DNA from: Flavobacterium profundi
GTDB lineage: Bacteria > Bacteroidota > Bacteroidia > Flavobacteriales > Flavobacteriaceae
Reading direction: 5' to 3'
DNA: 64,000 bases
Assembly (NCBI RefSeq): GCF_006491645.1
Contig: NZ_VDCZ01000007.1
Span: 69,015-133,014 of the forward strand
Both the position numbers and the translations under genes were made by a program. The notes under the pieces were generated by a model. The model ran no database searches and was not told the DNA's origin. It saw only the letters and a list, made by a program, of their open reading frames with translations. Position 1 is the stretch's first letter. Each line of letters begins with the position of its first letter. Shown here piece by piece: positions 1-64,000 of this stretch.

Positions 1-341
1 AACAAATATTAATTTTTAAAATAAAACAAAAATGAAAAAAATTCAATTAAACAAAGGATTAAGCTTAAACAAAGAAGCAATTACAAAATTACAAGAAGAT
101 CAATTATCTAATGTAAAAGGAGGAGTTAAAGGATTTACTTGTGCGAATGCTTCCTGTGCAGCATCATGTAACCAAAATTCATGTAACGCTCAAGCAGATC
201 AAATTGCACAATAATTTTTAAAGTAATTAAAACAAATATTAATTTTTAAAATAAAACAAAAATGAAAAAAATTCAATTAAACAAAGGATTAAGCTTAAAC
301 AAAGAAGCAATTACAAAATTACAAGAAGATCAATTATCTAA
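1..341 (+). repeat. Tandem direct repeat containing precursor copies 1 and 2
   Basis: Positions 1-111 and 231-341 are identical; the first mismatch is at 112 versus 342. The repeat covers the A-rich untranslated leader and most of the leader-peptide codons. The period is 230 bp. Because the window begins at the first base of the repeat, further copies could lie upstream. Confidence 0.92.
32..214 (+). CDS. Class I lanthipeptide precursor peptide, copy 1 (LanA-like)
   Basis: This 60-residue peptide has a 31-residue leader ending in Gly30-Gly31, a typical C39-peptidase cleavage site, and matches the Bacteroidota lanthipeptide leader type (LNKEAITKL helix followed by an acidic/Gln stretch and GG). 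The predicted core from Val32 carries four Ser/Thr-Cys pairs: T36-C37, S41-C42, S45-C46 and S50-C51. The modification enzymes and a matching exporter lie directly downstream. The first 111 bases of this repeat unit are identical to the next one 230 bp on, so the two are a recent tandem duplication. The start is set by the shared leader. The ring pattern cannot be read from sequence alone. Confidence 0.9.
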   Translation: MKKIQLNKGLSLNKEAITKLQEDQLSNVKGGVKGFTCANASCAASCNQNSCNAQADQIAQ

Positions 342-447
342 CGTAAAAGGTGGTGTTAGAGGTGTTACTTGTGCTAATGCATCATGTGCTAACTCTTGTA
401 ACCAAAACTCTTGTAATGCTCAAGCAGATCAAGTTTTAGAGCGTTAA
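262..447 (+). CDS. Class I lanthipeptide precursor peptide, copy 2 (LanA-like)
   Basis: This 61-residue precursor has the same 31-residue GG leader as copy 1. Its core differs at a few positions (VRGV instead of VKGF, ANSC instead of AASC) and in the C-terminal tail, which ends VLER. All four Ser/Thr-Cys pairs sit at identical positions (36/37, 41/42, 45/46, 50/51) and the ADQ motif after the last pair is kept. Core codons differ silently from copy 1 more than the leader codons do, so the core has diverged while the leader has stayed the same. A terminator-like hairpin follows at 461-507. Confidence 0.9.
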   Translation: MKKIQLNKGLSLNKEAITKLQEDQLSNVKGGVRGVTCANASCANSCNQNSCNAQADQVLER

Positions 448-460
448 TCATTCAACAAAA

Positions 461-507
461 CATAAAGGGATTTTTGTTTCCTAATCTAAAAATCCCTTAT
501 GTTTTTT
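461..507 (+). terminator. Intrinsic terminator or attenuator between precursors 2 and 3
   Basis: A stem of about 14 bp (461-475 with 488-501, one bulged A) encloses a 12-base loop and is followed by six T (502-507). It lies inside the cluster rather than at its end. It would let the first two precursors be made in excess over the enzymes, with read-through or a separate start serving the rest. Confidence 0.8.
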
Positions 508-530
508 AACCAATTTCAAAAACAAAAGAA

Positions 531-722
531 ATGAAAAAAATTCAATTAAACAAAGGATTAAGTTTGAATAAAGAAGCCATCACTAGACTTCAAGACGTTC
601 AAATGTCAAATTTAAGAGGTGGAGTAAAAAGTATTTCATGTTTACAATTAACATGTAATTCTTCTTGTAACAATGGAACTTGTAATGGTTCTGCAGATCA
701 ACAAGTAAATTTTACCCGCTAA
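531..722 (+). CDS. Class I lanthipeptide precursor peptide, copy 3 (divergent LanA)
   Basis: This 63-residue precursor has a leader nearly identical to copies 1 and 2 (GG at 30-31) but a clearly different core. The Ser/Thr-Cys pairs remain in exact register (S36-C37, T41-C42, S45-C46, T50-C51) although Ser and Thr are swapped. Extra hydroxyl residues S34, S44, S54 and T62 are present; S34 could make a short ring with C37 that copies 1 and 2 cannot make. The ADQ motif follows at 55-57. It lies after the hairpin at 461-507 and 86 bp before the first modification gene. Copy 3 may be the partner of copies 1 and 2 in a multi-component product, which is inference. Confidence 0.88.
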   Translation: MKKIQLNKGLSLNKEAITRLQDVQMSNLRGGVKSISCLQLTCNSSCNNGTCNGSADQQVNFTR

Positions 723-808
723 GTTTTGCAACAAATCACAACTATCCTTCTCTCTTAAAAAGATAAAGGATTTACTATTCCTGGGTTCTCTTATTAAAAT
801 CAAAAATC

Positions 809-1942
809 ATGAAAATAGCGTATCAATTAATTGAAAAAATAGATTCTTTAAATACTGAAGAATTAATAAACGATGGTTTATTATCAGGTAAATTGGGACT
901 TGTATACTATTATTTATCACTTTATAAACACTTTAAAGAAGATAAATATTTGCAAAAAATCCAGGCTACTCTTGAAACTATTTTTTCAAATATTGAAAAC
1001 GAACAATCTCACTTAGTGTTGTCTTCTTCATTAGAAGATGGATTGAGTGGTTTAGGATACATATTAAGCTTGCTCATCGAAGAACACATCTTAGATCAGC
1101 AAGATTATACAGAAGAAATAGAGCAAATCAATACGATGGCTTTTCAGGAAGCCATGCAATTATTAGAGGCTCAAAATTATGATTTTATAAGAGGACCATT
1201 TGGAATATTATATTATTTAAATCACGTAAAAGCAACCGTTTATGTAGATGAAATTCTACAAAAGATACAAGAAAAATGTGATGAAGATGCCTCTTTTTTA
1301 TTCTATAATAATGACACCTACATAGAAGGAATTCATATTGGATATGCTCATGGTTTATGTGCTATCGTAAAAGTTTTAAATGATATTGAGAATGAAAAGG
1401 CTACTAGTATTACCACAAAAATATTAAATAAATTAGTTGATTATATCAATGAAAATGAGGTTTTTATAAACCAAAAAAGATATTTCTTACCGAGAAGCAT
1501 TCATAATTCAACTGAATTTCCAAATGGGTTAAATTTTAGAGCCGTATTAGCCTGGTCGAACAGCGATGTGAATTTTTCAACACTTATTTATTCGCTTAAA
1601 AAGGAATTGGTTAACCCAAAATTACTAAAAATGGCAGATGAAATTGCCCTAACAAGCCTAGACAGAATCGATGCCAGTTCAACTCGAGTATGGGATCATC
1701 GATTTTATTATGGCAGCTCTGGAGTATTAAAAAGCTATAACTACTTATATACAAAAACAGGAAACCCAAAATTTAAAGAAGCTTCCGAATTTTGGTATCA
1801 GCAAACGCTACATTATTTAGAAAACAATACCATAACAGAACATCCTTTAGATTTTATAAATAATCTTCCAGCTACTACGCTAACGCTTTTGGAGTTTGAA
1901 GAACAAAAAAATACGAACTGGTCAAATATTGTATTATTATGA
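809..1942 (+). CDS. LanC-like protein lacking zinc ligands (first of two)
   Basis: This 377-residue protein has the repeated Gly-rich segments of the LanC alpha/alpha barrel: GLSGLGYIL near 78-86, GYAHG at 178-182 and YGSSGVL at 301-307. LanC cyclases use a Zn2+ ion to activate precursor Cys thiols for addition to Dha/Dhb. The canonical ligands are a Cys in a WC-x-G motif and a Cys-His pair in CHG-x-x-G. Here the first site reads Trp249-Ser250 and the second Tyr300-Tyr301-Gly302, so all three ligands are absent. It may be a non-zinc cyclase, a structural partner of the second LanC-like protein (8146-9327), or a leader-binding protein. Its stop overlaps the start of the next gene (ATGA), so translation is probably coupled. 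Confidence 0.85.
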   Translation: MKIAYQLIEKIDSLNTEELINDGLLSGKLGLVYYYLSLYKHFKEDKYLQKIQATLETIFSNIENEQSHLVLSSSLEDGLSGLGYILSLLIEEHILDQQDYTEEIEQINTMAFQEAMQLLEAQNYDFIRGPFGILYYLNHVKATVYVDEILQKIQEKCDEDASFLFYNNDTYIEGIHIGYAHGLCAIVKVLNDIENEKATSITTKILNKLVDYINENEVFINQKRYFLPRSIHNSTEFPNGLNFRAVLAWSNSDVNFSTLIYSLKKELVNPKLLKMADEIALTSLDRIDASSTRVWDHRFYYGSSGVLKSYNYLYTKTGNPKFKEASEFWYQQTLHYLENNTITEHPLDFINNLPATTLTLLEFEEQKNTNWSNIVLL

Positions 1943-2883
1943 GAAATGAAGAAATTAAAATTGGACTTTTAGAGTTTGGGATAAGCGATCAAAAAAACTC
2001 TATTCATGGATTAGAAGACATCTTTTCCTATGCAAGTACAGCTGATGAAATTGGATATTCAAGATTTTGGATTTCTGAACACCATCGATCGAATCCACTC
2101 CACCCTTACAATAATCCTGAAATTTTAATTTCTTTAATTGCAGGAATGACAAATACAATACGAGTGGGATCAGCAGGGTCATTAATAGGATATTATTCTC
2201 CTTATTCTTTGGTCCAAAACTATAAATTATTAAATAATATTTATAACGATAGAATCGACTTTGGTTTGTCTAAAGGAAGACCGGAACATTCTCATTTGCA
2301 TAATTATTTCAATTTGGATAATCCAACTTTCGAAAACAGAAATTACATGAGTAATCTGGAAAGTATTTGTGATTTACTTCAAAATGAAGAAGAAAATTTT
2401 GAAAAGAAAAATATTGTAATTCCACCTTTTAAAGGAGTATCACCTTCTCTTTGGTATTTATCTAACAGTTATAGAATGCGAGATATGGCGGTTCAAAAGA
2501 AACTAAACATCTGTAGGTCTTTACTACATGGATTAGACGTTTTTGATTTTGATCCTGATATCGAAGGACTTACAAAATATAGAGAAGATTTTTACGCAAC
2601 ACATCATGAATATCCTGAAGTAGCACTAGCGATTGCTGTTTCTTTTACAGATTCTCCTGAAAAACTACTGGAAAAAGAAAAAGAAATAACCAACATCAAA
2701 GAAGGAATAAAAGTACTTTCAGTTACAGAGGATAATTTCCTGGAAACCCTAGAAAACCTTCAGCAAAAATACCAAGTAGATGAATTTATTATTTATGATA
2801 CAGAGTATAATTTGGAGAAAAAGATAAAGCACCTAAAAATCATGAAAGAAGCGGTTTCTTCTAAACTTTTAAAAATCTATTAA
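1939..2883 (+). CDS. Luciferase-like monooxygenase family flavin oxidoreductase in the lanthipeptide operon
   Basis: This 314-residue protein belongs to the luciferase-like (LLM) TIM-barrel superfamily: it starts with a beta-strand then GLEDIFSYASTADEIGY, has the WISEHH motif near residue 45, and the IRVGSAGSL strand near 76. These enzymes use FMN or F420. In other lanthipeptide loci, LanJC enzymes of this superfamily reduce dehydroalanine to D-alanine, so a similar tailoring step is the best guess here, but an oxidation is also possible. It overlaps the upstream LanC-like gene by 4 nt and is 1 nt from the dehydratase gene, so it is firmly inside the operon. Substrate and cofactor are not determined by sequence. 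Confidence 0.85.
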   Translation: MRNEEIKIGLLEFGISDQKNSIHGLEDIFSYASTADEIGYSRFWISEHHRSNPLHPYNNPEILISLIAGMTNTIRVGSAGSLIGYYSPYSLVQNYKLLNNIYNDRIDFGLSKGRPEHSHLHNYFNLDNPTFENRNYMSNLESICDLLQNEEENFEKKNIVIPPFKGVSPSLWYLSNSYRMRDMAVQKKLNICRSLLHGLDVFDFDPDIEGLTKYREDFYATHHEYPEVALAIAVSFTDSPEKLLEKEKEITNIKEGIKVLSVTEDNFLETLENLQQKYQVDEFIIYDTEYNLEKKIKHLKIMKEAVSSKLLKIY

Positions 2884-2884
2884 A

Positions 2885-5800
2885 ATGAAAAACATTAGCA
2901 TATTTCCCAATAAAATAGTTCGAATACCTTTCTTTTCATTAAATGAATATAAAGCGATTCCAACAGAAGTAAAGGAGTTAAATGCCTTTATCGATGCCCT
3001 GTTTTATCATGAAAAATTTTCAGAAGCGGTGTATTTGGCATCACCTGTTTTACATGAAGAGTGGGAAAAAATAGTTGAATCAGACAAAGAAAGAGGTAAA
3101 ATCAATGAATCCATTCTAAAATATTACTTAAGAGCAATTTCGAATACGGTTCCTTTTGGATTGTTTACTTCTTATTCAATATTGGAAGACGAACCTAAAG
3201 AATCAAATATAAAAGAATATGAAAGGTTTTCTAATCTTGATATGGAATACTTATTGAAATTGTTACATTTTCTGAATCAAGATTCGATCATAAAAAACGC
3301 TGTCACTTACAGAAAGAATAATTCTATTTACAAAGTAGGTGAAAAATATAGATACATTGAACCCAAATACGCCAACGATAAAATCAGCTATACTTTAGCT
3401 TCTATTGATAGTGATGAATTAATGGATTATTTATTGCAAGACGATAGAGAAGAAATTTCACTAGCAGCACTTAAAGATGAAATTTTAAATCTTGTGGAAG
3501 GTGTAACTGAAGATGAGGTGACAGCTTACTTAGATGAATTAATTCAATCTGGAATTTATCTTTCTTCTCTAGAAGTATGTTTAAACCAACCTCAATTTAT
3601 TCAGCAAATAGTTGGTTTTTACGAAAAAAATAAAGCTCAAATTGACACGAAAGATTCGTTAAAAAATATTTTTGAAGCCTTACGAAATGTAGATACAGCT
3701 TTAAATCAATTAGATAATAATGTTTTTAATTCTAAAGCCATTTATGATACTGTTTTTTCTGAATTGAATAAGATTGGTATTCCTTACGAACAAAAATATG
3801 TAATTAATTCCAACCTAAAACGCAATAATGTTGTGCCAAATGAAAAGGATATTAATCAAAGATTGCAACAATTTTTAAGCAAATTATCTAAAATTTCTCA
3901 TAGTAAAATTAAGCGTTTGAATAATTTGGAAATTTTCAAACAAAATTTTTACAATCGATATGAAGATCAAGAGGTAAAACTTATGGATGCTTTAGATAAT
4001 GAGTTAGGAATAGGATACTTATCGCAATATAATGAAGACGTTTTATTCTCTGATCTTTTAGACGATATTACTATTGCTCCACAGAAAAAAGGAGTTACTG
4101 ATAGAAAAATTGAACCTCAAATTAATAATTTTTGGTTGAATTTAATCATGGAAAATGCTGATAAAAGAGCAATTGATTTGGATAAAGTATCTCTAGATGT
4201 ATATCAAAATGAAAAACCAATAAAAAATGGTGCTTTTTCAATCGCGTATACTTATGCAAATGATAAAATCTATTTAAAATATGCTTCAGGTGCAACCGCA
4301 ACCAACCTAATTGGTCGTTTTGGAAATAATGACTCACAAATGCAAAAAGTAATTGATGAAATTACCACTTTTGAGCAAACCGTAAATAAAGATAGAATCA
4401 CCGCAGAAATCATCCATTTGCCTTCGAATCGAACAGGAAATGTATTAATTAGAAATGTAGATAGAGAAGCAGAAATTAGTTTAATTTCTAAACCCTCTGG
4501 AAAGCGAAAAGTAATAGATATTAATGATTTATACCTTAGCATAAAAAACAATAGAATTGTCTTACGTTCTGGAAAATATAAAAAAGAAGTAATTCCCTAT
4601 TTAAGTTCGGCTCAAAATTTTCATTTCAACTCATTACCAGCCTATCATTTATTATGTGATTTACAAATTCAAGATCGATACATCGATTACTCCATTAATT
4701 TTGGAGGTTTTAATATTGATGATTTAGATTATTGTCCGCGATTGGTTTTTGGAGATAAATTGGTAGTTAGAAATGCACAATGGCGTTTGAAAAAAGAAAA
4801 CTACAAGTCGATAGAAGGTTTGCAAAATCATTTAGAAACGTTACAAGTACCTCAATTTGTTTATATCGTTGAAAGTACGGAAGAAAAAATGATTATCGAC
4901 ACAAAAAACCCAGTAACTCTTGCTGTTTTATGGAATGAAATAAAAAAGAACGGTTTTGTACAAATTTCAGAATGTGTGTATGATTTAAATAAAGAGAATG
5001 AAGTGGCTAATGAAAACATTGCTTTTGTAAAATCACAAAGAAGTGCCAATGTTTTAGATACAATTTGGAATTTTTCTGATAAAGAGAATCAAAATGTAGA
5101 AAGAGCTTTTATCTATGGCGATGAATGGATGTACTTTAAACTCTATACGGGTCGCGTAATTTCAGATGTTATTTTAACGGAAAACATACAGAAAATTGTG
5201 ACGACTTTGACCGAACAAAAAATCATAGACAAATGGTTTTTTATCCGATACACTGACCCTGATTTTCACCTAAGAGTGCGGTTGCATTTAACGGACAGTA
5301 AAAACTATGATATGGTAACCAAAGTAATCCATCAAGAGTTAAAAACATTAGTAAATGAAGGAAAAGTTTGGAAGTTAGATGTTTCCACCTATAAAAGGGA
5401 AATTGAAAGATATCATTGGAAAAATATCGACAATTCGGAAAATATTTTTTCAATTGATTCCGATTTTACACTGAAATTAATGCGATACCTCAAAGAAGCA
5501 AATGAAAACCGTACGTGGTTGTTTATTTTGAAATCGATAGACGATTTTTTCAATGCATTCCAAATTTCTCTTGAAGAAAGACATCAAATCATAGAAAAAA
5601 TGTATCACAGCTTTTGGGTAGAACATGGTGAAGTAAAATCGGTAAGAAAAGACATTAATGCAAAATTTAGAAAACATACAGAAGAACTTACTCATTTATT
5701 CCATGAAACACCTGCCGATTTGCAAGAACTGTATCAAGAGCGATTGTCACAATTAACTAAAATTCAGTTTGTAGATGAGGTAACTACTAATATGACAGAT

Positions 5801-5959
5801 TTACTATGGAGTTATATTCATATGCATGTCAATCGATTTATTCCTGCGCATCCAAGATCACATGAGTTAATTATGTATGGAATTTTAGAGCGTTTTTACA
5901 GCAAAGAAATTGGAATGAAAAAGTATAACCAAAAACTAGTTACAGATGAAGCTTATTAG
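2885..5959 (+). CDS. lanB: LanB lanthipeptide dehydratase, full length with both domains
   Basis: LanB enzymes dehydrate Ser and Thr of the precursor core using Glu-tRNA, by glutamylation then elimination, in the cytosol. The 1024-residue length matches an undivided LanB. The N-terminal glutamylation domain shows the family motif TVPFGLFTSY near residue 90 (usually PTPFGLFAG) and PRLVFG near 617. The C-terminal elimination/thiopeptide-type domain starts near residue 740 and includes FFIRYTDPDFHLRVRLHL near 784-801. Some Bacteroidota clusters split LanB into two proteins; this one does not. The end overlaps the exporter gene by 14 nt. It is the only dehydratase in the window, so it presumably acts on all three precursors. 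Confidence 0.93.
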   Translation: MKNISIFPNKIVRIPFFSLNEYKAIPTEVKELNAFIDALFYHEKFSEAVYLASPVLHEEWEKIVESDKERGKINESILKYYLRAISNTVPFGLFTSYSILEDEPKESNIKEYERFSNLDMEYLLKLLHFLNQDSIIKNAVTYRKNNSIYKVGEKYRYIEPKYANDKISYTLASIDSDELMDYLLQDDREEISLAALKDEILNLVEGVTEDEVTAYLDELIQSGIYLSSLEVCLNQPQFIQQIVGFYEKNKAQIDTKDSLKNIFEALRNVDTALNQLDNNVFNSKAIYDTVFSELNKIGIPYEQKYVINSNLKRNNVVPNEKDINQRLQQFLSKLSKISHSKIKRLNNLEIFKQNFYNRYEDQEVKLMDALDNELGIGYLSQYNEDVLFSDLLDDITIAPQKKGVTDRKIEPQINNFWLNLIMENADKRAIDLDKVSLDVYQNEKPIKNGAFSIAYTYANDKIYLKYASGATATNLIGRFGNNDSQMQKVIDEITTFEQTVNKDRITAEIIHLPSNRTGNVLIRNVDREAEISLISKPSGKRKVIDINDLYLSIKNNRIVLRSGKYKKEVIPYLSSAQNFHFNSLPAYHLLCDLQIQDRYIDYSINFGGFNIDDLDYCPRLVFGDKLVVRNAQWRLKKENYKSIEGLQNHLETLQVPQFVYIVESTEEKMIIDTKNPVTLAVLWNEIKKNGFVQISECVYDLNKENEVANENIAFVKSQRSANVLDTIWNFSDKENQNVERAFIYGDEWMYFKLYTGRVISDVILTENIQKIVTTLTEQKIIDKWFFIRYTDPDFHLRVRLHLTDSKNYDMVTKVIHQELKTLVNEGKVWKLDVSTYKREIERYHWKNIDNSENIFSIDSDFTLKLMRYLKEANENRTWLFILKSIDDFFNAFQISLEERHQIIEKMYHSFWVEHGEVKSVRKDINAKFRKHTEELTHLFHETPADLQELYQERLSQLTKIQFVDEVTTNMTDLLWSYIHMHVNRFIPAHPRSHELIMYGILERFYSKEIGMKKYNQKLVTDEAY

Positions 5960-8144
5960 ACAATATGATAAAATGGATTGTGGACCTTCTTGTTTAGGAA
6001 TGGTTGCCAATTCTTACGGAAAAGAAATTTCATTAAATTATTTAAGAGAAAAATGTCATATTACCAAAGAAGGAGTCTCTTTGCTAGGAATTGATGAAGC
6101 AGCTACCGAACTTGGTTTTGAAACCTTCTCTGCAAGCTTAGATATAGAGGAATTAAAAAAAGTAGAAGACTATAATTTTCCTTGTATTCTTCATTGGAAC
6201 AACAACCATTTTGTAGTCCTCAAAGGATATGGAAGGAAAGGCTTTTTTAGCAGACAAAAGAAATGGCAAATTGCCGATCCAGGACACGGATTTATCGATT
6301 TAAACGACCAAAAATTTAAAAAATCATGGTTAGGTGAAAATGAAACCGGAATTGCCTTTTTTCTAAAACCAAAAGAGAAATTCTTTAAAACCGAATTCAA
6401 GCAACCTGAAAAAATATCATTAAACTTCTTTTTGAAATACTTTGTTTCGCATAAAAAGAAGCTGGGACTTGTTTTTATTTTGATGTTATTAGGAAGTTTA
6501 ATCAACATGATTTTTCCTTTCCTTACGCAGTTTTTAATTGATAAAGGAATATCGAACAAAGATATCAATTACATTCAATTGATTCTTTTTTCACAATTGA
6601 GTTTGTATCTAGGAGCCATAATTATAGAAATTTTCCGAAACTGGTCGCTTCTAATTGTGGGTACCAAAATCAGTATCAAAATTATATCGGAGTTTTTAAC
6701 CAAAATTTTGGAGTTGCCGTTACGTTTTTTTGATTCCAAATTAATTGGTGATTTTCAGCAAAGAATACAAGATAATGATAGAATTGAATATTTTTTAACC
6801 TCTCAATCTATTGCTACGTTCTTTTCAACCATTACCTTTTCGGTGTTTTTTATTGTATTAGCATACTATAATCCTAAAGTACTTTTAATCTATGTTTCAT
6901 TAACGGTTTTATCTCTTTTGTGGTCCAACTATTTTTTGAAGAAAAGAAAGATACTAGATTATCATCGTTTTGTAGAAAACAGCAACAATCAAGAAACGAT
7001 TTATGAAATTTTAAATGGCGTTTCTGAAATGAAACTGAATAATTTCGAAGAACACAAATGCAATCAATGGAAAGAAGTACAAAATAGATTGTTTAAAATT
7101 AATCTTAAAATCCTGAAATTAGACCAAATTCAAAGTTCTGGATTCAATTTTATCAATCACATTAAAAATATCTGTGTTTCTTTTTATACAGCTGTTTTAG
7201 TTGTGCAAGGAGATATGTCACTAGGTGTTTTATTGAGTGTTTCTTATATTATTGGAATGATGAATTCACCAGTAGATCAATTGGTTTCTTTCTTAAAATC
7301 TTTGCAGGATGCTAAATTGAGTTTAGCACGATTGAATGAAGTTCAAACCGAACAAGCAGAAGAAAAGGAAAACTATGCCAATTTAGAATTAAAAAGTGCA
7401 CTTCATTCAGGAGTTAAATTAAGTAATGTTTCTTTTCAATATGAAGGACCAAGATCACCTTTTGTATTAAAAAATATCGACATGTATATTCCAGATGGGA
7501 AAATTACTGCGATAGTAGGTGCTTCCGGTAGCGGAAAAACCACTTTAATGAAAATGTTACTGCGCTTTTATGATTCCATAACAGGACATATTAGTTTTAA
7601 TGGTCAGAATATTTTAAATCTATCACCAAAAGATTTACGAAAAAATTGTGGGGTTGTAATGCAAGACGGTTTCATTTTTTCAGATTCCATTAAAAGGAAT
7701 ATTGCTACAGCAGATGAAGAAATAGATTATGACAGGTTAAAAAAAGCCGCTCAAATTGCCAATATTGAAGAGTATATCGAATCGTTACCATTGAAATATG
7801 ACACCAAAATTGGTGCTTCGGGCAGTGGTCTTTCTGGAGGTCAAAAGCAAAGAATCTTAATCGCAAGAGCCGTTTACAAAAATCCACATTATGTTTTCTT
7901 TGACGAAGCTACTTCAGCTTTAGATGCAGAAAATGAGAAGATAATTCACGACAATTTATTCGATTTTTTCAAAGGAAAAACAGTGGTAATCATTGCCCAC
8001 AGATTAAGTACCGTAAAACATGCCGATCAAATTGTAGTTCTGAAAAAAGGAGAAATTAGCGAAGTGGGAAGTCATGCACAATTAGTAGAAAGAAAAGGAG
8101 ATTATTTTAGTTTAGTAAAAAACCAATTAGAATTAGGAAGTTAA
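5946..8144 (+). CDS. lanT: Peptidase-containing ABC exporter (C39 domain, PCAT/LanT type)
   Basis: This 732-residue half-transporter should remove the GG leader and export the modified peptides across the inner membrane. The N-terminal C39 peptidase has Gln6, catalytic Cys12 (DCGPSC), His88 (NNNHFVV) and Asp111 (ADPGHG), so the triad is intact. A transmembrane ABC domain covers about residues 160-450. The nucleotide-binding domain has Walker A GASGSGKTT near 524-532, signature LSGGQKQR near 628, Walker B FFDEATSALD and the switch His in IIAHRLST. It overlaps lanB by 14 nt and lies 1 nt before the second lanC-like gene. No HlyD or outer-membrane factor gene is in the window. Confidence 0.95.
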   Translation: MKLIRQYDKMDCGPSCLGMVANSYGKEISLNYLREKCHITKEGVSLLGIDEAATELGFETFSASLDIEELKKVEDYNFPCILHWNNNHFVVLKGYGRKGFFSRQKKWQIADPGHGFIDLNDQKFKKSWLGENETGIAFFLKPKEKFFKTEFKQPEKISLNFFLKYFVSHKKKLGLVFILMLLGSLINMIFPFLTQFLIDKGISNKDINYIQLILFSQLSLYLGAIIIEIFRNWSLLIVGTKISIKIISEFLTKILELPLRFFDSKLIGDFQQRIQDNDRIEYFLTSQSIATFFSTITFSVFFIVLAYYNPKVLLIYVSLTVLSLLWSNYFLKKRKILDYHRFVENSNNQETIYEILNGVSEMKLNNFEEHKCNQWKEVQNRLFKINLKILKLDQIQSSGFNFINHIKNICVSFYTAVLVVQGDMSLGVLLSVSYIIGMMNSPVDQLVSFLKSLQDAKLSLARLNEVQTEQAEEKENYANLELKSALHSGVKLSNVSFQYEGPRSPFVLKNIDMYIPDGKITAIVGASGSGKTTLMKMLLRFYDSITGHISFNGQNILNLSPKDLRKNCGVVMQDGFIFSDSIKRNIATADEEIDYDRLKKAAQIANIEEYIESLPLKYDTKIGASGSGLSGGQKQRILIARAVYKNPHYVFFDEATSALDAENEKIIHDNLFDFFKGKTVVIIAHRLSTVKHADQIVVLKKGEISEVGSHAQLVERKGDYFSLVKNQLELGS

Positions 8145-8145
8145 C

Positions 8146-9327
8146 ATGAAAACAAATAACATTATCACAGAAAGTAGTATCGTAAGAGAAATAGAAGAAG
8201 CTATTCAAGACAACCATCATATTTTTACGTCCATGGGTGTCGTAAATGGTTTAGCAGGGGTTTCTTTATTTTATTATTATTTAGGAGATACCGATTTAAG
8301 TATCTCTTTTCTAGAAAAAGCCATTGAGGGCTTAAACGACTCTTATGAAGGGCCTAATATTGTGGAAGACATTATTAGTATTGGTAAACTATTAACTTTT
8401 TATGTAGACAATGGATTGCTGCAGCAAGAAGACATAGAAATGTATTTTGAAAGTTATGATCCTATATTAGAAGAATTATTTGTTGATAGTTTAAAAGAAG
8501 ACAATTTGAGTCCGGTAACAGGAATCTTAAAGTATGTCAATTATTTTGTACAACGCACGAAGTATGGCAAGAAAGATTATACTTTGTTTTTCTCAGACGT
8601 GGTCGACAAAATAGAGAAATTAGCGCAGACTGACGCTGAAACTGGTGGTATTTATTGGATTTCAAATGTGGATCGTCAAGGTAAGAAGCTAATCGAATTA
8701 GGAGTAAAACATGGCGTGATGGGAATCGTTGATAGTTTGATTAATTTGCACCAAATTAATTTTCAAAAAGAAAGAGTACAAAAACTTATAGAAAAAGCCT
8801 TGCTTTACACCACAGCACATCAGTTTGAAAATAAAAAAGTCATTTTCCCTTTTTGTACCGATGATGTTTCAGAAGCAAAATCCTTCTCTTTTGGGTTAAT
8901 GTATGGTGATTTAGGAATAGCCTATGTATTGCATCGAGCAGCTGATGTTTTTGGTTGGAAAGAGTATGCAGCATTGGCTTTAAAAACTTTAACAAGAGCT
9001 AGCGAAATTAGAGATGATAAAAAGGAAATTATTAAAGATGCTAATTTATTTTATGGAAGTTTAGGAGTGGCCTCTTTTTTCAAATTGATGAAAGAAAAAA
9101 CCCAAAGTAATTTTTTAGAAGAAGCTATTCAATATTGGTATACCAAAACAGAAGATTATAAAATACAGGAAAGTCAATGGGCTGGTTTTGATACTACTTT
9201 CAATAAATTTGATGTAAATGCACAGTTGTCTTTTTCCCACGGAATTGTTGGAATTGGAACTGCATTATTACATTTTGAGAAAAATTTAGATTTTGGCTTT
9301 CTATCATTTATAGATTATGAAAAGTAA
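8146..9327 (+). CDS. LanC-like protein lacking zinc ligands (second of two)
   Basis: This 393-residue protein has LanC repeats GLAGVSLF (35-42), GVKHGVMG (186-193), MYGDLGIAYVL (252-262), FYGSLGVASF (302-311) and SHGIVGIGTALL (364-375). The YGDLG and YGSLG frames are textbook LanC, but the zinc ligand positions just before them are changed: Met252 in place of Cys, and Phe302-Tyr303 in place of Cys-His. It therefore lacks the same ligands as the LanC-like protein at 809-1942, although the two are only distantly similar. It is the last gene of the operon, followed by a strong terminator at 9339-9370. It may form a complex with its partner or act as a scaffold; cyclase activity is unproven. Confidence 0.85.
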   Translation: MKTNNIITESSIVREIEEAIQDNHHIFTSMGVVNGLAGVSLFYYYLGDTDLSISFLEKAIEGLNDSYEGPNIVEDIISIGKLLTFYVDNGLLQQEDIEMYFESYDPILEELFVDSLKEDNLSPVTGILKYVNYFVQRTKYGKKDYTLFFSDVVDKIEKLAQTDAETGGIYWISNVDRQGKKLIELGVKHGVMGIVDSLINLHQINFQKERVQKLIEKALLYTTAHQFENKKVIFPFCTDDVSEAKSFSFGLMYGDLGIAYVLHRAADVFGWKEYAALALKTLTRASEIRDDKKEIIKDANLFYGSLGVASFFKLMKEKTQSNFLEEAIQYWYTKTEDYKIQESQWAGFDTTFNKFDVNAQLSFSHGIVGIGTALLHFEKNLDFGFLSFIDYEK

Positions 9328-9338
9328 TTTTTAAATAC

Positions 9339-9375
9339 AAGAAAGGAATACAATTTTGTATTCCTTTCTTATTTT
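9339..9375. terminator. Terminator at the end of the lanthipeptide operon
   Basis: A perfect 14-bp stem (9339-9352 with 9357-9370) with loop ATTT is followed by a T-rich tract. It ends the plus-strand operon and lies just past the stop codon of the convergent minus-strand gene at 9374, so it probably serves both. Confidence 0.85.
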
Positions 9376-10819
9376 ACTTTATTAAATCATCGAATTTTTT
9401 AAGACAATATTGATTTTGTTTGTCTTGGTAAAACCCTAAATAATAGACGTCTTTAACTTTAAAGAGCGTTTTAAGTTTCAAATTTTTATTGCCATCTAAG
9501 TAACTTCTTACTTGATCAAAAGCAAAGAGAGGTACATCTCCCTCTAAGTGGTTTAAACTTTTATCAAAAAGACAATTTGTATAAACGACTTTTTGATTTG
9601 CATAAGAATTAAAACTATCTAAAGCAGGACTTAAAGCAGCTCCAATTAGGGCACCAGTTGCACCAAACATTGAACCTCCAACAAAAACACCAGTTGTCAT
9701 TTTGCCAGTTGTAGATAGACCTCCGATTGTTATAAGATAGTTATTATTAAAATTATGTACAGTTAAGCCACAATTTAGACTGTTTATTTTTCTAATAAAT
9801 TTAGAACTTTTATCAAATTCTCTTTTACCACCAAAATCTCCATTTTCTTGAAAAACTGGAGAATTTTTAAAATAAAGAGAATCCGATTTTTTTAGATGAT
9901 GTGTTTTTAGCAAATTATCATCCCTATCTTTTAAAGTTAAATAAAATTCTTCTTCCGTTGTTTTGATTTGAAAAATCTGATTATTAAAAATATAAGAATT
10001 GGAATTGAAAAATAAATCATCTCCTTGAACACTCGGCTTTTTAAAGTATTTAAGCGTATAGTCAAAAGAGTTAAGATTTATAAAAATACATTGGGTTACA
10101 TCTAAATGATTGTCAAAAGTAAAAATCATTTCATTATCGCTTACATATAGTTTCCTTTTAGCACTAGTAGATTTTAATGAAACTAAATTATTTTTTGTGA
10201 TAACTTGAATTTCTGAATAAATGTTTTCTGGATAAACAATTTCAGTAAAAAGATCATAAATATGAGTTCTTCTTTTTGAAGAGTTATAAAAAGTTTCCTC
10301 CTTTAAATTTATTTTTTTTATGTCTAATTTACCATCTTTAATAATATAAAGGTTAATCGTTAAATCAATTTTATTACAAGTCATCAAATAAAAACAATCA
10401 TTAATTGAGACAGAAGGTAATATAGTTTGTTTTTTCAATTCCAAAGAAAATTTTTTTTGAACAATCTTTTTATCTGAAAAATCAAAACCCTGTTCTATAA
10501 TTTCAGTTTTATTTGATTTTGCCCAAATAAGCCCAATTTGATTTCCGTTTCTATTATAACCTAGAATCTCTTCATATTTCGATTCTGGTCTATCAGCTGA
10601 TAAGGTATCAATAATTTGAAACTCATGATTTAAACGAATCGCAGTTACTTTTTCTTTATCACTAAAAAACATAGTAACAGTATTGGTAATAGAATCAACT
10701 ACTTGGAAAACATCTCTATTGCCTTTTAACTTTAAATCAAACGCATGATTAAATTCTTGACCATAAACAAACATGTTGAAGAGAAACAACAGGTTTACAA
10801 TAACTAATTTATTTCTCAT
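9374..10819 (-). CDS. Secreted or membrane protein of unknown function with a glycine-zipper segment
   Basis: I do not recognise this 481-residue protein. It begins with a signal peptide (residues 1-20, ending near VYGQ). Most of the chain looks like beta-rich repeats of the kind seen in extracytoplasmic domains. Near residues 368-407 there is a Gly/Ala-rich stretch with regular small residues (GVFVGGSMFGATGALIGAAL), which resembles a glycine zipper able to insert in or associate with membranes. The gene starts 2 nt after metG and on the same strand, so the two are probably co-transcribed, but a functional link to tRNA charging is not implied. Confidence 0.75.
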   Translation of the reverse strand: MRNKLVIVNLLFLFNMFVYGQEFNHAFDLKLKGNRDVFQVVDSITNTVTMFFSDKEKVTAIRLNHEFQIIDTLSADRPESKYEEILGYNRNGNQIGLIWAKSNKTEIIEQGFDFSDKKIVQKKFSLELKKQTILPSVSINDCFYLMTCNKIDLTINLYIIKDGKLDIKKINLKEETFYNSSKRRTHIYDLFTEIVYPENIYSEIQVITKNNLVSLKSTSAKRKLYVSDNEMIFTFDNHLDVTQCIFINLNSFDYTLKYFKKPSVQGDDLFFNSNSYIFNNQIFQIKTTEEEFYLTLKDRDDNLLKTHHLKKSDSLYFKNSPVFQENGDFGGKREFDKSSKFIRKINSLNCGLTVHNFNNNYLITIGGLSTTGKMTTGVFVGGSMFGATGALIGAALSPALDSFNSYANQKVVYTNCLFDKSLNHLEGDVPLFAFDQVRSYLDGNKNLKLKTLFKVKDVYYLGFYQDKQNQYCLKKFDDLIK

Positions 10820-10821
10820 TG

Positions 10822-12885
10822 TTAACTAATTAATGCTCCATTTAGAACACCTTCAGTATCAGGATTTACAAAAACTAATTTTCCTTCTGCTGTATTAGTC
10901 ATTAAAATCATTCCAGCACTTTCAACTCCACGTAACGCTCTTGGTGCTAAATTCGCTAAAACAGTCACTCTTTTACCCACAACTTCTTCTGGAGAAAAGT
11001 GTTCTGCAATTCCAGACACAATCGTTCTAACATCAATACCTGTATCTACTTTTAAAACTAATAGTTTATTTGCTTTAGGCATTTTTTCAGCTTCTAAAAT
11101 AGTACCCACACGTAAGTCTAATTTGGTAAAATCATCAAATGTAGCCACTTCTTTTTGAGGTTCTGCTTTAGCATTCGCTATTTGGTTCGCTTTTTTAGAA
11201 GCTTCTAGTTTGTCCAATTGTTTTTGTATTTCGGCATCTTCAATTTGTGCAAATAAGATTTGTGCTTCTCCTATTTTGTGTCCAGCAGGAAGCAAATCTG
11301 TTTTTTTACTAATGCTATTCCAATTTACATCTAACACACTTGTATTTAGAATTGTTTTTAATTTTTCGGATGTAAAAGGTAAGAAAGGCTCGCATAAAGT
11401 TTGTAAAGCAGCAGCAATTTGCAACGCTACATACATTTGTGTTTTTACTCTTTCAGGATTTTCTTTTACCATTTTCCAAGGTTCTTCATCGGCCAAATAC
11501 TTGTTTCCTAAACGCGCTACATTCATCACTTCACTTAAGGCTTCTCTAAAACGATAACGTTCAACAGAACTTGAGATTACAGAAGGATACGCTTTTAATT
11601 CGGTTAAAGTTTGTTCGTCTACTTCAGTAAATTCATTTGGAGTTGGTATAATTCCATCATAATATTTATTGGTTAACACGACCACACGATTAATGAAGTT
11701 ACCAAAAATAGCCGCTAATTCATTATTGTTTCTCGCTTGAAAATCTTTCCAAGTAAAATCATTGTCTTTTGTTTCAGGAGCATTAGCTGTTAACGCATAA
11801 CGTAACACATCTTGTTTATCTGGAAAATCTTGTAAATATTCATGCAACCAAACCGCCCAGTTTTTTGAAGTTGACAATTTGTTTCCTTCTAAATTCAAAA
11901 ATTCATTAGCCGGAACATTATCGGGTAAAATATAGCTACCTTCCGCTTTTAACATTACCGGGAAAATAATACAATGGAAAACGATGTTGTCTTTTCCTAT
12001 AAAGTGTACCAATTTGGTTTCCTCATTTTTCCAATACGGTTCCCAATCTTTACCTTCTCTTGCAGCCCATTCTTTGGTTGCAGAAATATAACCAATAGGC
12101 GCATCAAACCAAACATATAATTTTTTTCCTTCAGCTCCTTCTACTGGAACATCGATTCCCCAATCTAAATCTCGAGTTACGGCTCTAGGCTCTAAACCAC
12201 CATCAACCCATGATTTTACTTGACCGTATACATTTGGTTTCCAATCGTTTTTATGACCTTCTAAAACCCATTCTCTTAAAAAAGCATCGTATTCATTTAA
12301 TGGTAAAAACCAATGTTTTGTAGATTTTAAAACGGGAGTTTCACCTGTAATAGTTGATTTAGGATTAATTAAATCAGTAGCATTTAGTGAAGAACCACAA
12401 CGTTCGCATTGGTCTCCATACGCTTCTGGGTTTTCACATTTCGGACAAGTCCCTGTTACGAAACGATCGGCTAAAAACTGATCCGCTTTAGCATCATATA
12501 ATTGTTCGGTAGTTTGTTCAATAAACTTCCCTTCTTGATATAATTTTTTAAAGAAATCCTGTGCTGTATGATGATGAATTGGTGCGGAAGTTCTGGAATA
12601 ATTGTCAAAAGTAATTCCGAAATCGATAAACGACTGACGAATAATACCATCATATTTATCAATTACTTCTTGTGGTGTGATTCCTTCTTTCTTTGCTTTC
12701 ATTGAAATGGCCACACCATGTTCATCACTTCCACAAACAAAAACAACATCTTTACCTTGTAAACGTAAATATCTAGCATAAATATCACTGGGTACATACA
12801 CACCAGCTAAGTGACCAATATGTATTGGGCCATTAGTATAAGGTAATGCAGCAGTTATCGTATATCTTTTTGGATTTTCTAACAT
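10822..12885 (-). CDS. metG: Methionyl-tRNA synthetase
   Basis: MetG charges tRNA-Met with methionine in the cytosol. From Met at 12885 the 687-residue protein begins [19 protein letters not shown], followed at once by the class I HIGH motif (HIGHLAG). A four-Cys zinc knuckle ([17 protein letters not shown]) sits in the connective domain, the KMSKS loop reads KLSTSKN, and a C-terminal EMAP-like tRNA-binding domain ([20 protein letters not shown]) completes the usual Bacteroidota form. A longer frame opens at 12933, but that ATG lies inside a -7 promoter motif (12931-12938 on the minus strand), so 12885 is the better start. Confidence 0.96.
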
Positions 12886-12930
12886 AAATAGATTGAATTT
12901 TAAATTCTGAAAAACACTCAGAAAAACATG

Positions 12931-12938
12931 CAAAAATA
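12931..12938 (-). promoter_or_regulatory. -7 promoter element for metG (TATTTTTG)
   Basis: The minus strand reads TATTTTTG here, matching the Bacteroidota -7 consensus TAnnTTTG. The expected transcription start falls about 40 nt before the metG ATG. I did not find a TTG at the usual -33 distance. It is divergent from the similar element at 12983-12990. Confidence 0.6.
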
Positions 12939-12982
12939 ATTCTTTAGGAATGAATTGACGAATTTTTGTCTTTTATTTTATG

Positions 12983-12990
12983 TATTTTTG
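12983..12990 (+). promoter_or_regulatory. -7 promoter element for the S66 carboxypeptidase gene (TATTTTTG)
   Basis: TATTTTTG matches TAnnTTTG and lies 20 nt before the ATG at 13010. TTG trinucleotides at 12955 and 12966 flank the ideal -33 distance but neither is exact. It is back to back with the metG promoter. Confidence 0.55.
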
Positions 12991-13009
12991 AAGTAAACTT
13001 TTACAATTT

Positions 13010-13969
13010 ATGAAGTTTGTTTATTTTGGAATACTATTTTATTTATCATTATACGCACATTCTCAACAAAAAATGAAACTACCACCTTATTTAAAAAAAG
13101 GCGACACCGTTGCCATTGTATGTACTGCTAGAAAATTTATGCCAGAAGAGGCGAAACCAGCAATTGAACTTTTAGAATCTTGGGGTTTAAAAGCAAAATT
13201 AGGAAGAACGATTGGTTTAGATAGCTGTCAGTTAGGCGGGACAGATGTGGAGCGTGCTGCCGATTTGCAACAAATGATGGACGATGACAACGTAAAAGCA
13301 ATCTGGTGTGCAAGAGGAGGTTATGGTACGGTTCGAATTATCGATTTGTTAGATTTTACTAAATTTTCCAAAAAACCAAAATGGGTTATGGGTTTTAGCG
13401 ATGTTACCGTCTTGCATAGTCATTTAAATACATTAGGAATTGCCACCTTACATTCTATTATGCCTTTTACCGTTCCAAATGCTCCTGAAAAAGTAAAACA
13501 AACTTTGAAAGATGCTTTATTTGGGACTAAATTAAATTATACACTCCCTTCTAAATCGTATGATGTAAAAGGGAAAGCAGAAGGAGAATTAGTCGGAGGG
13601 AATATTTCCATCTTGTATAGTTTATTAGGCTCATCTTCTTCAATTTCTACTCAGGGCAAAATTCTTTTCATTGAAGATTTGGATGAATATTTATATCATG
13701 TGGATCGAATGATGTACAATTTGAAACGTAATGGTTATTTTGAAAATGCTAAAGGAATCATTGTGGGTAGTATGAGAGACATGCACGATAACGAAATTCC
13801 TTTTGGACAAAATGAAGTGCAAATTATTACAGCGATTGCGAAAGAATATAATATTCCAATTGCTTTTGAATTTTGTGCAGGTCATCAAAAAGACAATCGT
13901 ACTTTAGTTTTTGGAAGTCATGTTTCGTTTGAAGTGAACGATAAAGAGATTCAACTACAATTTAAATAG
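13010..13969 (+). CDS. LD-carboxypeptidase, S66 family (LdcA-like), exported
   Basis: S66 enzymes cut the L-Lys/DAP-D-Ala bond of tetrapeptides during peptidoglycan recycling; some members (MccF) instead detoxify microcin C. The 319-residue protein has the family start KKGDTVAIVCTA after a signal peptide (1-18, ending AHS), the GGYGTVRIIDLLDF motif, the nucleophile Ser in GFSDVT, a Glu in FIEDLDEYLYHVDRM and the catalytic His in CAGHQKDN, so the Ser-Glu-His triad is present. A shorter start at Met22 would give a cytosolic protein; the longer one is preferred because it encodes a good signal peptide and follows the promoter. Location in the periplasm is inferred. Confidence 0.9.
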   Translation: MKFVYFGILFYLSLYAHSQQKMKLPPYLKKGDTVAIVCTARKFMPEEAKPAIELLESWGLKAKLGRTIGLDSCQLGGTDVERAADLQQMMDDDNVKAIWCARGGYGTVRIIDLLDFTKFSKKPKWVMGFSDVTVLHSHLNTLGIATLHSIMPFTVPNAPEKVKQTLKDALFGTKLNYTLPSKSYDVKGKAEGELVGGNISILYSLLGSSSSISTQGKILFIEDLDEYLYHVDRMMYNLKRNGYFENAKGIIVGSMRDMHDNEIPFGQNEVQIITAIAKEYNIPIAFEFCAGHQKDNRTLVFGSHVSFEVNDKEIQLQFK

Positions 13970-14010
13970 AGAACTTGTGTATTTAAAATTTTTGATGAAA
14001 ACATTTAGAA

Positions 14011-14370
14011 ATGGCGGAACACAATGAATTAGGAAGAATTGGTGAAGAAAAAGCAGTATTATATTTAGAAGCTAATGGGTATGAACTATTGGAAACTAAT
14101 TGGAGATATGATAAAGCCGAAATTGATATCATTGCAAAAAAAGAGAACATTTTAGCTGTAATTGAAGTAAAAACGAGATCTAGTTTGGATTTTGGTTTAC
14201 CTCAAGACTTTGTAAAACCAAAAAAGATTCAATTATTAGTAAAAGCTATAAATGAATATGTAATTTCTCATGATATGGATGTTAGTATTCGTTTTGATAT
14301 TATTGCTATTCACAAAGAAAATTCAGATTTTGTTATAGAACATATAGAAGAAGCTTTTTATTATTTTTAA
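14011..14370 (+). CDS. yraN: YraN family (UPF0102) endonuclease-like protein
   Basis: This 119-residue protein matches the YraN family in length and motifs: GRIGEEKAVLYLEANGYELLETNWR at the start, AEIDIIAKKENILAVIEVKTRSS with the D-x-n-ExK nuclease-like residues (Asp in EIDII, Glu and Lys in VIEVKTR), and FVKPKKIQLL. The fold is that of Holliday-junction-resolvase-like nucleases, but the biological role is not settled. It lies 41 nt after the S66 gene on the same strand. Confidence 0.93.
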   Translation: MAEHNELGRIGEEKAVLYLEANGYELLETNWRYDKAEIDIIAKKENILAVIEVKTRSSLDFGLPQDFVKPKKIQLLVKAINEYVISHDMDVSIRFDIIAIHKENSDFVIEHIEEAFYYF

Positions 14371-14427
14371 GTTATAAATATAACATTTTGTGTTTTTTAA
14401 TTATATTTGTAAAAAAATCAAATACTT

Positions 14428-15093
14428 ATGAAAACAATATCTTCTGTTGTAGAACAATATATTAAGTCAAAACCCTTTTTGTTGAATTCACTATCTCAAG
14501 GCATAATTAACTTAACCTCTTTGTCCAGAGTAATGATGCCTTATTTAGAAAAAGAATTAGGAAAAGATGTGAAACAAGGTGCAATTGTTATGTCTTTAAA
14601 AAGATTATCAGAAGAATTGGATTTTAAAATCAATCATAAAATTTCTAGAGTTTTAAAGAATACAGGTGAAATTACGGTTCGTTCTTCTTTAACAGATTAT
14701 GCATTTACAATTTCGGAAACTTTATTAGACAATCAAGCAAAGTTATTATCAGAAATTAATAAAGAATCAGATGTTTTTTATACTTCTTCAAGAGGTGTAA
14801 ATGAGTCCAATATAATTATCAGTACTTCAGCTGCTTATTTAGTAGCAGATTTATTAAAAACAGAGAAGATCACCCATAAAATAGAAAATCTATCTTCAAT
14901 TACTGTAAAATTACCTCAAGAAAATGTTTCAGTCCCTGGTGTTTATTACTATATTTTTCAACGTTTGGCTTGGGAAGGAATTATTATTCATGAAGTAATT
15001 TCAACGACGAATGAGTTTACAATAATTGTAAGTGACAATCAAATTGATATTGCATTCAAAGCAATTAAAGATTTAAAAAGCATTCAAGACTAA
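14428..15093 (+). CDS. ACT-domain protein, possibly a regulator
   Basis: The C-terminal third of this 221-residue protein (about 168-217) reads like an ACT ligand-binding domain: VSVPGVYYYIFQRLAWEGIIIHEVISTTNEFTIIV follows the pattern seen in aspartate kinases. No kinase domain is present. The N-terminal part (1-80), with segments such as KQGAIVMSLKRLSEEL, looks helical and could be a winged-helix fold. An amino-acid-sensing regulator is plausible but not shown. The upstream -7-like TATATTTG at 14402-14409 is 18 nt before the ATG, which supports an independent promoter. Confidence 0.75.
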   Translation: MKTISSVVEQYIKSKPFLLNSLSQGIINLTSLSRVMMPYLEKELGKDVKQGAIVMSLKRLSEELDFKINHKISRVLKNTGEITVRSSLTDYAFTISETLLDNQAKLLSEINKESDVFYTSSRGVNESNIIISTSAAYLVADLLKTEKITHKIENLSSITVKLPQENVSVPGVYYYIFQRLAWEGIIIHEVISTTNEFTIIVSDNQIDIAFKAIKDLKSIQD

Positions 15094-15201
15094 AAGAGAA
15101 AAATATACTTGTTTTTTTTTACATCAAAAAAAGAAGTGTATTTTTACCATTCTTTATACTAAAAAGAGAAAATTGTAGTTAAAGAATTAAAGCGTTTCAT
15201 C

Positions 15202-17802
15202 TTGAAAAACAATATACTTAAATATTCATTTATTATTGGTTTTCTTTTCTTTTTAATTGCTTGTTCAGTTAAAAAAGATAAGTTTATCAATAGAAATTTT
15301 CATGCTATAACTACAGAATATAATATTCTGTACAATGGTAATTTGGCATTAGAAGCTGGGAAAGCTGAATTAGTACTGACTTACAAAGATAATTTTTGGG
15401 AAATATTACCTGTTGAACGAATGGGTATAAAAGAAGAGGATTTAATGCCTGGTGATAAAAAAAATCCAAATTTTGAAAGAGCAGAAGAAAAAGCGGTAAA
15501 AGCGATTCAAAAACATTCTATGAATATAAAAGGTAAGGAAAAAAATCCGCAAATGGATGAAGCTTATCTTTTGCTTGGAAAAGCAAGATATTATGACAAT
15601 CGCTATTTACCTTCTTTGGAAGCACTCAACTACATTTTATATAAATACCCTACAAGTGATAAGATTTATCATGCAAAAGTATGGAGAGAAAAGGTTAATA
15701 TTCGTTTAGATAATGACGAAACTGCCATTGAAAATCTTAAAAAGCTTTTAGAAGATGATAAAATAGAAGGGCAAGACTTAGCAGATGCGAATGCCATGTT
15801 AACAGAAGCCTATATGAAAACAGGCTCAAATGATAGTGCAGTTGCGACCTTAAAAATAGCAAAAGAAAATACGAAGAATAAAGAACAAAAAGCTAGATAT
15901 GCATTTATTTTAGGTCAGTTATATGAGTCTTTAACTTACAAGGATAGTGCTTTTGCAAGTTTTCAGGAAGTAATTGATATGAATAGAAAGTCTCCAAGGA
16001 GATATGTCATACAAGCACATGCAAGACAAGCAGCTCAGTTTGATTACAAAAATGGTGACACATTACTTTTTACTGAAAAATTTAACAAACTTATAGAAGA
16101 TAGAGAAAACAGACCTTATTTAGATGTTTTATACCATCAAATGGGTCTTTTTTATGACCAATTAGAAATCGATTCTACCGCTCAAAAATGGTACAATAAG
16201 TCTTTGCGAACAGTCTCTCAAGACCGTTATTTAAATGCTTCTAATTATAGAAATATTGGAGAAATGTACTTCAAAGAAGCGCAATATAAATTAGCGGGAC
16301 AATATTATGATAGTACTCTAATTCATTTGGATAATAGAACAAAAGAATATCGAAAGTTTAAAAAGAAAAGAGATAATTTAGAAGACGTTATCAAATACGA
16401 AACCATAGCACACGATAACGATAGTATTTTAGCTATAGTTGCCATGGGAGAATTAGAAAGAAAAAATTATTTTGAAGCTCATATTCAAAAAATAAAAATT
16501 GCAGATTCTCTTCAAGCTAAAATTGAAGCAGAAAAAGCTGAGAAAGAAGCTATAAAACAAGAAAACCAAGCCTTGGCAAATACGGCTGCTCTTAAACCAA
16601 ATGGGAATATGCCTCCAGGGAATTTTCCTCCTATGGGAATAGAAGATCAAAGTACATTCTATTTTTATAACCCAGTGACAGTTGCCTATGGGAAAAAAGA
16701 CTTCCAGAATAAATGGGGAAAGAAAAAATGGAAAGAAAATTGGAAATTAGAGGACAATAAAACCAATGCTTCTTTAAATGATGTTGAAAATGGAGCTGGT
16801 GAAAATGAAGTAACAACTAAAGATTCTTCATTAGTAATTGCAATTACTAAACCAGAATATGAAGTAACCTACTATTTAAATAAGTTGCCTAAAAGACAAA
16901 CACTCATAGATAGTTTGGCAAAAGACAGAAATTTTGCCTATTTTCAGCTAGGTACGATATACAAAGAAAAATTTAAAGAATATCAATTGGCTGCTAATCG
17001 ATTAGAACAATTACTTAAAAATAATCCAGAAGAGCGATTAATTTTACCTGCAAAATATAATTTGTTCAAAATATATGAAATTATAAACCCAGCAAAAGCG
17101 GCTACCTATAAAGAACAAATTATTGCAGAATATCCTGATACACGCTATGCTCAAATTTTAAAAGACCCTTCTTTATCTATTGAAGATGATACCCGACCCG
17201 AAATAGTTTTCAATAAATTGTATAAAAAATATACTGAAAACCAACTTAGAGAGGTTTATGAAGAAGTACAACAAAGAATTGAACAATATATTGGTGAAGA
17301 ATCGTTACCTAAATTTGAAATGTTGAAGGCCAATGTTGTTGGAAGATTGAAAGGAGTTGAGGAATATAAAAAAGCCCTAAATGATGTAGCGCTAACTTAT
17401 CCTAATACTGATGAAGGCAAAGAAGCAGAGGATTTATTACGAAATCATATTCCTAAGTTAGAAGCTTTGCAATTTGATACTTCACCAACCAGTACATGGA
17501 AATTAGTTTTTCCTAAAAATACTAACGGTGAGGAAGAAAGTACAAATAAGTTGATTGAAAAAATAGATAAATATTTAGCAGCCAGAAGAAATGATGATCT
17601 AAAACGCTCAGTAGATATTTATACCTTAGAAGAAAATTTTGTTGTAATACATGGTTTAATTACAGAAGAAGTAGCTCGTGCTACTTTAAGTGTATTGCAG
17701 GAATATAAAGATTACAAAATTAAAGATCAAGTTTATGTAATTTCTTCAGACGATTATAAAATTATTCAAGTAAAGAAGAAGCTTCAAGAATGGATTAAAT
17801 AA
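15202..17802 (+). CDS. sprE: PorW/SprE-like TPR lipoprotein of type IX secretion and gliding
   Basis: SprE/PorW is a TPR lipoprotein needed for type IX secretion and gliding in Flavobacterium; it links inner-membrane and outer-membrane parts of the machine. This 866-residue protein has a lipobox ending at Cys21 (FFLIAC), the family start segment (INRNFHAITTEYNILYNGNLALE, residues about 30-52), TPR repeats between about 110 and 390, a charged/Pro-rich linker (about 420-530), and more TPR helices to the end. Translation starts at a TTG; no ATG is available before the lipobox. The other gliding and secretion genes are not in this window. Confidence 0.88.
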   Translation: MKNNILKYSFIIGFLFFLIACSVKKDKFINRNFHAITTEYNILYNGNLALEAGKAELVLTYKDNFWEILPVERMGIKEEDLMPGDKKNPNFERAEEKAVKAIQKHSMNIKGKEKNPQMDEAYLLLGKARYYDNRYLPSLEALNYILYKYPTSDKIYHAKVWREKVNIRLDNDETAIENLKKLLEDDKIEGQDLADANAMLTEAYMKTGSNDSAVATLKIAKENTKNKEQKARYAFILGQLYESLTYKDSAFASFQEVIDMNRKSPRRYVIQAHARQAAQFDYKNGDTLLFTEKFNKLIEDRENRPYLDVLYHQMGLFYDQLEIDSTAQKWYNKSLRTVSQDRYLNASNYRNIGEMYFKEAQYKLAGQYYDSTLIHLDNRTKEYRKFKKKRDNLEDVIKYETIAHDNDSILAIVAMGELERKNYFEAHIQKIKIADSLQAKIEAEKAEKEAIKQENQALANTAALKPNGNMPPGNFPPMGIEDQSTFYFYNPVTVAYGKKDFQNKWGKKKWKENWKLEDNKTNASLNDVENGAGENEVTTKDSSLVIAITKPEYEVTYYLNKLPKRQTLIDSLAKDRNFAYFQLGTIYKEKFKEYQLAANRLEQLLKNNPEERLILPAKYNLFKIYEIINPAKAATYKEQIIAEYPDTRYAQILKDPSLSIEDDTRPEIVFNKLYKKYTENQLREVYEEVQQRIEQYIGEESLPKFEMLKANVVGRLKGVEEYKKALNDVALTYPNTDEGKEAEDLLRNHIPKLEALQFDTSPTSTWKLVFPKNTNGEEESTNKLIEKIDKYLAARRNDDLKRSVDIYTLEENFVVIHGLITEEVARATLSVLQEYKDYKIKDQVYVISSDDYKIIQVKKKLQEWIK

Positions 17803-17839
17803 AAAACAACATAAATAAACCCCCAAAACGCAACAAGCT

Positions 17840-18235
17840 ATGTTTGATAAAAATAAAGCACCAGAAAGTAACCCATTAGGAAAAACAAACAGAATAGTCC
17901 AAGGAACAGTCATTAGAGGAGATATTGAAACCAAAGAAGACTTTAGACTAGATGGAACATTAATTGGAAACTATACTTCCGGAGGAAAATTAGTTATCGG
18001 AACATCAGGAGAAGTTCAAGGTGATATTAAATGTAAAAACGTAGATGTAGAAGGTAAGTATACTGGTAAATTAGAGGTAGACGAACTTTTAACAGTTAAA
18101 TCTACTGCACATATAAAAGGTGATGTAGTAGTTAGTAGACTTTCAGTGGAATCTGGAGCTGTTTTTGAAGCAACTTGCTCTATGAAATCGACACAAAAGC
18201 CATTAGTTGATACTCCAAAAGGAGATAAAAAATAG
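17840..18235 (+). CDS. Bactofilin (polymer-forming cytoskeletal protein)
   Basis: Bactofilins make right-handed beta-helix filaments that organise cell-envelope proteins. The 131-residue length and the repeating beta-helix pattern fit: NRIVQGTVIRGDIETKEDFRLDGTLIGNYTSGGKLVIG, then GEVQGDIKCKNVDVEGKYTGKLEVDELLTVKSTAHIKGDV, with the short unstructured tails usual in the family. It follows sprE by 37 nt and may be co-transcribed. A strong terminator closes the unit at 18254-18294. Confidence 0.92.
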   Translation: MFDKNKAPESNPLGKTNRIVQGTVIRGDIETKEDFRLDGTLIGNYTSGGKLVIGTSGEVQGDIKCKNVDVEGKYTGKLEVDELLTVKSTAHIKGDVVVSRLSVESGAVFEATCSMKSTQKPLVDTPKGDKK

Positions 18236-18253
18236 AAAAATTAACACTTTTTA

Positions 18254-18294
18254 ACAACAAAAAGCCTTCAAATTGAAGGCTTTTTGTTGTTTTT
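18254..18294 (+). terminator. Intrinsic terminator after bactofilin
   Basis: A perfect 17-bp stem (18254-18270 with 18274-18290) and a 3-base loop are followed by T residues to 18294. The remaining stretch up to 18536 is very AT-rich, with no ORF, and contains only a weak -7-like AAACTTTG at 18514-18521. Confidence 0.9.
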
Positions 18295-18536
18295 AGACTA
18301 TTTTAAAAAAAATTAAGCCCTATTTCTACTTTTGTATTCTTATTAAAAAAATGGCATAAAAAATTGATATTTCATTTTTTGATAAAATGATTTCTTTTGT
18401 AAGAATAAAAAATTAACACAAAAAAAGCATTTTAATTGTCAATAAATAAAAAAATCACAAGACAATGTTATTTTGTTAAATAATCCAATTTTTTTTTAAA
18501 TTTTTTTTAAGACAAACTTTGCACTCGTTTTAAAAA

Positions 18537-21398
18537 ATGAGTTTTATGAAAAAAATTATTGGCTATTTACTATTATTACTATTAGTTTCCTTTCAAGGGT
18601 TCTCTCAAACAAAATTTAAAGGAGTGGTGAAAGATGACAAAGAAAAACTTTCTTTGTTTGGCGCATTAGTAACTATTAGTGCAGATGGAACTACTGCTGT
18701 TGATCAAGCTACGGTAGATTTTGACGGTACATTTTCTTTGACTACTACTAAAACCTATGGTACAGTAGAAGTTTCTATGAATGGATTTATTTCTAAATCT
18801 TTTCCATTTTATGGTAAAGGAGATGAGTCTACAATTGATTTAGGAATTATTTACTTGGAAGAAAATACAGTTACCGAAAGAGACATTATCGTAACAACCT
18901 CAAGTATCGACGTTATCAAAGATAGAAAAACACCTATCTCTTCCTCTACGATGAGAAATTACGAAATGCGTGAAAAAGTTTCTAATAAAGACTTTATTGA
19001 ATTAACGAGCCATATGCCTGGAGTATATACTTCAAGAGTTGGAGGCGGTTACGGCGATACTAGAATGAATGTTAGAGGTTTTGAACAAAATAATATTTCT
19101 CCAATGATCGATGGTATCCCTGTTTATGACTTAGAAGCAGGTATTGTGGATTGGGCTAATATTGCTTCTATGAATGATGTGGCTTCTTCGATTCAGTTGC
19201 AAAGAGGTTTAGGAGCTTCTAAATTAGTAAACTCTTCTGTTGCAGGTACTTTTAATATGATTTTGAGAGATGCTAATTATGATAAAGGAGGATTTTTATA
19301 CAACGCTACTGGAAATAATGGGTATAGAAAATTTGTAGGATCGTATGCAACAGGATTATTAAAAAGTGGATTTTCTGCAAATGTTTTACTAAGTGCTACT
19401 TCTGGAGATGGATATGTAGCGGCTACCAACTTTGAAGCGTATTCCTACTATTTAGCTTTAGGATATAAAAAAGGGAAACACGATTTTCAATTTAAAGTGT
19501 TTGGTTCGCCACAATGGCACAATCAAAGAATGTCTGATATTTCATTAGCTACTTACATTGAAAGAGGAAATGGTGTAGACGATCCAAATTATAAATACAA
19601 TAGTGATTGGGGTTATTTGGATAACGAACAATATGCTACTAAAGTAAATTTTGGACACAAACCATTGGGAATTTTTCAATGGGATATCAACTTTACAGAT
19701 AAAACGCAGTTATCTGCAAAATTATACGGTTCTAAAGGAACCAGTGGAAGCACCAATTTTTCAGGAAGAATTTTAGGGGCTTCTGGAAATCAATTAACAA
19801 ATGAAGTGGGTCAAATCGATTTAGATTTTATCAATCAATATAATTCAGGTGAAGTTGCGGAATATTTTGGATCTTATTACCAAAGAGACCCAAACTATGC
19901 TGATGTAGATGGCAATTTGTATTATATTAACTCGGTTTGGAGTGGAGCAAATACAACAAATGGTATTTCATTATTGTCAGAAATTACCAACCAAACTTTT
20001 TATGGTGGAATTTTAAATTTAAGTACACAATTGACAAAAAATTTAAAATTAAACTATGGTTTAGATGCGCGTAAAACAGTGTACAATAAAACAAGAATTG
20101 TAAATGATTTATTTGGAGCAGACGGTTACGATCCAGATTATTTTACGACTCCAAGTTATTCACTATATACTAATAACACAGCATTACCAGAACCTATTTT
20201 AGATTTTACTAAGAAAAACTTAGGAGCAACACCAGTTGATTATAAATACGACGCTAAAATTGCTTATTTAGGTTCGTTTGCTCAAATAGAATGGGATATT
20301 TGGAGATTTAACTTCTTGGCACAAGGTGGATTTAATAGACAATTTATTCAAAGAGTTGCTTATACTTTAGGAGAATATGAAGAATCTGTTCCTGGATCTG
20401 ACAACTATGATATTGATAACAACTACAGCGTTGCTACAAGCGAATTACCAATTGATGGTTACAATGCAAAATTTGGCGTGAATTTTAATATAACTTCAAA
20501 GCATAACATTTGGGCAAATACAGGTTTTGTATCTAGACCACCTGTATTCGTAACCGTTTATAGTGGGTTAAATAATGATATTAATCCGAATTACAGAAAT
20601 GAAAAATTCAAATCTATTGAGGTAGGATACGGTTTTAGATCAAGAAGTGTGAGCTTAAATATTAGTGCATATTCATCGGATCATAAAGATTCTGAAACGC
20701 CTTATTATACTCCAGAATTAGGAAACTTTGGTACCACTTCTGGTATTAATAGAGTAAATAGAGGAATTGAACTAGATGTTACTGCTGCACCAATTAGAAA
20801 ATTAATCTTAAACGGAACATTATCTGTTGGTGAATGGAAATATAGCTCAAATGCAATTTTCCAAGATTTAAGACCTGATACAAGTGGTAATTTATTAGAA
20901 CCTTCAATTCTTTTGATTGATGGACAAAAAATAGGTGGTGCTCCACAATTAATGGCTTCTTTAGGAGCAGAATATGAATTCTTTAAGAATTTCAGATTAG
21001 GTTCAAATATTAAGTATTCAGACCGAATGTATTCTTCTCCAGCTTTAGAAAGATATGATCCTGTTTTTTATGGTGATGTATTCGCTTTTAAAGCTCCTGT
21101 AAGATTACCAAGTTTTGCGGTTACAGATGCTTTTGCTTCTTACAGATTTAGAGTAAATGTTACCAATTTTATAGACTTACGTTTAAATGTAGATAATATT
21201 TTAAATAGAAAATATATTTCTGAATCAAACACAAGTTATCAAGCGGATAGTGTTGATCCAAGTACATATGACCCATCAGCTCCTTCTAATGCTACTTTTA
21301 GAGATAATGGTAATTTGTATAATGGTTTAGCTACAAGAAACAATGCGTTCTTTGGTTTAGGAAGAACTTGGAACTTTACCGTTCGTTACGAATTTTAA
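18537..21398 (+). CDS. TonB-dependent outer-membrane receptor with carboxypeptidase-regulatory-like domain
   Basis: This 953-residue protein should import an unidentified ligand through the outer membrane using TonB energy. A signal peptide ends near FQGFSQ (residue 24), followed by a carboxypeptidase D regulatory-like domain (about 28-112), a plug domain with the typical TRMNVRGFEQNNISPMIDGIPVYD segment near 180-205, and a 22-strand barrel ending in the aromatic residue of VRYEF. No SusD-like partner follows, so it is not a SusCD pair; iron or another small ligand is possible. ATG is at 18537; an in-frame Met at 18546 gives an equally good signal peptide. Confidence 0.92.
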   Translation: MSFMKKIIGYLLLLLLVSFQGFSQTKFKGVVKDDKEKLSLFGALVTISADGTTAVDQATVDFDGTFSLTTTKTYGTVEVSMNGFISKSFPFYGKGDESTIDLGIIYLEENTVTERDIIVTTSSIDVIKDRKTPISSSTMRNYEMREKVSNKDFIELTSHMPGVYTSRVGGGYGDTRMNVRGFEQNNISPMIDGIPVYDLEAGIVDWANIASMNDVASSIQLQRGLGASKLVNSSVAGTFNMILRDANYDKGGFLYNATGNNGYRKFVGSYATGLLKSGFSANVLLSATSGDGYVAATNFEAYSYYLALGYKKGKHDFQFKVFGSPQWHNQRMSDISLATYIERGNGVDDPNYKYNSDWGYLDNEQYATKVNFGHKPLGIFQWDINFTDKTQLSAKLYGSKGTSGSTNFSGRILGASGNQLTNEVGQIDLDFINQYNSGEVAEYFGSYYQRDPNYADVDGNLYYINSVWSGANTTNGISLLSEITNQTFYGGILNLSTQLTKNLKLNYGLDARKTVYNKTRIVNDLFGADGYDPDYFTTPSYSLYTNNTALPEPILDFTKKNLGATPVDYKYDAKIAYLGSFAQIEWDIWRFNFLAQGGFNRQFIQRVAYTLGEYEESVPGSDNYDIDNNYSVATSELPIDGYNAKFGVNFNITSKHNIWANTGFVSRPPVFVTVYSGLNNDINPNYRNEKFKSIEVGYGFRSRSVSLNISAYSSDHKDSETPYYTPELGNFGTTSGINRVNRGIELDVTAAPIRKLILNGTLSVGEWKYSSNAIFQDLRPDTSGNLLEPSILLIDGQKIGGAPQLMASLGAEYEFFKNFRLGSNIKYSDRMYSSPALERYDPVFYGDVFAFKAPVRLPSFAVTDAFASYRFRVNVTNFIDLRLNVDNILNRKYISESNTSYQADSVDPSTYDPSAPSNATFRDNGNLYNGLATRNNAFFGLGRTWNFTVRYEF

Positions 21399-21419
21399 AT
21401 AAAAAGATGAATTAGTTTT

Positions 21420-21450
21420 AAAAGAGGTTGTATTTTGCAACCTCTTTTTT
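21420..21450 (+). terminator. Terminator of the TonB receptor gene, overlapping the atpZ promoter
   Basis: An 11-bp stem (21420-21430 with 21438-21448) and a 7-base loop are followed by T residues. The loop contains the TTG at 21435-21437 that appears to be the -33 element of the next promoter, so the same DNA ends one unit and starts the next. Confidence 0.8.
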
Positions 21451-21462
21451 ATTTTATATTTG
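21435..21462 (+). promoter_or_regulatory. Promoter of atpZ (TTG-N17-TATATTTG)
   Basis: TTG at 21435-21437 and TATATTTG at 21455-21462 are separated by 17 nt, a good flavobacterial promoter. The ATG at 21467 is only 5 nt past the -7 element, so the mRNA is expected to be almost leaderless. Confidence 0.75.
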
Positions 21463-21466
21463 TGAG

Positions 21467-21676
21467 ATGAAAAATAATAAGTACAATAAATGGTTGGCAT
21501 TACTTACGATTCCTTTTCAAATGGGAGTTGTGATTTTTGGCTTTAATTATTTAGGTGTTTTTTTAGATGAAAAATACCAAACTCATTACATTCAAAAGTT
21601 AAGTATTTTATTGGGTGTCTTTGTAGCTTTGTATTTCGTTATTAAGCAAGTCAATCAAATTAATAAAGGAGAGTAA
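21467..21676 (+). CDS. atpZ: AtpZ-like ATP synthase accessory membrane protein
   Basis: This 69-residue protein has two membrane helices (about 8-27 and 46-64) separated by the short loop GVFLDEKYQTHYIQK, the pattern of the AtpZ/AtpI family that precedes atpB in many bacteria and is involved in Mg/Ca supply or c-ring assembly. The longer frame opening at 21428 is rejected because it would begin upstream of the promoter and run through the terminator hairpin; the Met at 21467 fits the family start. Confidence 0.82.
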   Translation: MKNNKYNKWLALLTIPFQMGVVIFGFNYLGVFLDEKYQTHYIQKLSILLGVFVALYFVIKQVNQINKGE

Positions 21677-21705
21677 TAGTAACAATTCAATCAATAGAAT
21701 CATAA

Positions 21706-22101
21706 ATGAAATTCAATAAAGCATTATACTTACAATATATCTTATTTCTTATTATTATTTATTTAGCCAATAGATTAGTAATTGCAGTTTTCCAATGGGA
21801 GCCTGATTTTGAAAAAACACAGTATAGTCTCCATCAAATTTTTGCTTTTTTAAGCATTAGTAGTGCCATTTTATTATTGGTTCATGATTTTGTCAAAAAT
21901 AAAAATGAAGCTATCTTAGGCTATGTTTTTTTGGTTACGTTAACGATTAAAGTGATTGCGTGTTATGTTTTTATAGCACCCGTATTGCAAAACGAACCCG
22001 TAAATACTTTTGAGAAAGGTTATTTTTTTATTTTGTTTGTCCTTTTTTTATGCATAGATGTCTATTTTACAGCGAGATTGTTAAACAAAAACAACTATTA
22101 G
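21706..22101 (+). CDS. Four-helix membrane protein in the ATP synthase locus
   Basis: This 131-residue protein has four predicted membrane helices (about 8-27, 44-62, 73-92 and 102-122). It sits between atpZ and atpB, 29 nt after atpZ, as is typical for flavobacteria, and may play the AtpI-like role in c-ring assembly. I see no sequence motif that proves this. The intergenic space after it holds the atpB promoter. Confidence 0.75.
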   Translation: MKFNKALYLQYILFLIIIYLANRLVIAVFQWEPDFEKTQYSLHQIFAFLSISSAILLLVHDFVKNKNEAILGYVFLVTLTIKVIACYVFIAPVLQNEPVNTFEKGYFFILFVLFLCIDVYFTARLLNKNNY

Positions 22102-22144
22102 ATAAAAAAAATGATAAATTCTCAAAAAAAAGTATTTTAGAAAC

Positions 22145-22173
22145 TTGAAATATTAATTAAAATTGTACTTTTG
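22145..22173 (+). promoter_or_regulatory. Promoter of the atpB operon (TTG-N18-TACTTTTG)
   Basis: TTG at 22145-22147 and TACTTTTG at 22166-22173 with an 18-nt spacer are a close match to the Bacteroidota promoter. It explains why the TTG at 22171 cannot be the atpB start: that codon is part of the -7 element. Confidence 0.8.
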
Positions 22174-22215
22174 CAAAAATTTTTAACGACCGTAAAAAGA
22201 ACATTTTATAACGTT

Positions 22216-23400
22216 ATGGTGATTTCAAAAAGACCACTTCATTTATTTGTAGCTTTCGCAGTAGCGATACTACCATTTTTTAGTTCTGCTAATACCATTT
22301 CAGATTCTACTCATGTAGCTACTGAAACATCACATGAATCTCATGTTGCACACGCTGAATCACATGAAGAAGCAGAGCCAACTGATAAAAAATCTAAAAT
22401 AAAAGCTTTCATCGATCATCACTTACAAGATTCTCATGATTTTACTTTTTTCTCTGATGAGGAAACAGGAAAACATTATGGATTTCCTTTACCAGTCATC
22501 TTGATTGATAATGGTTTAAAATTGTTTTCTTCTTCGAAATTTCATCATGGTGAAGAAATTGCTGAAGTAGATGGGAATTACTATGCCTTACATCATGGTA
22601 AAATTTACAAAACAAATGCGGAAGGACAATTGAATTATGATGAGCACCATCATCCAACAAATGAAAAACCATTGGATTTCTCAATAACTAAAAATGTAGT
22701 AGCGATGCTAGTAACTGCAATTTTAATGTTTTTCATATTTGTAGGTTTAGCTAAATCTTACAGAAAAGGACCTCTTCCAGCTGGTTTTGGAAAAGTGCTT
22801 GAGCCATTGGTGATTTTTATTCGTGATGAAGTTGCTTTACCAAATATTGGTGAGAAAAAATATAGAAAATTTATGGGTTATTTATTAACTGTATTTTTCT
22901 TTATTTTAATTCTAAACTTATTTGGATTAACACCTCTAGGAATTAATGTAACTGGGAATATAGCAATAACTGCTTGTTTGGCTTTGTTTACTTATGTTGT
23001 AACACAATTTAGTGCTAACAAAGATTATTGGAAACATATTTTTTGGATGCCAGATGTTCCTGTTTTAATGAAAATTGCATTAATCCCTATTGAAATATTA
23101 GGGACGTTAACAAAACCTTTTGCACTTATGATACGTCTTTATGCAAATATTTCTGCAGGACACATAGTAGTAATGAGTTTAATTGGTTTAATTTTTATTT
23201 TCAAAAACTGGGTGGCTGGGCCTTCATTTTTTGGATTAACCTTATTTATTTCAATTATCGAAATATTAGTAGCGTTTTTACAAGCGTTTGTATTTACAAT
23301 GTTATCGGCTTTATTTATCGGTATGGCAGTTCAAGATCATCATCATGATGAACACCATAGTGAAGATATGTTAGGAGAGCATGATAATGCAATTATTTAA
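22216..23400 (+). CDS. atpB: ATP synthase F0 subunit a
   Basis: Subunit a forms the half-channels for proton entry and exit next to the c ring. The protein (394 residues from ATG 22216) has a signal-peptide-like N terminus (VISKRPLHLFVAFAVAILPFFSSA), a long His/Glu-rich extracytoplasmic extension (about 30-160) as in other Bacteroidota, and then the membrane domain. The essential Arg lies in TKPFALMIRLYANISAGH, followed by the helix IIEILVAFLQAFVFTMLSALFIGMAV. The tail is His-rich. The frame also opens with a TTG at 22171, but that lies in the promoter. Confidence 0.95.
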   Translation: MVISKRPLHLFVAFAVAILPFFSSANTISDSTHVATETSHESHVAHAESHEEAEPTDKKSKIKAFIDHHLQDSHDFTFFSDEETGKHYGFPLPVILIDNGLKLFSSSKFHHGEEIAEVDGNYYALHHGKIYKTNAEGQLNYDEHHHPTNEKPLDFSITKNVVAMLVTAILMFFIFVGLAKSYRKGPLPAGFGKVLEPLVIFIRDEVALPNIGEKKYRKFMGYLLTVFFFILILNLFGLTPLGINVTGNIAITACLALFTYVVTQFSANKDYWKHIFWMPDVPVLMKIALIPIEILGTLTKPFALMIRLYANISAGHIVVMSLIGLIFIFKNWVAGPSFFGLTLFISIIEILVAFLQAFVFTMLSALFIGMAVQDHHHDEHHSEDMLGEHDNAII

Positions 23401-23439
23401 AATAGAATTTAGTTTAATTAATATATAAATCAAATAGTT

Positions 23440-23631
23440 ATGACAATTCCAGGAATTATTGGTGCAGGTTTAGTAGTAATCGGTGCTGGATTAGGTTTAG
23501 GAAGAATTGGTGGATCAGCAATGGATGCTATTGCACGTCAACCAGAAGCTGCTGGTAAAATTCAAACTGCGATGATTATTATCGCGGCTTTATTAGAAGG
23601 GGTTGCTTTCGCAGCACTTTTCGCAGCTTAA
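23440..23631 (+). CDS. atpE: ATP synthase F0 subunit c
   Basis: This 63-residue hairpin protein forms the rotating c ring. Helix 1 is Gly-rich (GAGLVVIGAGLGLGRIG), the polar loop is ARQPE, and helix 2 holds the ion-binding Glu53 (LLEGVAFAALF). No Gln in helix 1 or Ser after the Glu is seen, so the residues of Na+-type rings are lacking and proton coupling is expected. A hairpin follows at 23644-23682, which may raise the level of this subunit relative to the downstream ones. Confidence 0.96.
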   Translation: MTIPGIIGAGLVVIGAGLGLGRIGGSAMDAIARQPEAAGKIQTAMIIIAALLEGVAFAALFAA

Positions 23632-23643
23632 TTAAAACAAAGA

Positions 23644-23682
23644 AACAAAGATCTGTAACGGTTGGTTGCAGGTCTTGTTTTT
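23644..23682 (+). terminator. Stem-loop between atpE and atpF, possible attenuator
   Basis: A 15-bp stem with two G-T wobbles and one bulged A (23644-23659 with 23665-23679) is followed by a short T run. It lies inside the atp operon just after the c-subunit gene. Partial termination or 3'-end protection here would favour c over b, delta, alpha and gamma. Confidence 0.65.
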
Positions 23683-23718
23683 AAAAAGAGATTAAACGAA
23701 TAAATATAATTTTCAACA

Positions 23719-24219
23719 ATGGATAAGTTAATTAATGATTTTTCATTTGGATTGTTTTTTTGGCAAGCATTAATTTTAGTAATATTATTAATTTTATTAG
23801 CTAAATTTGCATGGAAACCAATTATGAACTCAATCACAGAACGTGAAGAAGGAATTAAAAATGCTTTGTTAGCAGCTGAAAACGCTAAAAAAGACATGCA
23901 AAATTTAAAAGCTGATAATGAGAAATTATTAGCAGAAGCTCGTGCGGAGAGAGATACCATGATTAAAGAAGCGCGTGAAATTAAAGAAAAAATGATTGCA
24001 GACGCTAAAGAAGAAGCACAAGCACAAGGTGAAAAAATGATTGCTCAAGCAAAAGCAACTATTGAAGGTGAGAAAAATGCAGCTATGGCTGAAATTAAAT
24101 CTCAGGTTTCTACTTTGTCTTTAGAAATTGCAGAAAAAATATTAAAAGGAGAATTAGCTAACAATGACGCTCAAGCTAAATTAGTTGAGAAAATGTTAGA
24201 TGATGCTAAATTAAGTTAA
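23719..24219 (+). CDS. atpF: ATP synthase F0 subunit b
   Basis: This 166-residue stator subunit has one N-terminal membrane helix (about 9-30, ending KFAWKPIMNSITEREEGI, the family junction motif) and a long Ala/Lys/Glu-rich coiled coil (about 40-150) that reaches F1. It is 2 nt from atpH, so the two are translationally close. Confidence 0.95.
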   Translation: MDKLINDFSFGLFFWQALILVILLILLAKFAWKPIMNSITEREEGIKNALLAAENAKKDMQNLKADNEKLLAEARAERDTMIKEAREIKEKMIADAKEEAQAQGEKMIAQAKATIEGEKNAAMAEIKSQVSTLSLEIAEKILKGELANNDAQAKLVEKMLDDAKLS

Positions 24220-24221
24220 TT

Positions 24222-24755
24222 ATGGCAACCAGTAGAGCAGCTATCCGATATGCTAAGGCTATTCTAGATATTGCACAAGCAAACAATACAACAGCACAAG
24301 TAAATAACGATATGTTACAAATTGTTGCTGCTGTAAAAGAAAGCAAAGAATTGAAAGATTTTTTGAAAAGTCCTGTTGTAAAAGGGCCTACTAAGTTTGC
24401 TGCTATATCTGAAGTATTTGCTTCAGCACAAGGAGAAACTAAAGAATTATTTCGTTTGCTACAAGAAAATAGCAGATTCGAAATTTTAGCAACAATTGCT
24501 TCACAGTACAATACTTTATTTGATGAATTGAATAATATGGAAACTGCAGTGGTTACTACCGCATTTCCAATTACAAAAGATTTAGAAGAAAAAGTATTAG
24601 CTAAGATTGCTAGTTTTTCAAATAAAAAAATAACACTTAAGAATATTGTAGATCCATCTATTATTGGTGGGTTTGTATTACGAATAGGTGACAAACAATA
24701 TAATGCTTCTGTTGTAAATAGTTTACAACAATTAAAAAGAGAGTTTAGTAATTAA
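24222..24755 (+). CDS. atpH: ATP synthase F1 subunit delta
   Basis: This 177-residue protein connects the b stator to the alpha/beta crown. It has the N-terminal helical domain (SRAAIRYAKAILDIA at the start) and the conserved C-terminal beta segment VDPSIIGGFVLRIGDKQYNASVVNSLQQLKREF. Gene order and length match the family. Confidence 0.95.
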   Translation: MATSRAAIRYAKAILDIAQANNTTAQVNNDMLQIVAAVKESKELKDFLKSPVVKGPTKFAAISEVFASAQGETKELFRLLQENSRFEILATIASQYNTLFDELNNMETAVVTTAFPITKDLEEKVLAKIASFSNKKITLKNIVDPSIIGGFVLRIGDKQYNASVVNSLQQLKREFSN

Positions 24756-24799
24756 TAATAGTGATCGCACTTCTTTAAGTGTTAAAATTATAAATTAAA

Positions 24800-26374
24800 A
24801 TGGCTGAAATTAAACCTGCTGAGATATCAGCAATATTAAAAAAGCAATTATCAGGTTTTCAATCTGGTACTTCATTAGAAGAAGTTGGAACAGTACTTCA
24901 AGTAGGTGACGGTATTGCACGTGTGTATGGATTGTCTAATGCTCAATACGGTGAGTTAGTTCAATTCGATAATGGATTGGAAGGAATTGTATTGAACTTA
25001 GAAGAAGACAATGTTGGTGTGGTATTATTAGGACCATCTACTGGTGTAAGAGAAGGTTCAAATGTAAAAAGAACACAACGTATTGCATCTCTTAAAGTAG
25101 GTGAAGAAATCGTAGGTCGTGTTGTAGATACTTTAGGTAACCCAATCGATGGTAAAGGTGCAATTGGTGGTGAGTTATATGAGATGCCTTTAGAAAGAAA
25201 AGCTCCTGGAGTTATCTTCCGTCAACCCGTAACAGAACCATTACAAACAGGTATCAAAGCAATTGATGCTATGATTCCAGTGGGTAGAGGACAACGTGAG
25301 TTAGTTATTGGTGACCGTCAAACAGGTAAAACAACAGTTTGTATTGACACCATCTTAAATCAAAAAGAATTTTATGATGCTGGGAAACCAGTATATTGTA
25401 TATATGTAGCTGTAGGTCAAAAAGCCTCTACAGTTGCTGCAATTGCAAAAACATTAGAGGAAAAAGGCGCTATGGCTTATACAGTAATTGTTGCTGCTAA
25501 TGCTTCTGACCCTGCTGCTATGCAAGTTTATGCTCCATTCGCTGGTGCATCAATTGGAGAATATTTCCGTGATACAGGTCGTCCTGCATTAATCATTTAT
25601 GATGATTTATCAAAACAAGCGGTAGCTTACCGTGAGGTGTCTTTATTATTAAGAAGACCACCAGGACGTGAGGCTTATCCTGGAGACGTATTCTACTTAC
25701 ACTCAAGATTATTAGAGCGTGCTGCTAAAGTCATTGCCGATGATGATATTGCTAAAAACATGAACGATTTACCAGAATCGTTAAAACCAATCGTTAAAGG
25801 TGGTGGTTCATTAACAGCTTTACCAATCATTGAAACACAAGCGGGTGACGTTTCTGCATATATCCCAACAAACGTTATCTCTATTACTGACGGACAGATT
25901 TTCTTAGATGGAGATTTATTCAACTCTGGGGTTCGTCCTGCAATTAACGTAGGTATTTCTGTATCTCGTGTAGGAGGTAATGCTCAAATTAAATCAATGA
26001 AAAAAGTAGCAGGTACTTTAAAATTAGACCAAGCACAATACCGTGAGTTAGAAGCTTTCGCTAAATTTGGTTCTGATTTAGATGCCGTTACTTTAAATGT
26101 AATTGAAAAAGGAAAACGTAACGTAGAAATCTTAAAACAAGCAGTAAATGATCCATTTACAGTTGAAGACCAAGTTGCAATTATTTATGCTGGTTCTAAA
26201 AACTTATTAAAAGATGTTCCAGTTGAAAAAGTAAAAGAATTTGAAAAAGATTTCTTAGCATATTTAAATGCAAAACACAGAGATACTTTAGATGCATTAA
26301 AAGCAGGTAAATTTGATGATAATATTACTGATGTTTTAGCTAAAGTAGCAAAAGAAATTTCTGCAAAATATTAA
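24800..26374 (+). CDS. atpA: ATP synthase F1 subunit alpha
   Basis: This 524-residue protein is the non-catalytic nucleotide-binding subunit. It shows Walker A GDRQTGKT (near 171-178), the [12 protein letters not shown] segment before it, [28 protein letters not shown], the alpha signature region [35 protein letters not shown] and the usual C-terminal helices. Codon use is more GC-rich than its neighbours, as expected of a highly expressed gene. Confidence 0.97.
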
Positions 26375-26389
26375 TTAATTTTCAATTAG

Positions 26390-26439
26390 TCAATGTGTCG
26401 ATTAATCAATTGACACATTGATAATTGTCAAATTGACAA
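26390..26439 (+). repeat. Two consecutive palindromes between atpA and atpG
   Basis: The first is a perfect 10-bp inverted repeat (26390-26399 with 26412-26421) with a 12-base spacer. The second is a short palindrome, TTGTCAA-TTGACAA with a one-base centre, near 26425-26439. Neither is followed by a T run, so these are not ordinary terminators; RNA processing or stability elements are possible. Confidence 0.7.
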
Positions 26440-26448
26440 ATTAAAAAA

Positions 26449-27306
26449 ATGGCAAACTTAAAGGAAATTAGAAATAGAATTAGTTCCGTTTCATCTACGA
26501 TGCAGATTACGTCTGCGATGAAAATGGTTTCTGCTGCTAAGCTTAAAAAAGCACAAGATGCTATTACAGCTATGCGTCCTTATGCAGAAAAATTAACGGA
26601 ATTATTACAAAACTTAAGTGCTACTCTAGATGGAAACACTGGAGGAGCTTTTGCTGAACAAAGAGAGGTAAATAAAGTTCTTATCGTTGCCGTAACATCT
26701 AACAGAGGTTTATGTGGTGCTTTTAACTCAAATGTTATTAAAGAAGTTAAAAGTCGTACTGAATTTTATAAAGGAAAAACAGTTGATGTTTTTGCAATTG
26801 GAAAAAAAGGAAATGATGTTTTAAAGAAAACCAATAAAGTTGTTGAGAATCAAAGTGCCATTTTTGATCAATTAACTTTTGAAAATGTAGCTGATGTAGC
26901 TCAGGTTTTAATGGACAAATTTGTAGCTGGTGAGTACGATAAAATTGAATTGGTTTACAATCATTTTAAAAATGCTGCCACTCAAGTTGTTAAAACAGAA
27001 CAATTTTTACCACTTGCACCAATTTCAGGCGGTGAAGAAATTTCATCTGATTATATTTTTGAACCTTCGAAAGAAGAAATTGTATTAACTTTAATTCCAA
27101 AATCGTTAAAAACGCAATTATATAAAGCTGTTCGTGATTCTTTTGCATCGGAACACGGAGCTAGGATGACAGCAATGCATAAAGCTACCGATAATGCAAC
27201 AGCATTAAGAAATCAATTAAAATTAACTTATAATAAAGCGCGTCAAGCGGCTATTACTGGAGAAATTCTTGAAATTGTTGGTGGTGCTGAAGCTTTAAAT
27301 AGTTAA
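26449..27306 (+). CDS. atpG: ATP synthase F1 subunit gamma
   Basis: This 285-residue protein is the rotating central shaft. The N terminus (LKEIRNRISSVSSTMQITSAMKMVSAAKLKKAQ) and the C terminus (RMTAMHKATDNATALRNQLKLTYNKARQAAITGEILEIVGGAEAL) are both canonical. Beta and epsilon genes do not follow, which is usual for Bacteroidota, where they lie elsewhere in the chromosome. A terminator ends the operon at 27328-27366. Confidence 0.97.
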   Translation: MANLKEIRNRISSVSSTMQITSAMKMVSAAKLKKAQDAITAMRPYAEKLTELLQNLSATLDGNTGGAFAEQREVNKVLIVAVTSNRGLCGAFNSNVIKEVKSRTEFYKGKTVDVFAIGKKGNDVLKKTNKVVENQSAIFDQLTFENVADVAQVLMDKFVAGEYDKIELVYNHFKNAATQVVKTEQFLPLAPISGGEEISSDYIFEPSKEEIVLTLIPKSLKTQLYKAVRDSFASEHGARMTAMHKATDNATALRNQLKLTYNKARQAAITGEILEIVGGAEALNS

Positions 27307-27327
27307 TAAATAACAATTTATAAATAC

Positions 27328-27366
27328 AACTCTTATTGTCTTAAATTAAGATAATAAGAGTTTTTT
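27328..27366 (+). terminator. Terminator of the ATP synthase operon
   Basis: A perfect 16-bp stem (27328-27343 with 27347-27362) with a 3-base loop runs into a six-T tract. Confidence 0.9.
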
Positions 27367-27377
27367 GATTATATAAT

Positions 27378-28487
27378 ATGAATAAAAAACTTACTTTTTT
27401 AATTGCATGTTTAACAGCAACTGTATTTGCTCAAAAAGCTCCTAAAGTGGATTTAGATCGTTTTTCAGTTTTTGCTGAATACCAACAATTGCCAATATAT
27501 AATATCCCTTTAGAAGATAGAGTTTATAATGTTTACACTGAGATAGCGGATAATATTAGTTATAGACCAGATGCACAAAGCATAACTAATGAAATTATCA
27601 TTCATGGATGGAAATTTTCTGATGACAGACCCACAGTAACTGTAAACATTAGAATGGAAGATTTCATTGAGAAAAACGTTTCCATATCAAATCGATTGGT
27701 TGAAGAAAAAAATAAAGAAGGTAAAGTTATAAAAAGCTATAAACTTTATAAAGCAATAAGTAGTTATACTGGAAAATCTAACGTAAATGTTGCTACTACA
27801 TTTACTGTTACTCAAGAAACAAAACCAGATCAAAAGGGAAATAATAATAGATTTTTGTCTTCTTCTTCAACAAAAACAGCTAATGGTGAAGCTTCATTTA
27901 GTGTTTCTCAAAGCGTTAGCATAGAAAGTAAAGAATTTACTACTTCTTACGAGGCTGAGAAAGATTATAAATTAAATAGATATAATAATTATAAGTTGCA
28001 GCTCAATTCTTATATAAATTATTTGAAAAGCAATGTAAATAAGCACTTAAATGCTAAATTTGGTTTTCAACCTCAAGAAGAACGCTTTATTCTTTGGATC
28101 TTAGATTCAAAAGAGGAAGAAGGACAAATTCAAAAAGATGCGATTGAAGCCGTAAAAACTATCTTCAGCGAAATGAAAGCGACTACACCTATTTCGGAAA
28201 CTGAAGAAAAGTTACAACCGCTTATAGCTTATTTTGAATCTTTAAAGAACAAGTATCCAAATGATGATAAAGGCAGTAAAAAAATTAGATATTCTGCCTA
28301 TTTTAATTTAGGTAAAATTTATTACTTTTTAGATCAGCCTGAAAAAGCAATTAAAGAAGGTCAAGGACTTATTGAAAATGGTTATGACAAGAAGGATGGA
28401 GAAGAAATTGTAAAAGATTCTGAAAAATTAATGGAAGAATTTAAAGAAAAAGGGTTCACATCAAGACATAATGCATCATTAAACTAA
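27378..28487 (+). CDS. Secreted protein of unknown function
   Basis: I do not recognise this 369-residue protein. It has a signal peptide (1-19, ending VFAQ). The N-terminal half (about 25-200) looks beta-rich, with a run of polar Ser/Thr/Lys residues near 150-180. The C-terminal part (about 235-360) is helical and contains a TPR-like pair (IRYSAYFNLGKIYYFLDQPEKAIKEGQGLIENGY). It begins 12 nt after the atp terminator and has its own terminator at 28493-28513, so it looks like a single-gene unit. Confidence 0.75.
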   Translation: MNKKLTFLIACLTATVFAQKAPKVDLDRFSVFAEYQQLPIYNIPLEDRVYNVYTEIADNISYRPDAQSITNEIIIHGWKFSDDRPTVTVNIRMEDFIEKNVSISNRLVEEKNKEGKVIKSYKLYKAISSYTGKSNVNVATTFTVTQETKPDQKGNNNRFLSSSSTKTANGEASFSVSQSVSIESKEFTTSYEAEKDYKLNRYNNYKLQLNSYINYLKSNVNKHLNAKFGFQPQEERFILWILDSKEEEGQIQKDAIEAVKTIFSEMKATTPISETEEKLQPLIAYFESLKNKYPNDDKGSKKIRYSAYFNLGKIYYFLDQPEKAIKEGQGLIENGYDKKDGEEIVKDSEKLMEEFKEKGFTSRHNASLN

Positions 28488-28492
28488 AATAG

Positions 28493-28520
28493 AAAGCCAA
28501 TTTAATTGGCTTTTTTTATT
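28493..28520 (+). terminator. Intrinsic terminator after the secreted protein gene
   Basis: An 8-bp stem (28493-28500 with 28506-28513), a 5-base loop and a long T-rich tail. Confidence 0.85.
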
Positions 28521-28565
28521 TTTTATTTTTTAATAGTAAATGAATATTTTATTAAAATTGTAACT

Positions 28566-28585
28566 TTAACAAAGTTTTTGCGTAT
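28566..28585 (+). promoter_or_regulatory. Promoter of the envelope cluster, same layout as the sRNA array promoters
   Basis: TTAACAA (28566-28572), an 8-nt spacer and CGTAT (28581-28585) lie 27 nt before the ATG at 28613. The same TTAACAA-N8-(C/T)GTAT arrangement precedes all seven small-RNA units at 59671 to 60675. AAC at -35 and CGT at -10 are hallmarks of many ECF sigma factors. It lacks the TTTG that completes the housekeeping -7 element. Confidence 0.6.
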
Positions 28586-28612
28586 AATTAAGAACAATAT
28601 AACAAGTAATCC

Positions 28613-29299
28613 ATGTCAAAAGAAGGTTTTAATTGGAAGAGTTTATTTATAAACGAATCTGAAAATACTACAAAAAAAGAGGAATCATCAAAATCAAATT
28701 CATCACAACAAACGACAAATTCTGGTACACAAACGAATAAATTTCCAGAAGCAAAAATAGCACAAGTATCTCAGGATAATTTTGCCAATCCTTTTGTAAA
28801 TGAAATTCTAGACGTATATGAAAAAGGATTTGAATCATTAAATTTAGATGATTTCGATTTTTTTGAAATGTATAAATCTGTGGTAGCTGTAGGAATTACA
28901 AACCCACAAAGTTATCAAATGGCTTTTATGATGGGTAAATCTATAAAACCTGATTTAACGAAAGAATATTTATTAGAAAAATCAAAGTTTTATATTGAAG
29001 AAATTAACAAGGTACATACTAAATATGATGCTACTGGCAATGCAAAAAAACAAGATTTAAGCAATTTGGTTCAAAAAGAGAAAGCATCATTAACAGCTTC
29101 TATTTCTGATTTGGAAGCCAAAATTCTTCAAATGCAGCAAGAATTACAGGAAAAGAAATCTTTATTAGCAAATATCGATAGTAAAAACGAACAAGAACTT
29201 AGAGAACTTCAATTAAAAATAGAAGCCAATAATTTTGCCAAGCAAAAAATTGTCGATTCAATCAATTTAGTCATAAGTGGAATCAATCAATACTTATAA
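28613..29299 (+). CDS. Coiled-coil cytosolic protein of unknown function, first gene of the envelope cluster
   Basis: This 228-residue protein has no signal peptide. Residues 15-45 are a low-complexity Ser/Thr/Lys/Gln linker, 50-135 a helical domain (LDVYEKGFESLNLDDFDFFEMYKSVVAVGITNPQSYQMAF), and 145-215 a coiled coil. I know of no family function. It lies 5 nt before the next gene, which also encodes a coiled-coil protein, so the two probably work together. Confidence 0.75.
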   Translation: MSKEGFNWKSLFINESENTTKKEESSKSNSSQQTTNSGTQTNKFPEAKIAQVSQDNFANPFVNEILDVYEKGFESLNLDDFDFFEMYKSVVAVGITNPQSYQMAFMMGKSIKPDLTKEYLLEKSKFYIEEINKVHTKYDATGNAKKQDLSNLVQKEKASLTASISDLEAKILQMQQELQEKKSLLANIDSKNEQELRELQLKIEANNFAKQKIVDSINLVISGINQYL

Positions 29300-29304
29300 A
29301 ATCA

Positions 29305-30426
29305 ATGAATAAATACGAACAAGAAAAAAGTACTTTATTAGAATTACCAATTTTAAAGCACTTTGATGAATCTAAAGGTGAAATCGCATTAAAAGCAAAT
29401 TCATTAAAAAAAGGAGAAAAAGGGCTTTTTTGGGTAATCGCTCTTGGGTTATTAGGAATTGGAGGTTATTTAACCTGGACCTATATTATACCTCCTTTAT
29501 TTACCATGTTAGGTCAAGTAATTGCATTATCTGCCACTGCTATTTTCTTGATTTTCTTAGTAATTATGTTCCCTGTCATTATGAAAGCGTTACGTTTTAC
29601 GGCTAAAAATATTCATAAAGCCTTAATTCAAAGTAATCCTTTCAATGAATTAGAGGAACAAAAACAAAAAATGATTAAAAACCGTGAAGTTTTTAAGAAT
29701 ACCAAAGCAAAACTAAAAGGGCTTAAAAATGAAATGGAAATGGAAGCTTCAAAATCTGAAAAGGAAGCCAAAGATTACCAAGAACAATTGTTAAGCTTGC
29801 AACGACAATCTGAAAAGTTAAAATCAGCGATGGATGAAATGGTTAGACAACACGGTGCAGGAGCAAAAGATACCGATGAATATGTAGCCTTGCAAAGTGA
29901 ATTGGCTAAGAAATTAAGTAATTCGCAACGTATTTCAAATCAATATGAACAAAGTAAAAGTTTTATTCAAAAATATGGTGTGCGAGCTAATGTCTTAGGT
30001 AAAATGGATCGAAAATTAACTTTAGCCGGAACAGCTATAGATATTAAGATTGCCGATTTTGATGCCACAATTACAATGCTTAGAAAAGAGTATGAATTTG
30101 CTAAAAATGCAAAGGCAGCTACAGAAAGTGCTAAAAATGCCATGATGTTTACCAAAGACTGGGAATTAGAGTATGCATTAGAAGTAGTAACTTCAACCAT
30201 TGCTCAAGATATTGCAAGAACATCTGAAAATTTATTAGATATAGACACTTTAACGTCTCAATATTCAGTGGATAATGATGAATTATACTCTCGTTTAGAT
30301 TCTTTAGCAGATAAAATTAAAACGGGAGACAATACCATCCCAGATTCAACTAAATATTCGAATCCAAATTACAAAATGTCCAAAGAAGATAAGCAAAATG
30401 CTGGTGGCTTTGGCGATATATTTTAA
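29305..30426 (+). CDS. Membrane-anchored coiled-coil protein, PspA-like in layout
   Basis: This 373-residue protein has two membrane helices (about 42-62 and 68-94, the second ending IFLIFLVIMFPVIMKALRF) and then a long coiled coil (about 115-225 and 240-310) rich in Lys, Glu and Ala. The C-terminal tail is polar with Gly and Asn (QNAGGFGDIF). In outline it resembles a PspA/IM30 coiled coil tied to the membrane, though I cannot show homology. It lies between a cytosolic coiled-coil gene and the solute-binding/OmpA fusion gene. Confidence 0.72.
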   Translation: MNKYEQEKSTLLELPILKHFDESKGEIALKANSLKKGEKGLFWVIALGLLGIGGYLTWTYIIPPLFTMLGQVIALSATAIFLIFLVIMFPVIMKALRFTAKNIHKALIQSNPFNELEEQKQKMIKNREVFKNTKAKLKGLKNEMEMEASKSEKEAKDYQEQLLSLQRQSEKLKSAMDEMVRQHGAGAKDTDEYVALQSELAKKLSNSQRISNQYEQSKSFIQKYGVRANVLGKMDRKLTLAGTAIDIKIADFDATITMLRKEYEFAKNAKAATESAKNAMMFTKDWELEYALEVVTSTIAQDIARTSENLLDIDTLTSQYSVDNDELYSRLDSLADKIKTGDNTIPDSTKYSNPNYKMSKEDKQNAGGFGDIF

Positions 30427-30453
30427 CAACCAAAACTAAATCTTTTATATATA

Positions 30454-32268
30454 ATGGGAAAAATTCTTAGAACAAATAAACTAACGACGTTATCAGAATT
30501 ACTTATTGTTATTCTTGGTATTGGTGGGATATTAGGAGCAATCTATTTTTTATCTCCAGGACTTAGAACTGAAGTTTCAAAGAAATTAGATGGAATTACT
30601 TTAGACAAAGTGGAAGTAAACAATGTAGTAAATGCAGATAAAATTGAATTGCCTACAAAAGATATTTCAAACGAAGTAAGCAATAAACCTTTAGTAAGAA
30701 TTGCGGGTTATGCTTGGAATGCACAATCTGGAATTATTGTTTCTAATGGTGGACCAAAAACAACAAAAGGGTCCTTAATGGAAAAAAATGGTGTAAACTT
30801 AGAAATCATTCGTCAAGATTGGTTGTCTGAATTACGCAATATGCAAATGAAATTTATTGAAGAATTTGATCAAGGTGCTAAATTTCCAACATCAGATAAA
30901 AGTGCATTTGCTGTAATGATCATGGGTGACGGAGCTCCTTTTTATATCAGTTCGGTGCAAAAATCATTAGACGAAAAATACGGCAAAGACAAATACCATT
31001 TACAAGTAATGGGTGCTGTAGGGATGAGTTATGGTGAAGATAAGTTAATCGGACCACCAAGCTGGAAATCAGATCCACAGACTATGAAAGGTGCTGTTAT
31101 TTCTGCGGTTTTAGGTGATGGTGACTGGGTTACTACAGTTAACTATTGTTTCGCTAACGGTTTAAAAGTAAACCCAGATCCAGCAACTTATGATGCAGAT
31201 GCAGTTAATATTTATCCTTCAGAAAATGATGATTATATCAAATCAGCTGAAGAATTAATTAAATCACAAACTACAGGTTGGACCGTTTCTTTAAAAGAGG
31301 TTTCAAATGGGAAATTAACTGGAAAATCAGTTAATAGAAAGATTGATGGTTGTGCTACTTGGACACCTGGTGATAAATTGGTTTTTGATAAATTATCTGG
31401 TTTTGTAGATATTGTTTCGACCAAAGAATTTAACAATCAAATGCCAACCGTTTTAATCGGTTTAAAAGAATGGGCAAGTCAAAATCCTGAGATTGTTTCT
31501 AATATTTTAAAATCAGCTTTAACAGCTTCTAATCAAATGAAAAATTATGACGATTGGAGAGTAAGAGCTTCTGAAGCGGTTACGGATACATACCAAATGG
31601 AAAGCCCTAAATATTGGTATGATATGTTCAAAGGCCAACAAGGAACTAAAAACGGATTAACCTATAATATGGGTGGTTCTAAAGTATTCAATTACTTGGA
31701 TGCGATGCAATATTTTGGTTTGTCTGATGGCGTAAATAGATATAAATCGGTTTATAACCAAGTTGGGACTTATTTAACGGAGTTGAATCCATTTGGATTT
31801 AATGAAAACGTAGGTAAAGTATCCGCTTATGAAGATGCTGTAAATTTATTTTACCTTAAAAATATTAACGATATCCAATCTACTGCTCCTGAAAAAGCAG
31901 ATTATACAGAACAAGCAACGGAAGTAATGGCTTCAGGGGAATGGAGAATCAACTTTAATACGGGTAGTGCCCAAATTTCAACAAGTTCTTCTAGCGAATT
32001 GGAAAAAATTTACAACCTATTAATTCAGGCTGAAAATACGAAATTAACGATTGTTGGGCATACTGATAATGTGGGTAATCCAGATTCAAACATTAAATTA
32101 TCAAAAGACAGAGCAGAAGCAGTTGTTGATTATTTAAGAAAGAAAGGTATTCCATTGAATCGTTTCCAAATGATTGATGGTAAAGGAGCTAATGAACCAA
32201 CTGCAGATAACAGTACTGCTGAAGGAAAAGCTAAAAACAGAAGAGTAGTGATTACTTTATTGAAATAA
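30454..32268 (+). CDS. Periplasmic solute-binding protein fused to a C-terminal OmpA domain
   Basis: This 604-residue protein has one N-terminal membrane helix (about 16-36), a linker, a large periplasmic domain (about 75-430) with the look of an ABC-type solute-binding protein (for example VRIAGYAWNAQSGIIVSNGG and the DGDWVTTVNYCFANGLKVNPD region), and an OmpA-type peptidoglycan-binding domain (about 490-604: TIVGHTDNVGNPDSNIKLSKDRAEAVVDYL, then KNRRVVITL). The permease and ATPase follow, so the binding part should serve that transporter. Being fixed at one end to the inner membrane and at the other to the cell wall is unusual for a substrate carrier and suggests sensing of the envelope. The ligand is unknown. 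Confidence 0.8.
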   Translation: MGKILRTNKLTTLSELLIVILGIGGILGAIYFLSPGLRTEVSKKLDGITLDKVEVNNVVNADKIELPTKDISNEVSNKPLVRIAGYAWNAQSGIIVSNGGPKTTKGSLMEKNGVNLEIIRQDWLSELRNMQMKFIEEFDQGAKFPTSDKSAFAVMIMGDGAPFYISSVQKSLDEKYGKDKYHLQVMGAVGMSYGEDKLIGPPSWKSDPQTMKGAVISAVLGDGDWVTTVNYCFANGLKVNPDPATYDADAVNIYPSENDDYIKSAEELIKSQTTGWTVSLKEVSNGKLTGKSVNRKIDGCATWTPGDKLVFDKLSGFVDIVSTKEFNNQMPTVLIGLKEWASQNPEIVSNILKSALTASNQMKNYDDWRVRASEAVTDTYQMESPKYWYDMFKGQQGTKNGLTYNMGGSKVFNYLDAMQYFGLSDGVNRYKSVYNQVGTYLTELNPFGFNENVGKVSAYEDAVNLFYLKNINDIQSTAPEKADYTEQATEVMASGEWRINFNTGSAQISTSSSSELEKIYNLLIQAENTKLTIVGHTDNVGNPDSNIKLSKDRAEAVVDYLRKKGIPLNRFQMIDGKGANEPTADNSTAEGKAKNRRVVITLLK

Positions 32269-32281
32269 ATAAACTAAAAGT

Positions 32282-32312
32282 AAGAGCTATCAATATTTTG
32301 GTAGCTCTTTTT
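32282..32312 (+). terminator. Terminator or attenuator between the OmpA fusion and the ABC permease
   Basis: A stem of about 8 bp (AGAGCTA, 32283-32289, with TAGCTCT, 32302-32308) is followed by TTTTT. It would lower expression of the permease, ATPase and AAA+ genes relative to the three upstream genes. Confidence 0.7.
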
Positions 32313-32320
32313 ATTATAAC

Positions 32321-33091
32321 ATGATGCAATTAATTACCCCTTTTCAGACGATTTCAAAATCAAAGAAAACGATAATTTTAGTAGCTTGGATTGTCCTTTT
32401 ACTAGTGTTATGGTTTGTAGGAACATCAGGAGAAAAACATTTGTTTCCTAATCCTCAGCAAGTTTTTAAAGGTTTTTCGGAACTCTATAATGAAGGACTA
32501 GTCGTGCATATTTTCAATTCATTGAAATTGTGTTTTCTATCCATATTTTTAGCTACCACTATTGCGCTACTTTTTGCGTATAGTTGGCCCATTCCGCTAT
32601 TAAAACCAGTTTCAGAATTCGTTACTAAATTTCGTTTTTTACCCTTTACTGGTTTGTCGTTCTATGTAGCTATGGTCATTCACGATGCTAGAAACATGCA
32701 AATCTGGATTATGGTCATTTTCTTAACGACTTTCTTAACAACCTCTTTAATTGCGGTTGTAAAAGATATTCCTCAGGAAGAATTTGATCATGCTAAAACG
32801 TTAAAATGCAATCGTTTTGAAGTGCTTTGGCAAGTTATTGTATTAGGAAGACTAGATTATGTAATTGATGTGATTCGTCAAAATCTAGCGATTACTTGGA
32901 TGATGCTTGTAACGGTTGAATCAATAGTAGTAGCTTCGGGCGGACTTGGATTTTTAATTAAAAATTCGGATAAGTTCATGAATCATGGAAGAATCATCGC
33001 ATTACAAATTATTATTTTATTAATTGGGTTGTCCTTAGATTGGTTTATTAACTTTTTAAGAAGAGCACTTTTTAGATACTCTAAAATATAA
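32321..33091 (+). CDS. ABC transporter permease, SsuC/TauC type
   Basis: This 256-residue membrane protein has about six helices and the binding-protein-dependent transport (BPD) permease loop (EFDHAKTLKCNRFEVLWQVIVLGRLDYVIDVIRQ, the EAA-like motif, near 150-185). The layout resembles the nitrate/sulfonate/taurine permeases. Two adjacent Met codons (32321, 32324) are possible starts. It lies 4 nt before the ATPase gene. Together with the upstream binding protein it forms an ABC transporter of unknown substrate. Confidence 0.85.
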   Translation: MMQLITPFQTISKSKKTIILVAWIVLLLVLWFVGTSGEKHLFPNPQQVFKGFSELYNEGLVVHIFNSLKLCFLSIFLATTIALLFAYSWPIPLLKPVSEFVTKFRFLPFTGLSFYVAMVIHDARNMQIWIMVIFLTTFLTTSLIAVVKDIPQEEFDHAKTLKCNRFEVLWQVIVLGRLDYVIDVIRQNLAITWMMLVTVESIVVASGGLGFLIKNSDKFMNHGRIIALQIIILLIGLSLDWFINFLRRALFRYSKI

Positions 33092-33095
33092 ACTT

Positions 33096-33926
33096 ATGGA
33101 TTTCGAATACAAAGAAACGCTTTTATATGTGGAAAATCTTAGTGTTGCTTATGGTGACACCGTTATTATAAAAGATATTAATCTTGTTGAAAAAGATGTG
33201 GTTAGGGAAGGACATAACAGTACGTCTCAAGTGATTGCTGTAGTAGGTCGTTCTGGAAGAGGAAAATCTACTTTTTTTAAAGCATTGACAGGTTTGGTGG
33301 ATCCCAAAACAGGAAAAATTTTAATTAAAGATTTTACCAGCAATGAAGAAGGTGCTGCCAAAGAAATTAAAGAAGGAGATATTGGTTTTGTGGACCAAAA
33401 ATATACACTGTTTAGACATAAAACAGTACATCAGACGTTAAAATTCGCGTTGCGAAAAACGAGTTTAACGGATGCTGAAAAGGAAGAAAAAATAATCGAA
33501 TATTTGCACAAATGGGGTTTAGATAATTTTGCGGATAAATATCCTAATGAATTGTCAGGAGGACAAAGACAACGTACAGCAATTATTGAACAGCTTTTTT
33601 CTTCAGATCAGTTTATTGTTATGGACGAACCCTTTTCAGGACTCGATGTAGGAAATATTATTGAAGTAAAAAAATCATTCGATTTACTAAATTCTACTTC
33701 AGAATACAATACCATTATTTTCTCTACACACGATATTGAATTAGCAGTAGAACTGGCTCAAGTAATCTATGTTATTGGTTACCCAACGGTAAACGGTGAA
33801 AAACAAAAATACGGTTCGATAGTGGCAAAATTCGATTTACGAGAATTGGGCTTGGCTTGGAAAGAATTTGGAGAAGAACATTTACACTTAACCAAACAAA
33901 TTATCAACCAAATGATGCTTTCGTAG
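33096..33926 (+). CDS. ABC transporter ATP-binding protein
   Basis: This 276-residue ATPase has Walker A GRSGRGKST (near 50-58; Arg replaces the more usual Ser/Ala), Q-loop in GDIGFVDQKYTLF, signature LSGGQRQR, Walker B FIVMDEPFSGLD and the switch His in IIFSTHDIELA. It pairs with the permease encoded just upstream and resembles the TauB/SsuB group. The C-terminal 50 residues are extra and helical. Confidence 0.9.
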   Translation: MDFEYKETLLYVENLSVAYGDTVIIKDINLVEKDVVREGHNSTSQVIAVVGRSGRGKSTFFKALTGLVDPKTGKILIKDFTSNEEGAAKEIKEGDIGFVDQKYTLFRHKTVHQTLKFALRKTSLTDAEKEEKIIEYLHKWGLDNFADKYPNELSGGQRQRTAIIEQLFSSDQFIVMDEPFSGLDVGNIIEVKKSFDLLNSTSEYNTIIFSTHDIELAVELAQVIYVIGYPTVNGEKQKYGSIVAKFDLRELGLAWKEFGEEHLHLTKQIINQMMLS

Positions 33927-33930
33927 TTTT

Positions 33931-35337
33931 ATGACAATAACAATAGATTATATTCACCAACTCAAAAAAGCAACTTCAGAGGCATTAGCAGTTTGTGATG
34001 CTATAAATAACGAAACTCAAACCATTTCGGAAATAAATACATTGTTGCCTCAAAAAGGCGATCACAAACTTTTATTAAAAACGGAGAAAGTATTTCTTTC
34101 AGATTTGATTTATGTTTTTAGCAAAGTGAAAAATCTTTCTGAAAAAGCGCAATTTGGATTGGCGTATTATTATGATGCTATCCGAAATCAACATTTTGCA
34201 GACGAAAAGGAATTGGAAAGCTTAAATAAATTGGTAGCAACCAATGCTTTTAAAAGTCATTTTAACAAAATTCTACAAGAAAATATTTTGTTCGATTTAA
34301 ACCAAAGCAAAACGTATTTGTTGCAATATCTAAAACAAAAAAAGCATCCCAAATGGAAAGAAATGCATCAAACTTTGGCTACTTTTTTAGCTTTAGTTTG
34401 TGACTTTGATATCCATAAAAGCCAAAATGCAACTGCAATTTTAGGAGTCAATTTTAATTTGCATCAAGGGTTTGAAGTGGAAAACGATTCCTTAGAAAAA
34501 GTCTTAGAGGAATTGCATGAATTAATCGGTTTGGAAAATGTAAAAAAAGACGTTTCGGAATTGGTTAACCTTTTAAAAGTGCAACAGAAAAGAACGTCTC
34601 AAGGATTAAAAAATATTGAAATTACCTTGCATACTGTTTTTCTTGGTCCTCCTGGAACCGGTAAAACAACGGTAGCTCGTTTACTGGGAAGAATTTTCAA
34701 ACAATTGGATTTTTTATCTCAAGGACAAATGATTGAAACCGATCGGGAAGGTATGGTGGCAGGTTATGTGGGTCAAACAGCTACCAAAGTGGATGCGATA
34801 GTCACTGAAGCCAAAGGAGGTGTTTTATTTATTGACGAAGCCTATGCTTTAAGTCAGAATGTAGGGAATGATTACGGTGCGGAAGCCGTTAATACCTTGT
34901 TGAAACGAATGGAAGATTTCCGAGATGATTTTGCAGTTGTGGTAGCAGGATATGACCAACCGATGCAAGTATTCATAGATTCCAATCCAGGATTGCGTTC
35001 TCGTTTTAATCGGTATTTTCATTTTGATCATTTTTCACCTGATGAATTATTTGCCATTTTTGAAATCTATTGTAAAAAATCGGATTTTATCCTAACAGAA
35101 GAAGCCAAAGAAAAACTAAAAGACACGTTTGAACTGTTATTTGAAAAACGAGACGATAGTTTTGGAAATGCCAGAGTTATTCGAAATGTTTTTGAAAAAG
35201 TGATTCAAAAACAAGCCAATAGAATTGTGACGGTAAAAAGAATTTCTAAAAAAGCATTGCGTACCATTACAGAAGAAGACATTCCAGAACCTATGGAAAC
35301 AGTAGCGCAAGTCTTTTATAAAAAACAAGAAGAATAA
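33931..35337 (+). CDS. AAA+ ATPase, CbbX/SpoVK-like
   Basis: This 468-residue protein has a helical N-terminal region (1-190) and a single AAA+ module of the CbbX/SpoVK type: LEELHELIGLENVKKDVSELVNLL leads into Walker A GPPGTGKTT (near 245-253), Walker B GGVLFIDEAYAL (near 290-301), sensor 1 in VVVAGYDQPM, and an arginine finger in NPGLRSRFNRYF. CbbX uses this module to remodel Rubisco; here, after an ABC transporter, the client is unknown. It lies 4 nt after the ATPase gene and is probably in the same operon. Confidence 0.88.
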   Translation: MTITIDYIHQLKKATSEALAVCDAINNETQTISEINTLLPQKGDHKLLLKTEKVFLSDLIYVFSKVKNLSEKAQFGLAYYYDAIRNQHFADEKELESLNKLVATNAFKSHFNKILQENILFDLNQSKTYLLQYLKQKKHPKWKEMHQTLATFLALVCDFDIHKSQNATAILGVNFNLHQGFEVENDSLEKVLEELHELIGLENVKKDVSELVNLLKVQQKRTSQGLKNIEITLHTVFLGPPGTGKTTVARLLGRIFKQLDFLSQGQMIETDREGMVAGYVGQTATKVDAIVTEAKGGVLFIDEAYALSQNVGNDYGAEAVNTLLKRMEDFRDDFAVVVAGYDQPMQVFIDSNPGLRSRFNRYFHFDHFSPDELFAIFEIYCKKSDFILTEEAKEKLKDTFELLFEKRDDSFGNARVIRNVFEKVIQKQANRIVTVKRISKKALRTITEEDIPEPMETVAQVFYKKQEE

Positions 35338-35412
35338 AATAAAAAAGCCATTTTTTAACCCACTTGAATTGGATAAACCCATCCAATTTTCTATCTAAAT
35401 TAATTGTATACA

Positions 35413-36486
35413 ATGAATAAGAATTTTTTAAAAGCCCTATTTTTAGTTATTACAACGGGTGTTTTCGCTCAAGAAACAAATCCAGAAGAAAGTAAAGTAA
35501 AAATTGATGTTTCTGGATATTTGGAAGCGTTTTATGGCTACGATTTCAATCAACCTACGACACCTACTCGTTTAGGATGGATTTACAATCACAGTAGACA
35601 TAATGAATTTAATATTAATATGGGAATGTTACGTTCTACAATTAGTTATGAAAATGTGTATGCTAATATTGCCATTCAAGCAGGTACTTATGTAGACGAT
35701 AATTATACCGCTGAAAGTTTAAAATTATTTCATGAAGCCTATTTAGGGGTTTATTTAGATTCAGATAAAAAACAGGTAGTCGAAGCCGGTATTATGCCTT
35801 CTTATATTGGTTTTGAATCCGCATCTACCTTCTCTAATCTTACCTTAACACGTTCGATTATGGCTGAAAGTTCTCCTTTTTATTTCACAGGTGTAAAATA
35901 TAAGTATACGCCTAATGATTCTTGGAGTTTAGCTTTTATTACTACCAATGGTTGGCAACGTATTGAAAAACCAAATAATAAAGCTTTGCCTACTTTTGGA
36001 ACCCAAGTAGTGTATACTCCAAACGATAAAACAACGATTAACTGGAGTACTTTTATAGGAGACGAACCAGTTGCAGTAGATGTTTTAAGAACAAGATATT
36101 TCAACGATTTGTATGTGGACTATGCTTGGAATGACAAATGGAAAACAATTGCTGGTTTCGATATGGGTTACCAAAGAAACGTAGCAGGAGATGATTTCCA
36201 AGATTGGAAAACGATTACTTTAATAACACAATATGCGATTTCTCAAAAATGGAATGTAGCTGCTAGAGCAGAATATTTTGAAGATCAAGAGAACGTGATT
36301 GTAGATGTAGGTGCTCCTTTTGAAGTATTTGGCGCTTCTTTTAATATAGATTTTATCCCGAATTCTAAATTAAAATTAAGAACGGAAGCAAAATGGTTTG
36401 ATTCAGATGAGCCTATTTTTACAAAAGATACAGGCACAACGACAACCAACTTTTTTGTAGCCACTTCCTTGGCTTTTGAGTTTTAA
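35413..36486 (+). CDS. Outer-membrane beta-barrel protein (porin-like)
   Basis: From ATG 35413 this 357-residue protein has a signal peptide (ending TTGVFAQ), a short N-terminal segment, and alternating beta-strand pattern throughout, finishing in Phe (SLAFEF), as outer-membrane barrels do. The features YLEAFYGYDFNQP and NEFNINMGMLRSTISYENVYANIAIQAG suggest the BBP2-like putative porin group. The frame also starts at a TTG at 35404, but the ATG makes a better signal peptide. It lies 75 nt after the AAA+ gene; a shared role with the ABC/OmpA system is possible but not shown. Confidence 0.82.
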   Translation: MNKNFLKALFLVITTGVFAQETNPEESKVKIDVSGYLEAFYGYDFNQPTTPTRLGWIYNHSRHNEFNINMGMLRSTISYENVYANIAIQAGTYVDDNYTAESLKLFHEAYLGVYLDSDKKQVVEAGIMPSYIGFESASTFSNLTLTRSIMAESSPFYFTGVKYKYTPNDSWSLAFITTNGWQRIEKPNNKALPTFGTQVVYTPNDKTTINWSTFIGDEPVAVDVLRTRYFNDLYVDYAWNDKWKTIAGFDMGYQRNVAGDDFQDWKTITLITQYAISQKWNVAARAEYFEDQENVIVDVGAPFEVFGASFNIDFIPNSKLKLRTEAKWFDSDEPIFTKDTGTTTTNFFVATSLAFEF

Positions 36487-36498
36487 AAGAATAAAATA

Positions 36499-36532
36499 AA
36501 AAAAAGAGCCAATTTATTTTGGCTCTTTTTTA
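36499..36532. terminator. Bidirectional terminator between porin and prolyl oligopeptidase genes
   Basis: A long perfect stem AAAAAAGAGCCAA / TTGGCTCTTTTTT with a 5-6 base loop has A/T runs on both sides, so it can end transcription from both convergent genes. The stop codon of the minus-strand gene (36530-36532) is in its tail. Confidence 0.85.
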
Positions 36533-38617
36533 TTCATTCAAATGTTCCCAAATAAAGCTATAAAATTCGGCCTCTTTTTCTACATAATTTTTATAATTCG
36601 AAACCTTACCATAATGTCCAGCTTTGTCATTTATCTGTAAATAAATCGGATTTTTTTGTGCAGTTCTATTTTGTAGTTTTGCTACAAATTTATACGAATG
36701 AATTGGAGGAACTCGATCATCATTTTCAGAAGTGATGATTAAAGAAGTAGGATAATTGACCTCTTCTTTTATGTTATGGTAAGGAGAAAAACTTAATAAA
36801 GTCTTATATTCTTCTATATTTTCTGGATTGCCAAATTCGTCTAAATGATATTTTCCAGTGGTATATTTGTAAAATTGAATCATATCAAAAACCCCAACTT
36901 TTGGTACAACTACTTTAAATAAATCGGGTCTTTGAGTCATGGCTACTCCCACAACTAAACCTCCATTGGAAGCACCCGAAATGGCTAATTTATTAGGAGA
37001 TGTGTATTTTTCCCGAATTAGAAACTCTGCAGCATCAATAAAGTCATTAAAAGTATTAGGTTTGTTTAAACCTTTTCCATCTCTATGCCATTTTCTGCCT
37101 TTTTCACCACCACCTCTAATTTGTGCAAAAGCATAAACGCCTCCTTTTTCAAGAAAATGCAATAATCCCACATCATATTTAGGATCATTTATAACTCCAA
37201 AACCACCATATGCTTCTAATAAAGTAGGGTTATTACCATTCAATTCTATTCCTTTTTTATGAACGATGGTAATTGGAACATCCTTATTATCTCTACTTTT
37301 ATAGTTAATCGTTTTTGTTTCAAAATAATCAAAAGGGAAAAGGGTCGGTTTGGGTTTTAGGAAAGCATCATAGTATATATTTGTATCTCCAGTTGAAATG
37401 TTTAGTTTATAGTTCAAATAGGAAATAGTGTACGAATAAAATGTTACGTATAACTCATTAGTTTTATTATCATGGAAGCGAAAGCTTAAATCCATTTCCA
37501 TTGGAGCTTCAAATTTTCTAACAAAACTTCCATCATAATTATAAATGGTAATATAATTTCTACCTAAATTTCGATATTTACAAACGATATAATTTTCTAA
37601 GAAATAAGAATCAATTAATAAATGGGAATAAATCTGTGGAATTACTGAGACTTTTTCGTTTTTATTATTCAAATCAAAAAACCGAATATCGCCCCAATCA
37701 TATTTGTTATCAGTAAAATAGACTTTATTATTTTTATACTTTAAAAAAGTAAAATCAGAAGATGCCTTATCAATAAATTTAGTAAGAGTAAACTCTTCAT
37801 CTTCAAGATTAATATAATAATAACTTTTAGCAGTTTCTTCTTTATTTATTTCTACAATAAATAGTTTATTTTCACTTACAAAAAAATTAAAATTACTTTC
37901 TTCCTTTGTAGTGTCAAAAATTAATTTGTCTTTTTCTTGAATGTCTCTTAGATTATGATAATATAATTGGTAAGTAGAATCTTTAGCAAAAAAATTTTGA
38001 TTCGAATTTTTTTTATAAAAAATACCTTGGTCTCCTTTCCAAGAAACATTAGAAAACTTTATGTCTTTTAATACATCCTCTAAGGGATTTTGAGAGATAA
38101 TATCTACAAATCGTATTTCATGTCTATCACTACCGTCTGGGCTAATTTTATAAGCTAAATATTTAGAATTTTTAGAAGGATAATAACCATTTAATAATAC
38201 ATTTTCATCTTTATATATTTTATAAGGATTAACCAATTCTAAAGGCATATCATTTAAATTCTTTCGATAATGTAAAACAGAAGGTTTATTCTTATCTAGT
38301 CTGTAACTTGTATAAAAGTAGCGTCCTTTTTTAACGGGTAATGAATAGGTTGATAAAGAATGATAATCTTTAATTTTAAACAAGAAATTAGTTGCTTTTA
38401 CAACATCTTCAAGATGCTTTTTGGAATACGCATTTTGTTCGGTTACCCAATTTGAAACTTCATCTGAAGAAGTGTTTTCTAGCCAAGCATAATCATCAGA
38501 AATGGCAATTTCATGTTTGGTAAAAGAAGAAGTGACTTTCTTGGTAGTTGGATTTTTTTGACAATAAATATTCAATAGAATGAAATAACAAACTAAAAAA
38601 CAGACCTTTTTTTGCAT
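36530..38617 (-). CDS. Prolyl oligopeptidase family serine peptidase (S9A), exported
   Basis: These enzymes cut after proline in short peptides. From ATG 38617 the protein has about 695 residues: signal peptide (QKKVCFLVCYFILLNIYCQ), a seven-bladed propeller (about 60-420), and the alpha/beta-hydrolase domain. The catalytic Ser lies in GASNGGLVVG, the Asp in SENDDRVPP and the His in DKAGHYG. The GGSNGG-like motif and length match prolyl oligopeptidase of Flavobacterium (formerly Flavobacterium meningosepticum PEP type). An upstream Met at 38638 adds seven residues ahead of the signal peptide and is less likely. Confidence 0.9.
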   Translation of the reverse strand: MQKKVCFLVCYFILLNIYCQKNPTTKKVTSSFTKHEIAISDDYAWLENTSSDEVSNWVTEQNAYSKKHLEDVVKATNFLFKIKDYHSLSTYSLPVKKGRYFYTSYRLDKNKPSVLHYRKNLNDMPLELVNPYKIYKDENVLLNGYYPSKNSKYLAYKISPDGSDRHEIRFVDIISQNPLEDVLKDIKFSNVSWKGDQGIFYKKNSNQNFFAKDSTYQLYYHNLRDIQEKDKLIFDTTKEESNFNFFVSENKLFIVEINKEETAKSYYYINLEDEEFTLTKFIDKASSDFTFLKYKNNKVYFTDNKYDWGDIRFFDLNNKNEKVSVIPQIYSHLLIDSYFLENYIVCKYRNLGRNYITIYNYDGSFVRKFEAPMEMDLSFRFHDNKTNELYVTFYSYTISYLNYKLNISTGDTNIYYDAFLKPKPTLFPFDYFETKTINYKSRDNKDVPITIVHKKGIELNGNNPTLLEAYGGFGVINDPKYDVGLLHFLEKGGVYAFAQIRGGGEKGRKWHRDGKGLNKPNTFNDFIDAAEFLIREKYTSPNKLAISGASNGGLVVGVAMTQRPDLFKVVVPKVGVFDMIQFYKYTTGKYHLDEFGNPENIEEYKTLLSFSPYHNIKEEVNYPTSLIITSENDDRVPPIHSYKFVAKLQNRTAQKNPIYLQINDKAGHYGKVSNYKNYVEKEAEFYSFIWEHLNE

Positions 38618-38721
38618 GTGGAAGAAATTAAAAATCAAAAATATTCCTTTTTGAATAAGTTGACAATAAATAAGTATTTTTCTTTCAATTTAATATATTT
38701 GTTTACATCAAAAACAATAGC

Positions 38722-41067
38722 ATGAAAAAGTACTTTTTCTCTCTTTTTATTTTCTCCACAGTATTTGTACAAGCACAAACCCTTCTCTTAGAAGAAATTA
38801 TGAAAGGAGATGCTTTTATTGGTCATCAACCCTATAATCAACGTTGGTCTGCCGATGGAAATACACTTTATTTTGAATGGAATCCCAAAAATGAAATTTC
38901 AGGAAGCACGTATTATTGGCAATCTGGAATGCAAGAGCCAAAAGTAGTAGATGAAAATGCGTTTGATTATTCTACTGTAAATATAGAATCTCAAAGAGAA
39001 TTTGAAGAAGTATTTTATACAAAAAGAGGCAACTTATATTGTTATGATAAAAAGACTAAAAAAATCAAACCTGTTTATCTTTCAAACGAACGCATTTATG
39101 CAGTGGAAAGAGCGGTTGATCCAGCGATTGTTTTCTTTCAAATGAACCGAAATGTATATCAATTGAATACCAAAGAATTCTCCTTTAAACAAATAACTAA
39201 TTTTAGAACGGGTTCCGAAAGTCCCAAAAAAGAAAAGGAGCCTACTTATTTAGAAAAACAACAAGAAGAGTTGTTTCAATATATAAAAGATACTAAATCA
39301 AAAAATGATTGGTTTGCCGAAAAATCTAAAAAGAATCCTTCTGATTTACCCAAATCCATCTTTTATGGAAGTGCTTCTTTAGAACAATTAAAACCTTCTC
39401 CTGATGGAAAGTTTGTCACCTTTCGATTATCCGATTATCCAAATTCCAAAGAAACGAATGTGGAACATTTTATTACGGAAAATGGCTATACAAAAAGTGA
39501 ATCGGCTCGTTCAAAAGTTTCAGTCTCTAACCTAAGTTCTCATAGAATGGGAATTTTTGATATCGAAAAAGATACGGTTTATTATGTGTCATTTGCGCAT
39601 TTATCAGGGATTAAAAAACATCCTGAATACTATCAAGAATATCCAGAATTAAAAGAAAAAGAAGAGTCCGAAAAGCCAATCGTTATGGTTGCACCTATAT
39701 ATAATAAAAAAGGAACGAAAGCAGTTTTTGAAGCTAGAAGTCAAGATAATAAAGACAGGTGGATTATGACTTTAGACTTAGCAACAGGAAAAATTACGGA
39801 AGTAGACCACCAGCATGATGAAGCTTGGATAGGTGGACCTGGAATACCCAACTATTCTTTTGGAGGTGGTGTTTTAGGTTTTTTAAAAGATGGGGAAACG
39901 GTTTATTTTCAATCGGAAGCTTCAGGTTTCTCTCATTTGTATACCGTCAATTTGAAAACAAAGAAGAAAAACCAACTTACAACTGGGAATTGGGAAGTTA
40001 GAGAAGCGTCGCTTTCGCTTGACGGAAAAAGCTTTTATTTAACAACAAATACGAATCATCCTGGAAATAGAGAATTTTACAAATTAGAGGTTGCTTCTAA
40101 AAAAATGACTCCTATTTTAAATGCAGATGGAGCACATGAAGCAGTACTTTCTCCAGATGAGAAAAAAATAGCGGTACGTTATTCTTATAAAAATAAACCA
40201 TGGGAAATATATGTGGCTGATACGAAAGAAAAAGCAAACTTAAAACAAATTACGCATTCCACTACTAAAGCTTTTGAAGCGTATTCTTGGAAAGCTCCTC
40301 AAGTGATAACTTTTAAAGCGAAAGACGGAACTTCAGTAAATGCAAGATTGTACCAACCCCAAGAAGAAAATAAGAATAATGCAGCTGTGATTTTTGTTCA
40401 TGGAGCTGGTTATTTGCAAAATGCACACAATTATTGGAGTTCGTATCACAGAGAATACATGTTTCATAATTTATTATCCGATTTAGGATATACCGTTTTA
40501 GATATCGATTATAGAGGAAGTGACGGTTATGGTAGAGCTGTACGAACTGGAATTTACAGGCATATGGGTGGTTTAGATCTATCTGATCAATTAGATGGAA
40601 AAGAGTATCTAGTTAATACTTTAGGAATAGACGCCAATAAAGTGGGTATTTACGGAGGATCTTATGGTGGTTTTATTACGCTAATGGCTTTATTAACCCA
40701 GCCGAATACATTTAAAGCTGGTGCTGCTTTGCGTTCGGTTACCGATTGGGCGCATTATAATCAAGGATATACCGCAAACATTTTGAATTTTCCAGAAACG
40801 GATAGTATCGCTTATAGAAGAAGCTCTCCAATTTATTTTGCTGAAAATTTACAAGATCGATTACTAATGCTGCACGGAATGGTTGATGATAATGTGCAAT
40901 TCCAAGATGTTGTACGTTTATCGCAACGATTTATAGAATTAAAAAAGAAGAATTGGGATTTAGCTATTTTTCCTGTGGAAGAACACGGTTTTCAAGAAAC
41001 CTACTCTTGGATAGATGAATACAGCAGAATATTGAAGATATTTAATGAGAATTTATTAGAAAAATAA
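38722..41067 (+). CDS. Exported S9 family peptidase (DPP4/acylaminoacyl-peptidase-like)
   Basis: This 781-residue protein has a signal peptide (1-18, ending VFVQAQ), a WD40/beta-propeller domain (about 30-520) with repeated TPSPDG-like turns (for example LKPSPDGKFVTFRL and VLSPDEKKIAVRYSY), and a prolyl-oligopeptidase-type hydrolase domain. The catalytic Ser lies in IYGGSYGGF, the Asp in GMVDDNVQF and the His in EEHGFQETY. It is divergent from the S9A gene upstream, with about 100 bp between them. A TATATTTG element lies at 38694-38701. Periplasmic peptide degradation is the likely job. Confidence 0.9.
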   Translation: MKKYFFSLFIFSTVFVQAQTLLLEEIMKGDAFIGHQPYNQRWSADGNTLYFEWNPKNEISGSTYYWQSGMQEPKVVDENAFDYSTVNIESQREFEEVFYTKRGNLYCYDKKTKKIKPVYLSNERIYAVERAVDPAIVFFQMNRNVYQLNTKEFSFKQITNFRTGSESPKKEKEPTYLEKQQEELFQYIKDTKSKNDWFAEKSKKNPSDLPKSIFYGSASLEQLKPSPDGKFVTFRLSDYPNSKETNVEHFITENGYTKSESARSKVSVSNLSSHRMGIFDIEKDTVYYVSFAHLSGIKKHPEYYQEYPELKEKEESEKPIVMVAPIYNKKGTKAVFEARSQDNKDRWIMTLDLATGKITEVDHQHDEAWIGGPGIPNYSFGGGVLGFLKDGETVYFQSEASGFSHLYTVNLKTKKKNQLTTGNWEVREASLSLDGKSFYLTTNTNHPGNREFYKLEVASKKMTPILNADGAHEAVLSPDEKKIAVRYSYKNKPWEIYVADTKEKANLKQITHSTTKAFEAYSWKAPQVITFKAKDGTSVNARLYQPQEENKNNAAVIFVHGAGYLQNAHNYWSSYHREYMFHNLLSDLGYTVLDIDYRGSDGYGRAVRTGIYRHMGGLDLSDQLDGKEYLVNTLGIDANKVGIYGGSYGGFITLMALLTQPNTFKAGAALRSVTDWAHYNQGYTANILNFPETDSIAYRRSSPIYFAENLQDRLLMLHGMVDDNVQFQDVVRLSQRFIELKKKNWDLAIFPVEEHGFQETYSWIDEYSRILKIFNENLLEK

Positions 41068-41079
41068 GTTTAAAATAAG

Positions 41080-41114
41080 AAAAAGGGTTATTTCCAAATT
41101 GAAACAACCCTTTT
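41080..41114. terminator. Bidirectional terminator after the S9 peptidase gene
   Basis: A stem of about 14 bp, with one mismatch (AAAAGGGTTaTTTC with GAAAcAACCCTTTT), has a 6-base loop and A/T tracts at both ends. It lies between the plus-strand peptidase gene and the convergent gene ending at 41138. Confidence 0.8.
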
Positions 41115-41137
41115 CTACAAACTAACTAACCTATTTT

Positions 41138-41815
41138 TTAACCTAAACCCCATTCATCTCTATCAAGATTTTCAATTTTCTTCGCGTTCTTTTTCATTCG
41201 TGTGTCAAATTTTGGTTTTCTTAAGGCATAAGCAAACACTGAACCTGCACTTACTTCTAGCGTTAAAGAACCAGTATGACCAGCACTTCCTGCAAGATTT
41301 ATTGAAAACTTATCATTTAAAACAGAGACATCTGCCGAACCACTTGCAGATATAGAAGCATTTTGAATTAAATTGGATTCTACAATTACAAAAATTTGAT
41401 CGGCAATTCTTCCGTTTTTAACATCTTTTAATTTGTTAAAACAATTTCTGTCATCATTGGCTAACTTTCTTAATGTTGACTCGCTAGTAATATCAATTTT
41501 TATAAGAGATAAATTTCTTAGTTCGTCTTTTGTCCAGTTAACTTTTACACCACCTTTTCCATTTACTTTTGCAGTTGTGAAAGTACCTCCTACGCTAAAT
41601 GCATTGTTATCTGTTTTTGCATTTTGTAATTTAATCTCAGTAACTGGTTTTACAGGAAATTTTCCTTTTACAGTATCATCATGTATTAAACCATTAGAAA
41701 CAAAAACATTTTTATCTTTATTTCCATAACTTCCCAAATTCAGCGATTCAGCCGCTTTTCTAAAATATTTTACACCATTGTATATAAAATGGTTCTTTTT
41801 AATTGTAACTTCCAT
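41138..41815 (-). CDS. Protein of unknown function with beta-rich Ser/Gly/Ala repeats
   Basis: I do not recognise this 225-residue protein. It has no signal peptide or membrane helix. The N-terminal part (MEVTIKKNHFIYNGVKYFRKAAES) is followed by alternating polar/hydrophobic strands, and residues about 145-195 are a Ser/Ala/Gly-rich stretch with a beta pattern (IQNASISASGSADVSVLNDKFSINLAGSAG). The C-terminal tail is basic then acidic. The upstream region to 42048 (233 bp) is AT-rich and contains no other ORF. It may be a gene of accessory nature. Confidence 0.65.
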   Translation of the reverse strand: MEVTIKKNHFIYNGVKYFRKAAESLNLGSYGNKDKNVFVSNGLIHDDTVKGKFPVKPVTEIKLQNAKTDNNAFSVGGTFTTAKVNGKGGVKVNWTKDELRNLSLIKIDITSESTLRKLANDDRNCFNKLKDVKNGRIADQIFVIVESNLIQNASISASGSADVSVLNDKFSINLAGSAGHTGSLTLEVSAGSVFAYALRKPKFDTRMKKNAKKIENLDRDEWGLG

Positions 41816-42048
41816 AATTAATTTATTTAAAGAATTATATATTTATATCTAAAAAATCAATAAAGGCCTTTGAATTAATTTTTTGTAAAAATAGAATCAA
41901 CTGGAATTCTAAAAGCAAGGTGTTAACTCCTTTTTAAACAGTAAATTCCCCCTTTTTTTGACAGGAAAATTAAAAATTGAACCATTCCACTAAACTTTGG
42001 CTTTCATTTTGTAACTAGTTATTTGTACCTTTAAATAAAATTTGAATT

Positions 42049-42555
42049 ATGTTTTACAAAATAATAGTAGTCCTTTTTAGCTTAACTATAACCTCTTGCA
42101 AATGCCAAGAGCAAACTAAGAACACTCCAAACGGAAAAGAAAATAAAATGGTTCAAGAAGAAAACATACAATTTGAAGAAGTCTATTATCAAAAATGGGT
42201 TGCGGGTATTAAAGGAGGAGGAAGTGGTATCAATTTTTATATCGTTTTGAAAGCCCCTTTAGAAAAAGGAATAGTTTTAGAAAAAGTACAGTTTGAATCT
42301 TACGAAGGTTTGTTCATAAAACAATCTGATACAGTATATGTAGCTAATATTAAGACTAATCTAAATGACTTAGTACTAGATGAAGATCCTAAGAATGAAT
42401 ATGGTAATAAACCTCCAGCAATAAAATTGAAATCCAAAGAAGCTAATTTGTATTATCAAGTCAATGGAAAAGAAGTCATCCACAATTTCAAAAACGTAAA
42501 AGAAAAAGAAATGTTGGCCTACCCTTCTATGAAACCACAAAACAATGAGGAATAA
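42049..42555 (+). CDS. Small lipoprotein of unknown function
   Basis: This 168-residue protein has a lipobox ending at Cys17 (SLTITSC), followed by CQEQ and a Lys/Asn-rich linker, then a small beta-rich domain (about 40-160: EEVYYQKWVAGIKGGGSGINFYIVLKAPL...). It is followed by the flippase gene 44 nt later. A TTTTG-then-TACCTTTA promoter-like stretch lies just upstream but is imperfect. Confidence 0.75.
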   Translation: MFYKIIVVLFSLTITSCKCQEQTKNTPNGKENKMVQEENIQFEEVYYQKWVAGIKGGGSGINFYIVLKAPLEKGIVLEKVQFESYEGLFIKQSDTVYVANIKTNLNDLVLDEDPKNEYGNKPPAIKLKSKEANLYYQVNGKEVIHNFKNVKEKEMLAYPSMKPQNNEE

Positions 42556-42599
42556 GAAAAGAATTAATTACTTTTGCTTCTAAATCAAACCACAATACC

Positions 42600-44069
42600 T
42601 TGAGTATTTATAAAAGTCTATTTAAACAAACTGCAATTTATGGCTTGGCAACTGTTTTGCCTAGAATGTTTAGTTTTATATTAGTACCTTTATATACTGA
42701 TCCAAAGGTTTTAAATGTTAAAGAATATGGAGAAGTTTCCATTATTTTTTCATGGTTGGTTTTCTTTAATGTTATCCTTTCCTACGGAATGGAAACCAGT
42801 TTTTTTAGATTCTTTTCCAAAGAAGATAATAAAAATGTCGTCAGTACTTCTACAATTTCTCTTTTTTGGTCATCAATAGCCTTTTTAATAATTGCCTTAT
42901 TAGGAAGAAATTATTTAGCAAAAGTCAGTAATATTGATGTTGAGTATATTGTTTACGCCATTTGGATTTTAGTTTTAGATGCTTTAGTAATCATTCCTTT
43001 TTCAAAATTAAGAGCAGAAAAAAGACCAATATTTTATGCTCTAATTAAAATAGGAAATGTAGCTCTAAATTTATTCTTAAATTTATTCTTCTTACTTTGG
43101 TTACCAAAAATAGTAGCTAATGTACCAACAAGCTTTATCAGTGCGATTTATTTTGAGAATTTTCAAATAGGATATATTTTCGTAGCCAATATTATTGCAA
43201 GTTTAGCCACTTTTTTAGTACTTTCTCCAAGTTATTTTAAAATGAATTGGCATTTTGACAAAGTACTATGGAAAAAAATGATGCAATATAGTTTACCAGT
43301 TATGGTTGCTGGAATAGCTTTTGCCATCAACGAAACCTTCGATAGAATTTTATTAGATTATATTTTACCAGAAAGTATTGCGAAAACTGAAATTGGGGCG
43401 TATTCAGCCTGTTATAAATTAGCTTTATTTATGACACTTTTCGCTACTGCTTTTCGTTTGGGTATTGAACCTTTCTTTTTTAGTCATTCTTCCCATCAAA
43501 ATGCCACCAAAACATATGCAGATATTACAAAATACTTTGTTGTTTTTGGTTCTATTATTTTATTAGTTGTAGTTGTTTTTGCCGATGTCTTAAAGCTCTT
43601 CATTATTCGTGATGCTTCGTATTGGGAAGCCATGAAAGTAGTTCCTTTAATCATTTTAGCAAATTTCTTTTTAGGCATTTACAACAATCTTTCGGTTTGG
43701 TATAAACTTACCGATAAAACAAAGATGGGAATGTACATTTCTATTATAGGAGCAATAGTTACTTTAGTCATAAACTTTTTATTAATTCCGATGTGGAGCT
43801 ATATGGGAAGTGCCATTGCTACCATTTCAGCATACGGGACGATGATGCTTATTTCTTATTATTTAGGGAATAAGTATTATCCCATTCCTTATGACATGAA
43901 GAAAATAATGAGTTATTTAATTCTTTCAATTGGACTATCAGGACTATCTTTTTACATTAAAATATTGAGAGAAACTTATGTTTTTGGTATACTAGCAGTT
44001 TTATTTTACGCTTATTTTGTTTATAGAAACGAAAAAGAATTGGTAGCCAAATTAATAAAAAGAAAATAA
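42600..44069 (+). CDS. Wzx/MATE-like polysaccharide flippase
   Basis: This 489-residue membrane protein has about 14 predicted helices and the family start SIYKSLFKQTAIYGLATVLPRMFSFILVPLYT, as in other flavobacterial oligosaccharide flippases (polysaccharide biosynthesis family). It should move a lipid-linked sugar unit across the inner membrane. The start is a TTG at 42600, which fits the conserved N terminus exactly; no ATG lies near. No glycosyltransferase genes are adjacent, although the nucleotidyltransferase at 55222 could share a pathway. Confidence 0.87.
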   Translation: MSIYKSLFKQTAIYGLATVLPRMFSFILVPLYTDPKVLNVKEYGEVSIIFSWLVFFNVILSYGMETSFFRFFSKEDNKNVVSTSTISLFWSSIAFLIIALLGRNYLAKVSNIDVEYIVYAIWILVLDALVIIPFSKLRAEKRPIFYALIKIGNVALNLFLNLFFLLWLPKIVANVPTSFISAIYFENFQIGYIFVANIIASLATFLVLSPSYFKMNWHFDKVLWKKMMQYSLPVMVAGIAFAINETFDRILLDYILPESIAKTEIGAYSACYKLALFMTLFATAFRLGIEPFFFSHSSHQNATKTYADITKYFVVFGSIILLVVVVFADVLKLFIIRDASYWEAMKVVPLIILANFFLGIYNNLSVWYKLTDKTKMGMYISIIGAIVTLVINFLLIPMWSYMGSAIATISAYGTMMLISYYLGNKYYPIPYDMKKIMSYLILSIGLSGLSFYIKILRETYVFGILAVLFYAYFVYRNEKELVAKLIKRK

Positions 44070-44070
44070 A

Positions 44071-44098
44071 GACTTCTCTATAACCTATAAGAGAAGTC
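44071..44098. terminator. Bidirectional hairpin between the flippase and giant AAA+ genes
   Basis: A 9-bp stem (44071-44079 with 44090-44098) with a 10-base loop lies between two convergent genes. The T-rich tails on both sides are broken by a few other bases, so strength is moderate. Confidence 0.65.
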
Positions 44099-44107
44099 CT
44101 TACTGTT

Positions 44108-47100
44108 TTATTTTTTTAAGACATCTTTAATTCCATTTAATCCATCCGAAAACTCTGAAAGTAGCGCTACAATTTGAGCCATTCTATCTTCACCGCCCAC
44201 TCCTTTTATAAGTTTGTTTTTAATAAAAGTAGTTTTAATTTCTTCCCAACGTTTTTGTTCTGCTTCGGTTTGAATTTGCATTATTTCTTTTAATTTTAAC
44301 AAATTGGACTCTGCACCTGTAGTTAGGGTTTGTGACTCATTTTGGTAATGATTTAATACAATAGCTTCTACTTCTTTTTCGGTTAAAATAGGCTGAATTT
44401 TAGCTACTAATTTATTCATGTCTCGGTAAGAACCTTGTAATTTAAAAGTTGGTTCATTTCTATATTCATCAGACATAGCAGCTGATTTTATATAAAGCGC
44501 ATTGGTTTTTAGAACTGTATTTCTTACTTGAATAATTTTTTGTAATACTTGTTTAAAATCTTCTATTTCTTGTGAAGAAAAATTACCTTCCAAATCAAAG
44601 TTGCTATTGTTTTCCTGAATTGCTTCATACAAGTTGTATAAGTTTTGATAGGCAGGTTGTGTCAAACGCATCATATATTCGTTAGACATTAAGGCATTTT
44701 CAATTAAACTTAATTCGAACAAATCGCTTTTTGAACCTGAAATATCTCCTAAATTATAGGTGTCTGCTCTATTGGCTAACATATCTGGAATTTGAAATTT
44801 ATCACCACTTTCAGTATAAGGATTTCCAGCCATAACCAAACAAAATCGTTTTGAACGTAAATCATACGTTTTGGCTTCTCCATTATAAATTCCTTCAATT
44901 TTTCTTTGTCCGTCTGCTAGAGAAATAAACTTTTGCAAAAATTCTGGATTACAATGTTGAATATCATCTAAATACAGCATCACATTGTCACCCATTTCAA
45001 AGGCTAAATTTAATTTCTCTAATTCTTGACGAGCACCAGCATTTTTAGCTTCACTTGGATCAGTTGAAGTAATGTCGTGACCAATAGAAGGACCATTTAT
45101 CTTCATGAAAACCAACCCCATTCGATCCGCTAAATATTCCATTAAAGTTGTTTTTCCATAACCAGGAGGAGAAATTAATAACAGCATACCCATTCTATCT
45201 GTTCTTTTATTATTTCCAATTGCTCCTAATTGCTTTGTTAAATTGGCTCCAATTAATGGGAAATATACATCATTAATTAATTTATTTCGTACAAAAGAGG
45301 TTAAAACCTGACTCGTAAAAGTGTGTAGTTTTATTTCTTTTTTCTTTGTCTCTACCCATTGCTTTTTTAATTGTTGTAAGGCTAAAAACAAAGGCTTTAA
45401 TTTAGTATGGAAATAATCTAATCTGGAAGAAAATTCATAATAGTCTAAAGTGTAAGAAAGATTGTTTTCTAAGGATTTTAAACCAGTTATCTCAACTGAT
45501 GAAGTCACGTTGATAATTTGATTTTTATGATAATTTTGAGTGATGATAAAAGCAGCTACTTCTTCAATACATTCTTTTGGGTATACAATATTTTCATTTA
45601 AGAAAAATGTTTTTAACGCATTTTCAACGATATCATAACAGGCAGACGGATAAATATATAATTCCTTTACTTGATTGATAAATGCAATGTCTTTTCCTTT
45701 TTCTTTTAAACCTTTTAAGAAACTCTCATAAGCATCTGCAGCTGTTTTTGAAATAGCAAAAGCATTTCTATTTTCTTTTTTTAAGTAAATGGCAGCTCTG
45801 AAAGAAGATACCAAATCAAAGCCATCGAAAGTACTGTTAAATTCTTCGATTTTTTCGGAAAGACGTTTACTTAAATATTTGAATTGTTCGGTATTTGAAA
45901 AAGTTTCTTTCAGTAGACTTACTGCATTAAATTGTTTTTCATAAAATTCTTTGTCTTCTTGATTTAGAAAGAACCAAAATAATTGCGCTAAAGCACGCTC
46001 AGATGGAGTGTATTTTAAAACACCTAATTCATTATTTATTTGTTGTAAATGCTGTAATATTTTTAAGGCGTCTACATCATGTACACCCTTTACTAAACCT
46101 TCGCCAAAATGAGCCGTTAAGAATTCTTGAGCGCGCTGTGAGTTTGTGGTATCTGGAACAATATTTTCTTCAAGTAAAAATAATTCCCAAGCCATGTATT
46201 CAAAACGCTTTACATTTTGATTTTCGGATATAAATTCTTGATTCCAAACTTCTTTATATTCTTCTAGAGTTTCAAAAGCAACTTTCTCATAGAAATTGGT
46301 TCCCGTTAAATGATAGAAATAAGAATCATCTTTTAATACTAATGTTAAATCTAATTTTTGTTTGTTTACGGCAAATTTATAATCACCAAAAGCAATTACA
46401 CTGTCACCATCTTCATAAATTTCATTTTTATCTTTTAACTTTCTAACCGATTCTTGTTGAGCTGTTTTAAGCAATGTAGTAACTTCTTCTGCTTTGTTAG
46501 AATCATTTAAATCTCTAAGTTGATTGACAATATCCCGAATTTTTTCAATCATTAAATCGGAAGCAAAGTAACCGTTAATTTCATTCACTGTTTCAAAAGA
46601 AGCCGCTTTGTTTTTTACTCCTTTTAAAATACGTTCAGCCGACTGCAATAGCAGGGTTGTTCTTCTATTTCGAGCTTCGGTTAATTGAACACTTTTATTT
46701 TGAAAATGATTATAAACTTCTTCTCTTTTATTGTTAATTTCTTGAATGAAGGCATCAAAATCAACAAATTTTGCTTCCATTTCTTCTAATTGAATGGAAA
46801 GTTTATTAAGAAAGTCTTCGCATTTTTCAGCTGTATTTGCAAGCTCTAAAAAGTTAATTACGGCTTGATCAAAAAGAGTTATTTGTGCTTTAAAATCTGC
46901 AGACAGCTCTTTTCCAGAGATTTCTCTTTTCTTATTGTTAAGCTCAATACGTTGCTGATTGATTTGTGCAAAAATTAACGAAATACTTTCTATAATTTGA
47001 GTAGAATGAGAAGCGTCTTCTATTTTTAAATTGTTAACAATATCAACTAATAATTCTAATTGTAAGGCAAGTTCATCAATGCTTTTTTCAAGAGATTTTG

Positions 47101-48916
47101 CATCAATCGTCTTTTTAAGATTGCTTATTTCTTCATTAATTTCAGCAACTTTGTTTTGATAGGGAAGTAAAGCATCGTCTTGCAAAAGAAAGGAAACACA
47201 GGCATTAGATAATTCGTCTGCTCTTTCTTGAAGTTGTTTTTCAAGAGTTTCAATAACTAAGTTGTCTGCGTATTTTAAATCTTTGGCACTAATAAGTTCT
47301 CCTCGTAAAACTCTAATTTCGGCTAAAACTGTAATGAATTGATCTAAAGCTTGATAGTCAATAATGCTAGTTTCAGATAGGATATGTTCACATTTTTCTT
47401 TCAATACAGCAATTGTTTGCGCTGTTTTATTTTTGATTTCTTGTGCCTTTTCAAACTCATTGATAGCTGCATGTGCAATTTTTCGAATTTCAAGTAAAGG
47501 CTGATTTAGTTCATGAATTTCTTTTTCACCTAAAAAGTAGTAACTGTCTAAAATGATGGTTGCTTGTTTAACAATATCATTGTACAAGCCAGAATAGGAA
47601 TCTTTTTTAGATAATAAAATATTAAGTTCTTGACATTCGGCCATAACACGAACCAAATCTTTGTTCCCTATCTTATATAATAAGTTATTTTTCAGTGATT
47701 CATCAATAATAACTTCTTTGGTAAAAGGAGTTTGCCAAATTTGGATAAGATGATGTTTGGTTTCTTCATTCGATTTAAAATAAGCTAATTTTCCACTGTC
47801 AAACAAAGTGAAACCATTGCAACTTATTGGTGTTTCAATGGTTTGTTTAATGATGTTGTATGGAATTAGTAGATAATCATGTCCTTCTTCATCATAGAAA
47901 ACAAACATGTAATTTTCTCCATTTACACCAATAATTCTGCGATTAAAATAAACAGGTTTGTCTTCTGTGGCAATTACTTTTATTTCTCCAGTTTGTAGTG
48001 CATAACCATTAGGATAAATAACACCTTGGTTTTCTGGTAAAAGAATGATACAGTATTGTAACGAATCTACACGGGCAACTTTTTTCTCTTTATGATTGTA
48101 AATAAAGAACCGTTCCGATTCTTGATATGGTTTGATTTTAAAAATAACGAGGTTATTATAATCAAAGAAATGAATTTCTGCATCATCTAATGTTTGATCT
48201 TTATGAATAACATCTTCGCTGTAAATTCCTTTACCTGTGCTTGTGTTGTCTTCAATTTTGATAGTTATATCGCCACCAATAGCTTCTACAAAAACTTTGT
48301 CTGCTAAAGAAACATGCGGATGACTTCCTTTGCGCTGCATGTCTCGAGTCGCTTTTGTCCATTTAAACTCTTGTTGGTTTGGATATTTTACTTCTGAAGC
48401 ACTTCTTGCATCAATAAAAGTTAAGGTGTTGTCTTTAATTAACCATTTAAAAGCTTTAATATCTGAAGGACTATTCGATAATTGAAATACAAAATATAAA
48501 TAGTTTTGCGTTACATGAAAGCGAACAAAAATAGTGTTTCTATAATATTTGTAAAGATTTTTAAATTCTTCAATAAAAATTTGATCTTCAATAAATTGAA
48601 TTGATTGTGGTTCAAAACGATTTTCTTTTAACAAATAAGCGGAAAAAACATCATTAAGATTTACTTCTGAGCGAAGGCCAAGATGAGTATTATGTCCCAC
48701 TAAGCATAATTTTCCTAAAGAAAAAATATCTTTAATTGTACAGTTTTGATCCGTAGAAATACGTTCATTAGCAATGAGTGAGAAGTCTACACCACCAAAG
48801 ACTTTTTTTCGATCCTCATTTAAAGATTGAATGCGTTGAATTAAATCTTCTTTTTGTTCATTCAGTCGACTTTGAATTATTTCGTATGTCCCAGTATTTA
48901 ATTTTTCGTTGCTCAT
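44108..48916 (-). CDS. Giant AAA+ ATPase with coiled-coil region, part of the PspA/SPFH island
   Basis: This 1602-residue protein is of the kind often annotated as a DNA repair ATPase, a name I would not rely on. Residues 1-420 look beta-rich, perhaps a propeller. About 480-880 is mostly coiled coil. After a helical middle the AAA+ module lies near 1230-1430: Walker A SPPGYGKTT (near 1245), Walker B VMLYLDDIQH (near 1308), and an Asn-containing sensor 1 in VMAGNPYTESGDKF. The MoxR-like layout suggests a remodelling role. No signal peptide. The gene runs in the same direction as SPFH, OB-fold and PspA genes, so an envelope-linked task is more likely than DNA repair; that is inference. Confidence 0.8.
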   Translation of the reverse strand: MSNEKLNTGTYEIIQSRLNEQKEDLIQRIQSLNEDRKKVFGGVDFSLIANERISTDQNCTIKDIFSLGKLCLVGHNTHLGLRSEVNLNDVFSAYLLKENRFEPQSIQFIEDQIFIEEFKNLYKYYRNTIFVRFHVTQNYLYFVFQLSNSPSDIKAFKWLIKDNTLTFIDARSASEVKYPNQQEFKWTKATRDMQRKGSHPHVSLADKVFVEAIGGDITIKIEDNTSTGKGIYSEDVIHKDQTLDDAEIHFFDYNNLVIFKIKPYQESERFFIYNHKEKKVARVDSLQYCIILLPENQGVIYPNGYALQTGEIKVIATEDKPVYFNRRIIGVNGENYMFVFYDEEGHDYLLIPYNIIKQTIETPISCNGFTLFDSGKLAYFKSNEETKHHLIQIWQTPFTKEVIIDESLKNNLLYKIGNKDLVRVMAECQELNILLSKKDSYSGLYNDIVKQATIILDSYYFLGEKEIHELNQPLLEIRKIAHAAINEFEKAQEIKNKTAQTIAVLKEKCEHILSETSIIDYQALDQFITVLAEIRVLRGELISAKDLKYADNLVIETLEKQLQERADELSNACVSFLLQDDALLPYQNKVAEINEEISNLKKTIDAKSLEKSIDELALQLELLVDIVNNLKIEDASHSTQIIESISLIFAQINQQRIELNNKKREISGKELSADFKAQITLFDQAVINFLELANTAEKCEDFLNKLSIQLEEMEAKFVDFDAFIQEINNKREEVYNHFQNKSVQLTEARNRRTTLLLQSAERILKGVKNKAASFETVNEINGYFASDLMIEKIRDIVNQLRDLNDSNKAEEVTTLLKTAQQESVRKLKDKNEIYEDGDSVIAFGDYKFAVNKQKLDLTLVLKDDSYFYHLTGTNFYEKVAFETLEEYKEVWNQEFISENQNVKRFEYMAWELFLLEENIVPDTTNSQRAQEFLTAHFGEGLVKGVHDVDALKILQHLQQINNELGVLKYTPSERALAQLFWFFLNQEDKEFYEKQFNAVSLLKETFSNTEQFKYLSKRLSEKIEEFNSTFDGFDLVSSFRAAIYLKKENRNAFAISKTAADAYESFLKGLKEKGKDIAFINQVKELYIYPSACYDIVENALKTFFLNENIVYPKECIEEVAAFIITQNYHKNQIINVTSSVEITGLKSLENNLSYTLDYYEFSSRLDYFHTKLKPLFLALQQLKKQWVETKKKEIKLHTFTSQVLTSFVRNKLINDVYFPLIGANLTKQLGAIGNNKRTDRMGMLLLISPPGYGKTTLMEYLADRMGLVFMKINGPSIGHDITSTDPSEAKNAGARQELEKLNLAFEMGDNVMLYLDDIQHCNPEFLQKFISLADGQRKIEGIYNGEAKTYDLRSKRFCLVMAGNPYTESGDKFQIPDMLANRADTYNLGDISGSKSDLFELSLIENALMSNEYMMRLTQPAYQNLYNLYEAIQENNSNFDLEGNFSSQEIEDFKQVLQKIIQVRNTVLKTNALYIKSAAMSDEYRNEPTFKLQGSYRDMNKLVAKIQPILTEKEVEAIVLNHYQNESQTLTTGAESNLLKLKEIMQIQTEAEQKRWEEIKTTFIKNKLIKGVGGEDRMAQIVALLSEFSDGLNGIKDVLKK

Positions 48917-49044
48917 TAATTTTTTTAGTAGAAGTTATAAATGCCATCATTTATATTGAAATCAGCATAATAAAGAACACTACAATAAGAAGCAATGCTA
49001 CTATTTGAATTTGTTTCTTATTATAGGTTCTTTAAAAAGGGCTA

Positions 49045-51057
49045 TTATTTTATCGGTTTATTGTCTATACCTAAATGTTTAGCCATGTTCATTGCTTGTG
49101 CTAAGATTCCTTGTTCATTTTCATTGGCTACTTTTTTCAATTGGAAAATTAAAGAAGCGACACTTAAATTTTTGATGTCTTCAGATGAAATTTTATATTT
49201 TTCAACCATATTCATCACTTTGCCAATAATGTTTTCATTATCGTCATTATTCAGTAAAGCTTCTTTTACCAGTTGTGCATTTTCACTATGTTGAATGAAT
49301 TTATCAATTCCTTTTCCTGCTGAAATTTGTCTGACTACATTGTCAAAGAATGAATTGTCACCACCTACAATATCAATATTTGCTGTTTTAAATGCTTCCG
49401 CTAATACTTGTGCTTGTGCTTGTGCAATATCTTTTTGAATTGAAATTTGTGCTAATTCTACTTCTTTTTCTTTGGCAAGAGTAAGTCTGAATTCTTCATG
49501 TTCTTTACCAGCATCGTTTAATTTCTTCATAGCTTCAGCTTTTTCAGTAATACCTGCTGCTTCAGCATACGCTTTTTCTTTGATTACCTCTGCTTGTGCA
49601 AGACCTTCTTGTTTGTTTGCAGTTGCTTTTTTCTCAATAATATTAGCTTCTATAAACCCTTGTTTTTCCATTGCGTCTGCTTTAGCATGCATTACTTGCG
49701 CTTCAGACAAACCTACAGTAGCTTCTTCTTTTGCTTTTGCTTCAGCTATTATTTTACGTGCATCTGCTTCTTTTTCAGCAGCATCTCTTTTTGCTTGTGC
49801 TTCAATAACATATTTTTGAGCATCTTTTTCAGCAGCTAATTTACGAGCTTCTGCAGCGCGCGTTTGAGCGATTAAGTTTTCTTCTGCTTCTCTTGCGGCA
49901 ATAATTAATTGGACTTGTTTTTCTCTTTCAGCACCTTTTAACGCTTCTACATCGTAAATGTTTTGTTGTTCTTCAACCACTGTTTTTTCTTTTACCAATC
50001 TTTCTCGAATAACATCCTGAATGTTTTTCTTTTCTACTTCCACAGCTTTATCTTTTTCAATATCAGCTAATGCAACCACGCGCTCTCTTTCTGTCGCTTC
50101 TAATAAGCGGTCTTTTTGAACTCTTTCAGTTTCCACTAATTCTGCTCTTTCTTTATTTTTAGCAGCGATAACAACTTGTCTTAATTTATTCTCTTCAGCA
50201 ACTTGTAATTTTTCTTCAGTAGCAATACGAACAGATTCAGACTTTAAACGTTCTTCTTCTGCTACTTTTAAAATTTCAGCATTTTCTCTAGCTTGAATAT
50301 TTGCAATTTCTCTTCGTTGTTGCTCCTCTTTTTCTGCTAATTGTTTTTCAAGTTCCAAAATAGTTTCTCTAGCTTCAACATCTTGCTTTTTAATCGTTTT
50401 TTCTTCTTCTCTTCGAACTAAATTTGCTTTAATGTTTTGAGAAGCTGTTAATTCGGTAATTTTTTTAATTCCTTCAGAATCTAGAATGTTGTCTTTGTTT
50501 AAATGCTGTAATGATGTTTGTTCTAAATAATCAATAGCACAATCATCTAAAACATAACCATTTAAATCGGTTCCAATAATGTTTAATATCTCTTGACGAA
50601 ACTCGCTTCTGGCTTCATATAATTCGATGAAATCAAATTTTTTACCGACTGTTTTTAAGGCTTCAGAGAATTTGGCTTCAAATAACTCTCTTAAGGTTCC
50701 AATGTCTGATGCTCTTTGGCAACCAATAGTTTGTCCAACATTTATAATGTCGTCTACCGACTTGTTTACTCTTACGAAAAAAGCAACTTGTATATCAGCA
50801 CGCATATTGTCTTTACAAATCAACCCATCTTTTCCTTCTCTGGATATTTCTAGTTTTTTTACTGAAATATCCATATATTCTAAACGGTGAATAACAGGAA
50901 TTACAATACCAGCATTAAAGAATACTTTAGCACCACCATAACCTGTTCTCAAAAGGACAACTCCTTGAACTGTCTTTTTGTACATGGATAAAATCCAAAA
51001 AATTAACCCCAAAAAAGCAATAAGAATTACTGCAATTGTAATGTAAAATGTAGTCAT
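49045..51057 (-). CDS. yqiK: Flotillin-like SPFH (band 7) membrane protein, YqiK type
   Basis: This 670-residue protein has one N-terminal membrane helix (about 3-23), an SPFH/band 7 domain (about 30-220: VVLLRTGYGGAKVFFNAGIVIPVIHRLEYMDISVKKLEI), and a very long Ala/Glu/Lys-rich coiled coil (about 210-570) that is typical of flotillins. Flotillins scaffold membrane microdomains. It lies next to the OB-fold protein and PspA, a neighbourhood known in bacteria (YqiJ-YqiK-PspA). The Glu/Lys/Ala-rich coil explains the many open frames seen on the opposite strand in this region. Confidence 0.92.
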   Translation of the reverse strand: MTTFYITIAVILIAFLGLIFWILSMYKKTVQGVVLLRTGYGGAKVFFNAGIVIPVIHRLEYMDISVKKLEISREGKDGLICKDNMRADIQVAFFVRVNKSVDDIINVGQTIGCQRASDIGTLRELFEAKFSEALKTVGKKFDFIELYEARSEFRQEILNIIGTDLNGYVLDDCAIDYLEQTSLQHLNKDNILDSEGIKKITELTASQNIKANLVRREEEKTIKKQDVEARETILELEKQLAEKEEQQRREIANIQARENAEILKVAEEERLKSESVRIATEEKLQVAEENKLRQVVIAAKNKERAELVETERVQKDRLLEATERERVVALADIEKDKAVEVEKKNIQDVIRERLVKEKTVVEEQQNIYDVEALKGAEREKQVQLIIAAREAEENLIAQTRAAEARKLAAEKDAQKYVIEAQAKRDAAEKEADARKIIAEAKAKEEATVGLSEAQVMHAKADAMEKQGFIEANIIEKKATANKQEGLAQAEVIKEKAYAEAAGITEKAEAMKKLNDAGKEHEEFRLTLAKEKEVELAQISIQKDIAQAQAQVLAEAFKTANIDIVGGDNSFFDNVVRQISAGKGIDKFIQHSENAQLVKEALLNNDDNENIIGKVMNMVEKYKISSEDIKNLSVASLIFQLKKVANENEQGILAQAMNMAKHLGIDNKPIK

Positions 51058-51094
51058 AAAGTAAATTTTAATTTATTTTTTAAAGTAGTAAGGT

Positions 51095-51763
51095 TTATAT
51101 TTCATATGATTTTTCAACCCAATAAAATTTTTTATCAGGATTTTCGTCTACAATGCAAACATTTTCTCCTTCTTTTAAAAGAGAGCCATCTTTGCTTTTT
51201 ACCAATAATTTGATTGGATCTTTATTAATAATTATTTCAATCATTCCTATTCTATCCTTATCAATAGTCGATTTTAGTCTTCCTATTCTGCCTAAATAAT
51301 CATAAGCTTCTTCTCCTTTGTGGTTGATTTCTTTAAATATCGGTTTTAAAGGTAAGCTTATATATTTTGTTAGGAACAAACTGACTATAAAGGCGGGTAA
51401 AATAGTTATAAAATACATCCAATAGGGTAAAGGGATTAAGTAACTTATGTTTACATTAATAAGCCAAGTAAAAAGTAATACAAGAGTTAAAAAAAAAGTG
51501 ATAGGAATAATATCTAAATTTAAAAATTTTAGAAACTGAATAAATGAAGAAGGATCATGAGGAACTTCTACCATGCCATCTGGTGTATCAATGTCTGCAT
51601 CTACATCAATATCTGCATTAAAATCAGTATCAAAATCAACATCAAAATCTCCTACACCTGAGATTATAGTAAAAACCCAATACAGCACACTTAATATTAA
51701 TAATATTGAAAGTATGCTGTTAGCTGGATTAAATGAAACTTTTATTAACTCTTCAAAACTCAT
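51095..51763 (-). CDS. yqiJ: YqiJ-like membrane protein with OB-fold and Asp-rich loop
   Basis: This 222-residue protein has helices at about 15-34, 78-100 and 105-125, then a soluble C-terminal domain (about 145-222) that looks like the NfeD/OB fold (GRIGRLKSTIDKDRIGMIEIIINKDP...). The loop between the first two helices contains a striking alternate-Asp stretch (FDVDFDTDFNADIDVDADID). It overlaps pspA by 4 nt and is 37 nt before the SPFH gene. YqiJ-type proteins are partners of flotillins. Confidence 0.85.
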   Translation of the reverse strand: MSFEELIKVSFNPANSILSILLILSVLYWVFTIISGVGDFDVDFDTDFNADIDVDADIDTPDGMVEVPHDPSSFIQFLKFLNLDIIPITFFLTLVLLFTWLINVNISYLIPLPYWMYFITILPAFIVSLFLTKYISLPLKPIFKEINHKGEEAYDYLGRIGRLKSTIDKDRIGMIEIIINKDPIKLLVKSKDGSLLKEGENVCIVDENPDKKFYWVEKSYEI

Positions 51764-52467
51764 TGGCTATTATTATTGAATTGTTCTTTTAGTTTTAATA
51801 ATTCGTTTTCAGCTCTTGACTCAGAAGTATTGACCGCATCGTTAATTTCTTGATCAATACTTTTGGATGCATTTGCAATATGACCATAGGCATCTGCTAA
51901 TGCCTCTTGTTGAATTACTTTATCTTTCATTTTTTCTAACATTGAAATTGTACTATCAGAATCAATTTGCGTCATTTTTTTATTTATATCTTGAGTAGCT
52001 TGACTCACTTGAACGCGTGCTTTGAGTGTTTTTAATTCGCCTTCCCATTTTGAAATAGTAGATTTTAATGAGTTGATGTTAACTTGCATTTTATCCACAT
52101 CGCTTTCCAGTTTTTGACGTTCATTGTCTGCTATTTGTGCATCTTGTAAAGATTGTTCTTTCTTTTTTAAGGCTTCTTTAGCTAAGCGATCGGCTTCTTC
52201 AATTGGCATTTCCTCTTTAATTCCTTTTTGAACCAAAAGCATGGCTTTATTTTGATAATCTTCAGATTGATTTATTAAAGCTTCTTTTTCATTTTTTCTA
52301 CGAATAGAAAGTGCCTTTACTTGTGCTAAGGCATGTATACTTTGATCTAATTGTTCTTTCATTTCACGAATACCTTGTTCCGTCATTTTTATAGGGTTTT
52401 CAAGGCTATCTATAGCCGAATGTGCTTCCGCTTTACCTATTCTAAAAAGTCTTTTAATTATGTTCAT
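51760..52467 (-). CDS. pspA: PspA/IM30 family membrane stress protein
   Basis: PspA is a coiled-coil peripheral membrane protein that binds and stabilises damaged inner membrane. This 235-residue protein begins with the amphipathic NIIKRLFRIGKAEAHSAIDSLENPIKMTEQGIREMKEQL segment and continues as an unbroken coiled coil (about 25-225), with IM30-like RRKNEKEALINQSEDYQNKAMLLVQKG. The order pspA-yqiJ-SPFH-AAA+ is one transcription unit on the minus strand (gaps: 4-nt overlap, 37 nt, 128 nt). No pspF/pspBC-type regulator is present. Confidence 0.92.
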   Translation of the reverse strand: MNIIKRLFRIGKAEAHSAIDSLENPIKMTEQGIREMKEQLDQSIHALAQVKALSIRRKNEKEALINQSEDYQNKAMLLVQKGIKEEMPIEEADRLAKEALKKKEQSLQDAQIADNERQKLESDVDKMQVNINSLKSTISKWEGELKTLKARVQVSQATQDINKKMTQIDSDSTISMLEKMKDKVIQQEALADAYGHIANASKSIDQEINDAVNTSESRAENELLKLKEQFNNNSQ

Positions 52468-52605
52468 GATAGAATCTTAATTATAATGTTAATACTACGG
52501 TTTTTTTTTGGAATTATCTAAATAGTAAATAGATTATTTTTGTTAAAAAGCAGGCTATTTTAATAAGTAAACATACCATCTGTTCTTTATTTGTTTGTTA
52601 TTTTA

Positions 52606-53004
52606 TTATTTGCTAAAAGCAATCATTTCAGTAGAATATTCACTTATTAATAGACTCAATGAATTCAGAGTGGCAATCAATTCATTCTGATCTAAATTCT
52701 CGGCTTGAAGAGTGTCTCTAAAAATTACTTTTTCTCCAGTTTCATCTATTACAAAAGCACCATGTACAATATCTCTATTTTTAATTAATAATTGTTTGTA
52801 AGCGTTTTGTTGATTGTTTTTGCAACGGAATAAAAATTGTTCAATGATTAAAATCTGTGGTGCAATTACAATCATCATATTTTTTATTCCTTCGCTTTCT
52901 TTTTCGATAATAAATGTTTGATGTTCGTCGCTTTCAAAGCTAATGTTGTATTCTAATTCTAGTAACCAACTTTTAATTTTTGAAAATAGTTTCGATTGTT
53001 TCAT
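52606..53004 (-). CDS. YbjN-like small cytosolic protein
   Basis: This 132-residue protein shows the YbjN/type III chaperone-like pattern of alternating strands and helices (LELEYNISFESDEHQTFIIEKES..., then VHGAFVIDETGEKVIFRDTLQAENLDQNELIATLNSLSLLI). Function is unknown; YbjN proteins affect stress behaviour in other bacteria. It is 138 bp upstream of pspA and transcribed in the same direction. It has its own promoter (53033-53062), so it may or may not read into the pspA unit. No clear ORF lies in the 52468-52605 gap. Confidence 0.75.
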   Translation of the reverse strand: MKQSKLFSKIKSWLLELEYNISFESDEHQTFIIEKESEGIKNMMIVIAPQILIIEQFLFRCKNNQQNAYKQLLIKNRDIVHGAFVIDETGEKVIFRDTLQAENLDQNELIATLNSLSLLISEYSTEMIAFSK

Positions 53005-53032
53005 ATAAAAAGAATTAGGTTGATTAGTTAAA

Positions 53033-53062
53033 CAAATTTAGACAAAAAAAATCATTTTGCAA
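53033..53062 (-). promoter_or_regulatory. Promoter of the YbjN-like gene (TTG-N19-TAAATTTG on the minus strand)
   Basis: On the minus strand TTG (53062-53060) and TAAATTTG (53040-53033) have a 19-nt spacer, an ideal flavobacterial promoter. Its -33 end overlaps an inverted repeat, TTTTGC (53055-53060) and GCAAAA (53072-53077), that also lies in front of the divergent XRE gene. Confidence 0.75.
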
Positions 53063-53094
53063 ATATTTTTAGCAAAAAAATCTATAATTGTTTG

Positions 53095-53102
53095 TATATT
53101 TG
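53095..53102 (+). promoter_or_regulatory. -7 promoter element of the XRE regulator gene (TATATTTG)
   Basis: TATATTTG lies 17 nt before the ATG at 53120. The region upstream (53055-53077) contains the TTTTGC...GCAAAA inverted repeat, possibly an operator for self-regulation. I see no good -33 TTG. Confidence 0.6.
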
Positions 53103-53119
53103 CAAAAAAGAATAGCGAA

Positions 53120-53731
53120 ATGACATATTTTGGAACCAATTTAAAAAAAATAAGACAGATAAAAGGGCTGAGCCAACAAGCCTTTGCTGAGCTTATTGAT
53201 TTGAATAGAGGGGTGATTAGTTCTTATGAAGAAGGAAGAGCGGAACCCAAAATAGAAACCTTGCTAAGAATTGCTAATTATTTTGGAATATCTACAGATG
53301 ATATTATTTCAAAACCTTTAACCGTTAACCAGTTGGCCAATTTTACCTTAATTGAAGATAGTATACCCCCTTTTGAGAATGATTCAGAAGTTGAAATTCA
53401 AGAACTTACCGAAAAAGGAGATGTAAAAAATATAGAGTTGCAAAAAATATTTGCAAATTTTGATTTTGTATTCTTTGTAAATGAAGATGTAGCCTCTAAA
53501 AGCAATTATTTAAAAGGCACTGTTTTATTTTTAAAAGAAGCGATTCAACCCGATGAATCGCATAATGGCTTTTTACTATTTCCTAAAGGAAAAGCTGTAT
53601 TTTCAACTGTATTTATCCCTGCTGAGAAAAACTATGCAATAATAGGTGTTTTGGGAAGTACTTTTTTGACAGAACAAAAATCATTAGTAAGTCGAATTGA
53701 ATTATTAGAAAAAAAAGTGTTTGGTAATTAA
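53120..53731 (+). CDS. XRE-type helix-turn-helix transcriptional regulator
   Basis: From ATG 53120 this 203-residue protein begins TYFGTNLKKIRQIKGLSQQAFAELIDLNRGVISSYEEGRAEPKIETLLRIANYFGISTDDI, a clean XRE/Cro HTH (residues 5-60). The C-terminal half (about 110-180: VFFVNEDVASKSNYLKGTVLFLKEAIQPDESHNGFLLFPKGKAVFSTVFI) looks like a beta-rich sensor, possibly LexA/S24-like in outline, but I see no catalytic Ser-Lys pair I would trust. The ORF opens further upstream at 53057, but that start is inside the promoter region, so 53120 is preferred. It is divergent from the YbjN-like gene and could control the pspA island. Confidence 0.88.
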   Translation: MTYFGTNLKKIRQIKGLSQQAFAELIDLNRGVISSYEEGRAEPKIETLLRIANYFGISTDDIISKPLTVNQLANFTLIEDSIPPFENDSEVEIQELTEKGDVKNIELQKIFANFDFVFFVNEDVASKSNYLKGTVLFLKEAIQPDESHNGFLLFPKGKAVFSTVFIPAEKNYAIIGVLGSTFLTEQKSLVSRIELLEKKVFGN

Positions 53732-53801
53732 AACGCTACATTCTATTTTTTTAAGTACGTTAACAAAAATCAAAAAAGAGACTTATATCTGTAGATTTTT
53801 T

Positions 53802-53809
53802 TAACTTTG
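53802..53809 (+). promoter_or_regulatory. -7 promoter element for dut (TAACTTTG)
   Basis: TAACTTTG fits TAnnTTTG and lies 24 nt before the dut ATG. No TTG is seen at the usual -33 distance. Confidence 0.5.
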
Positions 53810-53833
53810 AAAACTTATTCTTAAAGTACCAAA

Positions 53834-54268
53834 ATGAATATTAAAATTATTAACCGCTCTCAACACGATTTGCCTTCTTACGAAACTATCGCATCTGCTG
53901 GAATGGACTTAAGAGCTAATTTATCAGAATCAATAGTCTTAAAACCTTTAGAAAGAGTTATTGTTAAAACGGGTTTGTTCATTGAATTGCCCATAGGTTA
54001 CGAAGCACAAGTGCGTCCTAGAAGTGGTTTAGCTGCTAAAAAAGGAATTACAGTTTTAAATTCTCCTGGAACAGTAGATGCTGATTATAGAGGTGAAATA
54101 GGGGTTATACTCGTAAATCTTTCAAATGAAGCGTTTATCATAGAAAATGGAGAAAGAATTGCTCAGTTAGTGATTGCTAAACATGAAAGAGCTGAATGGA
54201 TAACGGTTGAAACCTTATCTGAAACTTCTAGAGGCGAAGGAGGTTTTGGAAGTACTGGCATAAAATAA
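53834..54268 (+). CDS. dut: dUTP diphosphatase
   Basis: Dut hydrolyses dUTP to dUMP and pyrophosphate, keeping uracil out of DNA and feeding thymidylate synthesis. The 144-residue trimeric-type enzyme has all five motifs: AGMDLRAN near 23-30, [12 protein letters not shown] near 64-75, [15 protein letters not shown] near 85-99, ERIAQLVI, and the C-terminal [10 protein letters not shown]. It starts a plus-strand run of genes with TPR proteins and a nucleotidyltransferase, as in many flavobacteria. Confidence 0.97.
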
Positions 54269-54286
54269 AATTATAACAAAATACAG

Positions 54287-55225
54287 ATGAAAATAAATTT
54301 AATATTCTTATTGCTACTATCAAATGCTATTTTTTCACAAGACAAAGTAATAAAACAAGAAATATTAGATGAATCTTGTAATTGCATCAGAAAAATAAAT
54401 ATTGATTTATCGGAAGAGGTTAAAAATGATTCTATAAAATCATGTATTGTCAGTAGCATAGTTAAAGATCAAGCAAATGAATTAGTTCAAGAATTAAAAA
54501 AATCGTTAGATACACTCTCTTTAACAGCAAAGGATACTGTTATAAATCAAAAATCTAGTTTCAAAATTGAAATAGACAAAGATTATCAAGAGATTCAAAG
54601 CGCTTTGATGAAAGAATGTGAGTATTTAAAATTAGTTTTAAATGTTAATAATGAACAGCATAAAAATTCATATTCCGACAATAAAAAAGCAATGGAATAT
54701 TACAAGGAAGGTGAAAAATATTTCAATAAGCAACAATATGATTTAGCATTAGTTGAGTATAACAAAGCCATAAAAAAAGATGATAAATTTGCGTTTGCAT
54801 GGGACAATTTGGGAATTTGTTACAGAAAACTTGAAAGATATAAAGAAGCCATAAAATGTTATAAAAAGTCACTTGAACTAGACCCAAAAGGCAAAGTTCC
54901 TTTAATGAATATGGCTGTCGCATACAACTTATTAGGTGATACTAAAAATGCAATAAAAACATATGAACGTTTCATTGAAGTTCATCCAAAAGATCCAGAA
55001 GGCTATTATGGCATTTCAAGATTACAGAACTTTGCAGGTGAATATGCAGACGCTTTAGAAAATGCTTTAAAAGCTTTTGTGCTTTATGATAATTCATCTT
55101 CTCCATATAAAGAAGATGCTTTAAATGTTATAAGAGAAATTGTAGTAAATCTAAAGAAAGAAAATAAGATACAAATATTTAACGACTTTGCTGAGAAGCA
55201 CGGTATTGAAAAAATAAAAGAATGA
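54287..55225 (+). CDS. Secreted TPR-repeat protein of unknown function
   Basis: This 312-residue protein has a signal peptide (1-17, ending AIFSQ), a Cys pair near 28-30 (ESCNCI), and TPR repeats between about 130 and 270 (AMEYYKEGEKYFNKQQYDLALVEYNKAIKKD, then AWDNLGICYRKLERYKEAIKCYKKSLELDPKG). It probably makes protein contacts in the periplasm. It overlaps the next gene by 4 nt (ATGA), which implies coupling. Confidence 0.82.
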   Translation: MKINLIFLLLLSNAIFSQDKVIKQEILDESCNCIRKINIDLSEEVKNDSIKSCIVSSIVKDQANELVQELKKSLDTLSLTAKDTVINQKSSFKIEIDKDYQEIQSALMKECEYLKLVLNVNNEQHKNSYSDNKKAMEYYKEGEKYFNKQQYDLALVEYNKAIKKDDKFAFAWDNLGICYRKLERYKEAIKCYKKSLELDPKGKVPLMNMAVAYNLLGDTKNAIKTYERFIEVHPKDPEGYYGISRLQNFAGEYADALENALKAFVLYDNSSSPYKEDALNVIREIVVNLKKENKIQIFNDFAEKHGIEKIKE

Positions 55226-56232
55226 AAATAATAGTACCAATGGCAGGTCGTGGTTCACGTCTTCGACCACATACATTAACGGTTCCTAAACCTTTAATTC
55301 CAATTGCAGGAAAACCTATTGTACATCGATTAGTAGAGGATATTGCTGGAGTTTTAAATCAAGCAATTGAGGAAGTAGCTTTTATTATTCATAAAAGTTT
55401 TGGTTCTCAAGTTGAAAAGGAATTAATCGAAATTGCACACAAATTAGGAGCAAAAGGAACCATATATTATCAAAATGAAGCCTTAGGAACGGGTCATGCG
55501 ATTATGTGTGCCAAAGATTCGCTAAGTGGACCAGCCGTTATCGCATATGCCGATACCTTAATCAGAGCCGACTTTGATTTAGACACTACAGCGGATAGTG
55601 TCATTTGGGTAAAACAAGTAGAAAAACCAGAGGCTTTTGGTGTGGTAAACTTAAATGAAAAAGGAGAAATCATCGAGCTAGTTGAAAAACCGAAAGAATT
55701 TGTTTCTGATTTAGCGGTTATCGGAATCTATTACTTTAAAGATATCGGTATTCTGAAAAACGAACTCCAATCGGTGCTTGATAATAACATTATTCATGGT
55801 GGAGAATATCAAATTAACGATGGAATTAAACAAATGATGCAAAAAGGCATGAAATTTGTACCAGGAAAAGTGAATGAATGGATGGATTGCGGCAATAAAG
55901 AGGTAACGGTTGAAACCAATGGCAGAATGTTGCGTTTTTTACACCAAGATGGCGAAAATTTGGTTTCCCAAAATGTAACATTAGAAAACGCAACAATTAT
56001 TCCTCCTTGTTATATCGGTGAGGATGTTGTATTAAAAAATGCAACTATTGGTCCGAATGTATCTATTGGTAAAGGGTGTAAAATTACAAATGCTGAAATT
56101 TCAAACAGTCTTATTCAAACGCATTCACAAGTTCAAAACGCGAAGCTAGACAATGCTATGATTGGGAATTATGCAAGTTTTGACGGTAATTTTAAAAGTA
56201 TCAGTATAGGAGATTATTCCGTTTTAGAATAA
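55222..56232 (+). CDS. Sugar-phosphate nucleotidyltransferase with beta-helix domain
   Basis: This 336-residue enzyme should join a nucleoside triphosphate to a sugar 1-phosphate. The N-terminal Rossmann domain has the pyrophosphorylase signature VPMAGRGSRLRPHTLTVPKPLIPIAGKPIVHRL (residues 4-37), QNEALGTGHAIM and the DTLI metal-binding region. The C-terminal part (about 240-330) is a left-handed beta-helix of hexapeptide repeats (ENATIIPPCYIGEDVVLKNATIGPNVSIGKGCKI). The nearest characterised relatives are glucose-1-phosphate thymidylyl/uridylyltransferases; the true sugar is not known. Confidence 0.9.
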   Translation: MKIIVPMAGRGSRLRPHTLTVPKPLIPIAGKPIVHRLVEDIAGVLNQAIEEVAFIIHKSFGSQVEKELIEIAHKLGAKGTIYYQNEALGTGHAIMCAKDSLSGPAVIAYADTLIRADFDLDTTADSVIWVKQVEKPEAFGVVNLNEKGEIIELVEKPKEFVSDLAVIGIYYFKDIGILKNELQSVLDNNIIHGGEYQINDGIKQMMQKGMKFVPGKVNEWMDCGNKEVTVETNGRMLRFLHQDGENLVSQNVTLENATIIPPCYIGEDVVLKNATIGPNVSIGKGCKITNAEISNSLIQTHSQVQNAKLDNAMIGNYASFDGNFKSISIGDYSVLE

Positions 56233-56240
56233 AGTAAACA

Positions 56241-57590
56241 ATGAGTAAATTAAAAATAAGAATGAGGTATACAATCTGGTTGTTTTTTTGCAGCCAAGTC
56301 TTATTATTTGCTCAAGAAAATCCTGAAGACATTGCTCTAGCGGAAGACAAAACTGAAAATAATTTTTATGAAAGTGTAAAACAACGCGCCATTGAAAATT
56401 ATGATAAAGCTATTGTCGCTATTGAAAAATGTATTCAAATAGATAATGCTAATCCCGTTTTTTTTCATGAATTAGGAAAAAATTATCTAGACTTAAAACA
56501 ATATCCTCAAGCCGAACAAGCGTTCCAAAAAGCAGTGGATTTAAATCCTAAAGAAAGATGGTATTGGAATGGTTTATATGATGTATACTATCAAACGAAA
56601 GACTATAAAAAAGCAATTCCTGTTGTTCAAAAACTAATTGAGTTTGATCCCAATCTTAAAGAAGATTTAATTTCTTTGTATATGTATACCAATCAAAGAG
56701 ATAAAGCATTGGATTTGTTAAAGCAAATGGAAAAAGAGATGGTTTTAAGTAAAACTATGGAATTCTATAAGCTTAAAATTCAAGAATCAAATGCTTTCGC
56801 TAAACCAGAAAAAAATGAACTAGAAAAAGCCATAAAAGAGAATCCCAAAGAAGAACAAAATTATATCGATTTAATACTTCTATACTCGGAAAGTAATCAA
56901 GAAGAGAAAGCTTTTGAAGTGGCGAAAAAATTGGCTGAAGCTATACCCAATTCAGAATGGGCAAAAATAAGCTTATTCAAATTCTATCTTTTGGAAAATA
57001 ATGGTGCCGAAGCATCACAAACCTTATTGACGGTTTTAAAGAATAATAAGGTAGATATGAAAATAAAACAGCGTATGTTGAACGAATTTCTATTGTTTGT
57101 GGTTAAAACCAATACCTACGAGCCTGAGCTCTTGCAAGCTGTTGATTATGTTTCTTCCGATACCAATGTGAATTCACCATTAGAAATAGGTAAATTCTAT
57201 TTCAACAAACAACTCTTTGATAAAGCGAGTGTTTATTTAGAAAAAGGATTAAAAAAAGAGCCAGAAAACTTTAATACGGTTTTATTGCTTATCCAATGTT
57301 ATGATAAAACTCAAAATTTTGAAGCCATAGTTAGACTTACAGAAGATTATATCGATTTATTCCCTTCTCAAGCTATCTTATATTATTATGCGGGTTATGC
57401 TAATAATAAGGTAGGGAATTTCAAAAAAGGGAAAGGATATTTGGAAGACGGATTAGAGTTTTTAGTAGAAGATGTTGCTCTAGAAAAGGAGTTTTACAAA
57501 CTTCTAGCAGTTGTTTATAAAAACTTAGGGGATCCAAAAAAAGAAAGCAGCTACTTAGAAAAAGCTAAAGAATTAGAAAAAAGAAAATAA
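56241..57590 (+). CDS. Exported TPR-repeat protein
   Basis: This 449-residue protein has an N-terminal signal peptide (after a short basic start, ending LLFAQE) and TPR motifs through most of its length (AIVAIEKCIQIDNANPVFFHELGKNYLDLKQYPQAEQAFQKAVDLNPKERWYWNGLYDVYYQTKDYKKAIPVVQKLIEF). It is 8 nt from the nucleotidyltransferase gene and 2 nt from the DUF4292 gene. A later Met at 56262 is an alternative start with a similar signal peptide. The role is not known; an envelope-assembly scaffold is a reasonable guess. Confidence 0.83.
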   Translation: MSKLKIRMRYTIWLFFCSQVLLFAQENPEDIALAEDKTENNFYESVKQRAIENYDKAIVAIEKCIQIDNANPVFFHELGKNYLDLKQYPQAEQAFQKAVDLNPKERWYWNGLYDVYYQTKDYKKAIPVVQKLIEFDPNLKEDLISLYMYTNQRDKALDLLKQMEKEMVLSKTMEFYKLKIQESNAFAKPEKNELEKAIKENPKEEQNYIDLILLYSESNQEEKAFEVAKKLAEAIPNSEWAKISLFKFYLLENNGAEASQTLLTVLKNNKVDMKIKQRMLNEFLLFVVKTNTYEPELLQAVDYVSSDTNVNSPLEIGKFYFNKQLFDKASVYLEKGLKKEPENFNTVLLLIQCYDKTQNFEAIVRLTEDYIDLFPSQAILYYYAGYANNKVGNFKKGKGYLEDGLEFLVEDVALEKEFYKLLAVVYKNLGDPKKESSYLEKAKELEKRK

Positions 57591-57592
57591 TA

Positions 57593-58357
57593 ATGAGAAA
57601 AATTTTTCCATTAGTACTAATCGTAGTATTGATCTCTTGTAAGAGTAAAAAAGGGATTACAAACGGAATAGCTGTAAAAGAAATTACGACTTCAAAAATT
57701 ATTCAAGGACATTATAAAAATAAGCAAGATTTTGAAACAGTTGCTATACGTGCCAATGCAAAATATAAGGATGAAGGACAATCCCATTCCGTAAATGCAG
57801 ATATTCGTATCCAAAAAGACAAAATGATTTGGATCAATGTTAAGATGCTTGGATTTCCTCTTGCAAAAGTTTTAATCACGCCCGAAAAAGTAAGTTATTA
57901 TGAAAAAATCAACAACACTTATTTTGAAGGTGATTTTAGTGTTTTAAGTAATTGGTTAGGTACCGATTTGGATTTTACCAAAGTGCAAAACTTATTACTA
58001 GGAAATGCGGTTGACAATTTGAATGCCGGAAAATATGACAATTCAATTGAAGATAATTTATACAAATTAGTTGAAAAAGGAGTAAATGAAACTCAAAAAG
58101 AGTTTTATTTTGAGTCCGCACATTTTTTATTGAAGAAAGAGCTTATAAGCCAGCCCAAAGAAGATAGAAAAGTAGAAGTTCAATATCCTACACACCAAGA
58201 ACAAAAATCTATTTTTCTACCCAATGAAATTCAAATTAAAGCTATTCATAAGGAAGAAATTAACATCTCTTTATTCTATAAAAGCATCAGTTTTAATGAA
58301 GAACTGAATTTCTCTTTTGAGATACCTGATGGGTACGAAAGAGTGGATGTTAATTAA
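57593..58357 (+). CDS. DUF4292 lipoprotein
   Basis: This 254-residue protein has a lipobox ending at Cys16 (VVLISC) and looks like the DUF4292 family of Bacteroidota outer-membrane lipoproteins, with a LolB/LolA-like beta sheet pattern (ADIRIQKDKMIWINVKMLGFPLAKVLITPEKVSYYEKINNTYFEGDF). A LolB-like role in lipoprotein sorting has been suggested for such folds but is not established here. It lies 2 nt after the TPR gene and about 50 nt before the EnvC-like gene. Confidence 0.83.
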   Translation: MRKIFPLVLIVVLISCKSKKGITNGIAVKEITTSKIIQGHYKNKQDFETVAIRANAKYKDEGQSHSVNADIRIQKDKMIWINVKMLGFPLAKVLITPEKVSYYEKINNTYFEGDFSVLSNWLGTDLDFTKVQNLLLGNAVDNLNAGKYDNSIEDNLYKLVEKGVNETQKEFYFESAHFLLKKELISQPKEDRKVEVQYPTHQEQKSIFLPNEIQIKAIHKEEINISLFYKSISFNEELNFSFEIPDGYERVDVN

Positions 58358-58404
58358 ACGTCTTTTTAAATTAAAAACCAAGTATCTTTGTAAAAACAAA
58401 TATA

Positions 58405-59631
58405 ATGAACCGTTTACGTCAAGTCTTATTTTTTTTCTTTCTCTCTTTAGGAGCTTTTGCGCAATTGTCGGAACAAGAGAAGTTAGAACAACGAAAGGAA
58501 GAAATTAATAAAGAAATAGCTGCTTTTAAAGCTTTATTAAAAGTAGAAAACACGAAAGAGAAATCGGTTCTGAATCAAATTGCGGAACAACGCGCTAGAA
58601 TTCGTCTAAGCGAACAATTAATTAGCACTACTTCAAGACAAATGCGATTGCTTGATGATGATATTTATTTGAAGCAATTGGAAATTAACAAACTGAATCG
58701 CGAACTCAAGATTCTGAAAGAAGATTATGCTAAAATGATTGTAAAATCCTATAAAAGCAGAAATGATCAAAGCAGAATCATGTTTGTTTTGTCTTCTCAA
58801 AATTTTTTACAAGCCTATAAACGCATTCAATATATGAAACAATATGCTAGTTTTAGAAAAATGCAAGGAGAAGAAATAGTTGAAAAGCAAGAAAAGTTAA
58901 TTGAGACGAAAAAGAAACAAGAAGCAAGTAAAAAAGAAAAACAAAAAGCATTAGCGGAAAATTTAGCTGAGAAAAAAGAGCTCGAAACACAGAAACAAGA
59001 ACAAGAAAAATTAGCAAAAGAACTTCAAAAGAATAAAAAGAAGTACACCGCAGAAATTGATAAGAAAGAAAGAGAGCGAAAAGAAATTGACCGAAAAATT
59101 AAAAAGTTAATTGCAGATGCCATTGCTGCTGCCAATAAGAAAAATGAAAAGAAAACGGGTGTAAAATCTTCGGGGTCATCTTCTAAATTTGATTTAACTC
59201 CAGAAGGAAAAATCGTTTCTGATAATTTTAAATCTAATAAAGGAAAATTACCTTGGCCTGTAGATAAAGGATATGTACAGCTAAAATATGGTAATTATCA
59301 AGATCCAATTCATAAAAATGTAACCCATTTAAATAGTGGAATTGAAATTGCAGCTTTACCAGGTACTTCTGCAAGAGCAGTTTTTGATGGAGAAGTGTTA
59401 CAGGTGCAAAAAATCAATGGAGATAAAAAAGCAGTATTCGTTAGACATGGTGACTTTATCACGGTTTATCTCAATCTTGAAACGGTAAGTGTATCTGTAG
59501 GTGATAAAATTTCAGTAAAACAAAATCTAGGCAAAATTATTACTGATTCCTCAGGAAAAGCCATTTTGAAATTTATGGTATACCAAAATGCAAATACGTT
59601 AAATCCAGAACAGTGGTTGTCTAATAAATAA
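58405..59631 (+). CDS. EnvC-like murein hydrolase activator with a degenerate LytM (M23) domain
   Basis: This 408-residue periplasmic protein has a signal peptide (ending LGAFAQ), a long coiled coil (about 25-240) and a C-terminal LytM domain (about 285-405), the EnvC layout. EnvC activates amidases during cell separation. The metal site of active M23 peptidases is changed: the HxGxD position reads NSGIEI, and the last His of the HxH motif is replaced in LKFMVY, while VRHGDF keeps one His. It is therefore likely to be an activator rather than a hydrolase. It ends the plus-strand gene run; the small-RNA array begins directly after. Confidence 0.9.
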   Translation: MNRLRQVLFFFFLSLGAFAQLSEQEKLEQRKEEINKEIAAFKALLKVENTKEKSVLNQIAEQRARIRLSEQLISTTSRQMRLLDDDIYLKQLEINKLNRELKILKEDYAKMIVKSYKSRNDQSRIMFVLSSQNFLQAYKRIQYMKQYASFRKMQGEEIVEKQEKLIETKKKQEASKKEKQKALAENLAEKKELETQKQEQEKLAKELQKNKKKYTAEIDKKERERKEIDRKIKKLIADAIAAANKKNEKKTGVKSSGSSSKFDLTPEGKIVSDNFKSNKGKLPWPVDKGYVQLKYGNYQDPIHKNVTHLNSGIEIAALPGTSARAVFDGEVLQVQKINGDKKAVFVRHGDFITVYLNLETVSVSVGDKISVKQNLGKIITDSSGKAILKFMVYQNANTLNPEQWLSNK

Positions 59632-59698
59632 TAAAACTTTAACAAAAACGGCAAAAAAAATGTATCCAAGTTAACAAATTGTAGCCGTATGTTTGTAA

Positions 59699-59767
59699 TG
59701 GTTAATAGCAGTAATTTTTTCTACTCGAGAAAAAGTTTAAACCCGAAGGTTCACTTCGGGTTTTTTT
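59699..59767 (+). ncRNA. Predicted small RNA, unit 1
   Basis: Promoter: TTAACAA 59671-59677, CGTAT 59686-59690, TATGTTTG 59688-59695. The head GTTAATAGCAG starts at 59701. Hairpin 1: TTTTTC 59716-59721 with GAAAAA 59729-59734, loop of 7. Terminator stem CCCGAAG/CTTCGGG 59742-59760, then seven T. Predicted length about 69 nt; the exact start is inferred from the promoter distance. Confidence 0.75.
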
Positions 59768-59863
59768 ATGCTTATAAGTTAAGTGTTTGATGATTTTGAA
59801 ACTTTAACAAAAATGGCAAAAAAAATGTATCCAAGTTAACAAATTGTGGTTGTATGTTTGTAA

Positions 59864-59932
59864 TGGTTAATAGCAGTAATTTTTTCTACTCGAGAAAAAG
59901 TTTAAACCCGAAGGTTCACTTCGGGTTTTTTT
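59864..59932 (+). ncRNA. Predicted small RNA, unit 2
   Basis: Promoter: TTAACAA from 59836, TGTAT, TATGTTTG 59853-59860. Head from 59866. Hairpin and terminator are the same as unit 1; T run 59926-59932. Almost identical to unit 1. Confidence 0.75.
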
Positions 59933-60028
59933 ATGTTTAAACGTTATTTGTTTTAAGGCTTTGAAATTTTAACAAAAACGGCAAAAATACTATATCCAAG
60001 TTAACAAATTGTGGTTGTATGTTTGTAA

Positions 60029-60097
60029 TGGTTAATAGCAGTAATTTTTTCTACTCGAGAAAAAGTTTAAACCCGAAGGTTTACTTCGGGTTTTTTT
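60029..60097 (+). ncRNA. Predicted small RNA, unit 3
   Basis: Promoter: TTAACAA from 60001, TGTAT, TATGTTTG 60018-60025. Head from 60031. The terminator loop has GTTTA instead of GTTCA, a change in the loop only. T run to 60097. Confidence 0.75.
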
Positions 60098-60193
60098 ATG
60101 TTTAAAAGTTATTTATTTTAAGGCTTTGAAATTTTAACAAAAACGGCAAAAATACTATATCCAAGTTAACAAATTGTAGTCGTATGTTTGTAA

Positions 60194-60261
60194 TGGTTAA
60201 TAGCAGTAATTTTTTCTACTCGAGAAAAGTTTAAACCCGAAGGTTCACTTCGGGTTTTTTT
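60194..60261 (+). ncRNA. Predicted small RNA, unit 4
   Basis: Promoter: TTAACAA from 60166, CGTAT, TATGTTTG 60183-60190. Head from 60196. One A is missing after hairpin 1 relative to units 1-3, which would shift any reading frame but leaves hairpin and terminator intact. T run 60255-60261. Confidence 0.75.
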
Positions 60262-60356
60262 ATGTTTAAAAGTTTGTATTTGCTTATTTGTAAATTTTAA
60301 CAAGAAAGGCAGAAATCTTATATCCAAGTTAACAAAATTCAAGCGTATATTTGAAA

Positions 60357-60440
60357 TAGTTAATAGCAGTAAATTTTTCCAAATTAAGGAAAGGGTAAAA
60401 ATTTTAAAGGCCGAATTTCTCATTTTTTCGGCCTTTTTTT
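60357..60440 (+). ncRNA. Predicted small RNA, unit 5 (second hairpin type)
   Basis: Promoter: TTAACAA from 60329, CGTAT, TATATTTG 60346-60353. Head from 60359, without the ATG found in other units. Hairpin 1 is TTTCC (60376-60380) with GGAAA (60388-60392), again a loop of 7. Terminator stem GGCCGAA/TTCGGCC with a different loop, T run 60434-60440. About 84 nt. Confidence 0.75.
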
Positions 60441-60525
60441 ATGCGCAAGAATGAAGCATAAACTTTAACAAGAAAGGCAAAATTATTGTATCCTACTTAA
60501 CAAGATTCAAACGTATATTTGGTGT

Positions 60526-60605
60526 TAGTTAATAGCAGTAAATTTCCAAATTAAGGAAAAAGGGTAAAATTAAAAGGTCGGTTCTATCTCATTCCGACCT
60601 TTTTT
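60526..60605 (+). ncRNA. Predicted small RNA, unit 6 (second hairpin type)
   Basis: Promoter: TTAACAA from 60497, CGTAT, TATATTTG 60514-60521. Head from 60528. Hairpin 1 TTTCC (60543-60547) with GGAAA (60555-60559), loop of 7. Terminator stem GGTCGG/CCGACC, then five T ending at 60605. About 80 nt. Confidence 0.75.
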
Positions 60606-60683
60606 ATGCTAAAAATGTAAATTTTAACAAATTCGGCAAAAAAGTTGTAACCATATTAACAAATCATAGTTGTATATTTGTAA

Positions 60684-60755
60684 TGGTTAATAGCAGTAAT
60701 TTTTTCTACTCGAGAAAAAGTTTGAAAAGCCGGAGCTCATAGACTTCGGCTTTTT
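60684..60755 (+). ncRNA. Predicted small RNA, unit 7
   Basis: Promoter: TTAACAA from 60656, TGTAT, TATATTTG 60673-60680. Head from 60686. Hairpin 1 is the type of units 1-4, but the terminator is unlike all others (AAGCCG/CGGCTT), T run to 60755. It is the most isolated unit and may be the oldest. Confidence 0.75.
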
Positions 60756-60799
60756 GCATTTTATAAAGTGGCTATTCATATAGAAAGCAACGATACACA

Positions 60800-63700
60800 C
60801 TAAGAGATTCCATTCAGTAGTTCTAACGCACGTGTAATGGTTTTTACATTTTCAAAAGTCAATAATAATCGTAAACCACTTTTGGTTTGTTTCTCTTTCA
60901 TTTTGCAAATATTTCCATTTTGTTGTACATATTGTAGTACTTTCATAAAACGATTACTTTGATAAAAATTACTTTGTTGGTCACCAATAAAATAACCAAT
61001 CATCTTTCCTTGTTTTATCACTACTTTTTCAATTCCCATAGCAGTAGCTTTCCATTTTAAACGCACACTGTTTAATAAAGCTACAGCCGGTTTCGGTAAA
61101 GGACCAAAACGATCTATTAACTTTTGTTCGAACAAAACTAAATTTGCCTCGTCTTTTATGAGGTTTAATTCATTATACAAATTCAAACGTTCTGTAATGT
61201 TGTTGATATACTCATCTGGAAAAAGAATCTCAAAATCAGTATCAATTTGAATGTCTTTTACATATTCTTTCGTTTCTACATCATTATCTTCTGGATATAA
61301 CTCCGCAAATTCATTCTCCTTTAACTCTTCTATGGCTTCGTTCATGATTTTCTGATAGGTGTCAAATCCAATTTCATTGATAAAACCACTTTGCTCACCG
61401 CCTAATAAATCACCAGCACCTCTAATTTCCAAATCTTTCATGGCAATATTAAAACCGCTTCCTAACTCACTGAACTGTTCTAAAGCTTGGATTCGTTTTC
61501 TAGCATCATCTGTCATGGCAGTATAAGGTGGTGTAATGAAATAACAAAACGCTTTTTTATTACTTCTTCCTACACGACCTCTCATTTGGTGTAAGTCCGA
61601 TAAACCAAAATTATTGGCATTATTAATGAAAATAGTATTCGCATTGGGAACATCTAAACCGCTTTCAATAATAGTGGTAGCAACTAAAACATCAAATTCA
61701 CCTTCCATAAAGGAAAGCATTAACTCTTCCAGTTTTTTACCATCCATTTGACCATGACCAATACCTACTTTGGCTCCTGGAACCAAACGTTGAATCATTC
61801 CAGCCACTTCTTTGATGTTTTCTATCCGATTATTGATGAAAAACACTTGTCCGCCTCGCTCAATTTCATAAGAAATCCCATCGCGAATTACTTCTTCGTT
61901 AAAAGAAATAACCTGTGTTTCAATTGGATATCGATTGGGTGGCGGCGTGGTAATAACTGATAAATCACGAGCAGCCATCAAAGAAAACTGCAAAGTTCTT
62001 GGTATAGGCGTTGCTGTTAAGGTTAACGTATCTACTGTTTCTGAAATAGTCTTTAATTTGTCTTTTACGTTTACACCAAATTTTTGTTCTTCATCTATAA
62101 TGAGTAAGCCTAAATCTTTAAATTTTACATTTTTATTGACCAATTGATGCGTACCAATAAGAATATCTAAAGTACCTTCTTCTAATTCTTTTAAGGTTTC
62201 TGCCTTTTGTTTGGCGGTTCTGAAACGGTTAAGATACCCTACTTTTACGGGTAAATCTTTTAAACGTTCTGAAAAAGTACGGTAATGTTGGTACGCTAAA
62301 ATAGTAGTAGGAACAAGGACAGCAACTTGCTTGCTGTTGTCTACTGCTTTAAAAGCGGCTCTAATGGCCACTTCTGTTTTACCAAAACCTACATCACCAC
62401 AAACCAAACGATCCATAGGTTTGTCGCTTTCCATGTCCATTTTTACATCATTGGTAGCGGTTACCTGATCGGGTGTATCTTCATATATAAAAGAGCTTTC
62501 TAACTCTTTTTGTAAATAACTATCCGGTGCAAAAGCATAGCCTTTTTCTAATTTTCTTTTGGCATATAACTGAATCAAATTAAAGGCAATATGTTTGACT
62601 CTTGCTTTTGTTTTTTGTTTTAAAGCTTTCCAAGCATTGCTTCCTAATTTGTAAATTTTAGGTGGTGCACCATCTTTACCATTGTATTTTGAAATTTTAT
62701 GCAAGGAGTGAATGCTCACATAAACAATATCATTATCAGCATACACTAATTTTATCGCTTCTTGTTTTTTACCTTCTACATCAATTTTTTGTAAGCCACC
62801 AAATTTTCCAATTCCATGATCAATATGTGTTACATAATCACCTACTGATAATGAGGTTAATTCTTTAAGTGTAATGGTTTGCTTTTTTGAATAACCATTT
62901 TTGATGTTGAACTTATGGTAACGTTCAAAAATTTGATGATCGGTATAACAAGCAATCTGTAACTCTTCATCAATAAATCCTTGGTATAAAGGGAAAACAA
63001 CTGTTTTATATTGCTTTCGAGTTGCTTCATGATGCTCAGAATCAATGTCTTCAAAAATATCGTGAAAACGATTGGCCTGATTTTCATTGGCACAAAATAA
63101 ATAGTTGGCAATATGATGCGCGTGATTATCACTTAGATTGTTTAATAATAAATCAAACTGCTTGTTAAATGAGGGTTGGGGTTGTATATAAAACTCGAAT
63201 GTCTTCGAGGTTTTAAACATGGGTTTTGTATGGAGTTCTACTATAGAGAAGTCCAATGCCTTATGTAAAAACTGTTTTTCATTTAAGAATAATTCTTCAG
63301 GAGTAGCGTGTTTAATATCGCTAGATAATTTATGAAAAGCTTCACTCGCTTTGTCAAACATTTTATTCAATTGTTGTCCTAACAGTTCGGTATTTTGTAT
63401 AAATAAAACGGTTTTTTCATTGATGTATTCTAGAAAACTTTCTCTGCTTTCTTGCAATAGTTTGTTTTCTACATTGGGAATAATACTAATCTTTTTTAGC
63501 TTTTCTACAGATAATTGCGTTTCTACATCAAAACTACGAATGCTGTCTACTTCATTGCCAAAAAACTCAATACGATACGGATGATCGTTAGAGAATGAAA
63601 AGACATCGACAATTCCTCCGCGAACTGAAAACTCTCCTGGTTCGGTTACAAAATCTACGCGTTTAAAATTATATTCAAAAAGGGTTTCATTGATGAAATC

Positions 63701-64000
63701 GATAGAAACTTTATCGGAAACACTTAATTTTAAAGTGTTTTTTTCAAGTTCTCTTCGGGTAACTACTTTTTCAAAAATAGCATCTACATAAGAAACAATA
63801 AGGGCTGGTTTTTTGCGAGAGTTAATTCGATTGAGAACTTCAGCTCGTAATAGAATGTTGGCGTTATCGGTTTCTTCAATTTGATAAGGCCTTCTATAAG
63901 AACCTGGATAGAATAAGACATCTTGGTCGTTAATTAAATGCTCTAAGTCATTTAAATAATACGCAGCTTCTTCTTTATCATTAAATAAGAGTAAAAAGGG
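60800..64000 (-). CDS. mfd: Transcription-repair coupling factor Mfd, 5' end cut by the window
   Basis: Mfd removes RNA polymerase stalled at DNA damage and recruits UvrA. The frame is open without a stop from 60800 to the window edge, giving 1066 residues; full-length Mfd is usually about 1100-1150, so only a short N-terminal part is missing. Seen domains: the UvrB-homology region (PYQIEETDN near the visible start; VTEPGEFSVRGGIVDVF), the CarD-like RID (GDYVTHIDHGIGKFGGL), helicase motifs (CGDVGFGKTEVAIRAA, DEEQKFGV, TATPIPRTL, MRGRVGRS) and the C-terminal regulatory domain. A TTG at 63457 is not the start; coding sequence typical of Mfd continues past it. Confidence 0.96.
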   Translation of the reverse strand, partial: PFLLLFNDKEEAAYYLNDLEHLINDQDVLFYPGSYRRPYQIEETDNANILLRAEVLNRINSRKKPALIVSYVDAIFEKVVTRRELEKNTLKLSVSDKVSIDFINETLFEYNFKRVDFVTEPGEFSVRGGIVDVFSFSNDHPYRIEFFGNEVDSIRSFDVETQLSVEKLKKISIIPNVENKLLQESRESFLEYINEKTVLFIQNTELLGQQLNKMFDKASEAFHKLSSDIKHATPEELFLNEKQFLHKALDFSIVELHTKPMFKTSKTFEFYIQPQPSFNKQFDLLLNNLSDNHAHHIANYLFCANENQANRFHDIFEDIDSEHHEATRKQYKTVVFPLYQGFIDEELQIACYTDHQIFERYHKFNIKNGYSKKQTITLKELTSLSVGDYVTHIDHGIGKFGGLQKIDVEGKKQEAIKLVYADNDIVYVSIHSLHKISKYNGKDGAPPKIYKLGSNAWKALKQKTKARVKHIAFNLIQLYAKRKLEKGYAFAPDSYLQKELESSFIYEDTPDQVTATNDVKMDMESDKPMDRLVCGDVGFGKTEVAIRAAFKAVDNSKQVAVLVPTTILAYQHYRTFSERLKDLPVKVGYLNRFRTAKQKAETLKELEEGTLDILIGTHQLVNKNVKFKDLGLLIIDEEQKFGVNVKDKLKTISETVDTLTLTATPIPRTLQFSLMAARDLSVITTPPPNRYPIETQVISFNEEVIRDGISYEIERGGQVFFINNRIENIKEVAGMIQRLVPGAKVGIGHGQMDGKKLEELMLSFMEGEFDVLVATTIIESGLDVPNANTIFINNANNFGLSDLHQMRGRVGRSNKKAFCYFITPPYTAMTDDARKRIQALEQFSELGSGFNIAMKDLEIRGAGDLLGGEQSGFINEIGFDTYQKIMNEAIEELKENEFAELYPEDNDVETKEYVKDIQIDTDFEILFPDEYINNITERLNLYNELNLIKDEANLVLFEQKLIDRFGPLPKPAVALLNSVRLKWKATAMGIEKVVIKQGKMIGYFIGDQQSNFYQSNRFMKVLQYVQQNGNICKMKEKQTKSGLRLLLTFENVKTITRALELLNGIS

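Follow-up and report, generated by a model that had tools for sequence, protein, structure and literature searches.

Between envC and mfd, Flavobacterium profundi appears to carry seven independent genes for one family of base-pairing small RNAs (sRNAs), activated by a response regulator and repressing, without Hfq, the mRNAs of secreted proteins of the 'QVGIGTT' family. We hold this combined proposal to be probable, short of established. The repeated units, their conservation, the promoter element that they share with a two-component operon, and the complementary sites in candidate mRNAs can all be read directly from the DNA.

Organization of the array

The window (the whole stretch of DNA analyzed, 64 kb) contains seven head-to-tail units of 159 to 168 bp each at 59636-60760, with spacings of 165, 165, 165, 163, 168, and 159 bp along the array (Table 1). 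Every unit has the same order of parts. An upstream element, aligned as TTTAACAA with a second TTAACAA box 32 bp on, is followed by a TAnnTTTG promoter (TATGTTTG or TATATTTG), the head GTTAATAGCAGTAA, a hairpin, and a terminator. The head is the same in all seven units and has no other site in the 4.01-Mb assembly; units 1 to 4 are highly alike across most of their length. The earlier note had described seven tandem units between an EnvC-like gene and mfd, each with an invariant head. Spacings, open reading frames (ORFs), and Pfam confirm the arrangement, and the head is indeed identical throughout and unique to the array. The note's two TTAACAA boxes exactly 32 bp apart are present in all seven units of an ungapped alignment, but the second box is not conserved beyond close relatives. 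What is conserved outside close relatives is TTTAACAA together with an inverted repeat, TACAG-N5-CTGTA, rather than the second TTAACAA box.

Table 1. Coordinates of the array, its flanking genes, and related features (window positions unless a contig or locus is given)
Feature	Position	Strand	Basis
EnvC-like M23 peptidase gene (left flank, outside the system)	58405..59631	+	ORF; Pfam PF01551, E 1.2e-14
mfd (right flank, convergent, outside the system, runs off the window)	60800..64000	-	ORF
Unit 1 regulator element, TTTAACAA...GGCA...TGTA, about -62 to -35	59638..59665	+	Operon-promoter matrix, top 7
Unit 1 -7 box, TATGTTTG	59688..59695	+	Alignment
Unit 1 predicted sRNA, type A	59700..59767	+	+1 inferred from -7 box at -12..-5
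Unit 1 sRNA parts: head, hairpin, terminator plus T-run	Head 59701-59714; terminator 59739-59763	+	
Unit 2 regulator element	59803..59830	+	Operon-promoter matrix
Unit 2 predicted sRNA, type A	59865..59932	+	-7 box 59853-59860
Unit 3 regulator element	59968..59995	+	Operon-promoter matrix
Unit 3 predicted sRNA, type A	60030..60097	+	-7 box 60018-60025
Unit 4 regulator element	60133..60160	+	Operon-promoter matrix
Unit 4 predicted sRNA, type A	60195..60261	+	-7 box 60183-60190
Unit 5 regulator element	60296..60323	+	Operon-promoter matrix
Unit 5 predicted sRNA, type B	60358..60440	+	-7 box 60346-60353
Type B features (unit 5): CC..GG hairpin, GGGTAAAA, CTCAT terminator loop			
Unit 6 regulator element	60464..60491	+	Operon-promoter matrix
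Unit 6 predicted sRNA, type B	60526..60605	+	-7 box 60514-60521
Unit 7 regulator element (best match to operon promoters)	60623..60650	+	Operon-promoter matrix
Unit 7 predicted sRNA, type A	60685..60755	+	-7 box 60673-60680
M48-peptidase gene in the J27 array and counterpart place in the F. jejuense array	L186 1606-3690 and L183 175-2260		
Two best target genes	G000:C4:299645-300319 and G000:C6:2673		

Predicted promoters, RNA starts, and terminators

F. psychrophilum and F. johnsoniae rely mainly on a TAnnTTTG promoter located at -12 to -5 (PMC9723704, PMC6847099). A box of this type is found in all seven units, in support of the earlier claim that each unit has its own promoter, whereas a sigma-70 promoter scan did not find the array promoters, because Bacteroidota use TAnnTTTG. 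The -7 box of units 1 to 4 is TATGTTTG, with a G at -9. A G at this position is rare, almost absent, in F. johnsoniae promoters (PMC6847099), and these four promoters may therefore be weak without an activator. As placed by the -7 box, the +1 of units 1 to 5 and 7 is the base directly 5' of GTTAATAGC, and that of unit 6 is two bases 5' of it. The box thus puts +1 at the head, indicating that the invariant head is the 5' end of predicted RNAs of about 67 to 83 nt, starting at GGTTAATAG.

Each of the seven predicted RNAs is more stably folded than its shuffled versions (z of -2.4 to -4.4), with the head predicted mostly unpaired at nt 1 to 12. Because the three body types do not align with one another, RNAalifold found no consensus pairing in the pooled alignment, and the units were folded singly instead. 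The 7-base-loop hairpin previously assigned to every unit was recovered in units 5 and 6 only; the loop of units 1 to 4 and 7 has five bases. The intrinsic terminators fared better. A terminator scan gave 9 sites where shuffled sequence would give 0.7; five of the 9 are on the + strand, and folding supplied the longer-loop hairpins by which units 5 and 6, absent from the scan list, terminate, so that a terminator is predicted for each unit.

The bases around +1 also bear on whether the units could encode short peptides. In unit 1, an ATG that overlaps +1 could open a reading frame, but this ATG is not conserved (ATG, TTG, ACG, TCG, ATA, and CAG all occur before the head) and the changing bodies break the frame. 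We give coding almost no credence and, without a conserved start, ruled it out.

Homologous units in other Flavobacterium genomes

A covariance model of promoter plus RNA was searched against 300 genomes of the genus, and full units were found in eight, which form one group only. A second search, in which 84,980 named species were scanned for the pattern, returned as carriers F. jejuense EC11, F. haoranii (a metagenome-assembled genome [MAG]), Flavobacterium sp. J27, 9AF, and NRK F7, and three MAGs. The search for homologous arrays, a check named beforehand, was therefore positive in several Flavobacterium species. In total there are 51 distinct units, 49 of which have an identical 14-base head. 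Their bodies fall into three types, of which type C marks the clade of F. haoranii and G171, and the terminator stems vary in sequence yet still fold.

The array lies at envC-mfd in F. profundi, J27, and 9AF and adjoins envC or mfd in F. jejuense, NRK F7, G149, and G233, with the unit order A..A-B-B-A(..) wherever it is complete enough. G171 has nine to ten dispersed copies away from envC. The G233 array (L054 4373-9473) holds a complete rRNA operon (16S, tRNA-Ile, tRNA-Ala, 23S, and 5S), and that of J27 has an M48-peptidase gene inside (Pfam-checked in J27 only); at the same place in F. jejuense there are two ORFs, the first similar to the J27 gene.

These comparisons weigh on the possibility that a terminator or attenuator repeat at the envC 3' end has merely been duplicated in tandem and yields no transcripts of its own. 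Repeats are commonly situated at convergent genes and terminators, and units 1 to 4 are near-alike, as if recently duplicated. However, single copies are dispersed away from envC, and the array persists across species despite an inserted rRNA operon or peptidase gene. The head, element, and -7 box are strictly kept while the rest drifts, which argues against a passive repeat, and we consider this origin very improbable. Dispersed copies, the invariant head, and changing terminators favor independent sRNA genes, as had been claimed from the first inspection, although at the level of sequence, with transcription inferred.

Several matches were set aside as chance. The five exact-head matches in other genomes (61 genus genomes; two in G004 and one each in G016, G047, and G060) have no element or promoter, and four scan matches outside Flavobacterium (Saprospiraceae, Clostridiales, Eubacterium, and Prevotellaceae) lie in or beside genes without the element. 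As separate observations, an M48-peptidase-like gene lies beside the sRNAs of G171, and a Flavo-1 RNA (RF01705, 74 bits) is present in NRK F7 at L051 3669-3749, 0.3 to 0.4 kb from the array remnant and on the opposite strand.

A two-component operon with the same promoter element

A DNA search of the F. profundi genome with one unit gave one extra significant place, G000:C19:3669, which matches the upstream part only. The element there is TTTAACAAAATCGGCAGAAAACTTGTAA, and its spacing to the TAnnTTTG box is nearly equal (57 versus 58 nt overall). Behind it, outside the window, lies an operon that encodes small lipoproteins together with a histidine kinase with TPR repeats and a response regulator (G000:C19:3675-8250; L063 676-5253). 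The operon starts with seven genes for lipoprotein-like peptides of about 57 aa ending in DPIIIPKKD, followed by one further small gene. The kinase has a lipobox, TPR repeats, and HisKA_3/HATPase, and the response regulator has a receiver domain and NarL-type matches. The order of peptide(s), kinase, and regulator recurs in nearly all genus genomes inspected, with the sRNA present or absent.

The element with its TTTAACAA half precedes the operon in 13 of the 15 promoters read. Its core is an inverted repeat of which both sides covary (TACAG..CTGTA and TACGG..CCGTA, with GGCAG..CTTGTA in the F. profundi clade), and the sRNA promoters match the operon of their own genome, GGCA with GGCA and TACA with TACA. 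A matrix was built from the 13 operon promoters, with no sRNA promoter included. In the window, on both strands, the seven units took ranks 1 to 7 with scores of 15.0 to 29.8, the next score being 14.2. When the F. profundi clade was left out of the matrix, four units ranked 1 to 4 and two more ranked 7 and 11. Over 3.3 million positions of the genome, a score above 12 combined with a -7 box at an offset of 21 to 22 was found only at the operon promoter and the seven units. Among the 300 genomes, the eight that carry the sRNA are those with the eight regulators closest to that of F. profundi, a co-occurrence that may in part reflect the common ancestry of one clade. Direct regulation of the sRNA promoters by the operon's response regulator is the best reading of these data, with binding inferred. 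The regulator would activate each of the seven copies, whose RNAs would accumulate additively, and would also control its own operon promoter via the same element, about 36 to 62 bp upstream of +1.

The TPR part of the kinase, behind the lipobox, is presumably periplasmic. The small lipoproteins are a possible ligand of this kinase; being co-encoded, they are the obvious candidates for ligands or modulators, a speculative assignment. A wider scheme is conceivable in which the lipoproteins (C termini ..DPIIIPKKD, in five to seven tandem copies in the clade) act as periplasmic or shared TPR ligands, and peptide copy number, kinase, regulator, and the multicopy sRNA array form a Qrr-like envelope or cell-to-cell circuit choosing which surface proteins are displayed. 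We regard this scheme as doubtful on present evidence; if true, it would be the first peptide-sensor-sRNA cascade in Bacteroidota.

Further features were seen at this and similar operons. Tandem near-identical lipoprotein-like peptides of 50 to 90 aa, ending in DPIIIPKKD or DPIVKPKRD, also stand before the kinase at L122, L125, and L126, and the peptide genes are single and diverged in other Flavobacterium species. An 18-bp inverted repeat, TGTAACACCTTATTTTTG..CAAAAATAAGGTGTTACA, lies over the operon -7 box in four genomes (L063 at about 715-756, L122, L125, and L126) and could serve as another operator or form a hairpin at the mRNA 5' end. In G171 (L128 4077-7713, L131 1667-5309, and L134 2045-5282), the regulator element precedes repeated operons beside sRNA copies. 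These encode a lipoprotein with a constant N terminus and a variable C terminus, then DUF6705-like or similar small secreted proteins, and resemble a locus for polymorphic toxins or competition that belongs to the same regulon. At G000:C1:294457-295260, a perfect TTACAGAAAAACTGTAA site precedes a two-gene operon (107 and 124 aa; possibly Roadblock/LC7-like), with ACTATTAACC directly before the ATG of the second gene; this operon is possibly a further regulon member and target. Another gene for a secreted protein of the QVGIN family has a regulator-like site (G000:C15:80167-80194; L332 10167) about 80 nt ahead of it.

Candidate mRNA targets

GUUAAUAGC, at the 5' end of the sRNA, has its complement in GCUAUUAAC. 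Searching near ATG codons for part of the head complement gave T1, a gene for a 225-aa secreted protein with the leader GCTATTAACATTTTACTGCT-ATG, whose orthologues in NRK F7, J27, and F. jejuense retain GCTATTAAC. A tandem-site search gave T3, which encodes a secreted protein of 461 aa bearing YadA-head repeats (Pfam E 1.1e-21) and was found in four species (F. profundi, NRK F7, J27, and 9AF). The T3 sites are at the mRNA start and at codons 5 to 7, and the second site of T1 lies over the start codon. The tandem-site search had 1 match in 11 genomes without the sRNA, not at a start, versus 10 in 11 carriers. Some of the ten fall within coding sequence, and coding-region sites (Met-Leu-Leu-Thr codons) could be by-products of coding or of signal-peptide codons.

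In all eight promoters of T1 and T3, GCTATTAAC starts exactly at the +1 predicted from the -7 box. The nonamer is invariant across the eight, and the four bases before +1 differ between T1 and T3 and partly between species (cact, catc, and cagt; tgcc, tgtc, and tatc). We searched 1.66 Mb of the F. profundi genome (41%, 1426 ORFs) for start-proximal sites. GCTATTAAC was found near the start of only three genes, all of them in the '[AS]Q[VI]GI[GN]' ('QVGIGTT') secreted family, of which the searched 41% has about eight members; the chance of three of three is about 1e-7. TAnnTTTG together with GCTATTAAC occurred twice in the searched DNA, whereas about 500 permuted nonamers gave a mean of 0.05 and never more than 1. 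The site is also present once or twice in leaders of family members in G233 and G149 and of one F. jejuense secreted protein. These complements of the head at the starts of conserved secreted-protein genes support the earlier suggestion that the single-stranded head is a seed for pairing with mRNAs.

The target evidence comes from 41% of the genome and concerns only the type A/B clade and a single protein family. Duplex energies relative to shuffled leaders were strong in six of eight leaders only. Enrichment of 8-mers at starts was weak genome-wide, with the signal restricted to the nonamer GCTATTAAC and one protein family; a 14-mer antisense search allowing 2 mismatches was too noisy, and no targets were found in the type C clade (F. 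haoranii and G171). ACTGCTATT also occurs in the leader of a gene for 490 aa, which only two close relatives share.

T1 and T3 are distant paralogues, and their shared start could be partly inherited. This relationship, and the position of the motif exactly at +1, where the initial transcribed sequence can matter, would also suit an element that acts in DNA or in initiation and has nothing to do with the sRNAs, whose targets would then be others. Against it, the match takes in the whole exposed 5' nonamer. Second sites past (T3) or over (T1) the start codon are typical of RNA pairing, not of promoter elements, and similar family leaders in G233 and G149 have the site away from +1. We consider this explanation unlikely, with some weight left to it. 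Transcribed RNAs that bind a protein, as a CsrB-like or 6S-like sponge with the head as protein site, are less likely still. An invariant head (49/51) and many copies suit protein titration, and RsmX-type sRNAs are likewise multicopy and two-component controlled (PMC4132741). However, each RNA has a single copy of the motif, and a sponge does not predict an exact head complement at +1 of conserved mRNAs in several species.

We therefore retain pairing with mRNAs as our working model, in which four points are inferred, without RNA data: that the units are transcribed, that the regulator binds, that the RNAs pair in the cell, and that the effect is repression. The exposed 5' end GUUAAUAGC(AGUAA) would pair with GCUAUUAAC and UUACUGCUAU in 20- to 24-nt leaders and first codons, engaging the first nine nucleotides of the leader and a second site at or just past the start codon. 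Pairing would cover the ribosome footprint and lower the translation of surface proteins, one of them with YadA-head repeats. Bacteroidetes mRNAs are without Shine-Dalgarno sequences (PMC6847099), and Hfq (PF17209) was not detected in the F. profundi genome. With neither a Shine-Dalgarno sequence nor a detectable Hfq, pairing would act by direct occlusion.

Relation to known small RNAs

No Rfam family reached its gathering score in the window, and no LhrC match was among the lax-threshold hits; this check of the units had been named beforehand. The anti-hemB family (RF02837) was rejected, as its best score was 29.4 bits against a gathering score of 49.5 and reflected mostly terminator shape. 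Flavo-1 (RF01705), likewise a flavobacterial structured sRNA, did not match the units at any threshold tried. Our literature searches found no description of the family. The general features of sibling sRNAs are met, namely, several copies with their own promoter and terminator and a conserved accessible seed complementary to conserved mRNA sites. Homologous arrays and an element in common with a two-component operon support the multicopy regulatory RNA family envisaged in the earlier note.

LhrC1-5 of Listeria monocytogenes are near-identical copies with their own promoters, depend on LisRK, and repress the mRNA of the adhesin LapB without a need for Hfq (PMC4132741). The array is predicted to resemble them in its multiple copies with own promoters, two-component link, surface-protein target, and independence from Hfq; for control by a two-component system, the evidence is the promoter element in common with such an operon, with binding inferred. 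In contrast, LhrC pairs through three redundant CU-rich motifs rather than the 5' end, its sequence and phylum are different, and the input predicted for the array is a TPR lipoprotein kinase encoded together with small lipoproteins. By Rfam, the units do not meet the LhrC sequence and structure definition.

OmrA and OmrB of enterobacteria are tandem siblings of 82 to 88 nt with near-identical 5' ends and diverged middles, controlled by EnvZ-OmpR, and their 5' end pairs with envelope-protein mRNAs (PMC4211561). Tandem sibling sRNAs, a conserved pairing 5' end, and two-component control are the predicted likenesses. However, OmrA and OmrB are two copies, Hfq dependent, and unrelated in sequence, and pairing at the mRNA +1 is not described for them. 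The array has no Rfam match to them, and its genome has no PF17209 Hfq. The Qrr RNAs of Vibrio have four to five redundant copies, one phosphorylated response regulator, and an invariant core (PMC4211561), a plan similar to redundant array copies under one predicted activating response regulator. In contrast, Qrr genes are dispersed, respond to the quorum-sensing LuxO, and have a 32-nt core, and there is no evidence that the array input is cell density. Qrr membership is also not met by sequence, with no Rfam match and a sigma-A-type TAnnTTTG promoter in the array. Rfp18 of Flavobacterium psychrophilum is a trans-acting sRNA affecting secreted proteins (PMC9723704), similar in genus and in its secreted-protein link. 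It is widely conserved in the genus, compared with 8 of 300 genomes for the array family, and its predicted pairing is via the third stem-loop rather than the 5' end.

By sequence comparison, the array family is separate from LhrC, OmrA/B, and other Rfam families. The family, its phylum context, the predicted type of regulator, and the predicted pairing at the mRNA +1 are new.

Biological implications

To our knowledge, flavobacterial post-transcriptional regulation is almost unexplored. The sequence evidence suggests that Bacteroidota have, in this array, a counterpart to the multicopy regulatory RNAs of Listeria and E. coli. It offers a ready-made case, with a predicted regulator, seed, and target sites that can be tested in one strain, and as a naturally amplified seven-copy array it suits the question of why sRNAs multiply. 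Pairing at the first nucleotides of 20-nt leaders suggests a block of initiation where there is no Shine-Dalgarno sequence to cover. Through the predicted circuit, the control of surface proteins is connected to an orphan two-component operon that encodes small lipoproteins and occurs genus-wide.
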